64,000 bases of DNA from Pseudoalteromonas ulvae UL12. Lineage in GTDB: Bacteria > Pseudomonadota > Gammaproteobacteria > Enterobacterales > Alteromonadaceae. The notes under the pieces were generated by a model, which did no database searches, was not told the origin of the DNA, and saw only the letters and a program-made list of their open reading frames with translations. Positions 1 to 64,000 of this stretch are shown here, one piece after another. The stretch's first letter is position 1, and the number at the start of each line of letters is the position of its first letter. The DNA is taken from NCBI RefSeq assembly GCF_014925405.1, contig NZ_AQHJ01000028.1, positions 1-64,000 of the forward strand. Reading direction: 5' to 3'. The translations under genes and the position numbers were made by a program.

Positions 1-64
1 GGCTTGCGCTCATTCTTCGCTTAGTTTAGCCTGCTATTTTCCGCCGTTTATTAAGGCGTTAAAT
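1..64 (+). repeat. Partial attC site (integron cassette recombination site)
   Basis: This is the right part of an attC site whose left end lies outside the window. It ends in GGCGTTAAAT, where GTTAAAT (58-64) fits the R' core GTTRRRY. The next cassette gene starts 19 bases later. The imperfect palindromic arm and the position directly before a small + strand gene match the sites further along the array. Confidence 0.7.
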
Positions 65-82
65 TTCAAAAGAAGTATCGAG

Positions 83-556
83 ATGGACGAAAGAGATCAG
101 AAAGCATTAGATGATATTGAAGAATATGGATGTCATGTTATGAATGTTATGAATGTTATGGAAGGTGATGATGAGCCTTCTTTTACATATTCTATTGGTA
201 TTAACAAGAAACAAAATAAGCCGGATGTAGTAATTCTAGGGTTGAAGTCAGAATTGGCCCACTCAATGGCAAATAACTACAAAAATCGTCTTCTCGATGG
301 AGAGGTATTTGAGCCAGGAAATTATTATTCAGACTTTCTTGGTGATTTCGATGTGTGTTTCGTGAAAGTCTCAAAAAAATATTTCAAAGATTATTTTGGT
401 TGGGGACTTTGGCTTCACAAAGGAGACGATTTTGAAATGCTTCAAATGGTCTGGCCTACAACTGACGGTGTTTGGCCCTGGGGCGAGAATAAGTCGGATT
501 TTTACAAGTGGGCACAACCAATATTAAATGAAGATGGTGTGCTAAATGAAATTTAA
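83..556 (+). CDS. DUF4262 domain protein (integron cassette gene)
   Basis: The 157-residue protein has the pattern of the DUF4262 family: a G-H-V opening near residue 17, then PSFTYSIGI, a PDVVILGLK strand, and a basic C-terminal half. No biochemical function is established for this family. The gene lies between two attC sites, so it is a mobile cassette. The ATG at 83 follows a weak purine-rich stretch. The stop codon overlaps the R'' core of the next attC, as is usual for cassettes. A 9-bp tandem duplication (137-154) repeats Met-Asn-Val within the conserved N-terminal strand, in frame. Confidence 0.8.
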   Translation: MDERDQKALDDIEEYGCHVMNVMNVMEGDDEPSFTYSIGINKKQNKPDVVILGLKSELAHSMANNYKNRLLDGEVFEPGNYYSDFLGDFDVCFVKVSKKYFKDYFGWGLWLHKGDDFEMLQMVWPTTDGVWPWGENKSDFYKWAQPILNEDGVLNEI

Positions 557-655
557 CAAGGCCAGTCAATCTGACCTTCGTAAACTGTCTTCTTTTTTGC
601 AAAAAGACGCAAAAAAGCCGCCAATTCACTCCGGCAGTTGCTGGCGGCGTTAGGT
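551..655 (+). repeat. attC site, 105 bp
   Basis: It starts with the R'' core ATTTAAC (551-557) and ends with the R' core GTTAGGT (649-655), fitting RYYYAAC and GTTRRRY. The middle has inverted segments, for example TTTTTTGC paired with GCAAAAA around 593-607 and a GCCGCCA / TGGCGGC pair near 617-648. It separates the DUF4262 cassette from the next one. Confidence 0.8.
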
Positions 656-683
656 GAATAGGGAATATCTGGAGTATGCTGTC

Positions 684-917
684 ATGGAAGTAGTTAAATA
701 TCATCCTGAACATAATTCAACAATGTACTCAGGTTCAAAAGGTGAATATCTCCTGTATGTGCACGTACATGCGCCAAGTGTAGGTTTTGATGTAATTCAT
801 GAACTACCTAAACATGAGCTTAAGTCGTATAAAAAAGATCCTGAATCTTATGTTTCCGAAAAGGCTGCATATATGGCAAAGTATCCAACTAGTTTCAAAA
901 CGCTATCGGATAAGTAG
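684..917 (+). CDS. Small hypothetical protein (integron cassette gene)
   Basis: I do not recognise this 77-residue protein. It is hydrophilic, rich in Lys, His and Tyr, and has no signal peptide or membrane segment. ATG 684 is chosen because GGAG (671-674) lies 9 bases upstream. An in-frame GTG at 654 would give 87 residues but would start inside the attC core. The gene fills one cassette, between the attC ending at 655 and the R'' core starting at 931. An insertion sequence has landed in its attC site, right after the cassette. Confidence 0.6.
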   Translation: MEVVKYHPEHNSTMYSGSKGEYLLYVHVHAPSVGFDVIHELPKHELKSYKKDPESYVSEKAAYMAKYPTSFKTLSDK

Positions 918-964
918 TGGTGTATTATTCACCTAACAAGAGACTATGGCGTCAATAGCTAATT

Positions 965-1921
<957 letters not shown>

Positions 1922-1949
1922 CTAACTCTTGCTTGCATAATGCGGGTTC

Positions 1950-2090
1950 GAGACCCAGTAGACTATTCGAGTGTGATGCTTGGAGTCTTTTGTGGCGTTC
2001 ATTCTTGTTATCGGTCTCTCAACAGAGGATCCATCGCTTAATCGAACTACCACAAAAGAGAGCTTTAGTTGCAGCTAAAGCCTGGGTCTC
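1950..2090 (-). ncRNA. Candidate bridge RNA of IS110-family copy 1
   Basis: The segment lies upstream of the transposase in the element's long non-coding end. Complementary stretches seen by eye: a 9-bp closing helix (1950-1958 with 2082-2090), a 7-bp hairpin (2062-2068 with 2075-2081), and a 10-bp stem (1986-1995 with 2050-2059) enclosing a 54-nt loop. In RNA sense the loop holds UUAAGCGA then AUAACAAG. The second equals the attC R'' core side of the insertion point. The first is complementary to the other side (7 of 8 bases at copy 2, 4 of 8 at copy 1). A second loop (1959-1985) holds AUAGUCU, identical to the element end. Exact RNA ends and transcription are unknown. Confidence 0.7.
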
Positions 2091-2251
2091 ACATTACCCG
2101 AACTTGGTTTAAAAGAATAATTAGATGGGTTTATTATCCATACAAGCTAATTAATAAGGACAAAAAACAGTTGGCTGTTTTCGTTCCTCAACATTTTAGC
2201 CAACAATTTTTTGCCCATTATTAGGGCGTTACATTTCACGGAGGATTTAGG

Positions 2252-2809
2252 TTGTCATTTCCAGTTTTAGAGACAAATCGCTTAAGGTTAGATCAATTAT
2301 CAGAAGATGATTCAAATAGTTTGTTTGAGTTGTTCTCGGACAACACAGTTGTCAAATACTATGATTTAGAAGCATTCACTGAACTGTCACAAGCGAGTAA
2401 ATTAATAGAATTCTTTAACTCTCGATTTAAAGAAAACTCTGGTATTCGTTGGGCTATTCGCTTAAAAGAAAAAAATGAATTCATAGGTACTTGTGGCTTT
2501 AATTCTTGGAGCCCTAAAATGAAGAATGCCACTATTGGTTATGACTTATTGCCCAAGTATTGGAGTAACGGTTTTACCACGGAAGCAGTTCATCGAATAG
2601 TTAAAACTGCATTTTTAGGTGAATTATCTTGCGGTAAACTTAATCGTATTCAAGGAGATACCGTTCCGGGTAACTCTGCTTCTGAGTCGCTCCTTTTAAA
2701 AATAGGCTTCAAAGAAGAAGGTCTAAGGCGTCAAAGCGGTTACTGGAAAAATCAATTCCATGATCTTAAGTGCTTTGGGTTAATTAGGTCTGAGTATAGA
2801 GAAATATAA
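2252..2809 (+). CDS. GNAT-family N-acetyltransferase, RimJ/RimL-like (cassette gene)
   Basis: The 185-residue protein reads as a ribosomal-protein-type acetyltransferase: an N-terminal LETNRLRLDQL, a central GTCGF strand, a YDLLPKYWSNGFTTEA acetyl-CoA-binding region near residues 98-113, and the late NSASESLLLKIGFKEEG helix-strand. It would transfer acetyl from acetyl-CoA to an amine; the substrate cannot be told. The start is TTG 2252, supported by GGAGG at 2240-2244. No in-frame ATG gives full length. It fills one cassette and its stop codon overlaps the next attC core. Confidence 0.85.
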   Translation: MSFPVLETNRLRLDQLSEDDSNSLFELFSDNTVVKYYDLEAFTELSQASKLIEFFNSRFKENSGIRWAIRLKEKNEFIGTCGFNSWSPKMKNATIGYDLLPKYWSNGFTTEAVHRIVKTAFLGELSCGKLNRIQGDTVPGNSASESLLLKIGFKEEGLRRQSGYWKNQFHDLKCFGLIRSEYREI

Positions 2810-2902
2810 CAATCAGTTGGTGTGCGCCCCTGCGGGGCTGGGACGGTTACACTTCGCTCGTTCCTCGCTACGTTTCACCGCCCCACAACAAAAGCGTTAT
2901 GT
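2804..2902 (+). repeat. attC site, 99 bp
   Basis: R'' core ATATAAC (2804-2810) and R' core GTTATGT (2896-2902) bound a GC-rich imperfect palindrome: GTTGGTGTGCG on the left pairs loosely with CCGCCCCACAAC on the right, with GGGACGG and CGTTTCACC in the middle. It follows the GNAT gene and precedes the zinc-ribbon gene. Confidence 0.75.
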
Positions 2903-2926
2903 GTCACATCTAACACGGAGAGTAGT

Positions 2927-3369
2927 TTGAAAAATCCTACAGGGACTAAAAAGAATCATCGTGGCACTTTTTTAATGAATGGTGGTTTAACTCATGTGAG
3001 GTATGATCACAAAAGTCGCCCATCAAAATTGATATTAAATGCCCAAATTGTAGTTCTTTAGCAATTGCTAAAGATGAAGAAGTAGGTGACTCTTTATTTG
3101 TCGCTGATATGTCACCAAGCTTTAAAGGCTCACCATTTTCAATTACATGCACGTCATGTATGTACCGCAAAAAGAGGTTAGCCTATGAAGAGCTAACTGA
3201 ACCTTACTTTCAGTTTGAAGGCCGTGGCGAGATTCTTTGGGCATGGAATCGAGAACATTTAGATATGATTTATAAATATTTAAATGGCGTATCGATCAAA
3301 GAACATGACTATGAGTTTTATAACACATACATTCATGGTGATTGGAAAAATATAAAACAACTTATTTAA
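2927..3369 (+). pseudogene. Zinc-ribbon-like cassette gene broken by a frameshift
   Basis: A TTG start at 2927 with GGAG 6 bases upstream opens a frame reading MKNPTGTKKNHRGTFLMNGG and running to a stop at 3061. From about 3015 the coding sense continues in another frame, PIKIDIKCPNCSS, with a second CTSC pair near 3150. It then runs to the stop at 3369 (IHGDWKNIKQLI). The two CxxC pairs suggest a small zinc-binding protein, function unknown. The second frame has a stop (TGA 3004) just upstream and no good start of its own. So a one-base indel near 3005-3025, or a sequencing error, splits the gene. ATG 3109 would give only the C-terminal 86 residues. Confidence 0.65.
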
Positions 3370-3395
3370 AAACAATTAGTAAAGGTTTAAGTGAC

Positions 3396-3496
3396 ACATA
3401 ACAAGTCATTAAAGCAGGACAAAAAACAGTTGGTTTTTGCTCGTGCCTCGCTTATTTTAACCAACTATTTTATTGCCTCTTAATGAGGCGTTATGT
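3396..3496 (+). repeat. attC site, 101 bp, uninterrupted
   Basis: R'' core ACATAAC (3396-3402) is followed by AAG, and R' core GTTATGT is at 3490-3496. The inner arms CAGTTGGTT and AACCAACTA (about 3428-3467) pair. It closely resembles the arms left beside insertion sequence copy 1 (shared GGACAAAAAACAGTTGG) and serves as the empty-site reference for placing the element ends. Confidence 0.8.
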
Positions 3497-3508
3497 TTTA
3501 AGGGAAGT

Positions 3509-3859
3509 ATGAAGAAAGTAATCGGATTATATGTTCTTGTTGTAGTAGTTGGTGTATTCACATCAATAGCTGTTTCAGAAAAGGTAACAGAAGAAACTTT
3601 CAAGTTTTATTCTGGAGCCACTATGAATCAAATGGATTATGGTTTAACCCTAGAAAACTCCTTAGCTATTTTAGCTGCATACGAAAACAGTGATGAAGCT
3701 GAATTTTATCAATCAAGTTGTGTGCAAATTGATTTATCGCTAAGAGCTTTACGCTTGTACAGTGGCAATATTGATGGGATGCAACAAGTTCGAACAGAGT
3801 CTGCTATTACCAAAGGCGATGAAGTACTTTTAAAACTACAGCAATCAGGCAAGTGTTAA
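3509..3859 (+). CDS. Small exported or membrane-anchored hypothetical protein (cassette gene)
   Basis: The 116-residue protein begins MKKVIGLYVLVVVVGVFTSI, a single hydrophobic segment that could be a signal peptide or an N-terminal anchor. The remainder, about 90 residues, is polar with two cysteines (residues about 82 and 116, the last residue). I do not recognise the family. ATG 3509 follows GGGAAG with good spacing. The frame extends upstream into attC but that part is not plausible coding sequence. It is one cassette, between the attC ending at 3496 and the interrupted attC starting at 3865. Confidence 0.65.
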   Translation: MKKVIGLYVLVVVVGVFTSIAVSEKVTEETFKFYSGATMNQMDYGLTLENSLAILAAYENSDEAEFYQSSCVQIDLSLRALRLYSGNIDGMQQVRTESAITKGDEVLLKLQQSGKC

Positions 3860-3898
3860 TTAAAACATAACAAGAGACTATGGCGTCAATAGCTAATT

Positions 3899-4852
<954 letters not shown>

Positions 4853-4880
4853 CTAACTCTTGCTTGCATAATGCGGGTTC

Positions 4881-5021
4881 GAGACCCAGTAGACTATTCG
4901 AGTGTGATGCTTGGAGTCTTTTGTGGCGTTCATTCTTGTTATCGGTCTCTCAACAGAGGATCCATCGCTTAATCGAACTACCACAAAAGAGAGCTTTAGT
5001 TGCAGCTAAAGCCTGGGTCTC
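4881..5021 (-). ncRNA. Candidate bridge RNA of IS110-family copy 2
   Basis: The sequence is identical to the copy 1 segment shifted by 2931 bases, including the closing helix, the hairpin and the large guide loop. At this site the two guide blocks fit the flanks well: AUAACAAG matches 8 of 8 bases before the junction, and the block complementary to TCGCTTAA fits TTGCTTAA after it (7 of 8). This agrees with insertion guided by this RNA. Confidence 0.68.
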
Positions 5022-5141
5022 ACATTACCCGAACTTGGTTTAAAAGAATAATTAGATGGGTTTATTATCCATACAAGTTGCTTAAACGGAAAAATAACAG
5101 TTGGCCATCGCTTCGCGATTTTAGCCAACCATTATTTTAAC

Positions 5142-5223
5142 GCTTAACTCGTTCCCTTCGGTCACTGGGACACAAACGCAGCGGCGCTTCGCTATTTTGC
5201 CGCTACGTTTGCGCCTGTTAGCT
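5142..5223 (+). repeat. attC site, 82 bp
   Basis: R'' core GCTTAAC (5142-5148) and R' core GTTAGCT (5217-5223) bound a strong palindrome: AACGCAGCGGC pairs with GCCGCTACGTTT around 5175-5211. It follows directly on the truncated arm of the previous attC with no gene between, so one cassette seems to have been deleted here. The toxin-antitoxin cassette follows. Confidence 0.7.
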
Positions 5224-5263
5224 TAAAGTTAGTTGCCTTTTCAATACCGCATGTTCAATTTAC

Positions 5264-5310
5264 TGTACACGTATGTGAGAGAAGATTATACTTGTTCCAT
5301 TAAATGTACA
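5264..5310 (+). promoter_or_regulatory. Candidate YefM-YoeB operator: two TGTACA boxes
   Basis: TGTACA occurs at 5264-5269 and 5305-5310, just upstream of the antitoxin start. TGTACA is the known core bound by YefM in the autoregulated yefM-yoeB promoter. The 100 bases between the attC and the ATG are longer than in other cassettes here, consistent with a cassette carrying its own promoter. The exact -35 and -10 are not clear to me. Confidence 0.6.
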
Positions 5311-5323
5311 TGTGAAGGTTCTT

Positions 5324-5578
5324 ATGAGAATCATATCTTTTACTGAAGCTAGAAATGGTCTTAAAGCTGTCTTGGACGGTGTAGTTAATGATGCAGATAC
5401 AACAGTCATTACACGTCGTGATTCTGAGGATGCTGTGGTTATGTCTTTAGATTACTACAACAGCCTTATGGAGACAGTGCACTTACTTCGCTCTCCTCAA
5501 AATGCTGAACACCTAAACCGATCAATAGCACAGTACCGTGCTGGCAAAACGACAGCACGAGAGTTAATTGATGAGTAG
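5324..5578 (+). CDS. yefM: Antitoxin YefM (Phd/YefM family)
   Basis: The 84-residue protein matches E. coli YefM in length and pattern: MRIISFTEARNGLKAVL at the N-terminus, TVITRRDSEDAVVMSLDYYN in the middle, and LLRSPQNAEHL leading into the toxin-wrapping tail. It should bind DNA through its N-terminal part and neutralise YoeB through its C-terminal part. ATG 5324 is preferred over GTG 5312 because GAAGG lies 5 bases upstream and the family starts at this Met. The end overlaps the toxin start by 8 bases, the usual coupled arrangement. Confidence 0.93.
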   Translation: MRIISFTEARNGLKAVLDGVVNDADTTVITRRDSEDAVVMSLDYYNSLMETVHLLRSPQNAEHLNRSIAQYRAGKTTARELIDE

Positions 5579-5840
5579 TAGTCAACGTTTACTATCGTGG
5601 ACTGATGAGGCTTGGGGTGACTACCTGTATTGGCAAACCCAAGATAAGAAAACACTTAAGCGTATCAACAAACTTATTAATGATGTTAAGCGTTCTCCTT
5701 TTGAGGGTATTGGTAAACCTGAACCGTTAAAAGAGAACCTATCTGGTTTTTGGTCTCGCCGCATTGACGATACTAATAGGCTTGTTTACGCAGTCGATGA
5801 TCAAGCAATAACAATAATTTCATGTCGCTACCACTACTAA
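5571..5840 (+). CDS. yoeB: Toxin YoeB, ribosome-dependent mRNA interferase
   Basis: The 89-residue protein matches YoeB almost block by block: WTDEAWGDYLYWQ, SPFEGIGKPEPLKENLSGFWSRRI and a C-terminal CRYHY. Catalytic Glu (in FEGIGKPEPLK), Arg (SRRI) and the penultimate His are all present. YoeB cleaves mRNA in the ribosomal A site. The N-terminus is about five residues longer than in E. coli. Start at ATG 5571, inside the last codons of yefM, indicates translational coupling. In integrons such pairs are thought to stabilise arrays against cassette loss. Confidence 0.95.
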   Translation: MSSSQRLLSWTDEAWGDYLYWQTQDKKTLKRINKLINDVKRSPFEGIGKPEPLKENLSGFWSRRIDDTNRLVYAVDDQAITIISCRYHY

Positions 5841-5860
5841 ATCAGGTTCAACGGTCGGGC

Positions 5861-5986
5861 ATCTAACAAACAATTTAAGAGTGATTCAGCACGCTTGGCA
5901 TTTTTGGTTTGGTTTTAGTTCAGTGTTTACGGTGGTCAAATGGAGTGTCGTGGCTGCGTGCTTCACACCTTAATTGGGCGTTAGAG
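5861..5986 (+). repeat. attC site, 126 bp, Vibrio VCR-like
   Basis: R'' core ATCTAAC (5861-5867) opens TAACAAACAATTTAAGAG, and the site ends CTTAATTGGGCGTTAG (R' core from 5980). Its length and its end blocks resemble the long repeats of Vibrio superintegrons and differ from the 82-105 bp sites elsewhere in this array. The toxin-antitoxin cassette therefore probably came from a Vibrio-type array. Confidence 0.75.
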
Positions 5987-6035
5987 TGAAAGTGAATTTT
6001 ATGCGTAATCGTCACTTTGGGGAACATTAATCAAA

Positions 6036-6425
6036 ATGATGAATTTAAAAATTAAATCGCATTTAGTTGCCCGAATACTTTCTATTTATATAGTTACCTT
6101 TTTATTATCGGGCTGCTTTAAAGACGTAGATATAAATCCGAGAGTAACAGCTGATAAATTAGTTGGTGAATACTCAAATATGGAACAAGTTTTATTTATT
6201 GAATCAGATAAAACTTATCGAATAAACTCAGGGGGTTCAAAAGAGGAAGGTTTCTGGTCTATTCTCGATTCTACAGTTACATTGACTTCAAATAATCAAA
6301 AAGTAACTCGTATTAAAGTTTACGAAGTAGAAGGGCTGTATGAGTTAATTACTCTTGATAGAAGCCCGCAGGATCCTGATACTTATGATTTCTCTAAAAC
6401 AATGAGACGTAAGGCTTTGGAGTAA
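6036..6425 (+). CDS. Hypothetical lipoprotein (cassette gene)
   Basis: The 129-residue product has a hydrophobic N-terminus ending in LLSGC, a lipobox with the lipidated Cys near residue 27. It should be processed by signal peptidase II. The mature part, about 100 residues, reads like a small beta protein (KLVGEYSNMEQVLFIESDKTY, GFWSILDSTVTL). That is a general pattern for secreted cassette proteins and gives no function. Two adjacent ATGs (6036, 6039) are possible starts. It lies between a VCR-like attC and a shrunken attC remnant. Confidence 0.75.
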   Translation: MMNLKIKSHLVARILSIYIVTFLLSGCFKDVDINPRVTADKLVGEYSNMEQVLFIESDKTYRINSGGSKEEGFWSILDSTVTLTSNNQKVTRIKVYEVEGLYELITLDRSPQDPDTYDFSKTMRRKALE

Positions 6426-6430
6426 TTTTA

Positions 6431-6462
6431 CTCTAACAAGGCATTAAACAGGGGCGTTAGTA
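6431..6462 (+). repeat. Shrunken attC remnant, about 32 bp
   Basis: TCTAACAAGG (6433-6442) looks like an R'' end and GGGGCGTTAG (6451-6460) like an R' end, but only about a dozen bases separate them instead of the usual 70 or more. The central palindrome is gone, so the site should no longer recombine. This would lock the lipoprotein and SRPBCC cassettes together. Confidence 0.6.
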
Positions 6463-6485
6463 GCAATCCAACAAAAGGAGGAAAC

Positions 6486-6899
6486 ATGAAAATCAGTATT
6501 GAAACTGAAGTGAAAGCGTCGCCAGCCACCGTCTGGAATGCATGGGTCAGTCCCGAAGATATAACAAGTTGGAATTTTGCTATCGACGAATGGTGCTGCC
6601 CCAAGGCAGAAATAAGTCTGGAAGTAGGCGGGAAATTCAATTACCGAATGGAAGCGAAAGATGGTTCTATGGGTTTCGATTTCGAAGGTACTTTCACTGA
6701 GATCAATCCACAAAAATCCATTCGTTTCGAGCTTGGAGATTCACGAGTTGTTACTGTGGAGTTCTTGGAAACTGCCGAGGGAGTCAGGGTTATAGAATCA
6801 TTTGATGCTGAAGATGAAAACTCAGCAGAGCAACAAAAACAAGGTTGGCAAAGTATTCTCAATAACTTCAAAAAGCATGTTGAAAGTAAAAGCAACTAA
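6486..6899 (+). CDS. SRPBCC (AHSA1/ActivatorHsp90-like) domain protein
   Basis: The 137-residue protein has the typical AHSA1-type START-fold pattern: an N-terminal strand IETEVKASPATVWNAWVSPEDITSWN, a GGKFNYRMEAKDGSMGFDFEGTFTEI block and a C-terminal helix ending GWQSILNNFKKHVES. Proteins of this type bind hydrophobic ligands; the ligand is unknown here. ATG 6486 has a strong AAAGGAGG Shine-Dalgarno sequence. It is probably the last cassette of the array: it follows an attC remnant, and an odd TAACA-beginning repeat follows its stop codon. Confidence 0.88.
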   Translation: MKISIETEVKASPATVWNAWVSPEDITSWNFAIDEWCCPKAEISLEVGGKFNYRMEAKDGSMGFDFEGTFTEINPQKSIRFELGDSRVVTVEFLETAEGVRVIESFDAEDENSAEQQKQGWQSILNNFKKHVESKSN

Positions 6900-6911
6900 C
6901 ACAATGAGCCT

Positions 6912-6962
6912 ATCTCTCGTCAATAGGCATTACTTATCTTTTTGACCGCGCAAGCGGTCAAA
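6912..6962 (+). repeat. 26-bp dispersed repeat followed by a perfect hairpin
   Basis: Positions 6912-6937 match 25239-25264 in 25 of 26 bases (one C/T difference). Both copies lie just after a stop codon that is part of a TAACA sequence. Here a perfect hairpin follows (TTTGACCGC 6941-6949, GCAA loop, GCGGTCAAA 6954-6962). It is not followed by a T tract, so it is not a convincing terminator. It may be a degenerate attC-like end of the array. Confidence 0.6.
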
Positions 6963-7069
6963 TCCAAATCAATCAACAAATTCATCTGTCGGTTAGCTGT
7001 TAAATCGTCAACACATAGAGAGGCTCTCTTAGTGCGATCTTATCGCTGCCTGACGTTTTACACCGGCGG

Positions 7070-9247
7070 TTAAGGCAAGCAACTGGCTTTGTTAAAGAAG
7101 TACCTGACTTCGTAGTCTTCGCAAGTGGTGTTGCTGCTACTGCCTCCATTACTAGAATTCCAGCAGGCAAAGCCTGTTTGGTCATTAACTAAATTTTGCC
7201 CAGTTAACAACGAGTCGAGTTTATTGCTTGCAACGCGTGCGACAATGCCAGCAATATCAGTTGATTCACAGCTAGAAGATATGTTTCCTGCATTTTTATG
7301 AGCGTTAAATAACTCATTATCGCCATTATTTGGGCCATCAATATTGAGCCAATCTGTCGCGTAAACACCTTCTTCAATTAGTGTGTTAGCTATTTTGTAC
7401 ACGCCTAACGAATTAATTTCTTTACCTTCTTGGCCATGAAAAGCAAAAAGTTGTTGTGTGGTGGTTGAGGAATAAGTGGTACAACTACCAGATTGTGAAC
7501 CGCCAGAAATACTGTTTCCAGCATTCGAAGTTAGTTTTATGTAATACACAGTGTCGTATCCGTATTTATGATCGTCTGTACAGATGGTGATATCATCAAG
7601 ATATTCGCCTTTACTGGCGTCAAAACTTAATGTATTTCCCCAATTACCGCTGCTGCCTCCATATGTGACGCAATGCTCTTTAGTACCCACGCTGGCATGA
7701 CTAATGGCTTGTCTTGTTTCGTAACACGCTTTTAACCCATTGATTCGATTGCCCGAACGCAGTTTCACAGAGCTCAAATTGAGTGCGCCACCTTGTAGTG
7801 CTTTGCGTTTTAAGATGCCGATATCATTAAAAGCATCTCCTTTATTGGTTGAGCCTACTTGTGCTTTTTCAACAAATTGCCAATCAATATAATTACTTGA
7901 ATTAGCATACCAAAAGTCATCAAATGCTTTGTAATAGTTGACCCACACATCATCGTTGTTGAGATTGATGGTCGTTAAGAGTTGGGCATGTTCGTATGCA
8001 TTAAATGGCATACCGAACGTAAACGATCCGCTTAAGTTTTGGCAGGCTTCAAACCCTGATTGCCACGATCCTTTCGATGTAGATAGCGCCCAATTTCTAT
8101 TTGCATCAACACATGTGTGATATTGATAGGTGGAGCAGGCTTCATCGATGATGCTTTCATCTGAACTTAAACTTGCACAGTTGCCTGAACCGTTTGGTCG
8201 GTTGCTTTTCCACGACCAGATAAAATCTTCAATTTGAACTTCGTTTGCACCATAGCCACTTGCTGCGCTGGTATTGTTTGTTTCAACAAGTGCCAACTCT
8301 AATATTTGTGCCCCTTTACTGGCCCATTTTTTGATAACATTTTCGCCTGTTTTGTCTGGGTTGGGGCCATCGGTATTGAGTTGGGTCGCATCATCTATGA
8401 CGACCGTCATATTGCCGGCTTGATAGTGGGCTGTGTGGTCTTTGTTGACACATTTATCGTTACCATTTTGACAAAATGGCTGGTTGCTTTTTAAGTTACC
8501 TGTTGAATCGAAAGCATCAACGCCAATAAAAACGGTATTCCAAAACTTAGAGTAGTTACCTGCATCATGGTGGTTACACAGATCGCTGCTGTCGCGCGGA
8601 GTTTGTACAACTGCAACGAGTTGTTTTCCTGCTGCTAGAATGTCTTTTTTTGTCAAGTGGGAAACAGGTAAAGATGCACAGCTCTTATCTTTATAACCCC
8701 AATCTGAGGGAAGTAGGAGATAATCACTGATATCATTTTGTAAACGCTCGCCTATTTTATTGTGCCAATTGTTGTGGTCATTATGTTTATAAGCTTCAAT
8801 TTTCAAAAGAATGACTTCGTCAGGGTTACTCTGTAAAAAGTCTTTTATATCATCAAGGCCTTCTGATAGTTTTGCATGAAAACTGGAACATAAAGCTTTC
8901 TTTTCGAGTGAATTATGGCAAAGCATGGGGGTTGAGTCGAAGGTACCCTCAGGGTAAATATCAAACTCCACTACACGGATCCCCCGCTTCAATAAACTGT
9001 TAGGTGAGTAGTATTGGTTGACGTCTGTATAGGTACCTTTATTCCAAGAATGTGAAGCATATGCGTTATGAGCGCCTGCCCAAAAAGTTTTAGAAAAAGG
9101 GGCAACGTTATCAATTTGTCCTTGTAAATCTAGACGTTTGACTTTTTCATCATTGATTTCTATTGCTGCACTACAAGACAGGCTTAATACCAACAATCCT
9201 GATGTAACTAGTTGTGTAAGTTTTGCGATTCTATGAATTGAATTCAT
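7070..9247 (-). CDS. Secreted PI-PLC-like phosphodiesterase with C-terminal extension
   Basis: The 725-residue protein has an N-terminal signal sequence (hydrophobic LVTSGLLVLSLSCSAA). A PLC-like phosphodiesterase TIM-barrel domain follows, roughly residues 35-330: GAHNAY with the first catalytic-type His, RVVEFDIYPEG, a second His in LCHNSL, and DEVILLKIEAY. After about residue 350 comes a cysteine-rich part with VWVNYYKAFDDFWYAN and W/C spacing reminiscent of C-type-lectin-like folds. This could be a glycan- or membrane-binding region, but that is inference. It is likely exported and may act on phosphoinositide-type or glycerophospho substrates. It stands alone, convergent with the cassette array. 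Confidence 0.78.
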   Translation of the reverse strand: MNSIHRIAKLTQLVTSGLLVLSLSCSAAIEINDEKVKRLDLQGQIDNVAPFSKTFWAGAHNAYASHSWNKGTYTDVNQYYSPNSLLKRGIRVVEFDIYPEGTFDSTPMLCHNSLEKKALCSSFHAKLSEGLDDIKDFLQSNPDEVILLKIEAYKHNDHNNWHNKIGERLQNDISDYLLLPSDWGYKDKSCASLPVSHLTKKDILAAGKQLVAVVQTPRDSSDLCNHHDAGNYSKFWNTVFIGVDAFDSTGNLKSNQPFCQNGNDKCVNKDHTAHYQAGNMTVVIDDATQLNTDGPNPDKTGENVIKKWASKGAQILELALVETNNTSAASGYGANEVQIEDFIWSWKSNRPNGSGNCASLSSDESIIDEACSTYQYHTCVDANRNWALSTSKGSWQSGFEACQNLSGSFTFGMPFNAYEHAQLLTTINLNNDDVWVNYYKAFDDFWYANSSNYIDWQFVEKAQVGSTNKGDAFNDIGILKRKALQGGALNLSSVKLRSGNRINGLKACYETRQAISHASVGTKEHCVTYGGSSGNWGNTLSFDASKGEYLDDITICTDDHKYGYDTVYYIKLTSNAGNSISGGSQSGSCTTYSSTTTQQLFAFHGQEGKEINSLGVYKIANTLIEEGVYATDWLNIDGPNNGDNELFNAHKNAGNISSSCESTDIAGIVARVASNKLDSLLTGQNLVNDQTGFACWNSSNGGSSSNTTCEDYEVRYFFNKASCLP

Positions 9248-9530
9248 CTGAATATTCCTTTGCTTTAAAGTTAGGTTTCAGGCCCTTGTCTGGAGTGTGG
9301 TTGAGCTGCCCCCCATCTAAGTGACCAAAGAAACAATAAACATGAAAAGTGCAAACAATGTGAATTAGGATGAAAATAAGGAACAAATATTTAAGCGGCG
9401 CTTAGATTGAAAGATTTACTCATCTAGATGACTGATTTATATAAAATTATAAAGAGTTCCTGTTGAAGATCCTCAGGAGTCATGCGCCCATTTTGGATCT
9501 TCTTGAATATTCTTGAATCATTTTTAGCAA
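9248..9530. other. Intergenic region between two minus-strand genes
   Basis: These 283 bases lie upstream of the PI-PLC-like gene and downstream of the anchored protein gene. They should hold the promoter of the PI-PLC-like gene. I see no convincing hairpin with a T tract, operator palindrome or small gene. Confidence 0.4.
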
Positions 9531-10130
9531 TTAGTTAGCGACTGGCTGTTGATTCAACTGCTGTTCAAGCTTATTGCTTAGGGCTTGCAAAGCGCTAATT
9601 TTATCTTTGGCTTCGTTCAGTTGCTCTGTGCTTAATTGTGCGGCTTGGCCGCGGTTAAGCCATTGTGCTAACTCATCAATTTTTGCCTTGCTGGCACGAA
9701 TATAAGCTTGTTTGATGCGAGTTTGCTGGTTGTGTTCAAACGCTTGGTAGGCAGCTAAGTCGTTTAAGTCGCCTTGATAGCTTTCTTTGGGCGGGTTGTG
9801 TTTAGCAATCGGTGGCACATATTGGGGCGCAAAGTCTAAGTGCCGCGGCTTCGAAATTGAGGGCTGTTGATCATGCAGTTTGGGCGCGGTTTGTGTTAAT
9901 TGTGGCTGAATTGCTTGTGGTTTGGTGTGCATCGCCAATTGAGTGGATTGTGCATGCTGGGTGGAGGTGTCTTTTTTTGAGCTGCGCTCTGTCATTTGTT
10001 CTGTTTCAATTGGGTCTTTGCTTTGAAGCCCATTCAGCCACATCACAATACTGATAACACACAAGAAGATAAGCCCAACACAGACCTTAAGTGTATGGGC
10101 TTTTTTTGGGCGAAAAGGGCTGGTATTCAT
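9531..10130 (-). CDS. Membrane-anchored hypothetical protein with coiled-coil tail
   Basis: The start at 10130 gives 199 residues, one base after the stop of the upstream isomerase gene. It begins MNTSPFRPKK, followed by one membrane segment (VCVGLIFLCVISIVMWL). Next comes a long Gln/Thr/Pro-rich linker of low complexity and a C-terminal charged helical region (IKQAYIRASKAKIDELAQWLNRG to LSNKLEQQLNQQ) likely to be coiled coil. I recognise no family. As third gene of a tight operon with a secreted phospholipase-like protein and a folding isomerase, it could be a periplasm-facing partner in their export, akin to a lipase-specific foldase. That is inference. Confidence 0.6.
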   Translation of the reverse strand: MNTSPFRPKKAHTLKVCVGLIFLCVISIVMWLNGLQSKDPIETEQMTERSSKKDTSTQHAQSTQLAMHTKPQAIQPQLTQTAPKLHDQQPSISKPRHLDFAPQYVPPIAKHNPPKESYQGDLNDLAAYQAFEHNQQTRIKQAYIRASKAKIDELAQWLNRGQAAQLSTEQLNEAKDKISALQALSNKLEQQLNQQPVAN

Positions 10131-10131
10131 A

Positions 10132-11298
10132 TTAAAGTGCCTTGAGCCATTGGGTTTTAGCTTGTTGATAGCGGGCCAAAGCATGTTGTTTTGCCAGCGA
10201 TTTTGTTGCTAAGTATCGCACGGTTTCGCTTTGTGCTGGGTAGTAACTTTCGGTTTTATCGAATGTTTGAATGACAAGCCATTGTCCTTGTGGCGTTCTA
10301 ATCACTGGGGATAATGACTGCTCAGGTAAGTTAAAAGCACTTTGGATTAACCAATTGCTGCGGTTGTCTGTGCGAGTTAAGTGGTTTTGATATTTCGCAA
10401 AAATATCAGGCTGCTTAAATGTGTCACGGGCGGTGGCAAAGCCGTGTTCGCTTGCTTGATGGTGGAAGCGTAATGCTGTTGCTTGATCTGCAAACATCAC
10501 CCCAGATGCGTTGACATCACTATGAAAACGAAACTCTGCTTTGTTTTGGCGATAAAACTGATTGATTTGTGCCACAGTCAGTTCTTTCGCGATAGCTTCA
10601 AGCACAGGGCTGTGGCTATGCATCATTTCACCGACGCCTAAATAGGCACGCATCGCGGGACTGATGATAGCCGCAGTGGCGATATCAGTTAAATGGCTTA
10701 AAGATAAACCATGTTGCTCTAAGGCATTTATTTGGCTTGCTAACTGCTGATAATGCAGCTCATTGTGTATTTCAGCATGTAAATAATTGCTATCGCCTTG
10801 ATGCAGTTTGAAACGACTTTGCATCGATAAACTGTCATACAGGTGATAAAAATTAAGCGATTGCGATCCTAGTTCGATATTCACTTTACCCAGGGTCTCG
10901 GCTGTTTCGGGGTTCAGTTGTCCATTGGCTGGGTATGGCCCGAGCTGTGCGATTAACCAAGGTGCGTTGTATTTTGCCAGCACTTCATCGCTGAGTGTCG
11001 GTTGGGTGAGCGGCACTTGGCTATGCTGAATTAAATCAATCAGGTAGCGTTTTACATGATACTCAGTACTAAAACCAACGGCAGATAAACGTGTTGTTAA
11101 TTGGGGTTGAGACTGCTCAGCTTGCCAGAGCAAAAATTGTTGCTCAAGCAAGTGGTTATGCACGTCTGTCGTGCTCATCTGCGGCGAATGTTGCTGATAG
11201 CTCTGGGTGAGCAACGCGATCTCTTGTTGGCTAAAGTGGGCAGTTACTGCATAAATAGGCAGGCTGATTAAGCCCACCAATAAGGTTAAAACTCGCAT
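10132..11298 (-). CDS. Periplasmic peptidyl-prolyl isomerase, parvulin (PpiC/SurA) type
   Basis: The 388-residue protein starts with a signal peptide (MRVLTLLVGLISLPIYAVTA). A helical chaperone-like region follows, and then a parvulin-like domain near residues 255-355: DVNASGVMFADQATALRFH, the TDNRSNWLIQSAFNLPEQSLSPVIRTPQGQWLVIQTFDKTE block, and a C-terminal helix. The rotamase domain is diverged, so the assignment rests on overall pattern. It would assist folding of exported proteins. Its start directly abuts the stop of the phospholipase-like gene (11299), and it is followed one base later by the anchored protein gene, so the three form one operon. Confidence 0.65.
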   Translation of the reverse strand: MRVLTLLVGLISLPIYAVTAHFSQQEIALLTQSYQQHSPQMSTTDVHNHLLEQQFLLWQAEQSQPQLTTRLSAVGFSTEYHVKRYLIDLIQHSQVPLTQPTLSDEVLAKYNAPWLIAQLGPYPANGQLNPETAETLGKVNIELGSQSLNFYHLYDSLSMQSRFKLHQGDSNYLHAEIHNELHYQQLASQINALEQHGLSLSHLTDIATAAIISPAMRAYLGVGEMMHSHSPVLEAIAKELTVAQINQFYRQNKAEFRFHSDVNASGVMFADQATALRFHHQASEHGFATARDTFKQPDIFAKYQNHLTRTDNRSNWLIQSAFNLPEQSLSPVIRTPQGQWLVIQTFDKTESYYPAQSETVRYLATKSLAKQHALARYQQAKTQWLKAL

Positions 11299-12309
11299 TT
11301 ACTGTTGTTCCATCGCGTGATTGAGTAAATGAACGACCATCGCAATGGCATGGGGGATCACTTGTTTGGCGGTAATGACCCGATCATAATGATCTTGAGA
11401 GTTGAGCACGATGCCACCTTGCGCATACGACAATGCGCCCCCTTGGGTGAGCAGTGGGCGAATATCTTGGCTTTGACTTGCCAATGGCGAGAACGAATCC
11501 ATGGCCGCGCTGACTAAACTGAAATCATTTAAAGATTCGTGATCGTAGTAGTCTTTCACCCATGTTTCCCAGCCACTGTGATTGAGATCTGAGGTCGTCC
11601 ACGTATGGTGTGGTTGCAGCAAATCGGTAGTATGAAACACAAAACCGAGCAGTTGTGGGTTTTTATGAGTTAAGTAACTTTGATACCAATACTGTCCTAA
11701 GTTATCGATAGGTTGAAACGGTATTTTTTCAAAATCTTTGTACATGCTGTACTGAGAGTGGCTTTCGATTCGGTAATTTTTTTCGGTGATCTGAAAGCTA
11801 TTGTACTGGCTTTTGTCTGCTCCAAACCAACCGGTTTGGCCTCCTTGACCATCATCGAGATGATCGCCTTTGAGCCACGTGGCCGCTAAGGTATCAACGG
11901 TTCCCCACACTGTTAATTTATCGTAGTTATAGCCGCCAAAATCATTGCCATGGGGATCTGCGCCTTGAGTATGATTTTGAAAATGCCAATAGCTAGTATA
12001 TTTAACGATGCTTTGCGCTGCTCCCCAAATGGGTGCTTGTACGCAGTTACCAGTAATGGCACCACATAAAAAGGTATCTTCAAAATCATCGACGTCATAG
12101 GCTGCTTGGCCCATAAATTCGCCTAATTGCTGTGGGGTGAGTCCGAGTTGTTGGCTCCACGCTTGTAGCTTTTGGTATTGTGTGGTGCTCGGGTGTTGCG
12201 CCATATAAGCAACGGCATCTTCTACGATACGTTTATGGGTTTCTTGGCTAAATGCCTGTGCCTGTTGGGTGCAAAGCAGTAAACTTGCAGTTAAAAGTAA
12301 GTGTTTCAT
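11299..12309 (-). CDS. Secreted zinc-dependent phospholipase C / P1-nuclease-like protein
   Basis: The 336-residue protein has a signal peptide (MKHLLLTASLLLCTQQAQA) and then FSQETHKRIVEDAV, where Phe replaces the usual N-terminal Trp ligand just after cleavage. YWHFQNH and FVFHTTDLLQPHHT give the H-x3-D-x4-HH pattern of the phospholipase C/P1 nuclease fold. These enzymes use a trinuclear zinc site to cleave phospholipids or nucleic acids. The substrate cannot be told from sequence. It is the first gene of a three-gene minus-strand operon with an isomerase and an anchored protein. Confidence 0.72.
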   Translation of the reverse strand: MKHLLLTASLLLCTQQAQAFSQETHKRIVEDAVAYMAQHPSTTQYQKLQAWSQQLGLTPQQLGEFMGQAAYDVDDFEDTFLCGAITGNCVQAPIWGAAQSIVKYTSYWHFQNHTQGADPHGNDFGGYNYDKLTVWGTVDTLAATWLKGDHLDDGQGGQTGWFGADKSQYNSFQITEKNYRIESHSQYSMYKDFEKIPFQPIDNLGQYWYQSYLTHKNPQLLGFVFHTTDLLQPHHTWTTSDLNHSGWETWVKDYYDHESLNDFSLVSAAMDSFSPLASQSQDIRPLLTQGGALSYAQGGIVLNSQDHYDRVITAKQVIPHAIAMVVHLLNHAMEQQ

Positions 12310-12550
12310 GGTACCTGTCTCTTTGTTTGTTAAATAGGTACTTGAAAGTGTAGCGTTAGAGTAATGACACTAACTTTACAATAAAATGAAGGTTTAAATT
12401 TTATTGAGTATCAGGCGCTCGCTAATAATTAATCTGAACTCTAGCTAAGAGCTGGATTATGCAAAGTTCAGATTAATATGTAAGTATTTTGAGTCGTGGC
12501 AATGCTCGTGGAATGCCAGCGTACTACCGTTGATGTGTAACCTTAGCTTG

Positions 12551-13360
12551 TTAGTTAAACAACATACTGATCGCCATGGCGAGCAATAACCCAGCGAATA
12601 TTTTTTTGATAAAAGGTACCGGCAAGGTGTGAGCAGCCTTGGCACCTAAGGGCGCGGTAAACCACGACGTAGACACAATGCCCAATAGTGCAGGTAAATA
12701 AACAAAGCCCGCAAAGCCATCGGTCAAGGCAAAATGTGCGCTGCCAGAGCTGATATAACCTATCGATCCAAACAAAGCGATAACAATGCCACAAGCAGAG
12801 GCGCAGCCGATGGCTTTTTTCATATCTAACGAGAAATACGTCAGTAACGGTACCAACAATGCACCGCCGCCAATGCCGATCATGGCCGAAATACCGCCAG
12901 TTAAGGCAGTAAACAACGTCATCACGCCTTTGTGTGGCAAGGGGCGATTTGTGGTATCGCTCTGATTGCTGGATAAAAACATTTTTAAAGCAATCAGCAC
13001 GACGCTTACCACAAATACGATGCGGACGATCTTATCGGGCAACAGTGCCGCCATAAAACCACTGATCAGCGCACCAAGGGCGACACCTGTCATGATCCAA
13101 GGGGCGAGTTGCCATGGCACATTGCCATTTTTATGATGGGCGAGGGCCGAAGACGTTGAGGTAAATAAAATTGAGGCGAGTGAAGTTGCAACGGCGATAA
13201 TCACCACCTGATCAGGCGGAAAATCAGCTAAATGAGCTAAGATGCTGCTTAAAATAGGCACAATCACTAAGCCACCGCCAATGCCAAGCAGGCCAGCTAA
13301 AAACCCAACACCCGCGCCCAATATGGCGCAATAAATAACCAACATCATCATTTCGTTCAT
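12551..13360 (-). CDS. TauE/SafE (TSUP) family membrane transporter
   Basis: The 269-residue integral membrane protein has the two inverted TSUP half-repeats, each marked by a glycine-rich signature: GFLAGLLGIGGGLVIVPIL near residue 20 and GGISAMIGIGGGALLVPLL near residue 157. About eight membrane helices are visible. Members export sulfite, sulfoacetate or related organosulfur anions. No neighbouring sulfur-oxidation gene fixes the substrate, although the divergent mesX-mesD genes concern sulfur amino acids. Start ATG 13360. Confidence 0.9.
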   Translation of the reverse strand: MNEMMMLVIYCAILGAGVGFLAGLLGIGGGLVIVPILSSILAHLADFPPDQVVIIAVATSLASILFTSTSSALAHHKNGNVPWQLAPWIMTGVALGALISGFMAALLPDKIVRIVFVVSVVLIALKMFLSSNQSDTTNRPLPHKGVMTLFTALTGGISAMIGIGGGALLVPLLTYFSLDMKKAIGCASACGIVIALFGSIGYISSGSAHFALTDGFAGFVYLPALLGIVSTSWFTAPLGAKAAHTLPVPFIKKIFAGLLLAMAISMLFN

Positions 13361-13703
13361 TCGGTTGCTCTCTTTTTATTATCAAGTTAGTGGATACACC
13401 TTGAACGTTTTTAAGGTGCGATACCTGAAGGGGTCAATGTCACAAAGCGCCCATATCTGTTTGTAATCGGCACTCTTTTTATTCGTTTTCATTATCACAA
13501 AATCAGCGTGTTACTTAATCGCCACTGGTAGTTGTAATGAGCTTGAAGGTGCTACAGCTCTGTAGGAGGTTCCACAGCGTCGCTGCAATTTTCGCGGCCA
13601 GTATAGCAATTTACACAGCCACTAAAATCGTTTTCTCCTTGATAACTGTTGAATATTCCTCATGTTTTAAATGAAATTAACGCACGTTTCATTATTTAAT
13701 TTT

Positions 13704-13719
13704 AGATGTCCATCCATCT
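13704..13719 (+). promoter_or_regulatory. Candidate MetJ operator (tandem met boxes)
   Basis: AGATGTCC followed directly by ATCCATCT resembles two adjacent 8-bp met boxes (consensus AGACGTCT): 6 of 8 and 5 of 8 matches. It lies about 220 bases upstream of mesX, within the 579-bp divergent region between the TauE/SafE gene and mesX. Methionine genes of gammaproteobacteria are commonly repressed by MetJ with S-adenosylmethionine, which fits the function of the downstream pair. No cobalamin or SAM riboswitch was recognised in this region. Confidence 0.55.
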
Positions 13720-13939
13720 AAATGAGTTGTGCGGTTTTTTAGAGTACAGAATTATCATTATCAGCTTTTGCGCTTGTTCCTTTTTACTCATGCATGAAGC
13801 AGCTTCAAGTTGCAGGTGAAATTAAACCGTTTTTCAATTTGTACCGATCCACGTATAAATATCATAACGCTCAGAACACAACGCATTTAATCGGTTCACA
13901 CGAGCATCATTGCATACACATACTGGATACCTGACGACT

Positions 13940-14914
13940 ATGAACACAGACTTTATCTTTACACTCAAACGCACAGCGCTTGATGAACATTACCAACCCG
14001 CCAGCAATACGCGTATTACGACTAACTTTGCAAATTTAGCCAGAGGCACAAGCCGCCAAGAGAATTTGCGTAATGCACTGAAAATGATCAATAACCGCTT
14101 TAATGCATTAGCCGATTGGGATAATCAGCAAGCCGATCGCTACTCGGTTGAGCTTGAAATTATCTCTGTTGATATTGATGTCGTAGGCAGTGGTGAGGCG
14201 TTTCCATCAATCGAGGTATTAAAAACCAACATTGTTGATCATCATACTAATAAGTGTATTGAAGGGATTGTTGGCAATAACTTTTCGTCGTATGTGCGTG
14301 ATTATGACTTTAGTGTTTTACTGCAAAACCATAATAAAAATCAGCCAACGTTTAGTGTGCCGGATAATTTTGGTGAGCTGCACGGTAAGTTGTTTCAGAG
14401 TTTTGTAAACTCCAACGTTTATAAAGACAACTTCACCAAGCCTCCGGTCATTTGTTTAAGTGTCTCAGATAATAAAACTTATCATCGTACCGACAACCAG
14501 CATCCAGTATTAGGTATTGAGTATCAGCCAAATGATTCGTCATTGACTGAGCAATATTTTAAAAAGATGGGTTTAGCAGTGCGTTATTTTATGCCACCTA
14601 ACAGTGTTGCGCCATTGGCCTTTTATTTTATTGGCGACTTGCTCAATGATTACAGTAGCCTAGAGCTTATTAGCACCATAAGCACCATGGAAACGTTTCA
14701 AAAGATTTATCGCCCAGAAATTTACAATGCCAATGCAGTGGCAGGGCGAGCTTATCAGCCAAACTTGAAAAACAGTGATCATTCATTGACGCAAATCGTC
14801 TACGACCGCCATGAACGCAGTCAGCTTGCTTGCGCGCAAGGTAAATTTGCCGAAGAACACTTTATCAAGCCTTATCAAACTGTGCTTGAACAGTGGTCAC
14901 AAAATTATCTGTAA
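13940..14914 (+). CDS. mesX: MesX, DUF1852 partner of methionine synthase MesD
   Basis: The 324-residue protein belongs to DUF1852, recognised by its pattern (FIFTLKRTALDEHYQPASNTRITTNFANLARG near the start) and above all by its invariable neighbour, a short MetE-like protein. In other bacteria this pair, named MesX and MesD, makes methionine independently of folate methyl donors. MesX is needed for MesD activity, but its chemistry is unknown. ATG 13940 is chosen; a frame extension to 13910 adds ten residues without a ribosome site. The pair forms an operon with a 42-bp gap and is probably MetJ-controlled. Confidence 0.85.
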   Translation: MNTDFIFTLKRTALDEHYQPASNTRITTNFANLARGTSRQENLRNALKMINNRFNALADWDNQQADRYSVELEIISVDIDVVGSGEAFPSIEVLKTNIVDHHTNKCIEGIVGNNFSSYVRDYDFSVLLQNHNKNQPTFSVPDNFGELHGKLFQSFVNSNVYKDNFTKPPVICLSVSDNKTYHRTDNQHPVLGIEYQPNDSSLTEQYFKKMGLAVRYFMPPNSVAPLAFYFIGDLLNDYSSLELISTISTMETFQKIYRPEIYNANAVAGRAYQPNLKNSDHSLTQIVYDRHERSQLACAQGKFAEEHFIKPYQTVLEQWSQNYL

Positions 14915-14956
14915 CACCTTGTACAGTTATTCACCTAAATTACGGCAGTTAACACT

Positions 14957-15988
14957 ATGAAAAGATTATTACCTACTTCAACCGCTGGCAGCTTACCTAA
15001 ACCCGTGTGGTTGGCTGAGCCCGAGACACTGTGGTCACCGTGGAAATTACATAACGACGAGCTGATTGCTGGTAAGCAAGATGCACTACGTTTGTCGTTA
15101 CAGCATCAACAACAAGCGGGGATTGATATCGTCAGTGACGGCGAACAAACTCGGCAACACTTTGTAACCACGTTTATTGAACACCTCAATGGCGTTGATT
15201 TTGAACAACGTAAAACAGTGAGAATTCGAGACCGCTATGATGCCAGTGTGCCCACTGTTGTTGGTCCGGTGAGTCGCCAAAAACCAGTGTTTGTGGATGA
15301 TGCCAAATTTTTACGCCAGCAAACCACGCAACCTATAAAATGGGCTTTACCTGGCCCCATGACCATGATTGATACCTTGTACGATGCGCATTATCAGAGC
15401 CGTGAAAAACTCGCTTGGGAATTTGCCAAAATTCTCAATCAAGAGGCCAAAGAATTAGAAGCGGCAGGGGTGGACATTATTCAGTTTGATGAACCGGCAT
15501 TTAATGTCTTTTTTGATGATGTGAATGAGTGGGGCATTGCTTGTTTGGAGCGTGCCATCGAAGGGTTAAAGTGCGAAACCGCCGTGCATATTTGTTATGG
15601 CTATGGCATTAAAGCCAACACAGACTGGAAAAAGACCCTAGGCTCTGAATGGCGTCAATACGAACAAGCTTTCCCTAAATTGCAGCAGTCGAAGATCGAT
15701 ATTATCTCACTAGAATGTCACAATTCTCATGTGCCAATAGAATTACTGGCGTTGATCCGAGGCAAAAAAGTGATGGTGGGCGCGATTGATGTGGCAACGC
15801 ATGAAATAGAAACCCCAGAAGAAGTCGCCAAGACCCTCAGAGCAGCTCTGCAATATGTAGATGCAGATAAGCTCTACCCATGTACGAATTGCGGTATGGC
15901 ACCTTTACCGGATCACATTGCACAAGCAAAACTGCACGCTTTAAGCGCAGGAGCAAAACTAGTGCGAGAAGAGCTGTTGGCAGACTAG
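14957..15988 (+). CDS. mesD: MesD, short MetE-like methionine synthase
   Basis: At 343 residues it covers only the C-terminal catalytic barrel of cobalamin-independent methionine synthase and lacks the N-terminal folate-binding half of MetE. The zinc-site pattern is present: HICYG near residue 211 (His and Cys ligands) and CTNCGMAPL near residue 313 (last Cys ligand). IIQFDEPAF carries the conserved Asp-Glu. This architecture plus the adjacent DUF1852 gene identifies the folate-independent MesD class. The methyl donor is not known from sequence. Confidence 0.87.
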   Translation: MKRLLPTSTAGSLPKPVWLAEPETLWSPWKLHNDELIAGKQDALRLSLQHQQQAGIDIVSDGEQTRQHFVTTFIEHLNGVDFEQRKTVRIRDRYDASVPTVVGPVSRQKPVFVDDAKFLRQQTTQPIKWALPGPMTMIDTLYDAHYQSREKLAWEFAKILNQEAKELEAAGVDIIQFDEPAFNVFFDDVNEWGIACLERAIEGLKCETAVHICYGYGIKANTDWKKTLGSEWRQYEQAFPKLQQSKIDIISLECHNSHVPIELLALIRGKKVMVGAIDVATHEIETPEEVAKTLRAALQYVDADKLYPCTNCGMAPLPDHIAQAKLHALSAGAKLVREELLAD

Positions 15989-16055
15989 CTACTTCTTATA
16001 TTTATAAACAGCACTAGTGAGGTTGGAAGTATTGATGACTATTTAAATCTTGAAG

Positions 16056-16083
16056 TAATGAGAGTGTTTTATCACTCTCATTA
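16056..16083. terminator. Bidirectional hairpin between mesD and the S9 peptidase
   Basis: TAATGAGAGTG (16056-16066) and CACTCTCATTA (16073-16083) form a perfect 11-bp stem with a 6-base loop in the short gap between two convergent genes. There is no long T tract on either side, so termination strength is uncertain. Confidence 0.5.
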
Positions 16084-16107
16084 CTCGTTATTGAGTACTA
16101 AACCTTG

Positions 16108-18027
16108 TTATTTACCGATATTTTCTGCAAAAAATGAAGCCATTTTAGTATAAAAATCAGTTTGATTCTTTTTCTTGTGATAACCATGGCCTTCGTCTCT
16201 AACCATAGACTCATAAGCGTAATCAATTTTATCTAAAGCATCTGTTAGAGCATTATATTGTTCCATAGGAACCCTAACATCATCTTCACCGTGCGCGATA
16301 AATAATTTAGCTTTTATTTTATCAACATTGAAAGAAGGCGAGCGAGCCTGCATGTCTGCCATATCAATACCGTGGACCATGTCGAGGAATTTTCTTCCTT
16401 GCTCAGTCGTTGGGATATCACCACTTTCTTTCATTTCAGGTAAAGAGTAGACGCCGACATAACCAATCGCGCATTTGTAAAGATCAGGTTCTCTAATGAC
16501 GCCCATCAAGGCAGAATATCCACCGTAACTACCACCATAAATACAGATTCGATTAGGGTCTACAATTCCTTGTTTGATAGCCCAATGTGTAGCATCTGTC
16601 ACATCGTTTTGCATCTCATTCCCCCATTTTTGGTAGCCGCTTTTTTCAAATGCTCGACCGTAACCACCTGATCCTCTGAAATTGACTTGTATCACTGCAT
16701 AGCCCAGAGACGCGATATACTGCACTTCTTTATTGTATCCCCAATAATCACGAGGCCCATGAGGACCGCCATGGACCACCACCACAGCAGGTAGGTTTTT
16801 ATCTGCAAGCCCCTTAGGTATTGTCAAGTAACCATTTAAGTCAATTCCATCTCGGGATTTTATTCTAAAAGGTTCCATCATTGATAAGCTCTTTTTATCA
16901 ACAGCTTCAGTTGTAGCAGCTATAAATGTGGCTTTTTTTGAATTGATATCATAGAGGTAAAAAGCTGCAGGTGAAGTATCTGCTTCTGCTCTAAAGACAG
17001 CTAGATTTTTACGTTTAGAATGACTAGTGAACTCTAATCTGTAATTTTTGAACGAGTCGCTTAAGTCTTTGTAAATAGCATTTTCACCGGAAGTATCAAA
17101 ATACTGATACTGAGGGTAGTCTGGGTCAAAAGTAGCGCCAATTACATCACCTTTGGGGCCAATAATAGGATTTAAAATATCGACACTGTTATGTCCTGCA
17201 AGGAGTAATAATTCTTGAGATTGTAAATCTAAGGTATAAATTGCGGTTGTTTTTCTGCCAGAATCACTGAGGATGTAAGCTTTATTTCCAGCTAAGTTCA
17301 TCCCTAAAAATGCTAGGGTATCGCCTTTTTTGTATTTTAACTTTTCTAGATTCAGAGATTTCCAATCATCGTTGATTGTTTGTTTAAAATATACGCTTAA
17401 ATCACCTTCACCTAAATTTTGCTTATCGTTTTCTTGATAATGGAACGCAATTCTTGGGTTGCCTTCAATATCAGTGGTAATGCCAAATACATCTTCTTTT
17501 GGTTGACCAGCAATATAATCCATTTTGCCAGTATAAATATTTAGCTTGTGAATTTTTACCGAAAAATCATCATTGTAATGACCTTTGGTGACTAAAATGT
17601 TGTTTTTATCTGAAGGTAATGTACTGATTACTCTTAAAGATGATGTCGTCGAAAATAGAATTTCTCGTCTATTCGAACCATCGTAATTGGCTACAACATA
17701 ATAAGGCCTTCCACCTTTTGTATCTAAATAGCCCACTGTTTTAGCGACTGACATCATCAGTCTTTCATCATTCAGCCAAACGACAGAGTTAATTCTTTGA
17801 TATTCACCAAATGAAAAGGCAGCTGTTATCTTTCCTGATTCTTTATTGAGAATGACTAATTTTCTTTCAGTATCTTCATTATAAGTTAAAGAGTAATAAT
17901 CTCCCCCTGGAGAGATCTTAACATCCACATACCCTCCTTTTGCAAAAAAGTTCTCGAGAGTGTTAGTACCAAATGCATTAAAGCTTATTGATATGACACA
18001 AAATAAAACAAGCCTGATGAAATACAT
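16108..18027 (-). CDS. Secreted S9-family prolyl oligopeptidase-like peptidase
   Basis: The 639-residue protein has a signal peptide (MYFIRLVLFCVISISFNAFG), an N-terminal beta-propeller-like half (residues about 30-370) and a C-terminal alpha/beta hydrolase half. The catalytic set is visible: Ser in GGSYGGYSA, Asp in HGEDDVRVP and His in EGHGYHKKK. It resembles acylaminoacyl or dipeptidyl peptidases of subfamily S9C, which trim peptides in the periplasm. It is a single gene, convergent with mesD. Confidence 0.92.
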   Translation of the reverse strand: MYFIRLVLFCVISISFNAFGTNTLENFFAKGGYVDVKISPGGDYYSLTYNEDTERKLVILNKESGKITAAFSFGEYQRINSVVWLNDERLMMSVAKTVGYLDTKGGRPYYVVANYDGSNRREILFSTTSSLRVISTLPSDKNNILVTKGHYNDDFSVKIHKLNIYTGKMDYIAGQPKEDVFGITTDIEGNPRIAFHYQENDKQNLGEGDLSVYFKQTINDDWKSLNLEKLKYKKGDTLAFLGMNLAGNKAYILSDSGRKTTAIYTLDLQSQELLLLAGHNSVDILNPIIGPKGDVIGATFDPDYPQYQYFDTSGENAIYKDLSDSFKNYRLEFTSHSKRKNLAVFRAEADTSPAAFYLYDINSKKATFIAATTEAVDKKSLSMMEPFRIKSRDGIDLNGYLTIPKGLADKNLPAVVVVHGGPHGPRDYWGYNKEVQYIASLGYAVIQVNFRGSGGYGRAFEKSGYQKWGNEMQNDVTDATHWAIKQGIVDPNRICIYGGSYGGYSALMGVIREPDLYKCAIGYVGVYSLPEMKESGDIPTTEQGRKFLDMVHGIDMADMQARSPSFNVDKIKAKLFIAHGEDDVRVPMEQYNALTDALDKIDYAYESMVRDEGHGYHKKKNQTDFYTKMASFFAENIGK

Positions 18028-18944
18028 GGTTATCCTTTTTATTTTTTATGAATTCACTAACATTGTACCTTATTCTCGTTTCAAGCTAAAAGCATGTTTT
18101 TATTAAAAAGTTATAAAAAAGTTAGGAGGTAATATCTATCACCCGCCATCTGGTAAACGACAACTTGCATTTAAAAGTGAGTTAAATAAATTTACAAACA
18201 GAGCAGTGAGAATATAACAAAATAAGCAAGCAGACCTATTTACAAACAGCCTCACACCTTAATAGTGAATATAAAGCACTGTTTATTTCCAGTGTAAAGT
18301 TGGCTCCTCACAGAAGTTGTAAAAGAGCCATAACAAAGTATGAATAGGGTTTCTGTATTGTGGCTGTATTACCTAGGCATGTCTTCAACGTAAAGTTATG
18401 ATAATGGCATGCTAAATTGCCACTTTGGCTTAGTAATTTAACCTTACGCAGATTTACATCAGACCATTTTGAGCAGTCAAAGAAAATGGCTGTGTCAAGT
18501 GACTCTTCATATCCAATAAACATCTAATTTTTTAACGACAATTGAATCGCTCTACTGAGCGTATGAACGAAATTCAAGCACAGTTGTAATAGGCTGTAAT
18601 AGGATAAAAATCATCAACTTGGTACATTTCGTCTATTGCAAGAGTGCCCCCGATAACCTATTGCAACCATGCCAAAGGAATGAGTGTGACTAGGATAGTT
18701 AACGCTCTGGTAATGAAGGACCCATCAACGGATGTGATGTTAAGGACATGCTCAAGATGAGCGAACTGGATCTTAATATGACTAGGTGACGTTTATTTAC
18801 GCTGTGTTTTTTGAACTTAGCGTCAATTGACTCTTAGAGCCAACTACATATTAAGAACGCACAGGCCGTGCGACCGTTTAGGACGAATGCAGGAGCTAAG
18901 AGCCAAGGACGGTTTTTTTATCATCCCCAACCAATTTCCTTTAA
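18028..18944. other. Gene-poor region with unexplained possible structured segment
   Basis: No convincing gene is seen in about 900 bases. From about 18690 to 18925 the composition is unlike the AT-rich flanks and shows internal order. CTTAATATG (18772-18780) can pair with CATATTAAG (18846-18854). A motif CTTAGAGCCAA near 18832 recurs as CTAAGAGCCAA near 18895. The segment ends ACGGTTTTTTT near 18917, like a transcript end. It could be a non-coding RNA or the non-coding part of a decayed mobile element such as a group II intron; I cannot decide. Confidence 0.35.
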
Positions 18945-19097
18945 GTTATTGGATTCCTTTCTAATAATAGGTTAGAACTAGCAGACTGGAGTGGCCGCCA
19001 TTTTGACCCAAAAAAGCGCGGCGCTATCAGTAAAACACAACCCAAGATATTAGTTGAGCTAGGGATTGAAATCGCCATGTTGCTTGGAGCGGTATAA
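18945..19097 (+). pseudogene. Fragment of a COG1943/Y1-type (REP-associated) transposase
   Basis: A 50-codon open stretch reads RLELADWSGRHFDPKKRGAI and then ILVELGIE. This resembles the C-terminal region of the long Y1 (IS200-like, REP-associated) transposases common in Shewanella, Vibrio and Pseudoalteromonas, which have a WTGR...DKRG pattern. There is no start codon, and the frame closes at 19097 without the rest of the domain. It is a remnant only. The family assignment is by memory of the pattern. Confidence 0.5.
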
Positions 19098-19431
19098 AAC
19101 TTCAGGCGGAAATATAGCAGTTTCGCAGGCCAACCAAGCACGCTCAGACAATGTGCCCATTAGTATCAACACAGTTAGTATCACGGAGTCGGCTAAGTTT
19201 TAACAACGCTATTTTTATTTCAATGAAATAGGCAACGGCCTCACTTTGTCATGGCTGAAATAGCGATTATCAACCAATTTTTTATCGATATATCTCCATC
19301 AACCTTTTGAGTTAGCAACATCAGCAAAGTCTAATCATTTTTACGTGCCGTGATGCATCCAAATATCCTATTTCCCTTAGAAATTCTTTGTTGTATTTTT
19401 TCTTATATCAAATAAAATCAATGAGATATTT

Positions 19432-19887
19432 ATGGCTGTCCTATATTTTTCATTTTTGACAGTAACTATCGTGCTGTTTTATGACCAAGCCAAGCGCATG
19501 CCCAGCAATGTTACCAATGAGGATAATTTTGGGGTGTTTGGCCATTGTTCTAGGCAGCAATTGGTGTCGTTTTATCAAGCTTATTGTCCAGAGTTATTAA
19601 TCGTCAAGCAAGGGATAGAGGAGACGTTAGTGTTGCAACAACAAGCATTAGTAGGTTACCCCGTTTTACCCGCCAAACAGGTTGTCGATACGACCGCAGC
19701 AGGGGAGGCGTTTTCTGCAGGGTTTTTGGCTGAGTTTTTATCTGGAGCGAGTATTGGACAAGCGCTCCCCACGGTGAACCTGCTTGCAAGCCAAGTGATA
19801 TTGGCAGCGGGGGCCATTGTTGATACTTGTGTGCTGCTTCGCTCATTATTAGTACCTATTTCTGCTGAAGGATGCATGTATGAATAA
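19432..19887 (+). pseudogene. Truncated PfkB-family sugar kinase (KdgK-like C-terminal half)
   Basis: From about residue 24 the product resembles the C-terminal half of 2-keto-3-deoxygluconate kinase: MPSNVTNEDNFGVFG, LLIVKQGIEETLVL and the PfkB signature VVDTTAAGEAFSAGFLAEFL. The sugar- and ATP-binding N-terminal half (about 170 residues) is missing. The catalytic Asp of the usual AAGDxF motif is Glu. The first 23 residues look unrelated. It is therefore most likely a decayed gene. Its end overlaps the start of the hexosaminidase by 8 bases, suggesting the two were once an operon. Confidence 0.7.
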
Positions 19888-22201
19888 GTCTAATTACCTG
19901 TTTGTTATCGCTTTGATTGTTTGTTTTTTCTCCCAAGCTTTCGCTGCAAATACCCCACCATTGATGCCGATGCCAAGTCAGATCCAAGTGCAAGTTGGGC
20001 ATATTCAACTCGATGAAATTTTACAAGTCAACGTGGCACACTTGCAACAAGGCACCTTACAACCCTTGCTGTCACAGTCATTATTGACCAGTCATTTTAA
20101 AGCCATAAAGTGGACAGCTAAGCGTCAGGCACAATTGTTGATAAACGTGGCTGAACAGGCGCCTCCTTTGCCTTATTTGGGCATGGATGAAGGTTATCGT
20201 TTGGATATTAATGATCAGGTGATCACTATAAGCAGCCAAAATCAATATGGCATGCTGCGCGGGCTTGCTACTTTATCGCAATTACTGTTTTTTGCTGAAC
20301 AACCCCGCCAACTACAACATTTAACTATAAATGATGCACCGACTTACTTATGGCGTGGCTTGTTATTTGATGGGGTACGCCATTTTTTACCCGTTGAAGA
20401 TGTAAAGCGCACTTTGCGCGGATTAGCCTCAGCAAAATTAAATGTTTTTCATTGGCATTTAACTGACGACCAAGGCTGGCGAATCGAATTAAACAGTTAT
20501 CCCAAGTTACATCAAACGGCATCGGATGGCTTGTATTACACGCAAGCACAAATTAAAGATGTAGTGGCCTATGCTGCGCAGCTTGGTATTCGTGTTGTGC
20601 CTGAGTTTGATGTGCCCGGTCACGCCAGTGCGATTGTATTGGCTTATCCATCTCTTGGGAGTGGCACAACTTTAGCGAAAATGGAACGCCATTGGGGTGT
20701 GTTTAAACCGCTATTGGATCCAAGTAACTCAGCAGTCTACCAATTTATTGATGACGTGGTGGCTGAATTAGCAGGCTTATTTCCTGATCCCTATTTGCAC
20801 ATTGGAGGGGATGAAGTCGACGACAGTGATTGGCAACAAAACCCGAAAATCCAAGCGTATATGGCAAAAAACAAACTCGTTGATAGCGATGCACTGCATG
20901 CTTATTTCAATCAGCAAGTTGCAGTCATTTTAGCTAAATATAATAAGAAAATGATTGGCTGGGATGAGGTGCTGCATTCAAGTTTACCAACAGAAACTTT
21001 AGTGCAATCTTGGCGCGGGCATCATTCATTAGCAGCGATCCGAGAGTCTGGGTTTGATGGTTTGCTCTCCAGTGGTTTTTATATCGATCAGCCACAGTGG
21101 ACAAGTTACCATTATCGTAATCACCCAATCGCTCAGACTGAGCAAATGGTGACGGCGACGCAACTGCTGGGTGGTGTCAGTTTTACTCTGACTCGCTTAA
21201 AAGGGGCGGCGGTGACCGGAAATGTTGAGGTATTTCGCAATCAACAGAAAAGTTTGAGTGCGCGAATAGAGATAAACGGAAAAGGGCAGTTTATTAGCGA
21301 TAAGGTTGAGGCGCTCAGTAACAAAGGCCAGTATAGGGTGACACTCGATACATGGATGGGGCCAACAGATCTTCATTTTAATACACAAAAAGATAGCCAG
21401 TTTGAGGCATTTATTGGCAATACGCCCTATGGGTTTTCGGCTAAGGTCAATCGCTCCGCCCAATCACTTAGCGAGTTCAATGCACAATTGAGGGCTAAAC
21501 AACAACGGTCGCAATCAGGTCAAGTACTTGGCGGTGAAGCAACCATCTGGTCAGAAATGGTCACCACAGACAATCTCGATACCCGAATTTGGCCAAGGCT
21601 TTATGCTATTGCCGAGCGTTTATGGTCATCGCCTAGTGTAACTGATGAGCAAGACATGTACCAAAGGCTCGGTAAAATTACGCGTTATGCTGCCGATCAT
21701 GTTGGCTTATTGCACGAACAGCAATTGATGCAGCGTTTAAAGCAAGAGTTCGGCATAAAATCAGAGGATTTAGATGCATTACTCAGCTTTAGTCAGCTAA
21801 TTGAACCTGCACATTATTATACGTTACATCATTTAGCCTATTTGCGAGATGAATATCATCAATTAGCACCACTGGATCAGTTAGTTGATGTGTTGCCGGT
21901 AGAAAGCCTGCAATTGCGAGAGTTCGACCATCAAGTGGCAGACTATCAAGCGAAATGCCAAGGAGCTGTGCTATCGGGTTTACAAGCTCAATTGTTGTCA
22001 TGGCAAAAAATGATTGAAGAAAATCATCAACTCTTTATTGCAATAAAAGAGTGGCAAGTTAGCTATCGAGCTATCCTACAGGCATTAAAACAACACACTG
22101 ATTTGAGTGTTTTTCAGCCCGTTGTTAATCACAACGGCACGGTGTCACAGGTGATAGCCTCTATCAACAAATTAAAAATGGCACAAAGGCAGTGTTTGTA
22201 A
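19880..22201 (+). CDS. Secreted beta-N-acetylhexosaminidase, GH20
   Basis: The 773-residue enzyme has a signal peptide (LFVIALIVCFFSQAFA). An N-terminal GH20b-type domain follows (to about residue 150), then the GH20 barrel starting WRGLLFDGVRHFLPVEDVKR, with FHWHLTDDQGWRIE and the catalytic Asp311-Glu312 in HIGGDEVDDSDW. It releases terminal GlcNAc or GalNAc, as in chitin-oligosaccharide breakdown. An insert of about 120 residues (roughly 420-550) separates the middle of the barrel from GGEATIWSEMV and the closing Trp-rich part. A helical C-terminal tail follows. The upstream kinase fragment overlaps its start. Confidence 0.93.
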   Translation: MNKSNYLFVIALIVCFFSQAFAANTPPLMPMPSQIQVQVGHIQLDEILQVNVAHLQQGTLQPLLSQSLLTSHFKAIKWTAKRQAQLLINVAEQAPPLPYLGMDEGYRLDINDQVITISSQNQYGMLRGLATLSQLLFFAEQPRQLQHLTINDAPTYLWRGLLFDGVRHFLPVEDVKRTLRGLASAKLNVFHWHLTDDQGWRIELNSYPKLHQTASDGLYYTQAQIKDVVAYAAQLGIRVVPEFDVPGHASAIVLAYPSLGSGTTLAKMERHWGVFKPLLDPSNSAVYQFIDDVVAELAGLFPDPYLHIGGDEVDDSDWQQNPKIQAYMAKNKLVDSDALHAYFNQQVAVILAKYNKKMIGWDEVLHSSLPTETLVQSWRGHHSLAAIRESGFDGLLSSGFYIDQPQWTSYHYRNHPIAQTEQMVTATQLLGGVSFTLTRLKGAAVTGNVEVFRNQQKSLSARIEINGKGQFISDKVEALSNKGQYRVTLDTWMGPTDLHFNTQKDSQFEAFIGNTPYGFSAKVNRSAQSLSEFNAQLRAKQQRSQSGQVLGGEATIWSEMVTTDNLDTRIWPRLYAIAERLWSSPSVTDEQDMYQRLGKITRYAADHVGLLHEQQLMQRLKQEFGIKSEDLDALLSFSQLIEPAHYYTLHHLAYLRDEYHQLAPLDQLVDVLPVESLQLREFDHQVADYQAKCQGAVLSGLQAQLLSWQKMIEENHQLFIAIKEWQVSYRAILQALKQHTDLSVFQPVVNHNGTVSQVIASINKLKMAQRQCL

Positions 22202-22561
22202 GTCGTGCTTATGAACTTTAAGTTGTGTGTGAGCCTGATAACTTTGCAATGTTGCTGTGGGTGAGAGTGGCATCGGTGTTATTGGTAAGCTGTTTGTGTA
22301 AACGACTTTATGTCACGATTGGATATGTTGTAAACGTGATGTTCAATGCGCTTTTTGATCCGAGGGGTGAGCAAAATAATACTGTTGATGAATACAGTGT
22401 TTATGATTTTTCCCATATCATCAAAATAGCCTCAGTCAGTATCTGTTTACACGATTAAAATTCGTTGGCATTATTGGAACATGTTAAAACCCATCAAAAT
22501 GGTGTGTTTAAAAATCCCATTTTGGGACAAGTTAAATTGTTATATATACAAGGAAAGCCCA
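22202..22561. other. Intergenic region, nothing recognised
   Basis: These 360 bases between the hexosaminidase and a small secreted protein show no credible gene. A short open frame (22225-22458) has no ribosome site and no family pattern. TCCCATTTTGGGA near 22516 is a short palindrome of unknown meaning just upstream of the next gene. Confidence 0.35.
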
Positions 22562-22996
22562 ATGAAAATTTTTACCATAGTGCTACTGTTCATAACTTTT
22601 AACCTATCAGCCAAAGAAGAAAGCGGAGTTATTGTGAAAATACTTCCTGATTCTTTAGTTTTAAATTCAAGTTGTAAAGCTATGGCAGATTTAGTTGCCC
22701 AAGATTTTTCAATCTTATATGCCTGTACAGACTCCTTTCAACGTATGTACTTTTATAATTTCAGACTAAATAATATAGATTTAGTGGCTGATTTTAAAAA
22801 GGATTCAACTGACGTTGTAGTAAATATAAGTCAGTTTAAGTCTTATACTCTCTACGAAATAACAGCAAAAAACTCAGACAATAAGCCAATAAAGGCTGTT
22901 TCTTATTGTACAAAGGAGCTATGTCTAGATTTAGTCAGCGATGAGGAATATGAAAAATCTATTCAAGACTCAATAACATCACAATTACGAGGCTAG
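22562..22996 (+). CDS. Small secreted hypothetical protein
   Basis: The 144-residue product has a clear signal peptide (MKIFTIVLLFITFNLSAKE). The mature part of about 125 residues has four cysteines that could form two disulfides: one in SSCKAMADLV, one in YACTDSF, and a CTKELC pair. I do not recognise the family. ATG 22562 follows AAGGAAAG. The frame is open 81 bases further upstream but without a ribosome site. Codon use is AT-rich compared with the hexosaminidase upstream, as for other accessory genes between 22 and 26 kb. Confidence 0.65.
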   Translation: MKIFTIVLLFITFNLSAKEESGVIVKILPDSLVLNSSCKAMADLVAQDFSILYACTDSFQRMYFYNFRLNNIDLVADFKKDSTDVVVNISQFKSYTLYEITAKNSDNKPIKAVSYCTKELCLDLVSDEEYEKSIQDSITSQLRG

Positions 22997-23343
22997 TATT
23001 TATAAGGCAGGCCTTTGCTAATAAGCCTGTGTCTTAAGGGAGAGGTTCAATGATTATCAAGGGCAAGCAGCCGACTCGCTGCGTTATCGGTTGTAATCGA
23101 CGTTATACAACGATATCTATTCTCATCATTGCTTTAAACCGTTACTTTAAACAAATTAATAACTTATAGTATGAAAACACGCAAATTGCTTCTACGTAAA
23201 TGAACTCACTGACGCTCTTAAACTTCCGCAGAGTAATGCGTTAGCCAACGGATATAGTTCGGTGAAATATACATGAAACTGTACATAAATACAGTGGTAT
23301 GTATAATCCCCAATAATTTAGATGACGAATGCGCAGGGAATTT
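22997..23343. other. Intergenic region, nothing firm
   Basis: This stretch of 347 bases has no gene. It includes an inverted pair AGGCAGGCCT / TAAGCCTG just after the small secreted protein, which could be part of a weak terminator. A sequence ATGCGTTAGCC near 23236 resembles the right core of an integron attC site, ahead of the next small gene. Neither is strong. Confidence 0.35.
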
Positions 23344-23832
23344 ATGCTAGAAGATTTAGAAGTGTCCGCACCAAAGGACTTTGATTTTATAATTGGTGAT
23401 TGGAATGTAAAACATCGTAGGTTGAAAAATTTATTAAATGACTGTGATGAGTGGGTTGAGTTTGAAGGAAAATCTTCCACACGAAAAACCATGGGAGGGT
23501 TTGGAAATTTAGAAGATGTTTACCTTCAATTTCCTGAGTCGTCATTTAGAGCTGTTGCCTTACGCTCTTATAATGCAGAATTAAATTTATGGTCTATCTG
23601 GTGGTTAGATGGGCGCTTTCCTGATGTATTAGATGTGCCAGTGGTAGGTCGGTTTACTGAAGGTGTAGGAGTATTTTGTGCAGATGATGTACTCAACGGA
23701 GTTAATATAAAAGTGAGATTTAAATGGATCTCGTTAGATCCAAGTAAGCCAAGGTGGGAACAAGCATTTTCAAAAGATAATGGTGAAACTTGGGAAACTA
23801 ATTGGACTATGGAATTTTCACAAAGCCAATAA
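23344..23832 (+). CDS. DUF1579-like hypothetical protein
   Basis: The 162-residue protein reads DFDFIIGDWNVKHRRLK, EWVEFEGKSSTRKTMGGFGNLED, a LNLWSIWWLDGR strand, VVGRFTEGVGVF and a C-terminal PRWEQAFSKDNGETWETNW. This is a common pattern in bacterial lipocalin-like proteins annotated as DUF1579 or unnamed; their role is unknown. ATG 23344 has AGGGA at the right distance; ATG 23329 would add five residues. A TTAACAAGTGCATTAA sequence after the stop resembles the left end of an attC, so the gene may be a stray cassette. Confidence 0.7.
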   Translation: MLEDLEVSAPKDFDFIIGDWNVKHRRLKNLLNDCDEWVEFEGKSSTRKTMGGFGNLEDVYLQFPESSFRAVALRSYNAELNLWSIWWLDGRFPDVLDVPVVGRFTEGVGVFCADDVLNGVNIKVRFKWISLDPSKPRWEQAFSKDNGETWETNWTMEFSQSQ

Positions 23833-23971
23833 TCTGTAATGTATTGGTTAACAAGTGCATTAAATTTGGCTGTGCAAGCTGAGCGATTTTTGCAAAAATC
23901 AAAAGGCGAAAAAAAAGTGTCTAACTTGCTCTGCAGTTTATGCGGGCCTCGGTACAAAAAGGACTTTGGTG

Positions 23972-24577
23972 GTGTTTGAAAGTATTGCGATTTATTCAGG
24001 GTTAATAGCAACTATTTGGATCGTCATTGGTGTTTATATTGCGAGCCGATTTTATAATGGTTATAGCCACTCTAAACAATTTTGTAGTGAATTAGGTGCA
24101 ACAGGTAGCCCAACAGAAAAGCTGTCTCCTTTAATCAACAATTACCCTCTAGGCTTTTTATTTTGCTTTTTTGGTTGGTATTTGGCGCAACTCTCAGACG
24201 TTTCAATCTTGGTTAACATTACAGGTTGGCTTGTTATTATCCATGGTGTGGGCACGTGGGTTGCGGGTTATTTCCCCATGGACGCAGATCCTTTTACTCA
24301 AAGTCCAACGTTTAATTGTAAGGTTCATTCTTGGGCTGGTTTCATTATGTTGCTTTCGTTAGTTGTAGCACCCATCTTAGTTGCTATCAGTCCAACGACG
24401 GAAGTTATTCCTCTGTATTTCCGTATTTTTTCAGTTGTTTCTGTTATGGCGGCTATTTATTATCTTGTTGCTATGGCTAAAGCTGTAAAATCTCAAACCA
24501 ATCCAGGCACTCATCAGCGTATTTCTTATGGCTTTCAACTGTTGTGGCTAAGTATATTTTCATTAGTGTTGGTATAA
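23972..24577 (+). CDS. DUF998 family membrane protein
   Basis: The product has about six membrane helices in roughly 200 residues. It shows the DUF998 pattern: a first helix, YSHSKQFCSELGATGSPTEKL in the first loop, GVGTWVAGYFPMDADPF in the middle and KVHSWAGFIMLL. Function is unknown. Three tandem possible starts exist (TTG 23966, GTG 23969, GTG 23972). The last is chosen because AAGGA (23959-23963) is then 8 bases away. Confidence 0.8.
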   Translation: MFESIAIYSGLIATIWIVIGVYIASRFYNGYSHSKQFCSELGATGSPTEKLSPLINNYPLGFLFCFFGWYLAQLSDVSILVNITGWLVIIHGVGTWVAGYFPMDADPFTQSPTFNCKVHSWAGFIMLLSLVVAPILVAISPTTEVIPLYFRIFSVVSVMAAIYYLVAMAKAVKSQTNPGTHQRISYGFQLLWLSIFSLVLV

Positions 24578-24724
24578 TCAATAAATCCCAAAAAACATTG
24601 TGTTAAATGTCCATTCAACATCAACTAAATGATTGAGCCAAAATAGGCATTCAGTTATCGTGTGTTGATTAATAAATTAAAAACGAGTCGTTCTACAGGC
24701 TCGTTATGCGTATCTAAGGTTCAT

Positions 24725-25225
24725 ATGGTGTTTGAAAAACTGGCTAAACATCACGCTAGCCAACTTTTAGATTTTGAATTAGACAATAAGCAATGGTTTG
24801 AGACACTCATTGAACCTAGAGCTAAATCGTTTTATTCAATAAAAGGTGTCACCGAACATATTGATTTATTAAACGTTCAAATGGATAACGGTACTGGATA
24901 TAGTGGAGTATTACTTCAAGATAACATAATAGTTTCACGCGCAAATATTAAAGACATCTCCAATAATGAAGCGTTTGTTGGTTATCGTGTAGCAAAAGCG
25001 TTTACCGGTAAGGGGGTTGCTAGTTTTTGTTTATCACAGCTAATAAATATTGCTCAGAGTAAATTTAATATTACCGAGCTGAAAGCTCTGGTCTTGGAAA
25101 ATAATCCTGCATCAATGCATGTATTAAGAAAATTTGGTTTCGAAGCTACAAGTAGAAATGTAAACACTAAAACCTTAAATGGTAAGCAGCTAAGCTGTAT
25201 AGAGTTCTTTGCAAAATACTCATAA
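24725..25225 (+). CDS. GNAT-family acetyltransferase, RimJ-like
   Basis: The 166-residue protein has a GNAT fold pattern: FVGYRVAKAFTGKGVASFCLSQL (acetyl-CoA loop, residues about 80-105) and LENNPASMHVLRKFGFEAT near 125-145. It would acetylate an unknown amine substrate. ATG 24725 is preferred, with TAAGG upstream. The gene is preceded by GGCTCGTTATGCG and followed at its stop by CATAACAG. Both resemble integron core sites, and the repeat shared with the end of the cassette array follows. It may be a displaced cassette. Confidence 0.82.
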   Translation: MVFEKLAKHHASQLLDFELDNKQWFETLIEPRAKSFYSIKGVTEHIDLLNVQMDNGTGYSGVLLQDNIIVSRANIKDISNNEAFVGYRVAKAFTGKGVASFCLSQLINIAQSKFNITELKALVLENNPASMHVLRKFGFEATSRNVNTKTLNGKQLSCIEFFAKYS

Positions 25226-25538
25226 CAGATATGATCCGATCTCTCGTTAATAGGCATTACTTATATTTCGACTGCGAAGAAAAAATAGGTGTCGTATATT
25301 TCGCATAATATTGAAACGCTACAGAACAGAATGCACTAAGTAAAGTTAACCTTAATTAGCCTTAAAAATGCCGCAACACCCCACTGAAACCTTATAAAAA
25401 ACCTCAATTCAAAGTATCAATTTAAACGAACTAAACAATTGAGTCAAAATAGGAACTAGGCTATTGTTTGTTAACAATTAAACATCAATAAATAGAGCCA
25501 ATGTTCGGCTCATAGATTAACCTATTGGGCTTTTTATA
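25226..25538 (+). repeat. Intergenic region with dispersed repeats
   Basis: The first part (25239-25264) matches 6912-6937 in 25 of 26 bases. The last part (about 25424-25485, CAATTGAGTCAAAATAGG) resembles a stretch near 24626-24680 (TGATTGAGCCAAAATAGG) with similar following bases, so the GNAT gene is bracketed by related sequences. A hairpin GAGCCAATGTTCGGCTC at about 25496-25512 precedes the next gene. No coding sequence is seen. Confidence 0.5.
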
Positions 25539-26011
25539 ATGAAAAATAATTTTGTATTTGTCGCTTTGTCTGAAGAGTTGTTTGCATCTTATACAGACAT
25601 GAGTGATTCTGAACTTTTGCAACATAATGCGATGTGGTTAACCGTTGATTCTTGCCCTGGCTACCCATGTCGGGTGTCATTACAAGATGCACAAGTGGGC
25701 GAGCAGGTGCTAGCTCTTTCTTTTACGCATCATGATGTCGCATCCCCTTATAAAGCCGCGGGCCCGATTTTTGTCAGAAAACAAGCAAAAAAACGACATG
25801 TGTCCCGGGTGAGGTGCCTACAATGTTACGCCATCGATGCTTATCATTACGAGGCTATACCTCTGATGGCATGATGATTGATGCCGGAGTAGTTGAAGGC
25901 CGTGATTTAGAAAATCACATCATTACAATGTTTGATAACAAAAGCGTTGAATATATTCATGTACATAATGCAAAACCAGGTTGTTTTAACTGTGAAGTGC
26001 GCCGTGCATAA
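25539..26011 (+). pseudogene. DUF1203 protein gene split by a frameshift
   Basis: The first frame (25539 on) gives the N-terminal DUF1203 pattern, DSCPGYPCRVSLQDAQVGEQV and SPYKAAGPIFVRKQA. The second frame, ending at 26011, gives the rest: EVPTMLRHRCLSLRGYTSDG, GRDLENHIITMF and YIHVHNAKPGCFNCEV. The two halves together make one normal-length protein of about 157 residues. The switch lies near 25800-25815, around TGTCCCGGGTGAGG. Either a one-base indel killed the gene or the sequence has an error there. Function of the family is unknown. Confidence 0.8.
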
Positions 26012-26309
26012 CTCCTCGCACCTTTATCTATCCCAGCTTTGTATTCATTGAGAAATGCGATATTGAATTTCTATTGATACTATTTAAAATCAAAGAGATA
26101 TTTTTTAGGTGTTGTTTTGTCTGTGAGTTAGTAAAGCTAACTTGTGGTGTTGATAGATAAAAATACTCAATTTTTAGGCGTGAACCAACAGGCGAAAACT
26201 AACAGGGGTGAGCAAACACTCGTTGAGCAATTTTCATGGAGTGCGCAGTACTCGCCAGATGTGATAACACGAAGAACAAACAAGCATTGTTTATAAAAAA
26301 GGATGAACC

Positions 26310-26999
26310 ATGTCGATACAAAAGTGGGGTGGGATTGCCGCTATTATTGAGGCGGCTGTGTATATTTTTGGATTTGTCTTATTTTTTGGAGTGTTAGATT
26401 CTACAGATTACGACACGCCGGAACGTTATTTGGTGTTTTTAATTGAAAATCGCGATACGTTTTTTGTTGGTTATTTAATTATTGGGATTGTGTTTAGCTT
26501 TGCGTTGATTGTGTTGGTGCAATCCACTTATCAGCGTTTCAAGCAGGTTTCCCCTGAACTAATGAAATTTTCAGCTGCGGTGGGGTACCTTTGGGTCGGT
26601 ATTGTATTGGCCAGTAGTTTAATTTTTTTGACGAGCCTGGGCGTGGTTGCAAAATTTCATCAGGTAAACCCAGAAGAGGCTTTAATCATAAATCGCGGTA
26701 TTTCTATCATTGTAGACGCCTTAGGTGGGGGGATTGAACTTGTTGGCGCGGTGTGGGTATTGGTCATCAGTTATGTTGCTTTAAAGAGCCGTGTTTATAG
26801 CCCGCTACTTCATTATTGGGGGATGTTAGTGGGGATCGCAGGTGTGTTATCTCTTTTTTCTGGGCTGTCTTTTTTAGCCTCGAATGTATTTTTTGAAGCG
26901 ACTACCGCTATTTTTGGTTTAGGCCAGATTGTGTGGTTTTTAGTATTAGGGATCGTTATGCTAAAGGATCAGCCTCATACACCGACTTCGTTTGCTTAG
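26310..26999 (+). CDS. Multi-pass membrane protein, DUF4386-like
   Basis: The 229-residue protein begins MSIQKWGGIAAIIEAAVYIFGF and has about six membrane helices separated by short loops (YLIIGIVFSFALIVLV, GYLWVGIVLASSLIFL, LVGAVWVLVISYVAL, WGMLVGIAGVLSLFSG). This layout fits DUF4386-type proteins of unknown function. ATG 26310 is preceded by AAAAAGGA. It stands alone between a broken gene and an efflux operon. Confidence 0.65.
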   Translation: MSIQKWGGIAAIIEAAVYIFGFVLFFGVLDSTDYDTPERYLVFLIENRDTFFVGYLIIGIVFSFALIVLVQSTYQRFKQVSPELMKFSAAVGYLWVGIVLASSLIFLTSLGVVAKFHQVNPEEALIINRGISIIVDALGGGIELVGAVWVLVISYVALKSRVYSPLLHYWGMLVGIAGVLSLFSGLSFLASNVFFEATTAIFGLGQIVWFLVLGIVMLKDQPHTPTSFA

Positions 27000-27189
27000 T
27001 CATTGAGTCAAACCAGCATACGTGTTCTTGTGTGTTGGTTTGCTCCGCTCCACCTTCATTTGCCTTAAAATAATCAGTGGATTCAGTTTAACGCATTAAA
27101 TAGCGTGTTAATCGATTTGTTAATTTATCTGATCACAGTCTTGCTACACTGCGTATCCAATCAGAATAATAATTAAGCTAGGTAGTCTT

Positions 27190-28206
27190 TTGAACGCGCG
27201 AACTCTTTTGTATCCCATATCGGTTGTATGCCTGTTGCTTGCAAGTCAAGCATATGCCGCAAATGTCATTGTTGAGCCCATCAAACTTGAACGCACTGAG
27301 CACAGTGTGCAAGCGGTGGGCAATGCAGAAGCCGCAAAATCGGTCGAAATTTATCCTGCGGTGGGCGATAAAGTGACAGGGATATTTTTTAAACCAGGGG
27401 ATCATGTCCAAGCGGAGCAGATATTGCTGACATTGGACTCTCGTCGGCAAGAGGCGTCACTGCAGGAGGCTAAAATTCGTTTGGCCGATGCACAGCGTAC
27501 CTTGACTCGCCTCAAAGAGAGTCAAGTCAAAGGGGCTGTGCCACAAAGTGAGGTTGATGATGCGATGACAGCTCATGAACTGGCTAAAGTGGTGGTGATG
27601 CAAGCGAAAACAGAGCTTGAAGATCGCCATGTCCTTGCGCCATTTTCAGGTGTGATGGGGCTAACCGATGTGGAAGTGGGCGATCGGATCACCCCGCAGA
27701 CGATGATTGCTACTATTGATGACATCGAGCAATTATTTATTAATTTTAATGCGCCCGAAAATACGATAGCGATGCTCAAACAAACACCTTCGATTACTGT
27801 CAGTCCTTGGCAAAGTGATCAGCAGCTAGACGCTAACATTGCCGAGCTCGATTCACGGATCAATCCACAAACTCGGACATTACGTACCCGTGTCAGCATC
27901 AACAACGAAGCTGGACAATTTATGCCTGGCATGAGTTTTCGTGTGCACATTAAAGTCAATGGCGCACAATACGCCGCAGTGCCTGAAGCCGCCTTGTTAT
28001 GGGGAGCAACGGGTCCTTATGTCTGGAAAAGTGTCGACAACAAGGCGAGACGTGTTGATGTGAAAATTGAACAGCGTTTAGCGGGGCGGTTACTGGTTGC
28101 AGGCGATTTAACACAAGGTGAGATGCTTGTGGTGGAAGGAGTGCAACGCCTAAGAGCGGATCAAGAATTGACCCTGACCCAACCTGTCACCCGTTTGCAG
28201 GATTAA
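27190..28206 (+). CDS. RND efflux periplasmic adaptor (HlyD/MFP family)
   Basis: The 338-residue protein starts at TTG 27190 with a signal sequence (YPISVVCLLLASQAYAA). It has the adaptor pattern: first lipoyl half GNAEAAKSVEIYPAVGDKVTGI and FFKPGDHVQAEQILLTLD, a helical hairpin (ARQEASLQEAKIRLADAQRT region), second half HVLAPFSGVMGLTDVEVGDRI, and the beta-barrel and membrane-proximal parts. It links the inner-membrane RND pump to an outer-membrane channel. No channel gene is adjacent, so a TolC-type protein encoded elsewhere would be used. It forms an operon with the pump 3 bases downstream. Confidence 0.92.
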   Translation: MNARTLLYPISVVCLLLASQAYAANVIVEPIKLERTEHSVQAVGNAEAAKSVEIYPAVGDKVTGIFFKPGDHVQAEQILLTLDSRRQEASLQEAKIRLADAQRTLTRLKESQVKGAVPQSEVDDAMTAHELAKVVVMQAKTELEDRHVLAPFSGVMGLTDVEVGDRITPQTMIATIDDIEQLFINFNAPENTIAMLKQTPSITVSPWQSDQQLDANIAELDSRINPQTRTLRTRVSINNEAGQFMPGMSFRVHIKVNGAQYAAVPEAALLWGATGPYVWKSVDNKARRVDVKIEQRLAGRLLVAGDLTQGEMLVVEGVQRLRADQELTLTQPVTRLQD

Positions 28207-28209
28207 GTG

Positions 28210-31200
28210 ATGAAACAATTACCTATGCTGCAAGATTTACCGTCGATGGCGATCCGCCGTCCTATTTTAATTGTGGTGCTCAATTTGCTGATCATCATTG
28301 CGGGCATCGCCGCGATAACAGCCATTGAAGTACGAGAGCTGCCAGATGTGGATCGCCCATTTTTGACGGTCAGCGCGTCTTTTCCGGGGGGCTCGCCTGA
28401 AACAGTCGATACAGAAGTTACCAGTAAACTCGAAGGGGCAGTGGCACGTGTCAGTGGGGTAAAATCCATTCGCGCCCAAAGTGAAGAAGGCAGCGCTCGC
28501 ATCGTGGTTGAGTTTCGACCTGGCATCAACTTAGAAGATGCGGCCAATGAAACGCGAGAGTCAGTGGCACGGGTGCAGCGTGAGTTGCCAAAAGAGGTTG
28601 AACGGGTTTCAATTATTAAAGCCGACAACAATGCCGAATCAGTTGTGTCTTTGACTGTATCAAGTGCAACACTCCCCCTGGAGGCATTAACGGAGCGGGT
28701 CGAAATAGACTTAGCGCCGCAATTTTTAACCATTCCCGGCGTGGCGGATGTGCGCTTAAATGGCGATCGCCGCCGAGTTCTGCGAGTCCGAATGGATCCG
28801 CTAAAATTGGCGAGCTTTAATTTAACCGTACCAGATGTCGCAGAAGTCCTCAGACAAGCGCCATTTGATGTGCCTGCAGGTAGTTTAAAATCCGATGACC
28901 AACAAGTTATAGTCCGCGCCGATGCAACGTCAGTCACAGCTCAAGAAGTTGGAGATATAATTGTCCGCGATGACACACGAATTCGCGATATTGCAGCAGT
29001 CTATTTTGGCCCGGCCGATCCGCGTTCCATGGTGCGTTTAGATGGGCAACCCGTGCTTGGTATGGAGGTTATTCGCCAAGCGCAATCGAATACCATTGAA
29101 ATTTCAAATGAAGTGCTGGCTTTGCTTGAGCACATGCGTGTGCGCTTTCCTGAACTTGAATTTACCCTCACTTCTGATGATGCGCAGTTTATTCGCAGCT
29201 CCGTGGACGAAGTGATTTATTCGTTGATCTTAACTGTGTTGTTGGTGGTGATCACTCTTTGGGTGTTTATTGGTTCTTGGCGCGCGACGTTAGTGCCTGC
29301 GTTTGCAATTCCCGTCGCACTCGTGGGGTCGCTTGCGTTAATTTGGACGTTAGGCTTTTCAATTAATATTTTAACCTTGCTTGCGCTTGTGCTGGCAACG
29401 GGTTTGATAGTCGATGATGCCATTGTGGTCAGTGAAAACATTCAGCGCCAACGCGCCGAAGGATTAGGGCGCCGTGCAGCGGCTGTCATTGGTACCCGAG
29501 AAGTGTTTTTTGCAGTGGTGGCCACCACTGCGGTGCTCGCGGCGGTGTTTGTGCCGATTGCTTTTTTACCTTCTACCGCTGGACGATTATTTAGAGAGTT
29601 TGGTGGGGTGTTAGCGGGTGCAGTTGTGATTTCGAGCTTTGTCGCGCTGTCACTGGTGCCGGCCTTGACCTCTAAACTAAAACTGAAACAAGCAAAAAAA
29701 GCGCATCCTTTTGCAAAAGTCGGTGGCTATCTTGTTGAGTTTTATCGTCTTTCGATTGCTTGGGTACTCAATCATGCGTGGCTCACTCTTTGTGTGTGTT
29801 TATTGGTCGCGGTAGGTTCTGGAGGCTTGTATTTAACTTTAGATAATGAGCTGTTGCCCAAAGAAGACAGAGGTAAAATCCGTATTTTTGCACGAGGCCC
29901 AGATGGGGTCGGGCTTAATTTTATGGATCGCCAAGCCATTGCAATGGAAGATATTTTATTGCCGTTTGTCGAAAGTGGTGAAATTGAATCAATTTATACT
30001 GTGGTGGGTCAATGGGATCCCAATATTGTATTTATCACCGTACCATTAAAACATTGGGACGAGCGTCATTTTAGCCAACAAGAAATCATCAATAAAATTC
30101 GCGGGCCGCTGAGTCAGATCCCAGGTGCGCCTGGGTATCCATCGGGTTCTAATAGTTTGAATTTACGGGGCCAAGGAGGCGGGATTGAACTGGCCTTGTT
30201 AGGGCAAGATTACAGCGAGATTTTTATTGCTGCTCAGGCATTTTCTGAACAGATAGAGCAAGCAATCGAAGGTGTGGGTAACGTACGGGTGTCTTACCAA
30301 CCATCTCAGCCGCAATTGCGCGTTAATATTGACCGGCGCCGAGCCGACGAGCTGGGTGTTTCGCTCAGTGATATTGCGGTGACGCTGCGAGCGGCGATTA
30401 ATGGGGATGATATTGCCGATTTAAATATTGGCGATCAATCCGTGCCTATTATGCTGCAAGCTCAGAATCAGACGATTAACGATCCGCGCGATTTAGCAAA
30501 TTTACATCTTAAAACCCGAACTGGACAACTGGTGCCGCTAAGCAGTGTGGCGACGATTAGCGAAGAGGGCGTCGCTGCAGAGCTCGAACGCCATGCACAA
30601 CGTCGTGCTATTGAACTGGATATGGAGCTTCCACCGAATATGAGCATTGCTCAATTGGTGACAAAAATTCGTGAACTCTCTTTAGAAACATTACCTGATG
30701 GGATCACTATGGTATTTAAGGGAGAGGCGTTAACCTTCGAAGAAACCGCCAATGAAGTGCTGCTAACTTATGTATTGGCTTTTTTGATTGTATTACTGGT
30801 ACTGGCTGCGCAGTTTGAAAGTGTTAATAGTGCGGTAGTGGTAATGATTACGGTTCCGTTTGGTATTACGTCGGCCATTTTGGCGCTTTATTTAACTGAT
30901 ACGTCACTGAACATTTATTCGCAAATTGGTTTGGTCATGTTAATTGGCTTAATCGCCAAAAATGCGATTTTATTGGTAGAGTTTGCTGATCAATTACGTG
31001 ATAAAGGCTTATCAGTGCGAGATGCGGTTGAACAAGCGGCGATAGTGCGTTTACGACCAATCACCATGACCTTGGTATCGACCTTACTGGGGGCGTTACC
31101 ACTTATTTTATCAACCGGAGCGGGTGCAGAGGCGCGTAATGCAATTGGTTGGGTGGTATTTGGTGGTTTATCTCTTGCGGTGGTGTTTACTTTGTATTTG

Positions 31201-31293
31201 ACTCCAGTCATTTATCTAGGTTTGGCCCGTTTTACTCGAGCCCGAGGCGACGAAACCGCGCAACTGGTGAAAGAGCTCGAACACGTTTCTTGA
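28210..31293 (+). CDS. RND efflux pump, inner-membrane permease (HAE1/AcrB-like)
   Basis: The 1027-residue protein has the twelve-helix RND layout with two large periplasmic loops. Helix 4 carries the proton-relay pair in ATGLIVDDAIVVSENIQR. The early periplasmic part ELPDVDRPFLTVSASFPGGSPETV and the late GLIAKNAILLVEFADQLR helix are typical. It exports hydrophobic or amphipathic compounds by proton antiport; the substrate range is unknown. ATG 28210 (after GTG 28207) lies 3 bases after the adaptor stop. A strong terminator follows. Confidence 0.93.
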   Translation: MKQLPMLQDLPSMAIRRPILIVVLNLLIIIAGIAAITAIEVRELPDVDRPFLTVSASFPGGSPETVDTEVTSKLEGAVARVSGVKSIRAQSEEGSARIVVEFRPGINLEDAANETRESVARVQRELPKEVERVSIIKADNNAESVVSLTVSSATLPLEALTERVEIDLAPQFLTIPGVADVRLNGDRRRVLRVRMDPLKLASFNLTVPDVAEVLRQAPFDVPAGSLKSDDQQVIVRADATSVTAQEVGDIIVRDDTRIRDIAAVYFGPADPRSMVRLDGQPVLGMEVIRQAQSNTIEISNEVLALLEHMRVRFPELEFTLTSDDAQFIRSSVDEVIYSLILTVLLVVITLWVFIGSWRATLVPAFAIPVALVGSLALIWTLGFSINILTLLALVLATGLIVDDAIVVSENIQRQRAEGLGRRAAAVIGTREVFFAVVATTAVLAAVFVPIAFLPSTAGRLFREFGGVLAGAVVISSFVALSLVPALTSKLKLKQAKKAHPFAKVGGYLVEFYRLSIAWVLNHAWLTLCVCLLVAVGSGGLYLTLDNELLPKEDRGKIRIFARGPDGVGLNFMDRQAIAMEDILLPFVESGEIESIYTVVGQWDPNIVFITVPLKHWDERHFSQQEIINKIRGPLSQIPGAPGYPSGSNSLNLRGQGGGIELALLGQDYSEIFIAAQAFSEQIEQAIEGVGNVRVSYQPSQPQLRVNIDRRRADELGVSLSDIAVTLRAAINGDDIADLNIGDQSVPIMLQAQNQTINDPRDLANLHLKTRTGQLVPLSSVATISEEGVAAELERHAQRRAIELDMELPPNMSIAQLVTKIRELSLETLPDGITMVFKGEALTFEETANEVLLTYVLAFLIVLLVLAAQFESVNSAVVVMITVPFGITSAILALYLTDTSLNIYSQIGLVMLIGLIAKNAILLVEFADQLRDKGLSVRDAVEQAAIVRLRPITMTLVSTLLGALPLILSTGAGAEARNAIGWVVFGGLSLAVVFTLYLTPVIYLGLARFTRARGDETAQLVKELEHVS

Positions 31294-31306
31294 TTTATTA
31301 CTAGCT

Positions 31307-31334
31307 AAAAAGGCGACAGTGAGTCGCCTTTTTT
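31307..31334 (+). terminator. Rho-independent terminator of the RND operon
   Basis: AAAAAGGCGAC (31307-31317) and GTCGCCTTTTT (31323-31333) form an 11-bp stem with a 5-base loop, ending in a T run. It lies 14 bases after the pump gene. Confidence 0.9.
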
Positions 31335-31436
31335 ATTTGTGTTACGAAAAGAAAGTGTGTTTTGATAGATGAAATAAACGCCACTAGCAAGCGTGACGTT
31401 TTAGGCGAGTAAAACAACGTAATTGGGGCAAAATAG

Positions 31437-32450
31437 ATGGACAGTGTGACTCAAGGATTATTGGGTGCGGTCATGGCTCAAGCAGGGGCAAAACCTACAG
31501 AGCTAAAACAGGCGACTGTGATTGGCTTTATTGCACCGCAATTAGCTGATGCAGATGTGTTCATTCGCTCGTCAACAGACTCACTGTTAACCTTGCAGTT
31601 TCATCGTCATTTTAGTCATTCGTTGTTGTTCATTCCATTGGGAGCCTTGTTGGCTGCGTTGTTGTTATGGCCATTTTTTCGTAACAAAATCGCTTTTTCA
31701 CGGATCTACGTTTATAGCCTACTTGGTTATGCAACCGCGGGTTTTTTAGACGCACTTACTAGCTATGGCACTCATTTATTATGGCCTTTTGTTGATCAAA
31801 AGATTGCTTGGAGTGTGATTGCGATTGTCGATCCGCTCTTTTCTGCCGTGTTGATGATTGCCTTGTTGATGAGTTTTATACGCGTGCGCCCATCATTTGC
31901 CCGCTATGGTTTGTTGGTTGCAGGGTGTTATGTATGTTTTGGTGCCTTGCAACAAGCTCGTGTCCAGCAACACATTGAGGCACTTGCGCTAACACGGCAG
32001 CACTCTATCTCCCGTCAAATCGTCAAGCCTACATTAGGTAATGTAGTGCTTTGGCGCTCAATTTATCAAAGTGAAAATCATTATTATGTTGATGCTATTC
32101 GTGTAGGGATGTTTGGTGATATCACCGTCTATGAAGGTGCGGCGGCTAAGGTATTTGATTTGAAAGCCGACTCAAAAAAATTACCTTCTACTAGTGTTTT
32201 ATTCAACGATATTAGTCGATTCAATGATTTTAGTGATGGTTATCTTATCTGGATGCCATCGCAGGTCGATGCACTTGGCGATATTCGCTATGCCATGTTA
32301 CCTCAGCACATTGCCCCGATGTGGTCGATAGTGTTCGACAGTAACAAACCAAGCCAAGCTGTCACAGTGAAAACCGACCGACACTTGAGTAAACAACAGC
32401 GGGATATGTTTTTAGCGATGTTATTAGATCAACCTATCAACACCAAATAA
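31437..32450 (+). CDS. Membrane-bound metal-dependent hydrolase, YdjM/DUF457 family
   Basis: The 337-residue protein has the DUF457 signature: MDSVTQGLLGAVMAQAG at the N-terminus, then IAPQLADADVF and FHRHFSHSLLF with metal-binding-type His and Asp residues. Four or five membrane helices follow (for example SLLFIPLGALLAALLLWPF). The C-terminal third is soluble. Relatives such as E. coli YdjM are described as inner-membrane metal-dependent hydrolases, without a known substrate. It is a single gene between two terminated units. Confidence 0.87.
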   Translation: MDSVTQGLLGAVMAQAGAKPTELKQATVIGFIAPQLADADVFIRSSTDSLLTLQFHRHFSHSLLFIPLGALLAALLLWPFFRNKIAFSRIYVYSLLGYATAGFLDALTSYGTHLLWPFVDQKIAWSVIAIVDPLFSAVLMIALLMSFIRVRPSFARYGLLVAGCYVCFGALQQARVQQHIEALALTRQHSISRQIVKPTLGNVVLWRSIYQSENHYYVDAIRVGMFGDITVYEGAAAKVFDLKADSKKLPSTSVLFNDISRFNDFSDGYLIWMPSQVDALGDIRYAMLPQHIAPMWSIVFDSNKPSQAVTVKTDRHLSKQQRDMFLAMLLDQPINTK

Positions 32451-32805
32451 TGGTGTGTATGTGTTTTTAAATATATCAGGGAAAACAGAATATGTTATCA
32501 AGGTTCATTTTAGATAATACCCGCTATCGAGCCATTTCTAGCTGCGATTGCATGATTACTTACACATAAGTAGGTGCGTAACTACATTACTACAACAAGT
32601 TGATATTCCTTTTTAAAAACTCTTGCCTTTTTACATTCGAACTTTGAGCTTTGTCATGAATATTTATGGCGGCATAGATTATTCTTAAAATAAATATCGG
32701 TAATTCATTGTCTTGGCTCGCGGATGTATCTGAGGTGCACTAAAGTGTTAATACGATATTTTTACATTGTGCTGCTTGTAACAGTTAAGCTGGGAGTGTT
32801 TAGTA
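32451..32805. other. Long upstream region of the chemoreceptor gene
   Basis: These 355 bases hold no gene. A flagellar-type promoter would be expected for a chemoreceptor. CTTAAAATAAATATCGGTAA near 32692 has the two partial motifs but too short a spacer, so I do not call it. Confidence 0.35.
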
Positions 32806-35800
32806 ATGTTAACTTTGTTTTTAGAAAAAAGTACCATTAAAACTAAGTTCAATACCGTTGTATTGTTACCATTTATGATTATCACGTTGTTACTGAGTTA
32901 TCTAGTTTGGCAAAATATAAACGCATCCCAACGACAACAGTCTGTACAGGCCCGTTTATTACAAGCTGAAAAACTTGCGGCAGTTGCCCATCATTTTGCA
33001 GTAGAGCGAGGCTTAACAGCAGGGTACTTGGCTCGTAAAGGCGGCGACAGTGATGCTTTAAAAAAGCAATACATCAATGCAGACAATGCTGCTTATGAAT
33101 TGATAGGTATATTGCCTGCGCTAAAGCTGACTGCGCATCGTGATGAACTAAGATTATTAGATCTGTTGGAAAAAGAGATATTAAAACGGGATACACTGCG
33201 ACAAGGGGTGCTTGAGCTTAGTCCTCCTCACTCACCTTTTACCTATTATTCAAATATTAATGCGACTGCGTTGACAGTATTAGAGCAAGTGATGACAGAG
33301 ATGAACGATCCTCTCGCAAGTCAAATGTTCAGAGCTTATCTTGCCCTCACGTGGTTAAAAGAAAAGGCAGGCCAAGAGCGAGGGGCGTTGAATGGTGTAT
33401 TTACATCAGGGGAGCTTCCGATCAGTAAAGCTGTGGCAATACAGAGCTATCTCTCAGAGCAACATTATTTCCAAGAGCGGTTAATTCACTTTAGTTCTGA
33501 TGAGTTTAATCAGCAATTTGATGTGTTGCTCAATGATGATGCAGTCAAGCAGGTCAATGCAATGCGTGATGTGTTTAATCAAACACTGTTACTTAAGCAA
33601 AATACTAATCGCTTAGTCTCTCTGTTATCTACAGGTAACAAAGGGGCATTTAATGCATTTAAAACTGAACTCAATCAGCCACACGCGTTATTTTCTGATA
33701 CACAACGTAACCATTTACTGAGTATTCTTGAAAATATTAATGAGGCTACTTCAGACTCACAAAAATACGCAGTTTTTCAAGGTATCCAACAGTTTGAAAA
33801 GATGTATAACCCGCTATTGTCAGTCAACGCCAGTGACTGGTTTTCAGTTGCAACGAGAAGAATTGATTTATTGAATGAACTAGTTAAGAAAAAGTCAGCA
33901 CAATTAGCTATGTATGTGAATGAGAAAGCCAACACTTTGATGTGGATCTCGATTTTAGAAGTGCTTTTTGGTGTTGTCTTATTGGTTGCTTTGTTTGGGA
34001 TCGGTCGCGCGATTGCAAATAAGATGGTCAAAGATTTAGCCATTATTAATAATTCAATCAGTGATGTATCAAACAGATTTGATTTTAAAACCCGCTCTAA
34101 GATAGTCGGTGAAGATGAAATAGCCATCACATCCACAATGTTTAATCGTATGTTAGATAAATTAGAGGGCGCGATAGGGGAAGCCGTCTATGTTTGTGAT
34201 GCGATTGCTGAAGGTGATTTTTCTAAACGTATCAATGGTGAGTTCGTCGGCGATCTAGCCTCGTTGAAAAAAGGGATCAATCGCTCGGCAAACAGTGTCG
34301 CGTCGACAATGAGTTCACTCGAAATGGTCATTGATGGCTTAGCCGAAGGGCGGTTAGATGTCAGATTGCCTGATGATGTTAAAGGGCAATTGCGAGATAA
34401 AGTGAATACTGCAATGTCACAAACCGAACAAGCGCTCATACAAATAGAGCGATCGGTTAATGGCATTAGTCAGGGAGATTTTAGCCAAGAAATCAACGTA
34501 CCCCTTAGTGGAACTCTTGATGCAGTGAAAATCAGTATTAATTCGGCGCTCAAGAGTATAAATATTTCGGTTTCTGCTATCGTCCAAGCGATGCAGGCTG
34601 TGGAAAAAGGTGATTTCTCTGCTCATGTTGATGGGCAATACCAAGGGGCATTTGCTCAATTGCAACATTCAATAAATCAATCCGTAAAAGTAAATCAACA
34701 AGCGTTAAATGCCATTAAGCAGACGTTTTCGTATTTAGCAGAAGGTGAATTTAAAACCCTTAATGTTGAGGTATTGCAAGGTGATTTTGCTTTATTAGGT
34801 AAAGAATTAAATCACACAATTTTACAATACAGGCAAACGTTTGAAGAAATTGTTCGTGCATCTAACGATATTGCTGAGGGGCATTTATCGGTTCGTATTT
34901 CGGAAAAATTTCCAGGCGAACTGGGTAAATTGAGCCAAGCACTCAATCGCTCTACACATCAATTAGAAGTGGGAGTAACGAATATAAATAGTGTGATGAA
35001 ACACGCCTCAGCAGGGGACTTTGGCCATCAAATCACGGCTAACTTGGGCGGTGATTTAGCCACGCTAAAACAAAATATTAATAAAATGATTTCTGATACA
35101 AAATCGGCTGTTTTAGATATTGCTGATGCGATTCAGCAACTTTCACAAGGGGAGCTTAGCGATCCTATTATGGTGAGCTATGAAGGGATATTTGGCCAAC
35201 TGAAAGACGATACCAATTTCACTATTGCTAAACTCAAAGCTTTTATTAATGGAGATTTATCGACCATCATGGATGCAGCAAAGGCCGGCCAGTTAGAAAC
35301 ACGCATTGACCTAAATGCGAAGCAAGGGTTTTATATGCAAATTAGTGATGGGATTAATCAAATTGTTGGCCGATGCGCTGATGTCATTGAAGATTGCCAA
35401 CATGTGATGTCTAGCTTGGCTAACAGTGATCTTAGCCCAAGGATTGAGCGCGAATACCAAGGAAGCTTTAATGAATTAAAGCAAAATACCAATGCATCTT
35501 TGGATCACCTTAGCAACGTAATAGAAAAGATAAAATTAGCCTCACTTGCAAATCTCAATGGCATAGACGAAATAAGTAAAGGAAATACAAATCTAAGCCA
35601 ACGTACAGAGCAACAAGCTGCGTCACTTGAAGAAATAAACGCCACTATGTCAGACATTACCGATATGGTTTCGCAAAATGCTGATCAAGCTAAATTAGTT
35701 GAGTCTCGGATGCAAACCACTAGTGACACTGCTGAGGAAGGAGGCACAGTGGTTGAGCGTGCTATTGCCAGTATGTTAGAAATTAATCAAGCCAGTAAAA

Positions 35801-36321
35801 GCATCGAAGACATTATCAGTGTGATTGATGAAATTGCTTTTCAGACTAATTTACTTGCATTGAATGCCGCGGTTGAATCGGCACGGGCTGGGGATTCTGG
35901 CCGTGGTTTTGCGGTTGTCGCTGCAGAAGTACGAAACTTAGCTCAGCGAAGTGCAAGTTCAGCGAAAAAAATTACTCAACTGATTGCTGAGACGGTGAGT
36001 AAAGTCGAGCATGGCTCAGTATTAGTGCAAGAATCAGGGGCCACGTTACGTCAAATTATCAGTTTGATACGAGAAGCGGCCAGCAGTGCGACCCAAATAG
36101 CGACCGAATCGATTGATCAACAATATCGTGTCAAAGAAACAAAAACCGCGATAGAGCAGCTCGATAAAGTGACACAAAGTAACTCAGCACTGGTAGAGCA
36201 AATTGCCAGCGCAAGTCAAAATTTAGCCGGGCAATCTCAAAGTACCTTAACGCTTTTAGAGAGCTTCAAATTATCTAAACAAACAGGGAATGGTTCTGGC
36301 GTGTTACTGTTAACGCAATAA
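32806..36321 (+). CDS. Methyl-accepting chemotaxis protein with NIT sensor and about eleven HAMP-like units
   Basis: The 1171-residue protein starts with a membrane helix (residues about 17-35). A periplasmic NIT-type sensor follows, marked by [14 protein letters not shown] near residue 64; such domains sense nitrate or nitrite in known cases. A second membrane helix is at about 377-397 and a HAMP domain follows. Then come ten more HAMP-like units of about 46 residues, each with a core like [17 protein letters not shown], to about residue 900. The C-terminal signalling domain has the tip [43 protein letters not shown], seen in part, with Ser-Ala and Asp-Ser replacing the usual Ala-Ala and Glu-Gln. 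The HAMP count is by eye. Confidence 0.93.
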
Positions 36322-36332
36322 TAGAAGAGATT

Positions 36333-36360
36333 GACCAGTGTTAAATGATTAACGCTGGTC
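36333..36360. terminator. Hairpin between convergent chemoreceptor and VF530 genes
   Basis: GACCAGTGTT (36333-36342) pairs with AACGCTGGTC (36351-36360), ten bases with one G-T. It lies in the 56-bp gap between two convergent genes and may act on both strands. The T tract is weak. Confidence 0.6.
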
Positions 36361-36377
36361 GTTTAATGGCAAGAGGA

Positions 36378-36803
36378 TTAATTCCCCCAAGGGTTGCTGT
36401 CACTTTGGCGTTTTTTACGATCGCGGGCGAGGTCTTTATTGCGCTTTTTTTCTTGGATGCGTTTTGCATCACTAAAGCTTAGTTCACAAGGTGTGCCCGG
36501 TTGATGATCTTCAGGGATCACTCTGTCACGTGGTGGCAATTGATATTGAACATCGTCAGGTTTTGGCAGGTTTTTAAGTCGATATAAATAAAAGTTTTCG
36601 ACTTTTTCTTGTGCCCATTGTGTTTTACGTAAAAACTTCACCGTTGCTTCTAAGCTTGGGTTGTTTTTAAAGCAGTTTATTTGCAAATACGCATGTAGTA
36701 ATTCCCATCCATATTGATCGACTAACTCGCTGACTACTTGCTCTAGTTTGACACCTTGTAGCGGATTGTTGCCGAATAGTTCTTTATTACTCATGTTTTG
36801 CAC
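36378..36803 (-). CDS. VF530 family (DUF2132) DNA-binding-type protein
   Basis: The 141-residue protein has the VF530 core near residues 10-75: NNPLQGVKLEQVVSELVDQYGWELL, INCFKNNPSLEATVKFLRKTQWAQEKVE. The fold of this family resembles a double-stranded DNA-binding domain, but a role is not established. A basic C-terminal tail (KRIQEKKRNKDLARDRKKRQ) follows, longer than in the minimal family, and fits nucleic-acid binding. The alternative start is ATG 36791, four residues later. Confidence 0.85.
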   Translation of the reverse strand: MQNMSNKELFGNNPLQGVKLEQVVSELVDQYGWELLHAYLQINCFKNNPSLEATVKFLRKTQWAQEKVENFYLYRLKNLPKPDDVQYQLPPRDRVIPEDHQPGTPCELSFSDAKRIQEKKRNKDLARDRKKRQSDSNPWGN

Positions 36804-36879
36804 TCTTAAAGATATACTTAAGGCGAATTATAAGATTTCATAGCGTGAGCACAATGCTATTTTTAAATTTAGGATGAAT

Positions 36880-37191
36880 ATGTTTGTAGTTATTTTTAGG
36901 GCGAAGCCGGGACAGCAAGATCAGCAGTACACAGAGATGGTTGCGAAAATGAGGGAACTGGCGTTTGAAAAATATGCTTGCCTTGATTTTGTAGCCGCCA
37001 CAGAAGGTGAGCAGGAAATCGCGATTTCATACTGGCCTGATGAAGCCTCAATACTCGCTTGGAAAAATGATCCATCTCATGCATTAGCGCAATCAATGGG
37101 ACAAAATAAATGGTATCAGTCATACCGTGTTGAAGTGCTGGAGCTCAAACGTGAGTATACGTTTGAATCTACAAGCAAAGTCGCAGGTTAA
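36880..37191 (+). CDS. Antibiotic biosynthesis monooxygenase (ABM) domain protein
   Basis: The protein of about 103 residues has the dimeric alpha-beta barrel ABM pattern: MFVVIFRAKPGQQDQQYTEMV, YACLDFVAATEGEQEIAISYWPDEASILAWKNDPSH and KWYQSYRVEVLEL. Members include small haem- or quinone-acting oxygenases; no catalytic assignment is possible here. ATG 36880 has AGG 6 bases upstream. ATG 36874 is also in frame but lacks spacing for a ribosome site. It is divergent from the VF530 gene. Confidence 0.8.
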   Translation: MFVVIFRAKPGQQDQQYTEMVAKMRELAFEKYACLDFVAATEGEQEIAISYWPDEASILAWKNDPSHALAQSMGQNKWYQSYRVEVLELKREYTFESTSKVAG

Positions 37192-37214
37192 CCGTTGTAA
37201 ATTTAGGGCAAGCA

Positions 37215-37243
37215 TAAGCCGAAAAACAGAGTTGTTCGGCTTA
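37215..37243. terminator. Bidirectional terminator hairpin
   Basis: TAAGCCGAA (37215-37223) pairs with TTCGGCTTA (37235-37243), followed by GTTTATT. It lies between the convergent ABM and lipoprotein genes. Confidence 0.65.
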
Positions 37244-37264
37244 GTTTATTGTATTAGCGGGTTT

Positions 37265-37939
37265 TTATTCGGGCAATAAGAGTCTTAAACCAGTGGCATC
37301 AGCAATGACTAAATACGATTGACCAAAGTCGCCACTACATAAATCAATGGGATTGTCATCAATAATTAAACCATCTGCACATTGGGTGATAGATAAAGCG
37401 TCAGTCACTTTACCTGCTTGGATTTTATTATTTTGCGCGACCCCATTGAGAGTAAAACTGAGATCCTGATGGGTAAACACTCGTATTTTATAGACACCAC
37501 TTTGGTTTGAGGGGGCTTTTTTAATGCTTGTCATCGCGTAATCATTGCCATTATGCCAAGCTATCGCCCAATACTGATGTTTGTTGGATAAAGTGTGGTT
37601 TGTATGGGCTGACTGGCTTAAGTTCAAACTATCAATCACACCGACATGAATGGAATTTTCAATTAAACTGTAGCGATAGCGATAAGAAGTCGAGGCGCTA
37701 TTTTTTTCTACATCGCTGACAATGCTGTATTTATCTTCGAATAAATTGTCGACATCACTTTTTCGTAAAATATCATTGCGCTTTAAATGAAAATTGCTCA
37801 TATCATCAAGGCTATTCACAAAGGTGATGTCCACTTCACCTTCGTCTATTTTGTCAATGATAGTCTCCCCGCCACAGCCGCTCAGCAGGGTAAGCATACT
37901 GGTACTAAACGCCGCCACAAGTAGTGATAATTTATTCAT
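37265..37939 (-). CDS. Hypothetical lipoprotein
   Basis: The 224-residue product has a lipoprotein signal peptide, MNKLSLLVAAFSTSMLTLLSGC, with the lipidated Cys at residue 22. The mature part is mostly polar and probably beta-rich (DITFVNSLDDMSNFHLKRND, YWAIAWHNGNDYAMTSIK), with a Cys pair near the C-terminus (TQCADG, DLCSGD). No family is recognised; a DUF4397-like beta domain is conceivable but unsupported. ATG 37939 is chosen over 37948 because a GGATGGA stretch precedes it. Confidence 0.7.
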   Translation of the reverse strand: MNKLSLLVAAFSTSMLTLLSGCGGETIIDKIDEGEVDITFVNSLDDMSNFHLKRNDILRKSDVDNLFEDKYSIVSDVEKNSASTSYRYRYSLIENSIHVGVIDSLNLSQSAHTNHTLSNKHQYWAIAWHNGNDYAMTSIKKAPSNQSGVYKIRVFTHQDLSFTLNGVAQNNKIQAGKVTDALSITQCADGLIIDDNPIDLCSGDFGQSYLVIADATGLRLLLPE

Positions 37940-38126
37940 ATTTTCCATCCGTGTTTTATTTCAATTAAGAGATGATACGGATGGACGTGCAACGTGTTCA
38001 ACATTTTAAATGTTCGATTTTGTTTGCATGGCGCTAAGAAGGAGCCATCAAAATCACAAAACAGCTTTTAGGCTAAAAGGAACAGGGTGGATGATTTGCC
38101 AATACAACAGACACCCATTGACCTAA

Positions 38127-38873
38127 TTACTGTTGTAATGGGCCGTCAATATTCAGCTCAGAAATGATAGGCAATAATTCTGCTGGCTGACCTGTGATCG
38201 TTTCATAAAACACCATGGCTGTTAAGAGGCTGCCGAGTGGGTTGGCATGATTGCCATCCTTGCTATGAAAAGACAAGTCAGGGCGTTGAGCCATGGCGTA
38301 ATCCCAAACAAGGCCAACAGGTGCGACGCAGCTACGTTGTTGTTCATTGATTGACTGATGCATATCGTAGACTCGTTGAGCTTCTGTGCTGTTGCCTTTT
38401 TGAGGGTGCTCAGGAAATAAAATAGGGGTTGCGCCGAGGGATTTTGTTTTTGCGATCAGTGTTTGGGCTGCGGTGGTGCTGTACTCTATGGTCCCTGATT
38501 GTGAATACTTTTGGCCTTGTAAGATGACATGTGTCCAATTGTTATCTTCAAGAGTGTTAATGGCCGCAGACTGAGTGAGTTGCTCGCTTAAATAACCGCC
38601 ACTGAGTGATTGAGTCAATGTGGTGACGTTAGGGTTTGCGTGGCGGATTAACGTGGTAATCAAAGAGCCTTGGCCTGCAATGTGGCTATTACCAAAGAGG
38701 AGAATTCTAAAAGCACTGACATTGGTATTGTCTGTAATAGCGAGATTGTTATTGATGTCGACAATGCTGTTTTGTTCATTGTTTATAGCTTCAGAATGCG
38801 TGCTGCCCCCGCAGCCTTGCAATAAAACTAAGATAATAAACACTGTGAGACTAAATCTGTAGTCTAGAGCCAT
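38127..38873 (-). CDS. SGNH-hydrolase-like lipoprotein
   Basis: The 248-residue product has a lipobox LLQGC (Cys at 21). A probable SGNH fold starts ILLFGNSHIAGQGSL near residue 57, where Ser in GNSH would be the nucleophile of block I. The later block THVILQGQKYSQSG and the C-terminal SKDGNHANPLGSLL supply a likely Asp-x2-His pair. It would be an exported esterase or a carbohydrate-modifying enzyme; the substrate is unknown. The gene is divergent from the prp regulator with about 290 bases between. Confidence 0.72.
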   Translation of the reverse strand: MALDYRFSLTVFIILVLLQGCGGSTHSEAINNEQNSIVDINNNLAITDNTNVSAFRILLFGNSHIAGQGSLITTLIRHANPNVTTLTQSLSGGYLSEQLTQSAAINTLEDNNWTHVILQGQKYSQSGTIEYSTTAAQTLIAKTKSLGATPILFPEHPQKGNSTEAQRVYDMHQSINEQQRSCVAPVGLVWDYAMAQRPDLSFHSKDGNHANPLGSLLTAMVFYETITGQPAELLPIISELNIDGPLQQ

Positions 38874-39080
38874 CTAGAGTGATCCTTTGTAATTAATTAG
38901 CCGTGTTGGCTTACAACCTATTGAGGCTGTTTGAACAATTGAGTGTAATCGACATTGTTCAATAAATGAACCTGTCTCAGTTATGAATAATCATTGTTTT
39001 GCAGAATAAACCATCAAATTGTCTAATTATTTTGTGTTTATATGCGTGTAAATGGCATTTATTGGCATTTTTATAGGTTG

Positions 39081-39092
39081 ATTGTCGACAAT
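39081..39092. promoter_or_regulatory. Operator palindrome 1 of the GntR-prp promoter
   Basis: ATTGTCGACAAT is a perfect 12-bp palindrome. An identical copy lies at 39148-39159. The first lies upstream of the predicted -35 element. The size and dyad symmetry suit a FadR-type GntR dimer, most likely the regulator encoded just downstream. Confidence 0.75.
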
Positions 39093-39107
39093 TATTAAAA
39101 GTGTCAC

Positions 39108-39136
39108 TTGACTTACTGGTTGTCATCACCCATAGT
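39108..39136 (+). promoter_or_regulatory. Sigma-70 promoter of the prp operon
   Basis: TTGACT (39108-39113) and CATAGT (39131-39136) are separated by 17 bases. It lies between the two identical palindromes, so repression by looping or by blocking the start is plausible. Confidence 0.6.
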
Positions 39137-39147
39137 TCGATTCATTA

Positions 39148-39159
39148 ATTGTCGACAAT
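39148..39159. promoter_or_regulatory. Operator palindrome 2 of the GntR-prp promoter
   Basis: This is the second ATTGTCGACAAT, 67 bp from the first and just downstream of the predicted -10, where a bound repressor would block transcription. It ends 8 bases before the regulator's ATG and covers the place of its ribosome-binding site. Confidence 0.75.
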
Positions 39160-39167
39160 GATAACCA

Positions 39168-39845
39168 ATGGATTCAGATAACAGCGTTAAAACAGCATCA
39201 GATAAAGTTTTTGTCGACATTCGTCAGGCAATTGTTGAAGGTGATATCCCTCAGGGTAGCAAGATTTCTGAACCAGAATTAGCAAAACGCTACGGGGTCA
39301 GCCGCGCAACTTTACGCGAAGCGCTCAATCGCTTGGAAAGTTGTCACTTAGTCGAACGTAAAGCCAATGTAGGCAGTCGCGTCGTCGCCTTGACTGAAAC
39401 AAAACTAAAAGAAATTTTCCAGGTGCGTGCTTCTCTTGAAGGGCTTGCTTGTCGGCTGGCTGCGCAGATGATGTCTGATGAAGAAGTATCAGAAGTAAAA
39501 GCTTTGCTTGATTTGCACTTGACGGAGCAGCGGGTTAAACAAGGTGAATCGTATTATCAAGAAGCGGGTGATTTAGACTTTCATTATCGCATCATCAAAG
39601 GCAGTAAAAATAGCCATCTGATCCACCTGTTATGCAATGAGCTTTATCAGTTAATTCGAATGTACCGTGTGCAAATGGGCATGAATGGCCCCCGTGTTAG
39701 CCGTGCGTTTGATGAGCATTTGGCCATCATTAACGCGATTGCTGCAAAAGATGGCGAATTAGCTGAGTTATTGATGAAGCGTCACATTGCCTCATCAGGT
39801 GCGAATATCGAAACAAAATTTAATGTGGCCGCAGATGCCACCTAG
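39168..39845 (+). CDS. GntR-family (FadR/FCD) regulator of the methylcitrate operon
   Basis: The 225-residue protein has an N-terminal winged helix (GSKISEPELAKRYGVSRATLREALNRLE, residues about 29-56) and a C-terminal FCD domain. In that domain ALEGLACRLAA-like helices and DLDFHYRIIKG and FDEHLAIINAI supply the usual Asp/His metal-ligand positions. It is the first gene of the prp operon. GntR regulators occupy this place in Shewanella and relatives, in contrast to the sigma-54 PrpR of enterics. It probably senses a methylcitrate-cycle intermediate and binds the two palindromes in front of it. Confidence 0.88.
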   Translation: MDSDNSVKTASDKVFVDIRQAIVEGDIPQGSKISEPELAKRYGVSRATLREALNRLESCHLVERKANVGSRVVALTETKLKEIFQVRASLEGLACRLAAQMMSDEEVSEVKALLDLHLTEQRVKQGESYYQEAGDLDFHYRIIKGSKNSHLIHLLCNELYQLIRMYRVQMGMNGPRVSRAFDEHLAIINAIAAKDGELAELLMKRHIASSGANIETKFNVAADAT

Positions 39846-39892
39846 CGACTCTAACCGTTCAAATTGAGTAAAAGACTTAGGAGAAGATTTAC

Positions 39893-40771
39893 ATGTCAGC
39901 AGGAAAAAAATTCAGACTTGCCCTCGCAGCAAACAAGCCACTGCAAATAGTCGGCACTGTTAATGCGTATTGCGCAATTATGGCTGAGCAGTTGGGACAT
40001 CAGGCTATTTACCTCTCTGGAGCCGGTGTTGCCAATGCGTCTTATGGTCTGCCTGATCTTGGCATGACTAGCCTTGATAATGTGTTAGAAGACATCCGCC
40101 GTATTACTGCGGCAAGCAGCCTGCCGTTATTAGTGGATGCTGATACAGGTTGGGGCGGGGCATTTAACATTGCACGCACAGTGAAAGAAATGACCAAAGC
40201 CGGTGCTGCTGGGTGTCACATTGAAGATCAAGTAGCTCAAAAGCGTTGTGGTCATCGCCCAAATAAAGCCATTGTATCAACTGAAGAAATGGTTGATCGC
40301 ATTAAAGCGGCGGTTGATGCGCGAACTGATCCGGACTTTTTTATCATGGCACGGACCGATGCGTTTGCTCAAGAGGGGTTAGAGGCCGCAATTGAGCGAG
40401 CCAAAGCCTATGTTGCAGCAGGTGCCGATGGTATTTTTGCCGAAGCGGTCAAAACAGAAGAGCATTATCGTGCCTTTAGCGACGCATTAGATGTATCAAT
40501 TTTAGCGAATATTACAGAGTTTGGTCAGACTGAGCTTTGGAACAAAGATGAATTAGGCGAATGGGGAGTGAGCATGGTGCTTTATCCACTGTCAGCATTT
40601 AGAGCGATGAATAAAGCAGCAGAATCTGTTTATGCGTCAATTCTCGAACAAGGCGATCAAAAAGCTGTGGTCGACAGCATGCAAACACGCATGGATTTAT
40701 ACAAATATTTGGGTTACCACGATTACGAACAAAAGCTTGATTCGTTGTTTGCTGAAGGCAAAAACAAGTAA
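39893..40771 (+). CDS. prpB: 2-methylisocitrate lyase PrpB
   Basis: The 292-residue enzyme cleaves 2-methylisocitrate to succinate and pyruvate, the last step of the methylcitrate cycle for propionyl-CoA. It shows the isocitrate-lyase-family signature [10 protein letters not shown] with active-site Cys119, and metal-binding acidic stretches DADTGWGG and [21 protein letters not shown] near the start matches PrpB. AGGAG stands 9 bases before ATG 39893. Confidence 0.96.
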
Positions 40772-40844
40772 AGCAGTATAAAAATATATCAATAGGATGA
40801 GTGTCATTAAGACAAACGACACTAACAAAATTAGGGGCTTTAAT

Positions 40845-41969
40845 ATGACAGATAAAAAACTAAGTGGTGCAGGCTTACGGGGTCAAAGTGCTGGTGAAAC
40901 AAAATTGTGTACTGTGGGTAAATCAGGTTCAGGGTTGACTTATTGTGGTTACGATGTATCCGACTTAGCCGATAATGCCACGTTTGAAGAAGTCGCGTAC
41001 TTATTATTTAATGGTGAATTACCAACCGCTGCGCAATTGAGCGAATATAAGGCAGCCTTAAAGTCGCAACGTGATTTACCACAGGCACTAAAAGAAGTCT
41101 TACAACGTATTCCTGCCGATGCACATCCGATGGATGTGATGCGTACCGGTTGCTCTTTTTTAGGTAACTTAGAACCAGAAACAACGTTTGAAGCGCAACA
41201 CACCGCGGCTAATCGATTGTTGGCCGCGTTTCCAGCCATCATGTGTTATTGGTATCGCTTTAGTCATGAGAATATCGAGATTGAATGTACAACGGATGAA
41301 GAGTCTATCGGTGGTCACTTCTTGAAATTACTCAGTGGTAACACGCCATCAGAGCAGCATCGTAAAGTAATGGATGTATCATTGATTTTATATGCTGAGC
41401 ATGAATTCAATGCCTCGACTTTTACCGCGCGTGTATGTGCTTCTACATTGTCAGATATGTTTTCATGTGTAACAGGGGCAATTGGTTCTCTTCGTGGTCC
41501 ACTGCATGGTGGTGCGAATGAAGCTGCGATGGATATGATCCAAAAGTTTACTTCTCCTGAAGATGCAAAAACCCAAATGGCGGGCATGCTTGAACGCAAA
41601 GAAAAAATCATGGGCTTTGGTCATGCAATTTATCGCGAATCAGATCCGCGTAACGTGATTATTAAACAGTGGTCAGAAAAACTGGCTCATGAATTTGGTA
41701 ATACATCGTTATATGATATTTCTGTCGCGTGTGAAGAATATATGTGGGATACGAAAAAATTATTCTGTAATGCTGATTTCTTCCACGCATCGGCGTATCA
41801 CTTTATGGGTATTCCAACTAAATTATTCACGCCTATTTTCGTGTGCTCACGGGTAACAGGTTGGGCAGCGCATGTGATGGAGCAACGTGCCAACAACCGT
41901 ATCATCCGCCCAAGTGCAGATTATATCGGATCTGAACCTCGTAAAGTTACGCCTCTTAACGAGCGTTAA
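40845..41969 (+). CDS. prpC: 2-methylcitrate synthase PrpC
   Basis: The 374-residue enzyme condenses propionyl-CoA and oxaloacetate. It has the citrate-synthase family motifs: SIGGHFLKLLSG, LYAEHEFNASTFTARV with a catalytic His, GALRGPLHGGANE-type GSLRGPLHGGANEAAMD with the second His, and the catalytic Asp region FFHASAYHFMGIP. The length matches PrpC. ATG 40845 is preferred with TTAGGGG upstream; an upstream in-frame ATG (40797) would add 16 residues not seen in the family. It follows prpB by 73 bases. Confidence 0.95.
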   Translation: MTDKKLSGAGLRGQSAGETKLCTVGKSGSGLTYCGYDVSDLADNATFEEVAYLLFNGELPTAAQLSEYKAALKSQRDLPQALKEVLQRIPADAHPMDVMRTGCSFLGNLEPETTFEAQHTAANRLLAAFPAIMCYWYRFSHENIEIECTTDEESIGGHFLKLLSGNTPSEQHRKVMDVSLILYAEHEFNASTFTARVCASTLSDMFSCVTGAIGSLRGPLHGGANEAAMDMIQKFTSPEDAKTQMAGMLERKEKIMGFGHAIYRESDPRNVIIKQWSEKLAHEFGNTSLYDISVACEEYMWDTKKLFCNADFFHASAYHFMGIPTKLFTPIFVCSRVTGWAAHVMEQRANNRIIRPSADYIGSEPRKVTPLNER

Positions 41970-41977
41970 TCAAGTGT

Positions 41978-42003
41978 GTGCCCTTATTGCCAAATAAGGG
42001 CAC
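41978..42003 (+). terminator. Intra-operon hairpin between prpC and acnD
   Basis: GTGCCCTTATT (41978-41988) pairs with AATAAGGGCAC (41993-42003), an 11-bp stem with a 4-base loop, followed by TGTTTTGTG. It lies in the 132-bp gap inside the operon. It could be a partial terminator or an mRNA processing or stability element that sets acnD-prpF below prpB-prpC. Confidence 0.65.
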
Positions 42004-42101
42004 TGTTTTGTGCCTGACAAGTTGTAAATGTCACACCAACAACATAACAAAGTGTATTTCACCTCGTCTGGTATTTCGCCGTCACTTATTTGGAACATAT
42101 T

Positions 42102-44693
42102 ATGAATAGCCAATTTCGCAAACCCTTACCCGGCACCTCTTTAGACTATTTTGACACGCAAGCTGCGGTTAACGCATTAGAAGCCGGCGCGTACGCAAAA
42201 CTTCCTTATACCTCAAAAGTATTGGCTGAAAACTTAGTGCGTCGCTGTGAACCCGAAATGCTTAACGATTCACTAAGGCAATTAATCGAGCGCAAACGTG
42301 ATTTAGATTTTCCATGGTTTCCTGCTCGTGTTGTTTGCCACGATATTTTAGGCCAAACAGCTTTGGTTGATTTGGCTGGTTTACGTGATGCAATTGCTGA
42401 AAAAGGCGGTGATCCGTCAAAAGTGAATCCAGTTGTGCCGACTCAATTGATTGTTGATCACTCATTGGCTGTTGAACATGCCGGGTTTGACAAAGACGCA
42501 TTTGCTAAAAACCGCGCTATTGAAGACCGCCGGAACGATGATCGTTTTCATTTTATTAATTGGACTAAAACCGCGTTTAAAAATGTCGATGTGATCCCGC
42601 CAGGGAACGGCATTATGCATCAAATCAATCTAGAGCGGATGTCGCCTGTCATCCAAAGCCGAGGCGGAGTGGCTTTTCCTGATACCTTAGTGGGTACCGA
42701 CAGCCACACACCAATGGTTGATGCGCTAGGCGTGATTGCCATTGGGGTTGGGGGGCTTGAAGCTGAAAGCGTGATGCTAGGGCGTGCATCTTACATGCGT
42801 TTACCAGACATCATAGGCGTTGAGTTGATAGGGAAACCTGCCGAGGGGATCACAGCAACAGATGTTGTATTGGCATTGACAGAATTTCTACGCGCTGAAA
42901 AAGTGGTGAGCTCGTATCTTGAATTTTATGGAGAAGGCACAAAACACCTAACGCTTGGTGATCGGGCGACTATTTCTAATATGACACCAGAATATGGCGC
43001 CACCGCAGCCATGTTTTATATTGATGAGCAAACCATTGATTATTTGCGACTAACTGGCCGTGAAGATGAGCAAGTTAAGCTAGTTGAAACTTATGCAAAA
43101 CAAACAGGTTTATGGGCTGATGAGTGTACAGATGCCCAGTACGAACGCACTTTACAGTTTGATTTGAGTAGTGTGTGTCGCAATATTGCGGGTCCTTCTA
43201 ACCCGCATAATCGTGTGCCTACCACAGAGCTTGCGGCACGTGGGATTAGCGGCGTGGTTGAAAGCGATGGTGATAACATGCCTGATGGCGCAGTAATTAT
43301 TGCAGCGATCACCAGTTGTACCAATACCAGCAACCCACGCAACATGATTGCGGCTGGATTATTAGCCCGTAATGCGAATGCAAAAGGTTTAACACGTAAA
43401 CCGTGGGTGAAATCATCTTTGGCACCGGGCTCAAAAGCCGTTCAAATGTATTTAGAAGAAGCTAATTTATTGCCAGAACTAGAAGATTTAGGTTTTGGTG
43501 TTGTCGCCTTTGCTTGTACGACATGTAATGGTATGAGTGGGGCGCTTGATCCTGTGATTCAACAAGAAGTGTTAGAGCGCAAACTGTATACCACAGCTGT
43601 GCTCTCTGGTAATCGTAATTTTGATGGGCGAATTCACCCCCATGCAAATCAAGCGTTTTTAGCCTCTCCTCCGCTGGTGGTTGCTTATGCGATTGCTGGC
43701 ACTATTCGTTTTGATATTGAGAAAGATATTTTAGGCTATGACCACAGTGGTGAGCCGATCACCCTTAAAGACATTTGGCCTACGGATGATGAAATTAATG
43801 CAGTGGTTGCCAGTGCTGTAAAACCTGAGCAATTTAGAAGCGTTTATAACCCAATGTTTGACTTAAAAGTGGAATATGGTGACCACATTAATCCGCAGTA
43901 TGATTGGCGCCCTCAAAGTACGTATATTCGTCGCCCGCCATATTGGGAAGGTGCATTAGCGGGTGAGCGTACTATGAAAGGTATGCGACCGTTAGCGGTA
44001 CTTGGGGATAATATCACGACCGATCATTTATCACCGTCAAACGCAATTCAGTTAAACAGTGCCGCTGGGGAATATCTCGATAAAATGGGGCTGCCTGAAG
44101 CCGATTTTAATTCGTATGCGACCCACCGTGGCGATCATTTAACTGCCCAACGTGCCACGTTTGCTAATCCTAAATTGTTTAATGAAATGGTGACCGAAAA
44201 CGGCCAAGTGAAACAAGGCTCGTTAGCACGTTTAGAGCCTGAAGGGCAGCAAATGCGCATGTGGGAAGCGATTGAAACGTATATGACGCGCAAACAACCG
44301 TTGATTATTATCGCGGGAGCTGATTATGGCCAAGGCTCTTCACGAGATTGGGCAGCCAAAGGGGTGCGCCTAGCGGGTGTAGAAGTGATTGTTGCGGAAG
44401 GTTTTGAGCGGATCCATCGTACAAACTTAGTGGGAATGGGTGTATTGCCTTTAGAGTTTGTTGCAGGTGAGAACCGCCATACCCACCACATTAATGGCAC
44501 CGAAACGTATGATGTCATCGGTCAACCAACACCGGGAGCCATGCTTACTTTAGTGATTAATCGTCTCGATGGTTCAAAAAATGAAGTGACGGTTAAGTGC
44601 CGATTAGATACCGCTGAAGAAGTGTCAATTTATTCTGCTGGTGGTGTATTGCAGCGTTTTGCGCAAGATTTCCTTGAATCTGAGCAGGCCTAA
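42102..44693 (+). CDS. acnD: Fe/S-dependent 2-methylcitrate dehydratase AcnD
   Basis: The 863-residue aconitase-family enzyme converts 2-methylcitrate to 2-methylaconitate, working with PrpF in place of PrpD. Iron-sulfur ligands are seen in TSCTNTSNP and in ACTTCNGMSG. GTDSHTPMVDALGVIAIGVGG is the family's substrate-binding region, and the C-terminal swivel domain has GADYGQGSSRDWAAKG. ATG 42102 is the family start. It follows prpC after a hairpin-containing gap and precedes prpF. Confidence 0.95.
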   Translation: MNSQFRKPLPGTSLDYFDTQAAVNALEAGAYAKLPYTSKVLAENLVRRCEPEMLNDSLRQLIERKRDLDFPWFPARVVCHDILGQTALVDLAGLRDAIAEKGGDPSKVNPVVPTQLIVDHSLAVEHAGFDKDAFAKNRAIEDRRNDDRFHFINWTKTAFKNVDVIPPGNGIMHQINLERMSPVIQSRGGVAFPDTLVGTDSHTPMVDALGVIAIGVGGLEAESVMLGRASYMRLPDIIGVELIGKPAEGITATDVVLALTEFLRAEKVVSSYLEFYGEGTKHLTLGDRATISNMTPEYGATAAMFYIDEQTIDYLRLTGREDEQVKLVETYAKQTGLWADECTDAQYERTLQFDLSSVCRNIAGPSNPHNRVPTTELAARGISGVVESDGDNMPDGAVIIAAITSCTNTSNPRNMIAAGLLARNANAKGLTRKPWVKSSLAPGSKAVQMYLEEANLLPELEDLGFGVVAFACTTCNGMSGALDPVIQQEVLERKLYTTAVLSGNRNFDGRIHPHANQAFLASPPLVVAYAIAGTIRFDIEKDILGYDHSGEPITLKDIWPTDDEINAVVASAVKPEQFRSVYNPMFDLKVEYGDHINPQYDWRPQSTYIRRPPYWEGALAGERTMKGMRPLAVLGDNITTDHLSPSNAIQLNSAAGEYLDKMGLPEADFNSYATHRGDHLTAQRATFANPKLFNEMVTENGQVKQGSLARLEPEGQQMRMWEAIETYMTRKQPLIIIAGADYGQGSSRDWAAKGVRLAGVEVIVAEGFERIHRTNLVGMGVLPLEFVAGENRHTHHINGTETYDVIGQPTPGAMLTLVINRLDGSKNEVTVKCRLDTAEEVSIYSAGGVLQRFAQDFLESEQA

Positions 44694-44743
44694 TGTTATT
44701 TGCCTCAAGCTTGGCTTGAGGCGTGCTATTTTGGAGGCCAAGA

Positions 44744-45916
44744 ATGGCGTTTAAACCACAAATTAAAATTCCTGCAACCTATATGCGTGGCGGAACTAGT
44801 AAAGGGGTGTTTTTTAACCTGAGCGATTTACCCGTTGCTGCTCAAGTGCCAGGGGCTGCCCGTGATGCGCTGTTATTAAGGGTGATTGGGAGCCCTGATC
44901 CATATGGGAAGCAGACTGATGGCATGGGCGGTGCGACATCAAGCACCAGCAAAACAGTGATTTTGTCAAAAAGTACCCAAACAGATCACGATGTTGACTA
45001 TTTGTTTGGCCAAGTCGCGATTGATAAGCCATTTATTGACTGGAGTGGAAACTGCGGAAACTTAACCGCTGCAGTTGGCTCATTTGCAATTAGCAATGGC
45101 CTTGTTGATAAAGACCGCTTACCCGAAAATGGTTTGGCAACTGTGCGGATTTGGCAAGCTAATATTAAAAAAACGATTATTGCTCAGGTACCTATCACTG
45201 ATGGTCAAGTTCAAGAAACGGGCGACTTTGAGTTAGATGGAGTGACGTTTCCTGCTGCAGAAGTTGAAGTTGCGTTTGTTGATCCTGCAGATGGCGAAGG
45301 GGCGATGTTCCCAACAGGTAATATTATTGATCGGTTAGTGGTGCCTGGAGTAGGTGAATTTAACGTCACACTCATCAATGCGGGGATCCCGACTATTTTC
45401 TTAAATGCTTCGGATCTGGGTTTTACAGGGTGCGAGTTGCAAGACGATATTAATAATGATGACGCTATCCTCGCGCGCTTTGAAACAATTCGTGCGCATG
45501 GTGCGTTAAAAATGGGCTTGATTAGTGATCTTGATGAGGCAAAAAGCCGCCAACATACTCCCAAAGTAGCGATTGTTGCGCCTGCCAAAGGTTATGTCTC
45601 TTCGAGTGGCAAAGTCATTGAGCAATCGGCTATTGATGTCAATGTGCGCGCGTTATCTATGGGCAAACTGCATCACGCTATGATGGGCACGGCAGCTGTG
45701 GCCATCGCAACCGCGGCAGCAATTCCTGGCAGTTTAGTCAATATTGCCGCAGGAGGAAAAGAGCGTACGGCTGTCACATTTGGTCACCCATCAGGGACGC
45801 TTAAAGTTGGCGCACAAGCGCTGTGTGTCGATGAGCAATGGCAAGTTGAACGTGCAATTATGAGTCGCAGCGCTCGGGTGCTGATGGAAGGGTGGGTCCG
45901 TATCCCACAAGAGTAA
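44744..45916 (+). CDS. prpF: 2-methylaconitate cis-trans isomerase PrpF
   Basis: The 390-residue protein starts PQIKIPATYMRGGTSKGVFF, the PrpF hallmark, and continues with GMGGATSSTSKT and WSGNCGNL, which carries the conserved Cys region. PrpF isomerises the trans-2-methylaconitate made by AcnD so that it can be rehydrated. ATG 44744 has GGAGG 7 bases upstream. The gap to acnD holds a GCCTCAAGC / GCTTGAGGC hairpin without a T tract. prpF ends the operon at a strong terminator. Confidence 0.95.
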   Translation: MAFKPQIKIPATYMRGGTSKGVFFNLSDLPVAAQVPGAARDALLLRVIGSPDPYGKQTDGMGGATSSTSKTVILSKSTQTDHDVDYLFGQVAIDKPFIDWSGNCGNLTAAVGSFAISNGLVDKDRLPENGLATVRIWQANIKKTIIAQVPITDGQVQETGDFELDGVTFPAAEVEVAFVDPADGEGAMFPTGNIIDRLVVPGVGEFNVTLINAGIPTIFLNASDLGFTGCELQDDINNDDAILARFETIRAHGALKMGLISDLDEAKSRQHTPKVAIVAPAKGYVSSSGKVIEQSAIDVNVRALSMGKLHHAMMGTAAVAIATAAAIPGSLVNIAAGGKERTAVTFGHPSGTLKVGAQALCVDEQWQVERAIMSRSARVLMEGWVRIPQE

Positions 45917-45929
45917 CGGTTACTTTTAT

Positions 45930-45959
45930 AAAAAACACCACGTTATGTGGTGTTTTTTT
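45930..45959. terminator. Rho-independent terminator after prpF
   Basis: ACACCAC (45935-45941) pairs with GTGGTGT (45947-45953), flanked by an A run and a T run, so it can act on both strands. It lies between convergent prpF and nudB. Confidence 0.88.
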
Positions 45960-45990
45960 ATGCATAGAGCCAGTGTTTAAACACTTTAAT

Positions 45991-46461
45991 CTAAAGAGCT
46001 AAAATTTCATTTTTGTTGCTCTCAGACCAGACTTTATCTGCGGCGGCGTGTTGTGGCAGCCAGATATAATCAGTGTGCTCAGAGGGATCGAGGATAATTG
46101 CTACCTCATCAGGCACACATATAGTAAAGACATGTTCAGTATTGATGAGCGCATTGTCGTGATAACGATGGCGCCAACAATCTCGGATTTGATACTGATT
46201 TGTTTTGTGCTTATCAATAATTGTTAAACCCAAAGCATGCGCATCGATGCCCGTTTCTTCTTTTAGCTCCCGATAAGCCGTTTCAAGAGGCGTTTCTGTA
46301 TGCTCGATCCCCCCTGTGACAGATTGCCAAAAATTTGGGTCGTCAGCACGTTGAATTAATAAGCATGATTTATTGACAGTATGGATAACGACTAACACTG
46401 ACAGAGGTTGGCGCAAGGAAATTGAATGTGGCACATGAGTACTCTGAAAATAATTATTCAT
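45991..46461 (-). CDS. nudB: NUDIX hydrolase, dihydroneopterin triphosphate diphosphatase (NudB-like)
   Basis: The 156-residue protein has a full Nudix box, GGIEHTETPLETAYRELKEETGI, seen as G-x5-E-x7-REUxEE. The NudB-type surroundings are present too: QPLSVLVVIHTVNKSCLLIQRADDPNFWQSVTGG and WRHRYHDNALINTEH. NudB removes pyrophosphate from dihydroneopterin triphosphate in folate synthesis. ATG 46461 is chosen by family length; a longer frame (to 46566) would overlap tusE. Transcribed in the same direction as tusE upstream. Confidence 0.85.
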   Translation of the reverse strand: MNNYFQSTHVPHSISLRQPLSVLVVIHTVNKSCLLIQRADDPNFWQSVTGGIEHTETPLETAYRELKEETGIDAHALGLTIIDKHKTNQYQIRDCWRHRYHDNALINTEHVFTICVPDEVAIILDPSEHTDYIWLPQHAAADKVWSESNKNEILAL

Positions 46462-46531
46462 TAATAGTAACGGGTTTAGAGACTGAACTCGAGTGATTCT
46501 AGCAAGTGTTGGTGCACTTGCTAGATTGGGC

Positions 46532-46861
46532 TTAAATGCATCGGGCAGGTTTAGGTAAGCCAGCAATTTTTGTTGCTTGTTTGGCTGGGCCTTTAGGAAA
46601 TAATTTATACAGATACATGCTGTTCCCTTTATCTTCGCCGAGTTTTTTTGCCATTGCTTTTACCAACATGCGAATAGCAGGGCTAGTGTTAAATTCAATA
46701 TAAAACTCTCTGACAAAATTGACCACTTCCCAGTGTGCTTCGGTTAGCGTGATTTGCTCAAGTTCTGCAATTTGTTCAGCTAAGTCTTGGCTCCAGTCAG
46801 TGCTATTGAGTAGATAGCCCTCTTTATCTGTTTCGATTTCAATGTGTTGATGAATAAGCAT
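46532..46861 (-). CDS. tusE: Sulfurtransferase TusE (DsrC family)
   Basis: The 109-residue protein has the TusE/DsrC pattern: [47 protein letters not shown], and the C-terminal tail [10 protein letters not shown] with the penultimate active Cys. TusE takes sulfur from TusBCD and passes it to MnmA for 2-thiouridine in tRNA. It follows tusB by two bases (46864). The second DsrC Cys is absent, as usual for TusE. Confidence 0.93.
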
Positions 46862-46863
46862 AG

Positions 46864-47133
46864 TTACCACGAAATAATTTGTTGATGAGTCAGTGTTAGT
46901 TCTACCCATTGAGAATGTGTAATGGTGTTAAGCTGCGCTAGGTCATCTGTCGATAAACGCGCTGTGGCATCTGGTGCCAACAAAAATAAGTGTTGCCCAT
47001 TGATTTGTTGATAGCGAGCAAAATCATAGCAGGCATCAGCAATAAGTAGCACGGTATCGTCAGCTGAAACGAGCGACTTTAACCTGTATAAGGATACATG
47101 CTGAGATGTTTTTGAAATAATATGTAATGTCAT
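46864..47133 (-). CDS. tusB: Sulfur relay protein TusB (DsrH)
   Basis: The 89-residue protein matches TusB in length and in [35 protein letters not shown] and [16 protein letters not shown]. It forms the TusBCD hexamer that carries sulfur for tRNA thiolation. Its start overlaps the tusC stop by 4 bases. Confidence 0.88.
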
Positions 47134-47486
47134 AACGTGACGATATGCTCCTGCTGTTCAATCAGCGTCTTGATTTCAGATGCATTGAGTGGTGTAACGG
47201 CAAGGGACAGTGATTCAGTTTGGAGCTGGTAGTCATCCAGTGATTGTTGACAAACATAGAGATGTTCTACATCGTAGAGATCTAATGTTTTGAGCGTTTT
47301 GAAGTAATCTTTCAACTGCGCGGCTTGCGGTTGTTGGTCTGGTTTTAGGCACAGCACTGCATCGCCTTGAAATAATACAGAAACATGCTGATCGATGGCA
47401 GCAAAAATCAACGCCGTATCGAGTGCCTCTCTGCCGTTTTGATGTAAAAATGGACTGCTGTGATTAATCACTAAAATATGTTTCAT
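47130..47486 (-). CDS. tusC: Sulfur relay protein TusC (DsrF)
   Basis: The 118-residue protein has the DsrE/F-like fold pattern: ILVINHSSPFLHQNGREALDTALIFAA and DQHVSVLFQGDAVLCLKPDQQP. It is a subunit of TusBCD. Overlaps of 4 bases with tusD before it and tusB after it show translational coupling. Confidence 0.9.
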   Translation of the reverse strand: MKHILVINHSSPFLHQNGREALDTALIFAAIDQHVSVLFQGDAVLCLKPDQQPQAAQLKDYFKTLKTLDLYDVEHLYVCQQSLDDYQLQTESLSLAVTPLNASEIKTLIEQQEHIVTL

Positions 47487-47836
47487 TTAAACTGTATCCA
47501 CTTGTCAGTTTTGGCTGTAATCATTGCAAACTCGGCCAATCCTGCCACAGTAAACGGGGCGGTTGCTGTGAGGTTCACCCCGCGTTTTTCAGCGGCAGTC
47601 ACACATAATAAAAGTGGGATATCACGGCCTGCTAATCGTTGCCATTGCTGATTGAGTTGATATTCGTCAGTTGGAGTAACGATGTGTGGGCTTGCATGCC
47701 ACACTGCATCTTGATAAAGAAATATCGCTTTGATTGAATGATCTGCATCCAATGCCGCATCAGCAAACTGAATTAAGTTTTGCGCGCTTGTGTAGTCAGA
47801 TTGACTGGAGTGAAGAGAAAGAACAAAGCTAGCCAA
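47483..47836 (-). CDS. tusD: Sulfurtransferase TusD (DsrE)
   Basis: The 117-residue protein has the DsrE pattern: SFVLSLHSSQSDYTSAQNLIQFADAAL, HSIKAIFLYQDAVWHAS and LLLCVTAAEKRG, whose Cys is the sulfur acceptor. TusD takes persulfide sulfur from TusA and relays it to TusE. First gene of tusDCBE; just upstream lies a terminator for yccA, so the operon needs its own promoter or read-through. Confidence 0.92.
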   Translation of the reverse strand: MASFVLSLHSSQSDYTSAQNLIQFADAALDADHSIKAIFLYQDAVWHASPHIVTPTDEYQLNQQWQRLAGRDIPLLLCVTAAEKRGVNLTATAPFTVAGLAEFAMITAKTDKWIQFK

Positions 47837-47847
47837 AATTCACCTAT

Positions 47848-47872
47848 AAAAAAGCCCCGAAATAACGGGGCT
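47848..47872 (-). terminator. Terminator of yccA (minus strand)
   Basis: Read on the minus strand, AGCCCCG (47872-47866) pairs with CGGGGCT (47859-47853), followed by six T residues. It separates yccA from tusDCBE. Confidence 0.88.
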
Positions 47873-47892
47873 AGTTTAACAGGTTTCAAAAA

Positions 47893-48564
47893 TTAATCAT
47901 CTCCACCGAATGCACCAAGTAAGTGAAGCATTGAGGTGAATAAATTATAGACATTTAAGTAAAGAGACACTGTCGCACGAATGTAGTTTGTCTCACCACC
48001 ATTGATAATTCGACTTGTGTCAAACAAAATTAGCCCAGACATAATAAAGACGACAGCGGCATTAATCGCTAAAAAGGCAATACTACTGCCAATAAAGATG
48101 TTGACTAAACTTGCAACAATGACCACTAACAACCCTATCATTAGGAAGCCACCTAGATAAGAGAAGTCTTTTTTCGTTGTCATTGCATAGGCAGATAAAC
48201 CAAAAAATACCAGTGCTGTAGAGCCTAATGCCTGCATGATTAACATTGGGCCACTTGGCATCGCTGCATAATGGTTGAGTAATGGACCCAATGAAGCTCC
48301 CATTAAACCAGTAAAAGCGAAAATCCAAAAAATACCTGATGCACTGTCAGCTTTTTTATTAACAACAAACAGCAAACCAAACGAAATCAAACTAAACACG
48401 ATACCCATGAAATAAGGTAGGTTTAGTGTCATCGATACACCGGCGGTCACTGCACTGAAGGCGAGTGTCATACCCAGAAGCATATACGTATTACGTAATA
48501 CTTTATTGGTATCGAGGATTGAGCTAGCCGATTTCTCGGATGTATAAGCGTGATTAAACCCCAT
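47893..48564 (-). CDS. yccA: Bax inhibitor-1 family membrane protein YccA
   Basis: The 223-residue protein has seven hydrophobic segments and the BI-1/YccA pattern: NKVLRNTYMLLGMTLAFSAVTAG near the start, GLMGASLGPLL in the middle, and LFDTSRIINGGETNYIRATVSLYLNVYNLFTSML at the end with the conserved Asp. YccA interacts with and modulates the FtsH membrane protease in E. coli. Neighbourhood with the tus genes is as in enterics. Confidence 0.93.
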   Translation of the reverse strand: MGFNHAYTSEKSASSILDTNKVLRNTYMLLGMTLAFSAVTAGVSMTLNLPYFMGIVFSLISFGLLFVVNKKADSASGIFWIFAFTGLMGASLGPLLNHYAAMPSGPMLIMQALGSTALVFFGLSAYAMTTKKDFSYLGGFLMIGLLVVIVASLVNIFIGSSIAFLAINAAVVFIMSGLILFDTSRIINGGETNYIRATVSLYLNVYNLFTSMLHLLGAFGGDD

Positions 48565-48810
48565 AATAGGACTCCTTGTGTGAAACTCGTTCCTGTGTCA
48601 GTTTCAAAGTTATAAAAATCAGGTAAAGATTAACAAGTCTTGTTGCCCAGAGCAATCAACCGACTGAAATACCATCTAGTTAGTTCGCTGATTATCGACA
48701 AAGTTCAATATGATATGTGGGGGAGGGCATGAATTTTTTCAATATATTGCATGGGAATTAAACAAACAAGCCGATTTTTGAGCACTTAACACTAAAATGA
48801 AAAAAAACAC

Positions 48811-48839
48811 TTCACAAATAGCGGGCACTTAACTAATAT
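48811..48839 (+). promoter_or_regulatory. Promoter of the tRNA-Ser pair
   Basis: TTCACA (48811-48816) and TAATAT (48834-48839) are 17 bases apart. A C-rich discriminator (GCACCCCGC) follows, typical of growth-rate-controlled stable RNA promoters. The tRNA begins 12 bases after the -10. Confidence 0.7.
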
Positions 48840-48851
48840 GCACCCCGCAGC

Positions 48852-48942
48852 GGAGAGATGGCAGAGTGGTCGAATGCACCGGTCTTGAAAACCGGCATAG
48901 GTTTGTAGCCTATCTAGGGTTCAAATCCCTATCTCTCCGCCA
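48852..48942 (+). tRNA. tRNA-Ser (UGA), copy 1
   Basis: The 91-nt sequence includes encoded CCA. Acceptor GGAGAGA pairs with TCTCTCC. The anticodon loop CTTGAAA carries TGA at the centre, between ACCGGT and ACCGGC arms. A long variable arm (TAGGTTTGTAGCCTA region) is typical of serine tRNAs, and the T loop is GGTTCAAATCC. Confidence 0.97.
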
Positions 48943-49006
48943 CTAAATTTGTATTGTAGTGCCAAGGCGTTACAACCGACCAGTTATATACAACACGTAT
49001 TATGAC

Positions 49007-49097
49007 GGAGAGATGGCAGAGTGGTCGAATGCACCGGTCTTGAAAACCGGCATAGGTTTGTAGCCTATCTAGGGTTCAAATCCCTATCTCTCCGCCA
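49007..49097 (+). tRNA. tRNA-Ser (UGA), copy 2
   Basis: It is identical to copy 1 over all 91 nt, including CCA and the TGA anticodon, and lies 64 bases after it. No separate promoter is obvious, so the two are probably cotranscribed. A strong terminator follows. Confidence 0.97.
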
Positions 49098-49108
49098 CTT
49101 CCTTCCCC

Positions 49109-49134
49109 AGCCACTCATTGAGTGGCTTTTTTTT
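49109..49134 (+). terminator. Rho-independent terminator of the tRNA pair
   Basis: AGCCACT (49109-49115) pairs with AGTGGCT (49121-49127), followed by eight T residues. Confidence 0.9.
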
Positions 49135-49223
49135 GTTTCAAATTCAGTATTAGACTTTTGTCTGCTAGGCAAGTCATAACTGATAAGCGATGCTAACTTT
49201 AATTTAAGTAAAGAGTGTTGTTT

Positions 49224-49604
49224 ATGAAGTCGTCCATTTTAAAAAGTATTCTTTATTCATTGTTGTCGCCAATTTTGGTGGGATCAATGATTGGTGTGTA
49301 TTACTGTTTAAGTATTGAACAAGCTGATTCTCAGCTGTTTTTTTCAATTTTAATGACTGCATTGTCTAATGCTCATATTGTTGGCTTAACCATGGCTGCG
49401 TGTGTGGTGCCTGCATATTTGTTTTTAATAAAGCGTGATAAAGTGTCTTATTCAAGTATTTTAACTGTGGCTATGTTAGGTGGTGCGGTGTTTTCGTATG
49501 TTTTTAGTGCTTCAGGTGGGGCGATATTTTTAGTCAACACTGTTATGTCACTCCTTGCTGGCGGTTTATTTTTGTTTACGCTTAGAAAAAACATTCAAGT
49601 CTAA
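49224..49604 (+). CDS. Small membrane protein, unknown
   Basis: The 126-residue protein has four membrane helices: ILYSLLSPILVGSMIGVYYC, ALSNAHIVGLTMAACVVPAYLFL, SSILTVAMLGGAVFSYVFS and AIFLVNTVMSLLAGGLFLF. No family is recognised. ATG 49224 is chosen over an upstream TTG (49215). It is a monocistronic unit between the tRNA genes and msrC. Confidence 0.65.
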   Translation: MKSSILKSILYSLLSPILVGSMIGVYYCLSIEQADSQLFFSILMTALSNAHIVGLTMAACVVPAYLFLIKRDKVSYSSILTVAMLGGAVFSYVFSASGGAIFLVNTVMSLLAGGLFLFTLRKNIQV

Positions 49605-49773
49605 GATGCATAAAAGTGTCTGGCCGATGAGTGAATCAAAACGCTTGATTAGTAAATAGACAAAGTAACCTTTTTAGCCTGATTTTAACGTTTTTTTGTT
49701 CGCTAGAGGTTTCATTTCCTTCCTTGAAAGAGTACCTTAAGCAGCTGTATTATTTTTTTAATAGTTGTACCGT

Positions 49774-50232
49774 ATGGAAAAAAATGCATTTTATCAGTCT
49801 CTCGTACAGCAAGCTGAGGGATTAATTGCTGGTGAACGTAATGTGGTCGCGAATATGGCTAACATTAGTGCATTATTATTCATGAGCTTAGAAGATATTA
49901 ATTGGGCTGGCTTTTACCTAGTGGATAATGACGATGAGTTGGTGTTAGGTCCTTTTCAAGGAAATCCAGCTTGTATTCGTATTCCTATTGGTAAAGGCGT
50001 GTGTGGTACTGCTGCACAACTAAATGAAACGCAACGAATTGATGATGTTCATCAATTTGCGGGTCATATCGCCTGTGATGCTGCTTCAAACTCTGAAATT
50101 GTGATTCCTATTATTAAGGATAACAAAGTAATAGCGGTTCTCGATATTGATAGCCCAATTTACAATCGTTTTGATGCTGAGGACCAAGCGGGACTCGAGC
50201 AATTAATTCGTACTTTTGAGCAACAGCTTTAA
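49774..50232 (+). CDS. msrC: Free methionine-(R)-sulfoxide reductase MsrC
   Basis: The 152-residue protein has a single GAF domain with the fRMsr cysteines: PACIRIPIGKGVCGTAAQL and HIACDAASNSEIVIPI. MsrC reduces free methionine-R-sulfoxide. ATG 49774 fits family length (MEKNAFYQSLVQQAEGLIAGE). The stop overlaps the next start (TAATG), so it is coupled to the 92-residue gene and then proQ. Confidence 0.93.
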   Translation: MEKNAFYQSLVQQAEGLIAGERNVVANMANISALLFMSLEDINWAGFYLVDNDDELVLGPFQGNPACIRIPIGKGVCGTAAQLNETQRIDDVHQFAGHIACDAASNSEIVIPIIKDNKVIAVLDIDSPIYNRFDAEDQAGLEQLIRTFEQQL

Positions 50233-50510
50233 TGAAAGACTTATTAAACGTTCAAGATTTTCTTTATTCTGATCAAGATGTTGGTGATTGGGAAGGTGAT
50301 GAAGAACAGGTAGCTGAAAATCTGAATGAGTTAATTCATGCAGCGTGGCAGCAAATTCCTGAAGACACATCATGCGAATTGATTGAAGAAATTATTACTG
50401 GCATTTGGGATGTTCTTCGAGGAGATACTGCTATCTTAGAGGCAGACTTTGAAGAACTGATCGACTGGGTTAATCAATATGTCCTTTCGTCACTTGATGA
50501 AAAGATGTAA
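50232..50510 (+). CDS. Conserved small acidic protein between msrC and proQ
   Basis: The 92-residue protein is very acidic (DQDVGDWEGDEEQVAENL, CELIEEIITGIWDVLRGDTAILEADFEELIDW) and predicted helical, with no signal or membrane part. I do not know a function. It overlaps msrC by one base and ends 15 bases before proQ, so it belongs to the same transcript. High acidity next to the basic RNA-binding ProQ could hint at a partner role, but this is speculation. Confidence 0.72.
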   Translation: MKDLLNVQDFLYSDQDVGDWEGDEEQVAENLNELIHAAWQQIPEDTSCELIEEIITGIWDVLRGDTAILEADFEELIDWVNQYVLSSLDEKM

Positions 50511-50525
50511 ACAAAGGTTTTAAAC

Positions 50526-51179
50526 ATGGACACCACTAACAAGCTAAAAGATGTTACTGAGGTATTAGGTTACCTATATAAGCAGTTTCCAAACTGTTTT
50601 TCTGAAAAAGACGGCATAAAGCCGCTTAAAGTAGGAATTTTTAAAGATGTCGCCGCGCGTATTGAAGGCGATGAAACTGTGAGTAAAACACAAGTTCGTC
50701 AAGCTCTTCGTAAATACACGTCAAATTGGCGTTACCTTGAAGCTGTAACAAAACACGAATTCCGCATTGATCTTGACGGCAACGACTGTGAAAAAGTTGA
50801 GCAAGAGCATATTGATCATGCAGTTAAAGCACTTGAAGAAAGCCGTGCGAAGTTTGCACAGCGCAAAAAGCAACAGCGTCCAAAACAAGATGCAGACAAA
50901 AAATCTTACAAAAAGAAACCTCATTCTTCAGATACTTCTGCAAGTAAAGGAACTAAAGTAGGTTCTAGTAAGACTAAACAAGAAAAAGCGCCTCGCCGTA
51001 CTGGAAAGATGGAAGCCTTACCTGCTGATAAAATTAAAGTGAATGAACTAGTTAAAGTTAAACTAGGCCAAGCGCTGATTAACGGCACGATTACAGAAAT
51101 CAATAAGGAAGAAATCCACGTCATTCTAGCAACCGGTATGCAGGTGAAAATTAAGGCTGATAGTCTGTATTCAATCTAA
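50526..51179 (+). CDS. proQ: RNA chaperone ProQ
   Basis: The 217-residue protein has the N-terminal ProQ/FinO RNA-binding domain (residues about 5-115): VTEVLGYLYKQFPNCFSEKDGIKPLKVGIFKDV and SKTQVRQALRKYTSNWRYLEAV. A Lys/Ser-rich linker (about 120-165) and a C-terminal Tudor-like domain (KVNELVKVKLGQALINGTITEI) follow. It binds structured RNAs and the 3' ends of mRNAs. Order proQ then prc, 11 bases apart, is as in enterics. Confidence 0.95.
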   Translation: MDTTNKLKDVTEVLGYLYKQFPNCFSEKDGIKPLKVGIFKDVAARIEGDETVSKTQVRQALRKYTSNWRYLEAVTKHEFRIDLDGNDCEKVEQEHIDHAVKALEESRAKFAQRKKQQRPKQDADKKSYKKKPHSSDTSASKGTKVGSSKTKQEKAPRRTGKMEALPADKIKVNELVKVKLGQALINGTITEINKEEIHVILATGMQVKIKADSLYSI

Positions 51180-51190
51180 GGAGACGATGT

Positions 51191-53215
51191 ATGAGTAAAA
51201 AGTTCAAACTCATTCCTATTGCAGCAGCATTTTTAGCATTCAATACCTTTGCTAAAGTAGACAATATAACACTCGCTGATTTACCTGTTTTAAAACAAGA
51301 AAGTCAACATAGTACCGCTAGCAAAAGAGTGACAAACTTTTTTACTCGTGCTCATTATAAGCTTATTCAATTGAACGATGAGCTTTCGTCAGAAATATTC
51401 GACCGTTATATCGAGTCCCTCGATTATAACCGTCGGATATTTTTACAGTCTGATGTCGATAGCTTTGAAAAATACCGCAACCTAGTTGATAACTCGCTCA
51501 GTACGGGCAAGTTAGATTTTGCATTTGATGTGTTTAATGTCAGTTTAAAACGACGTTTTGAGCGTTACCAGTATTCAATTGCATTACTTAATACGGAAAT
51601 GACGTTCGACGCAGATGATTTGTATTACTTTGATCGTGAAGATTCGCCATGGCCAAAAACAACTGAAGAGTTGAACGAAATTTGGCGTCAAAAGGTTAAA
51701 TATGATGCACTTAGGCTCAAGTTAACCGGAAAAAATTGGGACGAAATTAAAGACGTTCTTGAAAAACGTTATAGCTATACACTTAAACGTTTAGTTCAAA
51801 CTAATAGCGAAGATGCATTCCAAATTGCAATGAATTCTTTTGCACGTAGCATTGAAGCGCATACCTCATACTTATCTCCACGTCGTGCAGAGCAATTTAA
51901 AATGGACATGGATCTTGAACTTGAAGGGATCGGTGCTGTACTTGGGTATGATGAAGATTATACGGTTATCCGCAGTTTAGTGCCGGGTGGCCCAGCAGAT
52001 AAATCTGAAAAAATTAAAGCGAACGATCGCATTATCGGTGTCGCACAAGGCTCTGAAAAATATGTTGATGTGATAGGTTGGCGTTTAGATGATGTCGTTG
52101 AATTAATTAAAGGCCCGAAGGGGACTAAAGTTCGTCTGCAGTATTTAAAAGGCGTTGATGCCCATGGAACGCCTTCTGAAGTCGAAATTACCCGTGATAA
52201 AATTAGATTAGAAGATAAGGCCGTTAAATCATCTGTATTTGAACCTAAATACACTGAACTAGATACGAAAATCGGTGTGATTGATATCCCTGGTTTTTAC
52301 AATAACTTGTCTAAAGATGTCAAAAAAGAACTGACCAAACTTAAAGAAGAGCAAGTCGATGGCATTATTATTGATTTGCGTCAAAATGGCGGTGGTTCGT
52401 TATATGAAGCGACTCAACTAACAGGTTTATTTATTGACCAAGGTCCTGTTGTCCAAATCCATACATTAAATGGACGTGTTGAGCAGCAAAAAGATACAGA
52501 TGGCGTCACTTTTTATGATGGCCCATTAACAGTATTAGTTGACCGTTATTCAGCATCAGCCTCTGAAATTTTTGCAGCAGCAATGCAGGATTATGGCCGT
52601 GCTGTGATTGTTGGTGAACAAACATTTGGTAAAGGTACAGTGCAACAGCACCGTGGCCTTGGACGCAATTACGATTTATACGACAAAGAGCTTGGCAGCG
52701 TGCAATACACGATCGCTAAGTTTTATCGAATAAATGGTGGCAGTACGCAGCATAAAGGGGTGATCCCAGATATTTCACTGCCATCGCCAATCGATCCTGC
52801 GGACTGGGGTGAAAGCCAAGAAGATAATGCGCTTCCTTGGGATCAAATTGCCAACGCGAAATATAACTCATTGGCTAATTTGAACTCGGCTATTACGTTT
52901 TTACAGCAAAAGCATGATGAGCGAATTAAAGCTGAGCCGGAGTTTGATTATGTCTTTGACGATATATCACGTTATAAAGAAGAAAAAGATCGTAAAACGA
53001 TTTCTTTATTAGAGAAGCAACGCGTCTCTGAACGTGATGATAATGATAAACTCGCGCTTAAACGTACCAATGAGCGATTAAAACGCTTAGGTCAACCGCA
53101 GATAGAAAAACTAGACGATGTCCCAGACATTATTTCTGAATTAGATCCGTTTTTAGAGGAAACGGCTCAAATCACGTCTGACTTTATAAAATACGGGCGA
53201 TACGCCAAAAAGTAA
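51191..53215 (+). CDS. prc: Tail-specific periplasmic protease Prc (Tsp)
   Basis: The 674-residue protein has a signal peptide (KLIPIAAAFLAFNTFA), an N-terminal helical domain, and a PDZ domain near residues 235-330 (LELEGIGAVLGYDEDYTVIRSLVPGGPADKS). The S41 core has the nucleophilic serine in the SASASE motif and the lysine in TFGKGTVQQH. A C-terminal DUF3340-type helical region follows. It degrades proteins with exposed C-terminal tails and processes FtsI in E. coli. Close spacing to proQ and a strong terminator after it make it the last gene of the msrC-proQ-prc unit. Confidence 0.96.
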   Translation: MSKKFKLIPIAAAFLAFNTFAKVDNITLADLPVLKQESQHSTASKRVTNFFTRAHYKLIQLNDELSSEIFDRYIESLDYNRRIFLQSDVDSFEKYRNLVDNSLSTGKLDFAFDVFNVSLKRRFERYQYSIALLNTEMTFDADDLYYFDREDSPWPKTTEELNEIWRQKVKYDALRLKLTGKNWDEIKDVLEKRYSYTLKRLVQTNSEDAFQIAMNSFARSIEAHTSYLSPRRAEQFKMDMDLELEGIGAVLGYDEDYTVIRSLVPGGPADKSEKIKANDRIIGVAQGSEKYVDVIGWRLDDVVELIKGPKGTKVRLQYLKGVDAHGTPSEVEITRDKIRLEDKAVKSSVFEPKYTELDTKIGVIDIPGFYNNLSKDVKKELTKLKEEQVDGIIIDLRQNGGGSLYEATQLTGLFIDQGPVVQIHTLNGRVEQQKDTDGVTFYDGPLTVLVDRYSASASEIFAAAMQDYGRAVIVGEQTFGKGTVQQHRGLGRNYDLYDKELGSVQYTIAKFYRINGGSTQHKGVIPDISLPSPIDPADWGESQEDNALPWDQIANAKYNSLANLNSAITFLQQKHDERIKAEPEFDYVFDDISRYKEEKDRKTISLLEKQRVSERDDNDKLALKRTNERLKRLGQPQIEKLDDVPDIISELDPFLEETAQITSDFIKYGRYAKK

Positions 53216-53239
53216 AAAAAGCGCTTCGGCGCTTTTTTT
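53214..53239 (+). terminator. Rho-independent terminator after prc
   Basis: AAAGCGC, a TTCG tetraloop and GCGCTTT, followed by a T run, directly overlap the end of prc. Confidence 0.92.
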
Positions 53240-53405
53240 ATGCCTCTTTATTCTTTAAATGCCGAAGTTCTAAGCAGTTATCCATTTTATACTTTGATAT
53301 ACTGTGCCGATAAATTATTAAAATCTACACGCAATCACGCTCGACAATGATCGATATAAATAACAATAAATCAGATCTACAGAGTGTTTTAACAGAGGTT
53401 ACCCA

Positions 53406-54863
53406 GTGCAAGCAATCAAACAAGCAACCCTGACGGATGCCATCATTCCCGTCTTATTTCTAATTATCTCTCTTGGCGGCTCCGTCTATCTATTTGGCGA
53501 TAGTTCATCGAGTGGACCCAATCAAATCGCGCTCTTATTTTCGACAGCCATTGCTTTATTGATAGGGCTAAAAAATGGCTTTAGTTGGGATGTACTCGAG
53601 GATGCGATGATCAAAGGGATCACATTATCTCTCGGTGCAATTTTAATCTTATTTATGGTTGGTTCACTCATCGGAACTTGGTTACTTTCGGGAACAGTTC
53701 CAACCTTGATTTATTATGGTTTACAAGTGATTAATCCGAGTTGGTTCTATGCTGCCAGTTGTATCTTATGTGCAATCGTCGCGATGAGTATTGGTAGTTC
53801 TTGGACAACAGCGGCAACAATAGGGGTTGCATTATTAGGCGTTGCAACTGGATTAGGGCTTGATCAGGTGGTCACCGCAGGTGCCGTGATATCAGGTGCA
53901 TATTTTGGTGACAAATTAAGCCCATTATCAGAAACAACAAATTTAGCCCCGGCTGTAGCGGGCTCCAATTTATTTGATCATATCCATCATATGTTATGGA
54001 CCACTGTACCAAGTTTTGTCATTGCAGTGATTATATTTGTCTTTATGGGATTTAATGCAGCGGATGTGGCTGAAGCATCGCGTATTGATGAAATAAACCA
54101 AATTTTACAAGGTAATTTTAATATTGGTTTAATCATGTTAGTTCCGCTTGCTGTTTTACTCTTTTTAGCATTAAAAAAGATGCCAGCATTTCCTGCGGTA
54201 GCGATTGGTGCGACTTTAGGCGCTGCATGGGCGTTGATTTTTCAACAAGATTTAATCAACGCACAGATTAGTGCCACTGACTCATATTTAGTAGGCAGTA
54301 TCAAGCTAGTTTGGACTGCGTTTTTTGATGGTTTTAGTATTGTCACAGGTGATGCCAGTATGGATAGCTTGTTAAGTGGCGGTGGTATGGCAGGCATGCT
54401 TAATACGACCTGGTTGATTATGATTGCGTTGCTGTTTGGCTCAGTGATGGAGAAAGTCGGCCTTTTAGAAGTGTTTGTACAAAGCATCTTAAAAGTAGCA
54501 AAAAGTACCGGCTCGTTGATTACTGCAACCATTGCCACGTGTATTGGCACTAATATGATTGCTGCAGATCAGTATATGGCGATAGTAATGCCTGGCAGAA
54601 TGTTCAAAAAAGAATATGAAAAGCGAGGCTTATCTACGGTTAATTTATCGCGGACACTAGAAGATGGTGGCACTATTACGAGCCCGCTTATTCCTTGGAA
54701 TACTTGTGGTGCATACATGCAAGGCGTCTTGGCGATCAATCCTCTTGACTATGCGGTCTATGCCTTCTTTAATTTAATAAATCCAGTTTTAGCAGTAATT
54801 TACGCATATTTAGGGATTAAAATTCTTAAGATTACTCCTAAACACTTAGTCGAAGACAAATAA
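53406..54863 (+). CDS. nhaC: Na+/H+ antiporter NhaC family
   Basis: The 485-residue membrane protein has about eleven helices and the NhaC pattern: IGSSWTTAATIGVALLG, GAVISGAYFGDKLSPLSETTNLAPAVAG and a C-terminal TCIGTNMIAADQYMAIVMPG with LEDGGTITSPLIPWNTCGAYM. It exchanges Na+ for H+, fitting a marine cell. The start is GTG 53406 with GAGG about 9 bases upstream. Monocistronic between two terminators. Confidence 0.92.
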   Translation: MQAIKQATLTDAIIPVLFLIISLGGSVYLFGDSSSSGPNQIALLFSTAIALLIGLKNGFSWDVLEDAMIKGITLSLGAILILFMVGSLIGTWLLSGTVPTLIYYGLQVINPSWFYAASCILCAIVAMSIGSSWTTAATIGVALLGVATGLGLDQVVTAGAVISGAYFGDKLSPLSETTNLAPAVAGSNLFDHIHHMLWTTVPSFVIAVIIFVFMGFNAADVAEASRIDEINQILQGNFNIGLIMLVPLAVLLFLALKKMPAFPAVAIGATLGAAWALIFQQDLINAQISATDSYLVGSIKLVWTAFFDGFSIVTGDASMDSLLSGGGMAGMLNTTWLIMIALLFGSVMEKVGLLEVFVQSILKVAKSTGSLITATIATCIGTNMIAADQYMAIVMPGRMFKKEYEKRGLSTVNLSRTLEDGGTITSPLIPWNTCGAYMQGVLAINPLDYAVYAFFNLINPVLAVIYAYLGIKILKITPKHLVEDK

Positions 54864-54870
54864 TCAAATC

Positions 54871-54890
54871 GCGCCTTTGGGCGCCTTTTT
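54871..54890 (+). terminator. Rho-independent terminator after nhaC
   Basis: GCGCC (54871-54875), loop TTTG, GGCGC (54880-54884), then T5. It sits in the 41-bp gap before pepN, so pepN would need read-through or a promoter inside nhaC. Confidence 0.75.
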
Positions 54891-54904
54891 AATGGCGATT
54901 TTTT

Positions 54905-57493
54905 ATGGCTGCACAAGCAAAATACCTCAAAGATTATCAACCAGTTGATTTTACTATCGATGATATTTCTCTCACTTTTGATCTGTTTGAACAATCGACT
55001 CGGGTGGTCGCCGTTTCAAAAGTTACACGATTAAATTCATCTGCGACACAGTTTGTTTTAGATGGTGTAGAGTTGACACTTGTTGAAGTTAAAATCAATG
55101 GCCAGAAAACAGAAAGTTATCAGTGCCATGCTGAGACAATGACACTGAATGTTGACGAAGATTCTTTTGAGTTAATGATTATCACCGAAATAAACCCACT
55201 TAAAAACACATCGTTGGAAGGGTTGTATTTATCGGGTGGGGCTTATTGCACCCAATGTGAAGCTGAAGGCTTTCGTAAAATTACTTACTTCCCAGATCGC
55301 CCTGATGTATTGGCAACTTATGAAGTGAAAGTGATTGCAGACCGCTCATTTCCATTTCTATTGTCTAATGGTAACAAAGTCGAAGAAGGGGAGCTTGCAG
55401 ATGGACGGCATTTCACTGTTTGGAAAGATCCATACAAGAAGCCTTGTTACCTTTTTGCATTAGTTGCTGGTGACTTTGATGTGCTCAAAGATACGTTTAT
55501 CACACAAAGTGGTCGGACAGTTGAATTAGCTTTATTTGTAGATAAAGGTAATTTAGATAAATCTGAGCATGCTATGACCTCATTGAAACAAGCAATGAAA
55601 TGGGACGAAGAGGTCTACGGTTTAGAGTATGATCTCGATATTTATATGATTGTTGCTGTTGATTTTTTCAATATGGGCGCAATGGAAAATAAAGGGCTCA
55701 ATATATTTAACAGTAAATGTGTGTTGGCTAATCAAGAAACAGCAACAGATAAAGATTACCATACCATTGAGTCAATCATAGGCCATGAATATTTTCATAA
55801 TTGGACTGGAAACCGAGTCACGTGCCGAGATTGGTTTCAATTATCTCTGAAAGAAGGGTTAACGGTATTTCGTGATCAAGAATTCAGTGCTGATTTAGGT
55901 TCACGGGCACTCAATCGTATCGCGGCAGTCAAAGTGATGAGAACCCATCAATTTGCAGAAGATTCAGGTCCGATGTCTCACCCAATCCGCCCTGAAAAAG
56001 TGATCGAAATGAATAACTTTTATACCGTTACTGTCTATGACAAAGGCGCGGAAGTGATTCGAATGATCCACACGTTACTGGGTAAAAACGGGTTTAGAGC
56101 CGGGATGGATCTTTACTTTGCACGCCATGATGGTCAAGCCGTGACCTGTAATGATTTCGTCAATGCAATGAGTGATGCATCGGGTGTGGATCTGACTCAA
56201 TTTAAACGCTGGTATAGTCAGTCGGGTACTCCTGAGCTTTCTGTCGTTGATCATTATGATGCAACGACAGCGACTTACCATTTAACGGTCAAGCAACATC
56301 ATCCATTGACTGCAGATCAAGCCAGCAAACAGAATCTACATATTCCGTTTGCGATTCAATTACTTGATGAACACGGAAAGGTGTTTGCTCTACAAAATAA
56401 TGGCCAAGCGATTTCAAATATTCTTAATTTAACAGATTCTGAACATACCTTTGTGTTTGAAGATATTTTACAAACACCGACACCTGTGTTACTTGAAGAT
56501 TTTTCAGCACCTTGTCTGCTTAATTATGATTATCAAACATCACAATTGATCACTATTGTGAAACATGCCCACAGTGAATTTTCGCGGTGGGATGCACAAC
56601 AAACCTTATTTACTCAGCTTATTAAAGGCGCGGTGTTGACTAAGCCTAATAAACTGCTCAGTGCCGATGTCGTTCAATTAATTCAAGATATCATTGTTGA
56701 TGAAAAAATTGAGAAAGAATTAAAAGCGGAGTTATTAAAACTGCCAACTTTTGAAACAATTGCCGCACAGTTTAAAACCGTACCCATTGATGACATTTTA
56801 CTCATTGTTGAGCAATTCGAATCGGAAATCGCGAGTGAGTTTTCTGAATCGTTTATTGCTCTGTATCGCCAACAAGCTGATCACGGGGCCATTTCTGCTG
56901 AAGCAGTCGGGCAGCGCGCCATTAAATCTGTGTGTTTATATTACATTGCAAAAGTAGATGTCTCAGAAGGTAATGAGTTACTTATTAATCAATTTAAATC
57001 CAACAATATGACCGATGTATTGGCTGTATTACATGCAGCGGTAGTATCGTCACACTCTTTAATGCATTCATTTTTGAGCCAGTTTGAACAAAAGTGGCAA
57101 AAAGATGTGCTGGTGATGGATAAATGGTTAGCGGTGAATGCTTTAATTAAGCAAGGTGATGTTATTAAACACATTCAACAACTGTATCAACATCCGTGTT
57201 TTGATATAGCTAATCCAAATCGTGTACGTGCTTTGGTTAATAGTTTTACGTTTTTTAATACCGCTTTTTTCCATGCTAAAGATGGTTCTGGTTATCAATT
57301 GTTAACTGATTTATTGATCCAGCTGAATGAGATCAATCCACAAAATGCCTCTCGATTGATCACTCCTTTAATGGGTTGGAAGCGTTTAGACACAGTGCGT
57401 CAAGAGTTAATTCAGTCACAATTAAAACGTTTAGTGTCGTTACCAAATTTAAGCCCTGATTTGTATGAAAAAGTCGTCAATGCATTAAAGTAA
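54905..57493 (+). CDS. pepN: Aminopeptidase N (PepN, M1 family)
   Basis: The 862-residue enzyme has the M1 motifs: GAMENKG at 258-264 and the zinc site HEYFHNWTGNR, H294-E-x2-H298, with the third ligand Glu in LKEGLTVFRDQEF. The Ig-like and helical C-terminal domains follow as in E. coli PepN. It removes N-terminal residues from peptides in the cytoplasm. ATG 54905 matches the family start. It is directly followed by a DUF2835 gene. Confidence 0.96.
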   Translation: MAAQAKYLKDYQPVDFTIDDISLTFDLFEQSTRVVAVSKVTRLNSSATQFVLDGVELTLVEVKINGQKTESYQCHAETMTLNVDEDSFELMIITEINPLKNTSLEGLYLSGGAYCTQCEAEGFRKITYFPDRPDVLATYEVKVIADRSFPFLLSNGNKVEEGELADGRHFTVWKDPYKKPCYLFALVAGDFDVLKDTFITQSGRTVELALFVDKGNLDKSEHAMTSLKQAMKWDEEVYGLEYDLDIYMIVAVDFFNMGAMENKGLNIFNSKCVLANQETATDKDYHTIESIIGHEYFHNWTGNRVTCRDWFQLSLKEGLTVFRDQEFSADLGSRALNRIAAVKVMRTHQFAEDSGPMSHPIRPEKVIEMNNFYTVTVYDKGAEVIRMIHTLLGKNGFRAGMDLYFARHDGQAVTCNDFVNAMSDASGVDLTQFKRWYSQSGTPELSVVDHYDATTATYHLTVKQHHPLTADQASKQNLHIPFAIQLLDEHGKVFALQNNGQAISNILNLTDSEHTFVFEDILQTPTPVLLEDFSAPCLLNYDYQTSQLITIVKHAHSEFSRWDAQQTLFTQLIKGAVLTKPNKLLSADVVQLIQDIIVDEKIEKELKAELLKLPTFETIAAQFKTVPIDDILLIVEQFESEIASEFSESFIALYRQQADHGAISAEAVGQRAIKSVCLYYIAKVDVSEGNELLINQFKSNNMTDVLAVLHAAVVSSHSLMHSFLSQFEQKWQKDVLVMDKWLAVNALIKQGDVIKHIQQLYQHPCFDIANPNRVRALVNSFTFFNTAFFHAKDGSGYQLLTDLLIQLNEINPQNASRLITPLMGWKRLDTVRQELIQSQLKRLVSLPNLSPDLYEKVVNALK

Positions 57494-57501
57494 CCGTGTT
57501 T

Positions 57502-57723
57502 ATGAACGAGTATTATTTTTCAGTATCAATTAGTTATGAAGAGTGCTTGCAGTTTTATCATGGGACGGTCAAATCTGTTCAAGTTATATCAGAGCAAAGA
57601 AAATCTATACGATTACCTGCGGAGAGATTTCGTCCCTTTATTTCAACGTTAGGCATTCGAGGACGCTTTAGACTACGTTTAACATCTGAAAATCAGTTTG
57701 TCAGTCTAGAAAAAATGAGTTAG
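57502..57723 (+). CDS. DUF2835 family protein
   Basis: The 73-residue protein (EYYFSVSISYEECLQFYHGTVKSV, then GRSIRLPA-like KSIRLPAERFRPFISTLGIRGRFRL) matches DUF2835, a small gammaproteobacterial family of unknown function that commonly sits after pepN. ATG 57502 is used; it is 9 bases after the pepN stop, so the two are likely cotranscribed. Confidence 0.88.
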   Translation: MNEYYFSVSISYEECLQFYHGTVKSVQVISEQRKSIRLPAERFRPFISTLGIRGRFRLRLTSENQFVSLEKMS

Positions 57724-57972
57724 AACGCAGGAAATTAACAAAAAAGACTGAATTAGTTACGTATTTGTTAAAGAAGTTTTGTGTTCTGGGCTTTTCAAGT
57801 GTATATATTAGCTGGTACGATGTCAGACCAATGTGAAGTGTACATCTTGAGAATTATAAAAATAATTTGTACCTTGCAACCTTGGAAATTACCTGTAATG
57901 ATTTCTATTGTTACAAGCACACTAAAAACAATAACTTGATCACTCTGTGACCCGTTACAAGGGGGAGATAAA

Positions 57973-60051
57973 ATGATAAAAAGACCTCTTTTTGTCAAGA
58001 ATAAGCTAGCGCTAGGAATTACAGCTGCGTGTTTGGCATTTTCTAGCCATAATGTATTAGCAGCGAGTTTTCAGCTAGGTGAATTTGATGTGACTTTCGA
58101 TTCAACATTCTCATACGGTACAAGTATGCGTGTTGAAGATCGTGATTTTGACCAAATTGGTAAAAGTAACCACCCACGTTTTGACTGGACAGGTTACAAC
58201 GCCGCCTTAAATCCAATTTACTCATCAAGCGATGTGTGGGCTCAGCAAGGTAGCTATTCAAATAATGGTGACTCTGGGAACTTAAATTTTGATAAAGGTG
58301 ATACTTTTTCACAATTATTAAAAGGCACGCATGAGCTAAACATACGCAAAGACAATTATGGTTTCTTTACTCGTTTCATGTATTTTTATGATATGGAATT
58401 GATGGATGGTGATCGCGCTTACATAAACCCTACTTCGGGAACGCAAGTTGACCCATGTTCTGACAAGAAAGCCAAAGAGCAAGTGTGTGCGGACTTACGT
58501 TTACTCGATGCATTTGTTTATGCTGATTTTGATTTAAATGATGGAGAAAATCCACTTTCTATCAGACTCGGTCAACAAGTTGTAAACTGGGGTGAAAGCT
58601 CACTCATAACACACGGTATCAGTGTTAACCCAGTCGATATCGATCGTTTGAAAGCTCCAGGTGCTGAAGTAAAAGAAGCTTATATTCCAGTTGGAATGCT
58701 TTGGGCTTCATTGGGCATCACAGAAAATTTAACGCTAGAAGCGTATTATCAATACGAATGGCACGAAACCAGATTGCCTGTTGCTGGCACCTATTTTTCG
58801 ACTAATGATTTCGGAGCTGTGAATGGGTATCAGAACAATGTTCAACTAGGTTTTACCTCTAACCCAGATATTGATCTTGCTCACCTGACAACAAACCTCA
58901 ATTCTCTTTATGGGCAATGGGGTTCTGTGTTACAAGCGCAGGGTCTTGATCCTCAAAGTGTAGAAGCGCAAGCGATGCTTGCGAATATGTACCTAGCTTA
59001 CCCAACAAAAGTCGCGCTTAGAGGTAAAGGTGATGCAGGGATTAAAGAACCAAAAGATTCGGGTCAATTTGGTATTAAATTAGGCTGGTTTGCACCAGAG
59101 CTTAATGACACTGAATTTGCACTGTATTACATCAATTATCACAGTAATCGTCCGCTAATATCTGGACAAGCTTCAGATTTTACCCAAGCATCTATTGCTA
59201 AAGATTTAGCAATGATTGCATCGACAGCTATCACTGAAGATAATATCACTCAGCTTGGAGCGTTTACTAAAGGCGTTTTAGAATACCCTGAAGATATTAA
59301 ACTTTATGGTTTGAGCTTTAATACTGCAATTGGTGAAACAGCATTTTCTGGTGAATTTTCTTACAGAGAAGATGAGCCTCTTCAAATCGATGATGTTGAA
59401 TTACTGTATGCGGGTATGGCTGAGCAGTTAGCTGTTGCAGGTATTCGCCCTGATTTTGCACAAATATCTCAGATTGATACCGTTGCACCAGGCTCAATTG
59501 CCCAAGGTTATGTTACATCAGATACGATGCAGCTTCAGTTTACGGCCGCACATTTATTTGGGCCATCTTTGGGAGCTGACAGCTGGGCTGTATTGGGTGA
59601 AGTAGGCGGTGTCACAATTAGTGATATGCCAAGTTATGATGAAATGCGCTTAAATGTTGCAGGTACAGGGCGCAGTGGCACTATGGTTGGTGTTGAAGGC
59701 CAAGACTATACGCTTTTACATCAAGCACTTTCAAATGGTCCAGAAACCAATCCTTTCCCTTCAGCATCTGCTTGGGGTTATCGCTTAATTGCTAAAGGTG
59801 AATATAACAATTTATTTTCAGGTGTAAATTTTGTACCTAAAGTTGTTTTCTCTCACGACGTAAATGGTATTACGCCAGATCCAATGTATCTATTTATTGA
59901 AGACCGCAAATCACTTGGTCTTAATATGAATTTCAACTACCAAAACGCATGGTCAGTTGATTTTAGTTACAACACGTTCTGGGGCGGCGGTCAAACTAAC
60001 AATTTCTCTGATCGCGATTACGTTTCTTTCAACATTAAATATTCTATCTAA
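57973..60051 (+). CDS. DUF1302 family outer-membrane-type protein
   Basis: The 692-residue protein has a signal peptide (LALGITAACLAFSSHNVLA) and a mature part of alternating beta strands. It has the DUF1302 features: FDVTFDSTFSYGTSMRVEDRD at the start, IRLGQQVVNWGESSLITHGISVNPVD near residue 200, a FGIKLGWFAPELNDTEFALYY strand, and a C-terminal strand ending VSFNIKYSI with hydrophobic-alternating residues as in outer-membrane barrels. Transport role is inferred from fold and neighbours. ATG 57973 follows AGGGGGAG. First gene of a four-gene envelope cluster. Confidence 0.88.
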   Translation: MIKRPLFVKNKLALGITAACLAFSSHNVLAASFQLGEFDVTFDSTFSYGTSMRVEDRDFDQIGKSNHPRFDWTGYNAALNPIYSSSDVWAQQGSYSNNGDSGNLNFDKGDTFSQLLKGTHELNIRKDNYGFFTRFMYFYDMELMDGDRAYINPTSGTQVDPCSDKKAKEQVCADLRLLDAFVYADFDLNDGENPLSIRLGQQVVNWGESSLITHGISVNPVDIDRLKAPGAEVKEAYIPVGMLWASLGITENLTLEAYYQYEWHETRLPVAGTYFSTNDFGAVNGYQNNVQLGFTSNPDIDLAHLTTNLNSLYGQWGSVLQAQGLDPQSVEAQAMLANMYLAYPTKVALRGKGDAGIKEPKDSGQFGIKLGWFAPELNDTEFALYYINYHSNRPLISGQASDFTQASIAKDLAMIASTAITEDNITQLGAFTKGVLEYPEDIKLYGLSFNTAIGETAFSGEFSYREDEPLQIDDVELLYAGMAEQLAVAGIRPDFAQISQIDTVAPGSIAQGYVTSDTMQLQFTAAHLFGPSLGADSWAVLGEVGGVTISDMPSYDEMRLNVAGTGRSGTMVGVEGQDYTLLHQALSNGPETNPFPSASAWGYRLIAKGEYNNLFSGVNFVPKVVFSHDVNGITPDPMYLFIEDRKSLGLNMNFNYQNAWSVDFSYNTFWGGGQTNNFSDRDYVSFNIKYSI

Positions 60052-60061
60052 GGGTATAAAT

Positions 60062-61429
60062 ATGATTAAAAAACCTACCCTAATTGCGGTGGCATTATGT
60101 GGGTTATTTGCCACAAGTTCTGCATTAGCAAAGCTTACACCTGAAGAAGCGGCAAGATTAGGCGCTGATTTGACTCCTTTAGGAGCTGAAAAAGCGGGTA
60201 ATGCGGATGGGTCAATACCTGTATGGGATGGTGGTTTAGTTAAATCGCCAGATAACTATCAAGTTGGTATGCATCACCCAGACCCTTTTGCTGATGATAA
60301 AGTCGAATTTACGATAACTAAAACGAATTTAGAACAGTTCAAGTCATTACTTTCTCCTGGTCAGATTGCGATGTTCGATACGTACCCTGATACATTCAAA
60401 ATGAATGTGTATCAAACTCGTCGAAGCGCTTCTTATCCGCAGTTTATTTATGACGCCACTAAAAAGTATTCTATTAACGCTGAATTAGTAGAAGAAGGGA
60501 ATGGAATTAAAAATACTGCAATCGGTATTCCATTTCCAATTCCAAAAACAGGCTTAGAAGTTATTTGGAATCATATTCTTCGTTATCGCGGGCTATCAAT
60601 TCAACGTTATGGTGGCCAAGCAGCTCCAACTGCTTCAGGTTCATATAATATGGTTGGATTTGATGAGAAGTTATTAGTTAAATACTCTGAACAAGATGCG
60701 ACTCCTGAGTCATTACAGGCGTCGAATATTTTATTCAAATTCAAGCAATCAGTCACAGAGCCTGCTCGTTTAGCAGGAACAGCGCTGTTAGTGCATGAAA
60801 CAATGGATCAAATACTCACACCACGTCAGGCTTGGACATACAATACTGGTCAACGCCGTGTTCGTCGTGCACCAAACGTAGCGTATGATGCACCAGGCAC
60901 TGCGTCAGATAGTTTACGTACAACCGATGACTTCGATATGTTTAATGGTTCGCCAAACCGTTACACGTGGGAGCTAAAAGGTAAGCAAGAGCTTTATATT
61001 CCTTATAACAGCTACAAACTGCATAGCGATGCGCTGAAATATGATGACATTTTAATGGCCGGTCATATTAATCCAGAGCACGTACGTTATGAAAAACATC
61101 GTGTATGGGTTGTTGAAGCGAATCTTAAAGACAGCACACGTCATATCTATAAAAAGCGTGTATTTTATATAGATGAAGACAGCTGGCAGATCCATATTGC
61201 CGATTTGTACGACAATCGTGATCAGCTCTATCGTGTCGCAATGGCACATGGTGTGAATTATTATGAAGTGCCAACTCATTGGAGTACTTTAGATGTCTAC
61301 CATGACTTAAATTCACGACGTTATCTTGCTATCGGTTTAGATAATGAAGAGCGTATGTATGACTTTTCACAGTCATTCAACGATAATGAATTTACGTCAA
61401 ACGCCCTTCGTAGAGAAGGTCTTAGATAA
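60062..61429 (+). CDS. DUF1329 family protein (LolA/LolB-like fold)
   Basis: The 455-residue protein has a signal peptide (KPTLIAVALCGLFATSSALA) and the DUF1329 pattern: LTPEEAARLGADLTPLGAEKAGNADGSIPVWDGG at the mature start, and WTYNTGQRRVRRAPNVAYDAPG and WELKGKQELYIPYNSYKL in the second half. Family members are periplasmic with a LolB-like half-barrel, a fold that binds lipid moieties. ATG 60062 is 10 bases after DUF1302. The pair DUF1302-DUF1329 recurs with an RND transporter in many gammaproteobacteria. A terminator hairpin follows. Confidence 0.9.
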   Translation: MIKKPTLIAVALCGLFATSSALAKLTPEEAARLGADLTPLGAEKAGNADGSIPVWDGGLVKSPDNYQVGMHHPDPFADDKVEFTITKTNLEQFKSLLSPGQIAMFDTYPDTFKMNVYQTRRSASYPQFIYDATKKYSINAELVEEGNGIKNTAIGIPFPIPKTGLEVIWNHILRYRGLSIQRYGGQAAPTASGSYNMVGFDEKLLVKYSEQDATPESLQASNILFKFKQSVTEPARLAGTALLVHETMDQILTPRQAWTYNTGQRRVRRAPNVAYDAPGTASDSLRTTDDFDMFNGSPNRYTWELKGKQELYIPYNSYKLHSDALKYDDILMAGHINPEHVRYEKHRVWVVEANLKDSTRHIYKKRVFYIDEDSWQIHIADLYDNRDQLYRVAMAHGVNYYEVPTHWSTLDVYHDLNSRRYLAIGLDNEERMYDFSQSFNDNEFTSNALRREGLR

Positions 61430-61434
61430 ACTCT

Positions 61435-61459
61435 ACGGCCCTTACGGGCCGTTTTTTTT
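61435..61459 (+). terminator. Terminator hairpin inside the envelope cluster
   Basis: ACGGCCC (61435-61441), loop TTAC, GGGCCGT (61446-61452), followed by eight T residues counting the last of the stem. It lies between the DUF1329 gene and the YCF48 gene, with only 16 bases to the next ATG. It should separate high expression of DUF1302-DUF1329 from lower read-through into YCF48-RND. Confidence 0.9.
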
Positions 61460-61474
61460 GGTAAGTATTAAATT

Positions 61475-62470
61475 ATGAAGTTACTGTTGTGTACTCTCTT
61501 TTTATTGGGGTCCTTCTCTTCGTTAGCTGAGCCTATGCAGCCTCAAGCTGCAATCATGGCGAAAAAAGCCAGTCAGACTTTATTAACCGATATCGTCAAT
61601 CATGGTCAGGGGCTTGTTGCTGTAGGGAAGTACGGCAATATATTAACGAGTAAAGATGCCATTAATTGGCAGCAGGCTCAGGTGCCTGTCAATGTATTAT
61701 TAACATCGGTTTTTTTTATTGACGATCAATTAGGCTGGGCAACAGGCCATGATGCAACAATTTTACACTCGCAAGATGGTGGCTTAACTTGGCAGCTTCA
61801 AAATTATCAACCAGAAGTAGATAAACCATTGTTAGATATTTTGTTTTTTGATAACAAAAATGGCATAGCAATTGGTGCGTATGGGCTTTTTTATCGAACA
61901 ACTGATGCAGGTCAAACCTGGCAATCCGAATTTCAGTCAACGTTACTTTATGATGAAGACGTCGAGTTCTTAGAAGAATTAAAGCAAAGTGATAACGATG
62001 CTTATTTAAATGAAATCAATGCCATCTTGCCACATCTTAACCAAGTCACTTTTTATCAAGGAAAGCTGCTGATGGTCGGTGAGTTAGGCTTGATTGCCAC
62101 AAGCGAAGATTTAGGTAAAACGTGGCAACGTTTAGAAGAAATTTATCCGGGTTCATTTTTTGATATTAAAGTATTGAACAATGGCCAATGGCTAGTCGCT
62201 GGATTACGCGGGAATGTATTTTTTAGTGAAGATGAAGGTGTGAATTGGTTGACAATTGATACCCAAAGCCAATCGACGGTTAATCAAATTTTAGTCACCG
62301 AAACAGGTGCTTTATTAAGTGCGAACAATGGGGTTTACCTTCATTTTGAAAATAAAGAAATAGTTAAAAAGCAGCATGCAGATGGTAAAGCACTCCTTTC
62401 TGCGGTTAAACATAATAAAACCATTGTTTTTGCAAGTGAAGTGGGTATTCAAGTCCAGGAGTCGAAGTAA
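61475..62470 (+). CDS. Secreted YCF48/BNR-type beta-propeller protein
   Basis: The 331-residue protein has a signal peptide (LLLCTLFLLGSFSSLAEP) and propeller repeats of YCF48/BNR type: GQGLVAVGKYGNILTSKDAINW, QLGWATGHDATILHSQDGGLTWQ, NGIAIGAYGLFYRTTDAGQTWQ, GELGLIATSEDLGKTWQ and GLRGNVFFSEDEGVNW. It is a periplasmic scaffold-like protein; YCF48 itself is a photosystem II assembly factor, which cannot apply here. The stop directly abuts the ATG of the RND gene, so the two are tightly coupled. Confidence 0.88.
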   Translation: MKLLLCTLFLLGSFSSLAEPMQPQAAIMAKKASQTLLTDIVNHGQGLVAVGKYGNILTSKDAINWQQAQVPVNVLLTSVFFIDDQLGWATGHDATILHSQDGGLTWQLQNYQPEVDKPLLDILFFDNKNGIAIGAYGLFYRTTDAGQTWQSEFQSTLLYDEDVEFLEELKQSDNDAYLNEINAILPHLNQVTFYQGKLLMVGELGLIATSEDLGKTWQRLEEIYPGSFFDIKVLNNGQWLVAGLRGNVFFSEDEGVNWLTIDTQSQSTVNQILVTETGALLSANNGVYLHFENKEIVKKQHADGKALLSAVKHNKTIVFASEVGIQVQESK

Positions 62471-64000
62471 ATGGAAACGTTTTTAACCCGAATTGAAGCA
62501 CTGGTATTTCGCCATCGTTTATCTGTGTTATTACTTTTTATCATCACCACTTGTTATTTAGTATTTCAAGCAAGCCAAATCAAGCTTGATGCCTCTTTTA
62601 ATAAAAATATACCTTTAAATCATGAGTATATGAAAGTCTACACTAAACATGAAAAGCAGTTTGGTGGGGCCAATAGTATCTTAATCTCAGTGTGTGATGC
62701 GCGTGGCGATATTTTTAACCCTGAGTTTTTTACGCAATTAAAATCAGTTCATGATCAATTATATTTTATTCCGGGTGTAAATCGTCCTTTAGTGCAATCA
62801 ATCTTTGCGCCAAGTGCTCGTTTTGTTGAGGTCGTTGAAGATGGTTTTGCTGGCGGGCCGATCATTCCAGCTAATTTTCAGCCTGATCAACAAGGTTTAG
62901 CGAAAGTTAAACAAAACATTGAAAAGGCAAACATTGTCGGACGTATGGTCGCCAGTGACTATTCATGTGCTATGGTTTCAACACAATTAATGGAAGTTGA
63001 CCCCACAACGCAAGAAAAGCTCGATACATTGGCACTGGCTGCGAAACTCGAATCAGAAATTCGTGAACAATTTTCGACTGATAATGTGTCTATCCACATT
63101 ATTGGTTTTGCAAAAATGGCTGGTGACATTGCTGATGGCGCCAAAGGCGTTGTGTTATTTTTCTTGATTGCAATTGCCTTTACCTTTGTTATGGTCTGGA
63201 TTTTTTGCAAGAGCCTGACTTTAACTATTTTACCTGTAGCATGTTCATTAATCGCGGTTGTTTGGCAACTTGGTTTATTATCACAATTGGGTTTTGGTCT
63301 TGATCCCATGTCGATTTTAGTGCCATTTTTAGTCTTTGCCATTGGCGTAAGTCATGGTGTGCAAATGATCAATGCGATCAGTAAAAAAGTGCATGAAGGT
63401 TTTTCTAGCAAAATTGCTGCTGAGTCGAGTTTTAGAAGTTTGTTGATCCCAGGGGGTATCGCATTACTATCTGATACTGTGGGCTTTTTAACCCTTTTAT
63501 CAATCGATATAGGCATCATCCGCGAACTTGCTATCACAGCGAGTTTAGGGGTTGCGGTAATTATTTTTACAAACTTATTGCTTCTTCCTGTTTTAGCTTC
63601 TTTTTTAAGTGATCGTAAAATTGCATCAGGGCAGCCACAAAAAGATTCTTTTGCTGGCTTAAGAGAGATACTGGTCAAAGCAACGGATAAAAATGTTGCG
63701 AAAGTGATCATTTTGATTAGCGCCGTTTTATTTGGGCTCGGTTTTTGGCAAGCGCAAAACATGCGAATTGGTGACTTACATGCCGGTGCGCCTTCTTTAC
63801 ATCAAGATGCACGGTACAACCAAGATACCTTCTTAATTACCGATAGATACAGTATTTCAGTGGATATTTTGAAAGTCATCGTAGAAGCGCCGCCAGAAGC
63901 ATGTACTTTCCACGATATGATGAGCCGTATTGATCGTTTTCAATGGAAAATGGAAAACATAGACGGGGTTCAGTCGATTATCTCCCTCAATTCTGTTTCT
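62471..64000 (+). CDS. MMPL/RND superfamily transporter, partial (runs off window)
   Basis: It starts at ATG 62471 immediately after the upstream stop and stays open to the window end (510 codons). The first helix is LSVLLLFIITTCYLVFQASQIKLD. A large periplasmic loop follows to about residue 215, then helices VVLFFLIAIAFTFVMVWIFC, LTILPVACSLIAVVWQLGLL and SILVPFLVFAIGVSHGVQMINAI. Two further helices follow, and the second periplasmic loop begins near 425. This is the MMPL-type RND layout, as in HpnN and MmpL lipid exporters. With its DUF1302, DUF1329 and YCF48 partners it likely moves a hydrophobic compound across the envelope. Confidence 0.9.
   Translation, partial: METFLTRIEALVFRHRLSVLLLFIITTCYLVFQASQIKLDASFNKNIPLNHEYMKVYTKHEKQFGGANSILISVCDARGDIFNPEFFTQLKSVHDQLYFIPGVNRPLVQSIFAPSARFVEVVEDGFAGGPIIPANFQPDQQGLAKVKQNIEKANIVGRMVASDYSCAMVSTQLMEVDPTTQEKLDTLALAAKLESEIREQFSTDNVSIHIIGFAKMAGDIADGAKGVVLFFLIAIAFTFVMVWIFCKSLTLTILPVACSLIAVVWQLGLLSQLGFGLDPMSILVPFLVFAIGVSHGVQMINAISKKVHEGFSSKIAAESSFRSLLIPGGIALLSDTVGFLTLLSIDIGIIRELAITASLGVAVIIFTNLLLLPVLASFLSDRKIASGQPQKDSFAGLREILVKATDKNVAKVIILISAVLFGLGFWQAQNMRIGDLHAGAPSLHQDARYNQDTFLITDRYSISVDILKVIVEAPPEACTFHDMMSRIDRFQWKMENIDGVQSIISLNSVS

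Follow-up and report, generated by a model that had tools for sequence, protein, structure and literature searches.

An IS110-group insertion sequence of Pseudoalteromonas ulvae with a candidate bridge RNA whose guides match integron attC sites and the element's own end

Introduction

Does the insertion sequence found twice in a cassette array of Pseudoalteromonas ulvae UL12 carry an RNA that leads it to integron attC sites? The window analysed here is a stretch of 64,000 nucleotides (contig NZ_AQHJ01000028.1, positions 1 to 64,000 of the forward strand). A first-pass annotation, made from the letters of this window alone, had placed a bridge RNA candidate at 1950-2090 and had read two blocks in its loop as the two halves of an attC target, so that the element would be programmed by RNA to hit attC. 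Tetu and Holmes, and likewise Post and Hall, reportedly dealt with IS1111-attC elements in papers of 2008-2009.

The year 2024 saw the publication of both bridge RNA and seekRNA (PMC11208160, PMC11187229). The seekRNAs of two attC-targeting elements of the IS1111 group, ISKpn4 and ISPst6, have been described (PMC11187229), and disruption of attC by ISPa21, of the same group, is on record (PMC11616780). Among more than 350 listed IS110 and IS1111 elements the non-coding region lies downstream in 186 and upstream in 123; the upstream position is usual in the IS110 group, exceptions to the positional rule are noted, and both groups are described as making a promoter where the circle closes (PMC11187229). 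A multi-loop donor region is described for many IS1111 RNAs (PMC11208160). A survey of Shewanella reports IS110 elements in integrons but no insertion sequence that interrupts attC (PMC9229058). Our full-text literature search, which covered few subscription papers, returned no IS110-group clade targeting attC among the matches listed.

Results

The element, its copies and its transposase

The element and its boundaries are placed as follows.

941..2146, minus strand: IS110-group insertion sequence, copy 1; ends set from nine own-genome copies, with one copy of the CT core (2145-2146) counted
965..1915, minus strand: transposase of copy 1, 316 aa, with DEDD_Tnp_IS110 and Transposase_20 (domain and structure matches)
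939..940, minus strand: CT core at the right junction of copy 1; the attC R'' side, CTTGTTA, runs outward to lower coordinates
2147..2156, minus strand: left target (attC L'' side) of copy 1, in the flank of the element
3875..5077, minus strand: copy 2 of the same element (transposase 3899-4846, target guides 4964-4973 and 4935-4943, donor guide 4889-4897)

The transposase of copy 1 matches the Pfam domains DEDD_Tnp_IS110 (5.6e-18) and, at its C-terminus, Transposase_20 (8.9e-18), and the nearest solved structures are those of IS621 (E 2.7e-26) and ISCro4 (E 1.9e-24). A non-coding region of about 230 nt lies upstream of the transposase start, 24 nt separate the stop codon from the right end, and end repeats of 5 bp (TATGG/CCATA) were recognised by eye. 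Judged from its sequence, the window element is an IS110-group insertion sequence. Its genome holds nine copies in all, one of them cut short, and the right flank reads CTTGTTA at eight of the nine. The flanks of a locus from the same genus (L012) and of a Pseudoalteromonas contig (L040) are those of the window element.

In a transposase tree the relatives form a clade of one origin (13 clade rows of 26, support 100/99) beside Nostoc and ISEc32-type proteins; the tree has long branches and contains no named IS1111 member, and hence was not used to exclude IS1111. ISEc32-type IS110 elements, a name taken from plasmid annotation, have the nearest named transposase seen, about 40% identical. An Rfam search of window positions 1-8000 returned no bridge RNA family, its single match being a chance snoRNA-like one under its cutoff. 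Among phage records nine matches came up, all weak and with at most 60% identity. Five plasmid relatives, scanned for inverted repeats, showed nothing readable as subterminal repeats.

The copy 2 transposase has lost one isoleucine codon from the conserved stretch IFIEATG, in which the neighbouring glutamate is one that we take to be catalytic in IS621; from this loss, copy 2 may be weak or inactive. The surrounding cassette array (83-6899) also encodes DUF4262, a GNAT acetyltransferase, a YefM-YoeB type toxin-antitoxin pair and an AHSA1-like protein, and beside it on the minus strand (7070-9247) lies a gene for a 725-aa protein with PI-PLC-X, jacalin-like lectin and Mucin2_WxxW domains.

Fold of the candidate bridge RNA

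The non-coding region upstream of the transposase holds the candidate RNA, with these paired parts.

1943..2102, minus strand: bridge RNA candidate, paired core from P1 to P1' (fold and covariation)
2084..2102, minus strand: basal stem P1, 5' strand; partner 1943-1956
2061..2082, minus strand: hairpin P2; 5/7 pairs change on both sides in relatives
2043..2058, minus strand: stem P3, 5' strand, closing the target-binding loop; partner 1987-2000; 7/11 pairs change on both sides

The fold reported for the RNA strand in the first-pass annotation was recovered with a minimum free energy of -62.3 kcal/mol (z -3.40), and none of 200 shuffles was as good. The RNA proposed at 1950-2090 is real-looking; the extent given to it was too short, since the paired core runs from about 1943 to 2102.

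For covariation we aligned 42 of the 156 sites described below, one per group of similar sequences. The alignment holds 36 pairs in five helices, paired in 96.9% of cells, a figure that is favoured by deriving the structure from the same 42 rows; the stronger measure is the number of pairs that change on both sides among relatives, which is 14 of 36. Most of these double changes sit in P3, around the target-binding loop. The covariation score was 0.208 against 0.090 (sd 0.006) in shuffled alignments, none of 500 being as high, and slid versions scored at most 0.082. The hairpin between the two target guides is almost invariant (6 of its 7 pairs never vary). The RNA structure, a basal stem enclosing a hairpin, a target-binding stem-loop and a joining strand with a donor guide, is backed by covariation.

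Target guides at the window copies

Two segments of the target-binding loop are candidate target guides.

2033..2042, minus strand: left target guide AUUAAGCGAU; covaries with the left target
2004..2012, minus strand: right target guide GAUAACAAG; goes with CTTGTT or TTTGTT targets, and in relatives with CTTATT (L047) and TTCGTT (L186)

All four match counts given earlier for these blocks were reproduced. On the plus strand, ATAACAAG agrees with the letters before the junction at 8/8 positions in copy 2 (AAAACATAACAAG, then AGACTATG) and at 7/8 in copy 1 (CACCTAACAAG, then AGACTATG), and UUAAGCGA agrees with the reverse complement of the other side at 7/8 in copy 2 (TTAAGCAA) and at 4/8 in copy 1 (TTAATTAG). 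The 7/8 match of the first-pass annotation is correct as a count, but its register is one base off that of elements such as L047 and L075. In the orientation of the transposase (minus strand), UUAAGCGA is the left guide, spelled like the left target, and AUAACAAG is the right guide, complementary to the right target and 20 nt beyond the left guide in the RNA. The left guide being target-sense and the right antisense, the two blocks would pair with opposite target strands as had been proposed, and their order is that of IS621. In the same orientation the copy 2 target reads TTTAAGCAA-CT-TGTTATG.

Eight own-genome copies have a left end, and the left guide matches their targets at 7/8 in L004-L007, at 5/8 in L002 and L008 and at 4/8 in L001 and L003. 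Scored as an ordered left/right pair against seven own-genome sites, in the register of the first-pass annotation, the guides reached a joint score of 12.71, which none of 1000 mononucleotide shuffles attained (mean 10.35, sd 0.63, best 12.57). Taken alone the window is suggestive of guides; once relatives are included, the sequence case for them is strong.

Guides and targets change together in relatives

Relatives were collected from the same genome, genus and order, from one more family (presumably Vibrionaceae), from one more genus and from GTDB contigs. This gave 211 places with a transposase start and 176 distinct flank pairs, of which 156 sites were kept, those whose left end has no more than 2 mismatches and whose left flank offers 12 nt or more of unmasked sequence. 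The left guide was scored in two registers, one base apart, and the right-guide motif could be read automatically in 135 of the 156 sites.

The left guide agrees with its own target at a mean of 5.96/8, compared with 4.65 for shuffled pairings (sd 0.08, 2000 shuffles, maximum 4.94), 4.70/8 for shuffles within the core group and 2.82/8 elsewhere in the same flanks. The match is 8 at 21 sites, 7 at 44, 6 at 35, 5 at 32, 4 at 16, 3 at 4 and 2 at 4, so that 24 of the 156 sites match poorly (2-4 of 8), two of them in the own genome. Because relatives share ancestry, we also compared each guide, at its own fixed site, with that of the closest relative whose guide differs by at least 2 letters (median scaffold distance 0.08): the element's own guide won at 97 of 156 sites, lost at 15 and tied at 44. 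Counted over the 56 left-guide types, the difference was positive for 38, negative for 7 and zero for 11 (sign test, p 3e-6). The first-pass annotation had named two findings that would speak against it, stems without covariation and homologues at attC whose loops lack the blocks. Neither was borne out: the stems covary, and the loops of relatives at attC have these blocks, which change along with the targets.

The right guide reads AACAAG where the right side is CTTGTT and AACAAAC where it is TTTGTT. In L047 the guide is AAUAAG (DNA AATAAG) and the right side CTTATT, and in L186, which the automatic motif missed, the guide is AACGAA and the right side TTCGTT. Whether C or T, the base preceding TTG at the right junction could be part of the element instead of the target, which makes the switch between the two large groups less telling than the changes in L047 and L186. 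L007, L048 and L241 have right sides that deviate from the guide, and slipped forms occur in L084 and L217. One extra T is seen in the right flank of the latter two (TTTTGTTA, CTTTGTTA), perhaps from slippage or imprecise joining at the core. The core is CT in one lineage group and TT in the other. Its first base is tied to the element group at the right junction, while at the left junction C, T, A and G all occur among the 156 sites, a hint that core mismatch is tolerated and resolved asymmetrically.

A subclade at 50-55% identity (seven sites: L139, L140, L143, L145, L192, L197, L253) has left matches of 4-6 of 8, and the motif used recognised no right end in it. Several of these seven sites adjoin attC-like sites.

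attC context of the targets

On their right side the sites have the attC R'' core and, after it, the spacer. Upstream at 45-135 nt, AACGC, which we take to be the mark of the other attC end (R'), is present at 95/156 sites and in 41/269 control windows; the distances have peaks at 85-94 and 110-119. Pairing of a partner arm with the target flank at p<=0.05 was found at 64/156 sites by a duplex test and at 66/156 by local alignment; these tests are weak because attC arms are imperfect, and the position of the motif was therefore used as well. By these measures attC identity is clear for many sites, not all. Four Shewanella loci (L049, L052, L056, L082) adjoin an attC core.

Some sites are not attC by their context. 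L061, which is 20 nt ahead of the start ATG of a MerR-regulator-like gene (by eye), has a left match of 8/8 and the full right match TTTGTTA; L194 and L210 lie inside long open frames and have the right-guide sequence, with left matches of 4 and 5 of 8. Together they favour the reading of a linear sequence over recognition of folded attC.

Left guides and the attC dialect of the host

Hosts whose attC L'' sides differ carry elements with matching, different left guides. Sites like TATCCTTA are found at L084, L185, L100 and L186 with corresponding left guides (UAUCCUUA, 8/8 in L084 and L185; 7/8 in L100). The same holds for L083, where the site is CGACCCA (CGACCCAU, 7/8), for L064, L065 and L067 of Alteromonas gracilis, where it is TTAATTTT (UUAAUUUU, 8/8), and for L174, L204, L205 and L206, where it is TTGATGCA (UUGAUGCA, 8/8). 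The left pair of L047 is likewise divergent (CUAACAGC, 8/8).

Genome G509 has 68 copies of GTTGATGCATTTGTTA, mostly in one array, compared with 0 or 1 in nine other genomes, and its element guide GUUGAUGCAU agrees with this sequence at 10/10. Across about 80 kb of the array, 43 of 80 attC-like calls read GTTGATGCAT. In genome G669, CTTAAAYGCYTTGTTA occurs 49 times and resembles the element guide there, UUAAACGAC. Automatic attC detection was good in G509 and poor in other arrays, with few calls and many likely false positives, which makes the cross-host guide table informative for G509 and partly for G669 only. The window element's guide scored 3.13/8 on the 23 attC-like calls of its own host, where detection is poor, below the 4.69 that it scored on the 13 calls of G669. 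The best site of the window guide, TTTAAGCAACTTGTTA, has one intact occurrence in the host genome.

Two arrays with different attC dialects are present in G509 (C1:1118759-1127158 and C2:766112-857057). The copy in the first, L163, matches its guide at 5/8, and the three fetched from the second, L204, L205 and L206, at 8/8.

In sequence, then, the left arm appears to differ by lineage and to follow the attC dialect of the host array in the hosts that can be checked; for the window element in its own host the scores are unfavourable. The right arm appears nearly fixed, since the attC core is nearly universal.

Donor guide and circle-junction promoter

A further guide, unseen in the first-pass annotation, covaries with the end of the element itself, and two boxes at the element ends make up a predicted promoter.

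1958..1966, minus strand: left donor guide AUAGUCU(AC), with the same letters as the element's right end
2133..2138, minus strand: -10 box GATAAT at the left end; completes a promoter with 950-955, at a spacing of 17, when circularisation brings the ends together
950..955, minus strand: -35 box TTGACG at the right end; partner of the -10 box in that promoter

The donor guide AUAGUCU stands directly before the basal stem and equals the right end ATAGTCT. It could be compared in 136 of the 156 sites, the other 20 being without a right end or a recognisable motif. Donor guide and own right end agree at 7/7 in 132 of the 136 elements (mean 6.97, against 6.29, sd 0.04, when shuffled), and the guide occurs in five forms (AUAGUCU, AUAGUCG, AUAGUCA, AUACUCG, AUAGCCC). 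A right donor guide could not be placed because the left end hardly varies among elements; candidate stretches seen by eye are 1976-1985 and 1926-1940. The predicted circle-junction promoter, TTGACN-17-(G/T)ATAAT, is found in 129 of the 136 elements.

Discussion

Element type, boundaries, a covarying fold, covariation of guides with both target and donor, and attC context at many sites point the same way: the element is of the IS110 group and very probably has a bridge RNA whose guides read its attC target and its own end. The RNA-programmed targeting of attC proposed at the outset thus draws strong support from the covariation of guides with targets and of the stems, but it is less novel than it first appeared, attC-targeting guide-RNA elements having been published with ISKpn4 and ISPst6 (PMC11187229).

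In the mechanism that we propose, the ends of the element would meet in an excised circle and make a promoter from which the upstream non-coding region would be transcribed. The transcript would be the bridge RNA, bound by the transposase, and its donor guide, in the joining strand before the basal stem, would pair with the right end of the element. Recombination between circle and attC, carried out by the transposase at a CT or TT core, would then place the element in one orientation, with the transposase opposite to the cassettes, and would split R'' from L''. Transcription, RNA binding, cleavage and the effect on cassette recombination are steps that we infer.

The traits of the IS110 group are present: DEDD and Transposase_20 domains, an upstream non-coding region with a covarying RNA, left guide 5' and right guide 3', a left donor guide equal to the right end, and a circle-junction promoter sequence. 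With IS621 (PMC11208160) the element shares the DEDD recombinase, the upstream region, the order of the target guides and a donor guide equal to the element end; a CT core like that of IS621 is seen in one lineage group. It differs in that its clade targets attC and also uses a TT core, in that the donor guide sits in the joining strand of a multi-branched fold and not in a simple internal loop, and in its end repeats of 5 bp versus 2-3 in IS621. The seekRNA of ISEc21, of IS110 type, likewise has an upstream non-coding region, a bottom-strand match before the top-strand match and a promoter made at the circle junction, but the target of ISEc21 is a stretch in the transposase genes of some IS3-family elements (PMC11187229).

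Could this be a member of the known IS1111-attC group, of ISKpn4 and ISPst6 type, with nothing else new? The target class is the same, IS1111-group elements are known to disrupt attC (PMC11187229, PMC11616780), and guide-RNA insertion at one attC end would be common to ISKpn4, ISPst6, ISPa25 (PMC11187229) and the window clade, though not every site of the clade is proved attC. As described, however, those elements have a downstream non-coding region, long subterminal inverted repeats and the opposite guide order (PMC11187229). In the window element the region lies upstream, subterminal repeats of 7-17 bp are absent, with only the 5 bp end repeats seen by eye, and the top-strand match does not stand 5' to the bottom-strand match, the order being reversed in its RNA. 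The description thus sets ISKpn4 and ISPst6 apart, and we consider membership in their group very improbable. Even less credible is that the loop is a captured piece of attC and not a guide. Its blocks do resemble attC, but a capture would be collinear on one strand, whereas the blocks are sense and antisense and stand 20 nt apart around an almost invariant hairpin.

That the transposase protein alone recognises attC, as sequence or as folded hairpin, with the similarity of the loop incidental, would agree with the many attC-like sites and with the four of eight own-genome copies whose left match is just 4-5 of 8. All three guide segments, however, change with their targets, and insertions outside attC carry guide-matching sequence (L061) or the right-guide sequence within long open frames (L194, L210), which leaves recognition by protein alone with very little probability. 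Shared ancestry of elements and hosts, without base pairing, could also make guides and targets correlate, and close relatives and hosts of one genus are over-represented here, a relatedness that survives the shuffles. Against this, the element's own guide beats that of its closest relative at a fixed site (97 to 15, with 44 ties), and in L047 and L186 a change in the right guide is mirrored on the other strand by one in the right target; we regard ancestry as a highly unlikely source of the correlation.

Beyond the bridge RNA reading itself, which we prefer, we lean, with distinctly less assurance, towards a wider picture: a widespread IS110-group clade would have specialised on attC independently of the IS1111-attC elements, its fixed right arm reading the core and its often rewritten left arm following the host dialect. 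Natural RNA reprogramming would then be an ordinary route between integrons, and the insertions may freeze cassettes. The split of R'' from L'' offers a possible, testable reason why cassettes of chromosomal integrons become immobile, and interrupted sites may escape attC searches designed for intact ones. With its known targets, the family documents naturally occurring reprogramming of guides and is useful for learning the mismatch rules of bridge RNAs. As a second RNA-guided branch of insertion sequences directed at attC, using the reverse guide order, it would represent convergent targeting of one genetic platform.
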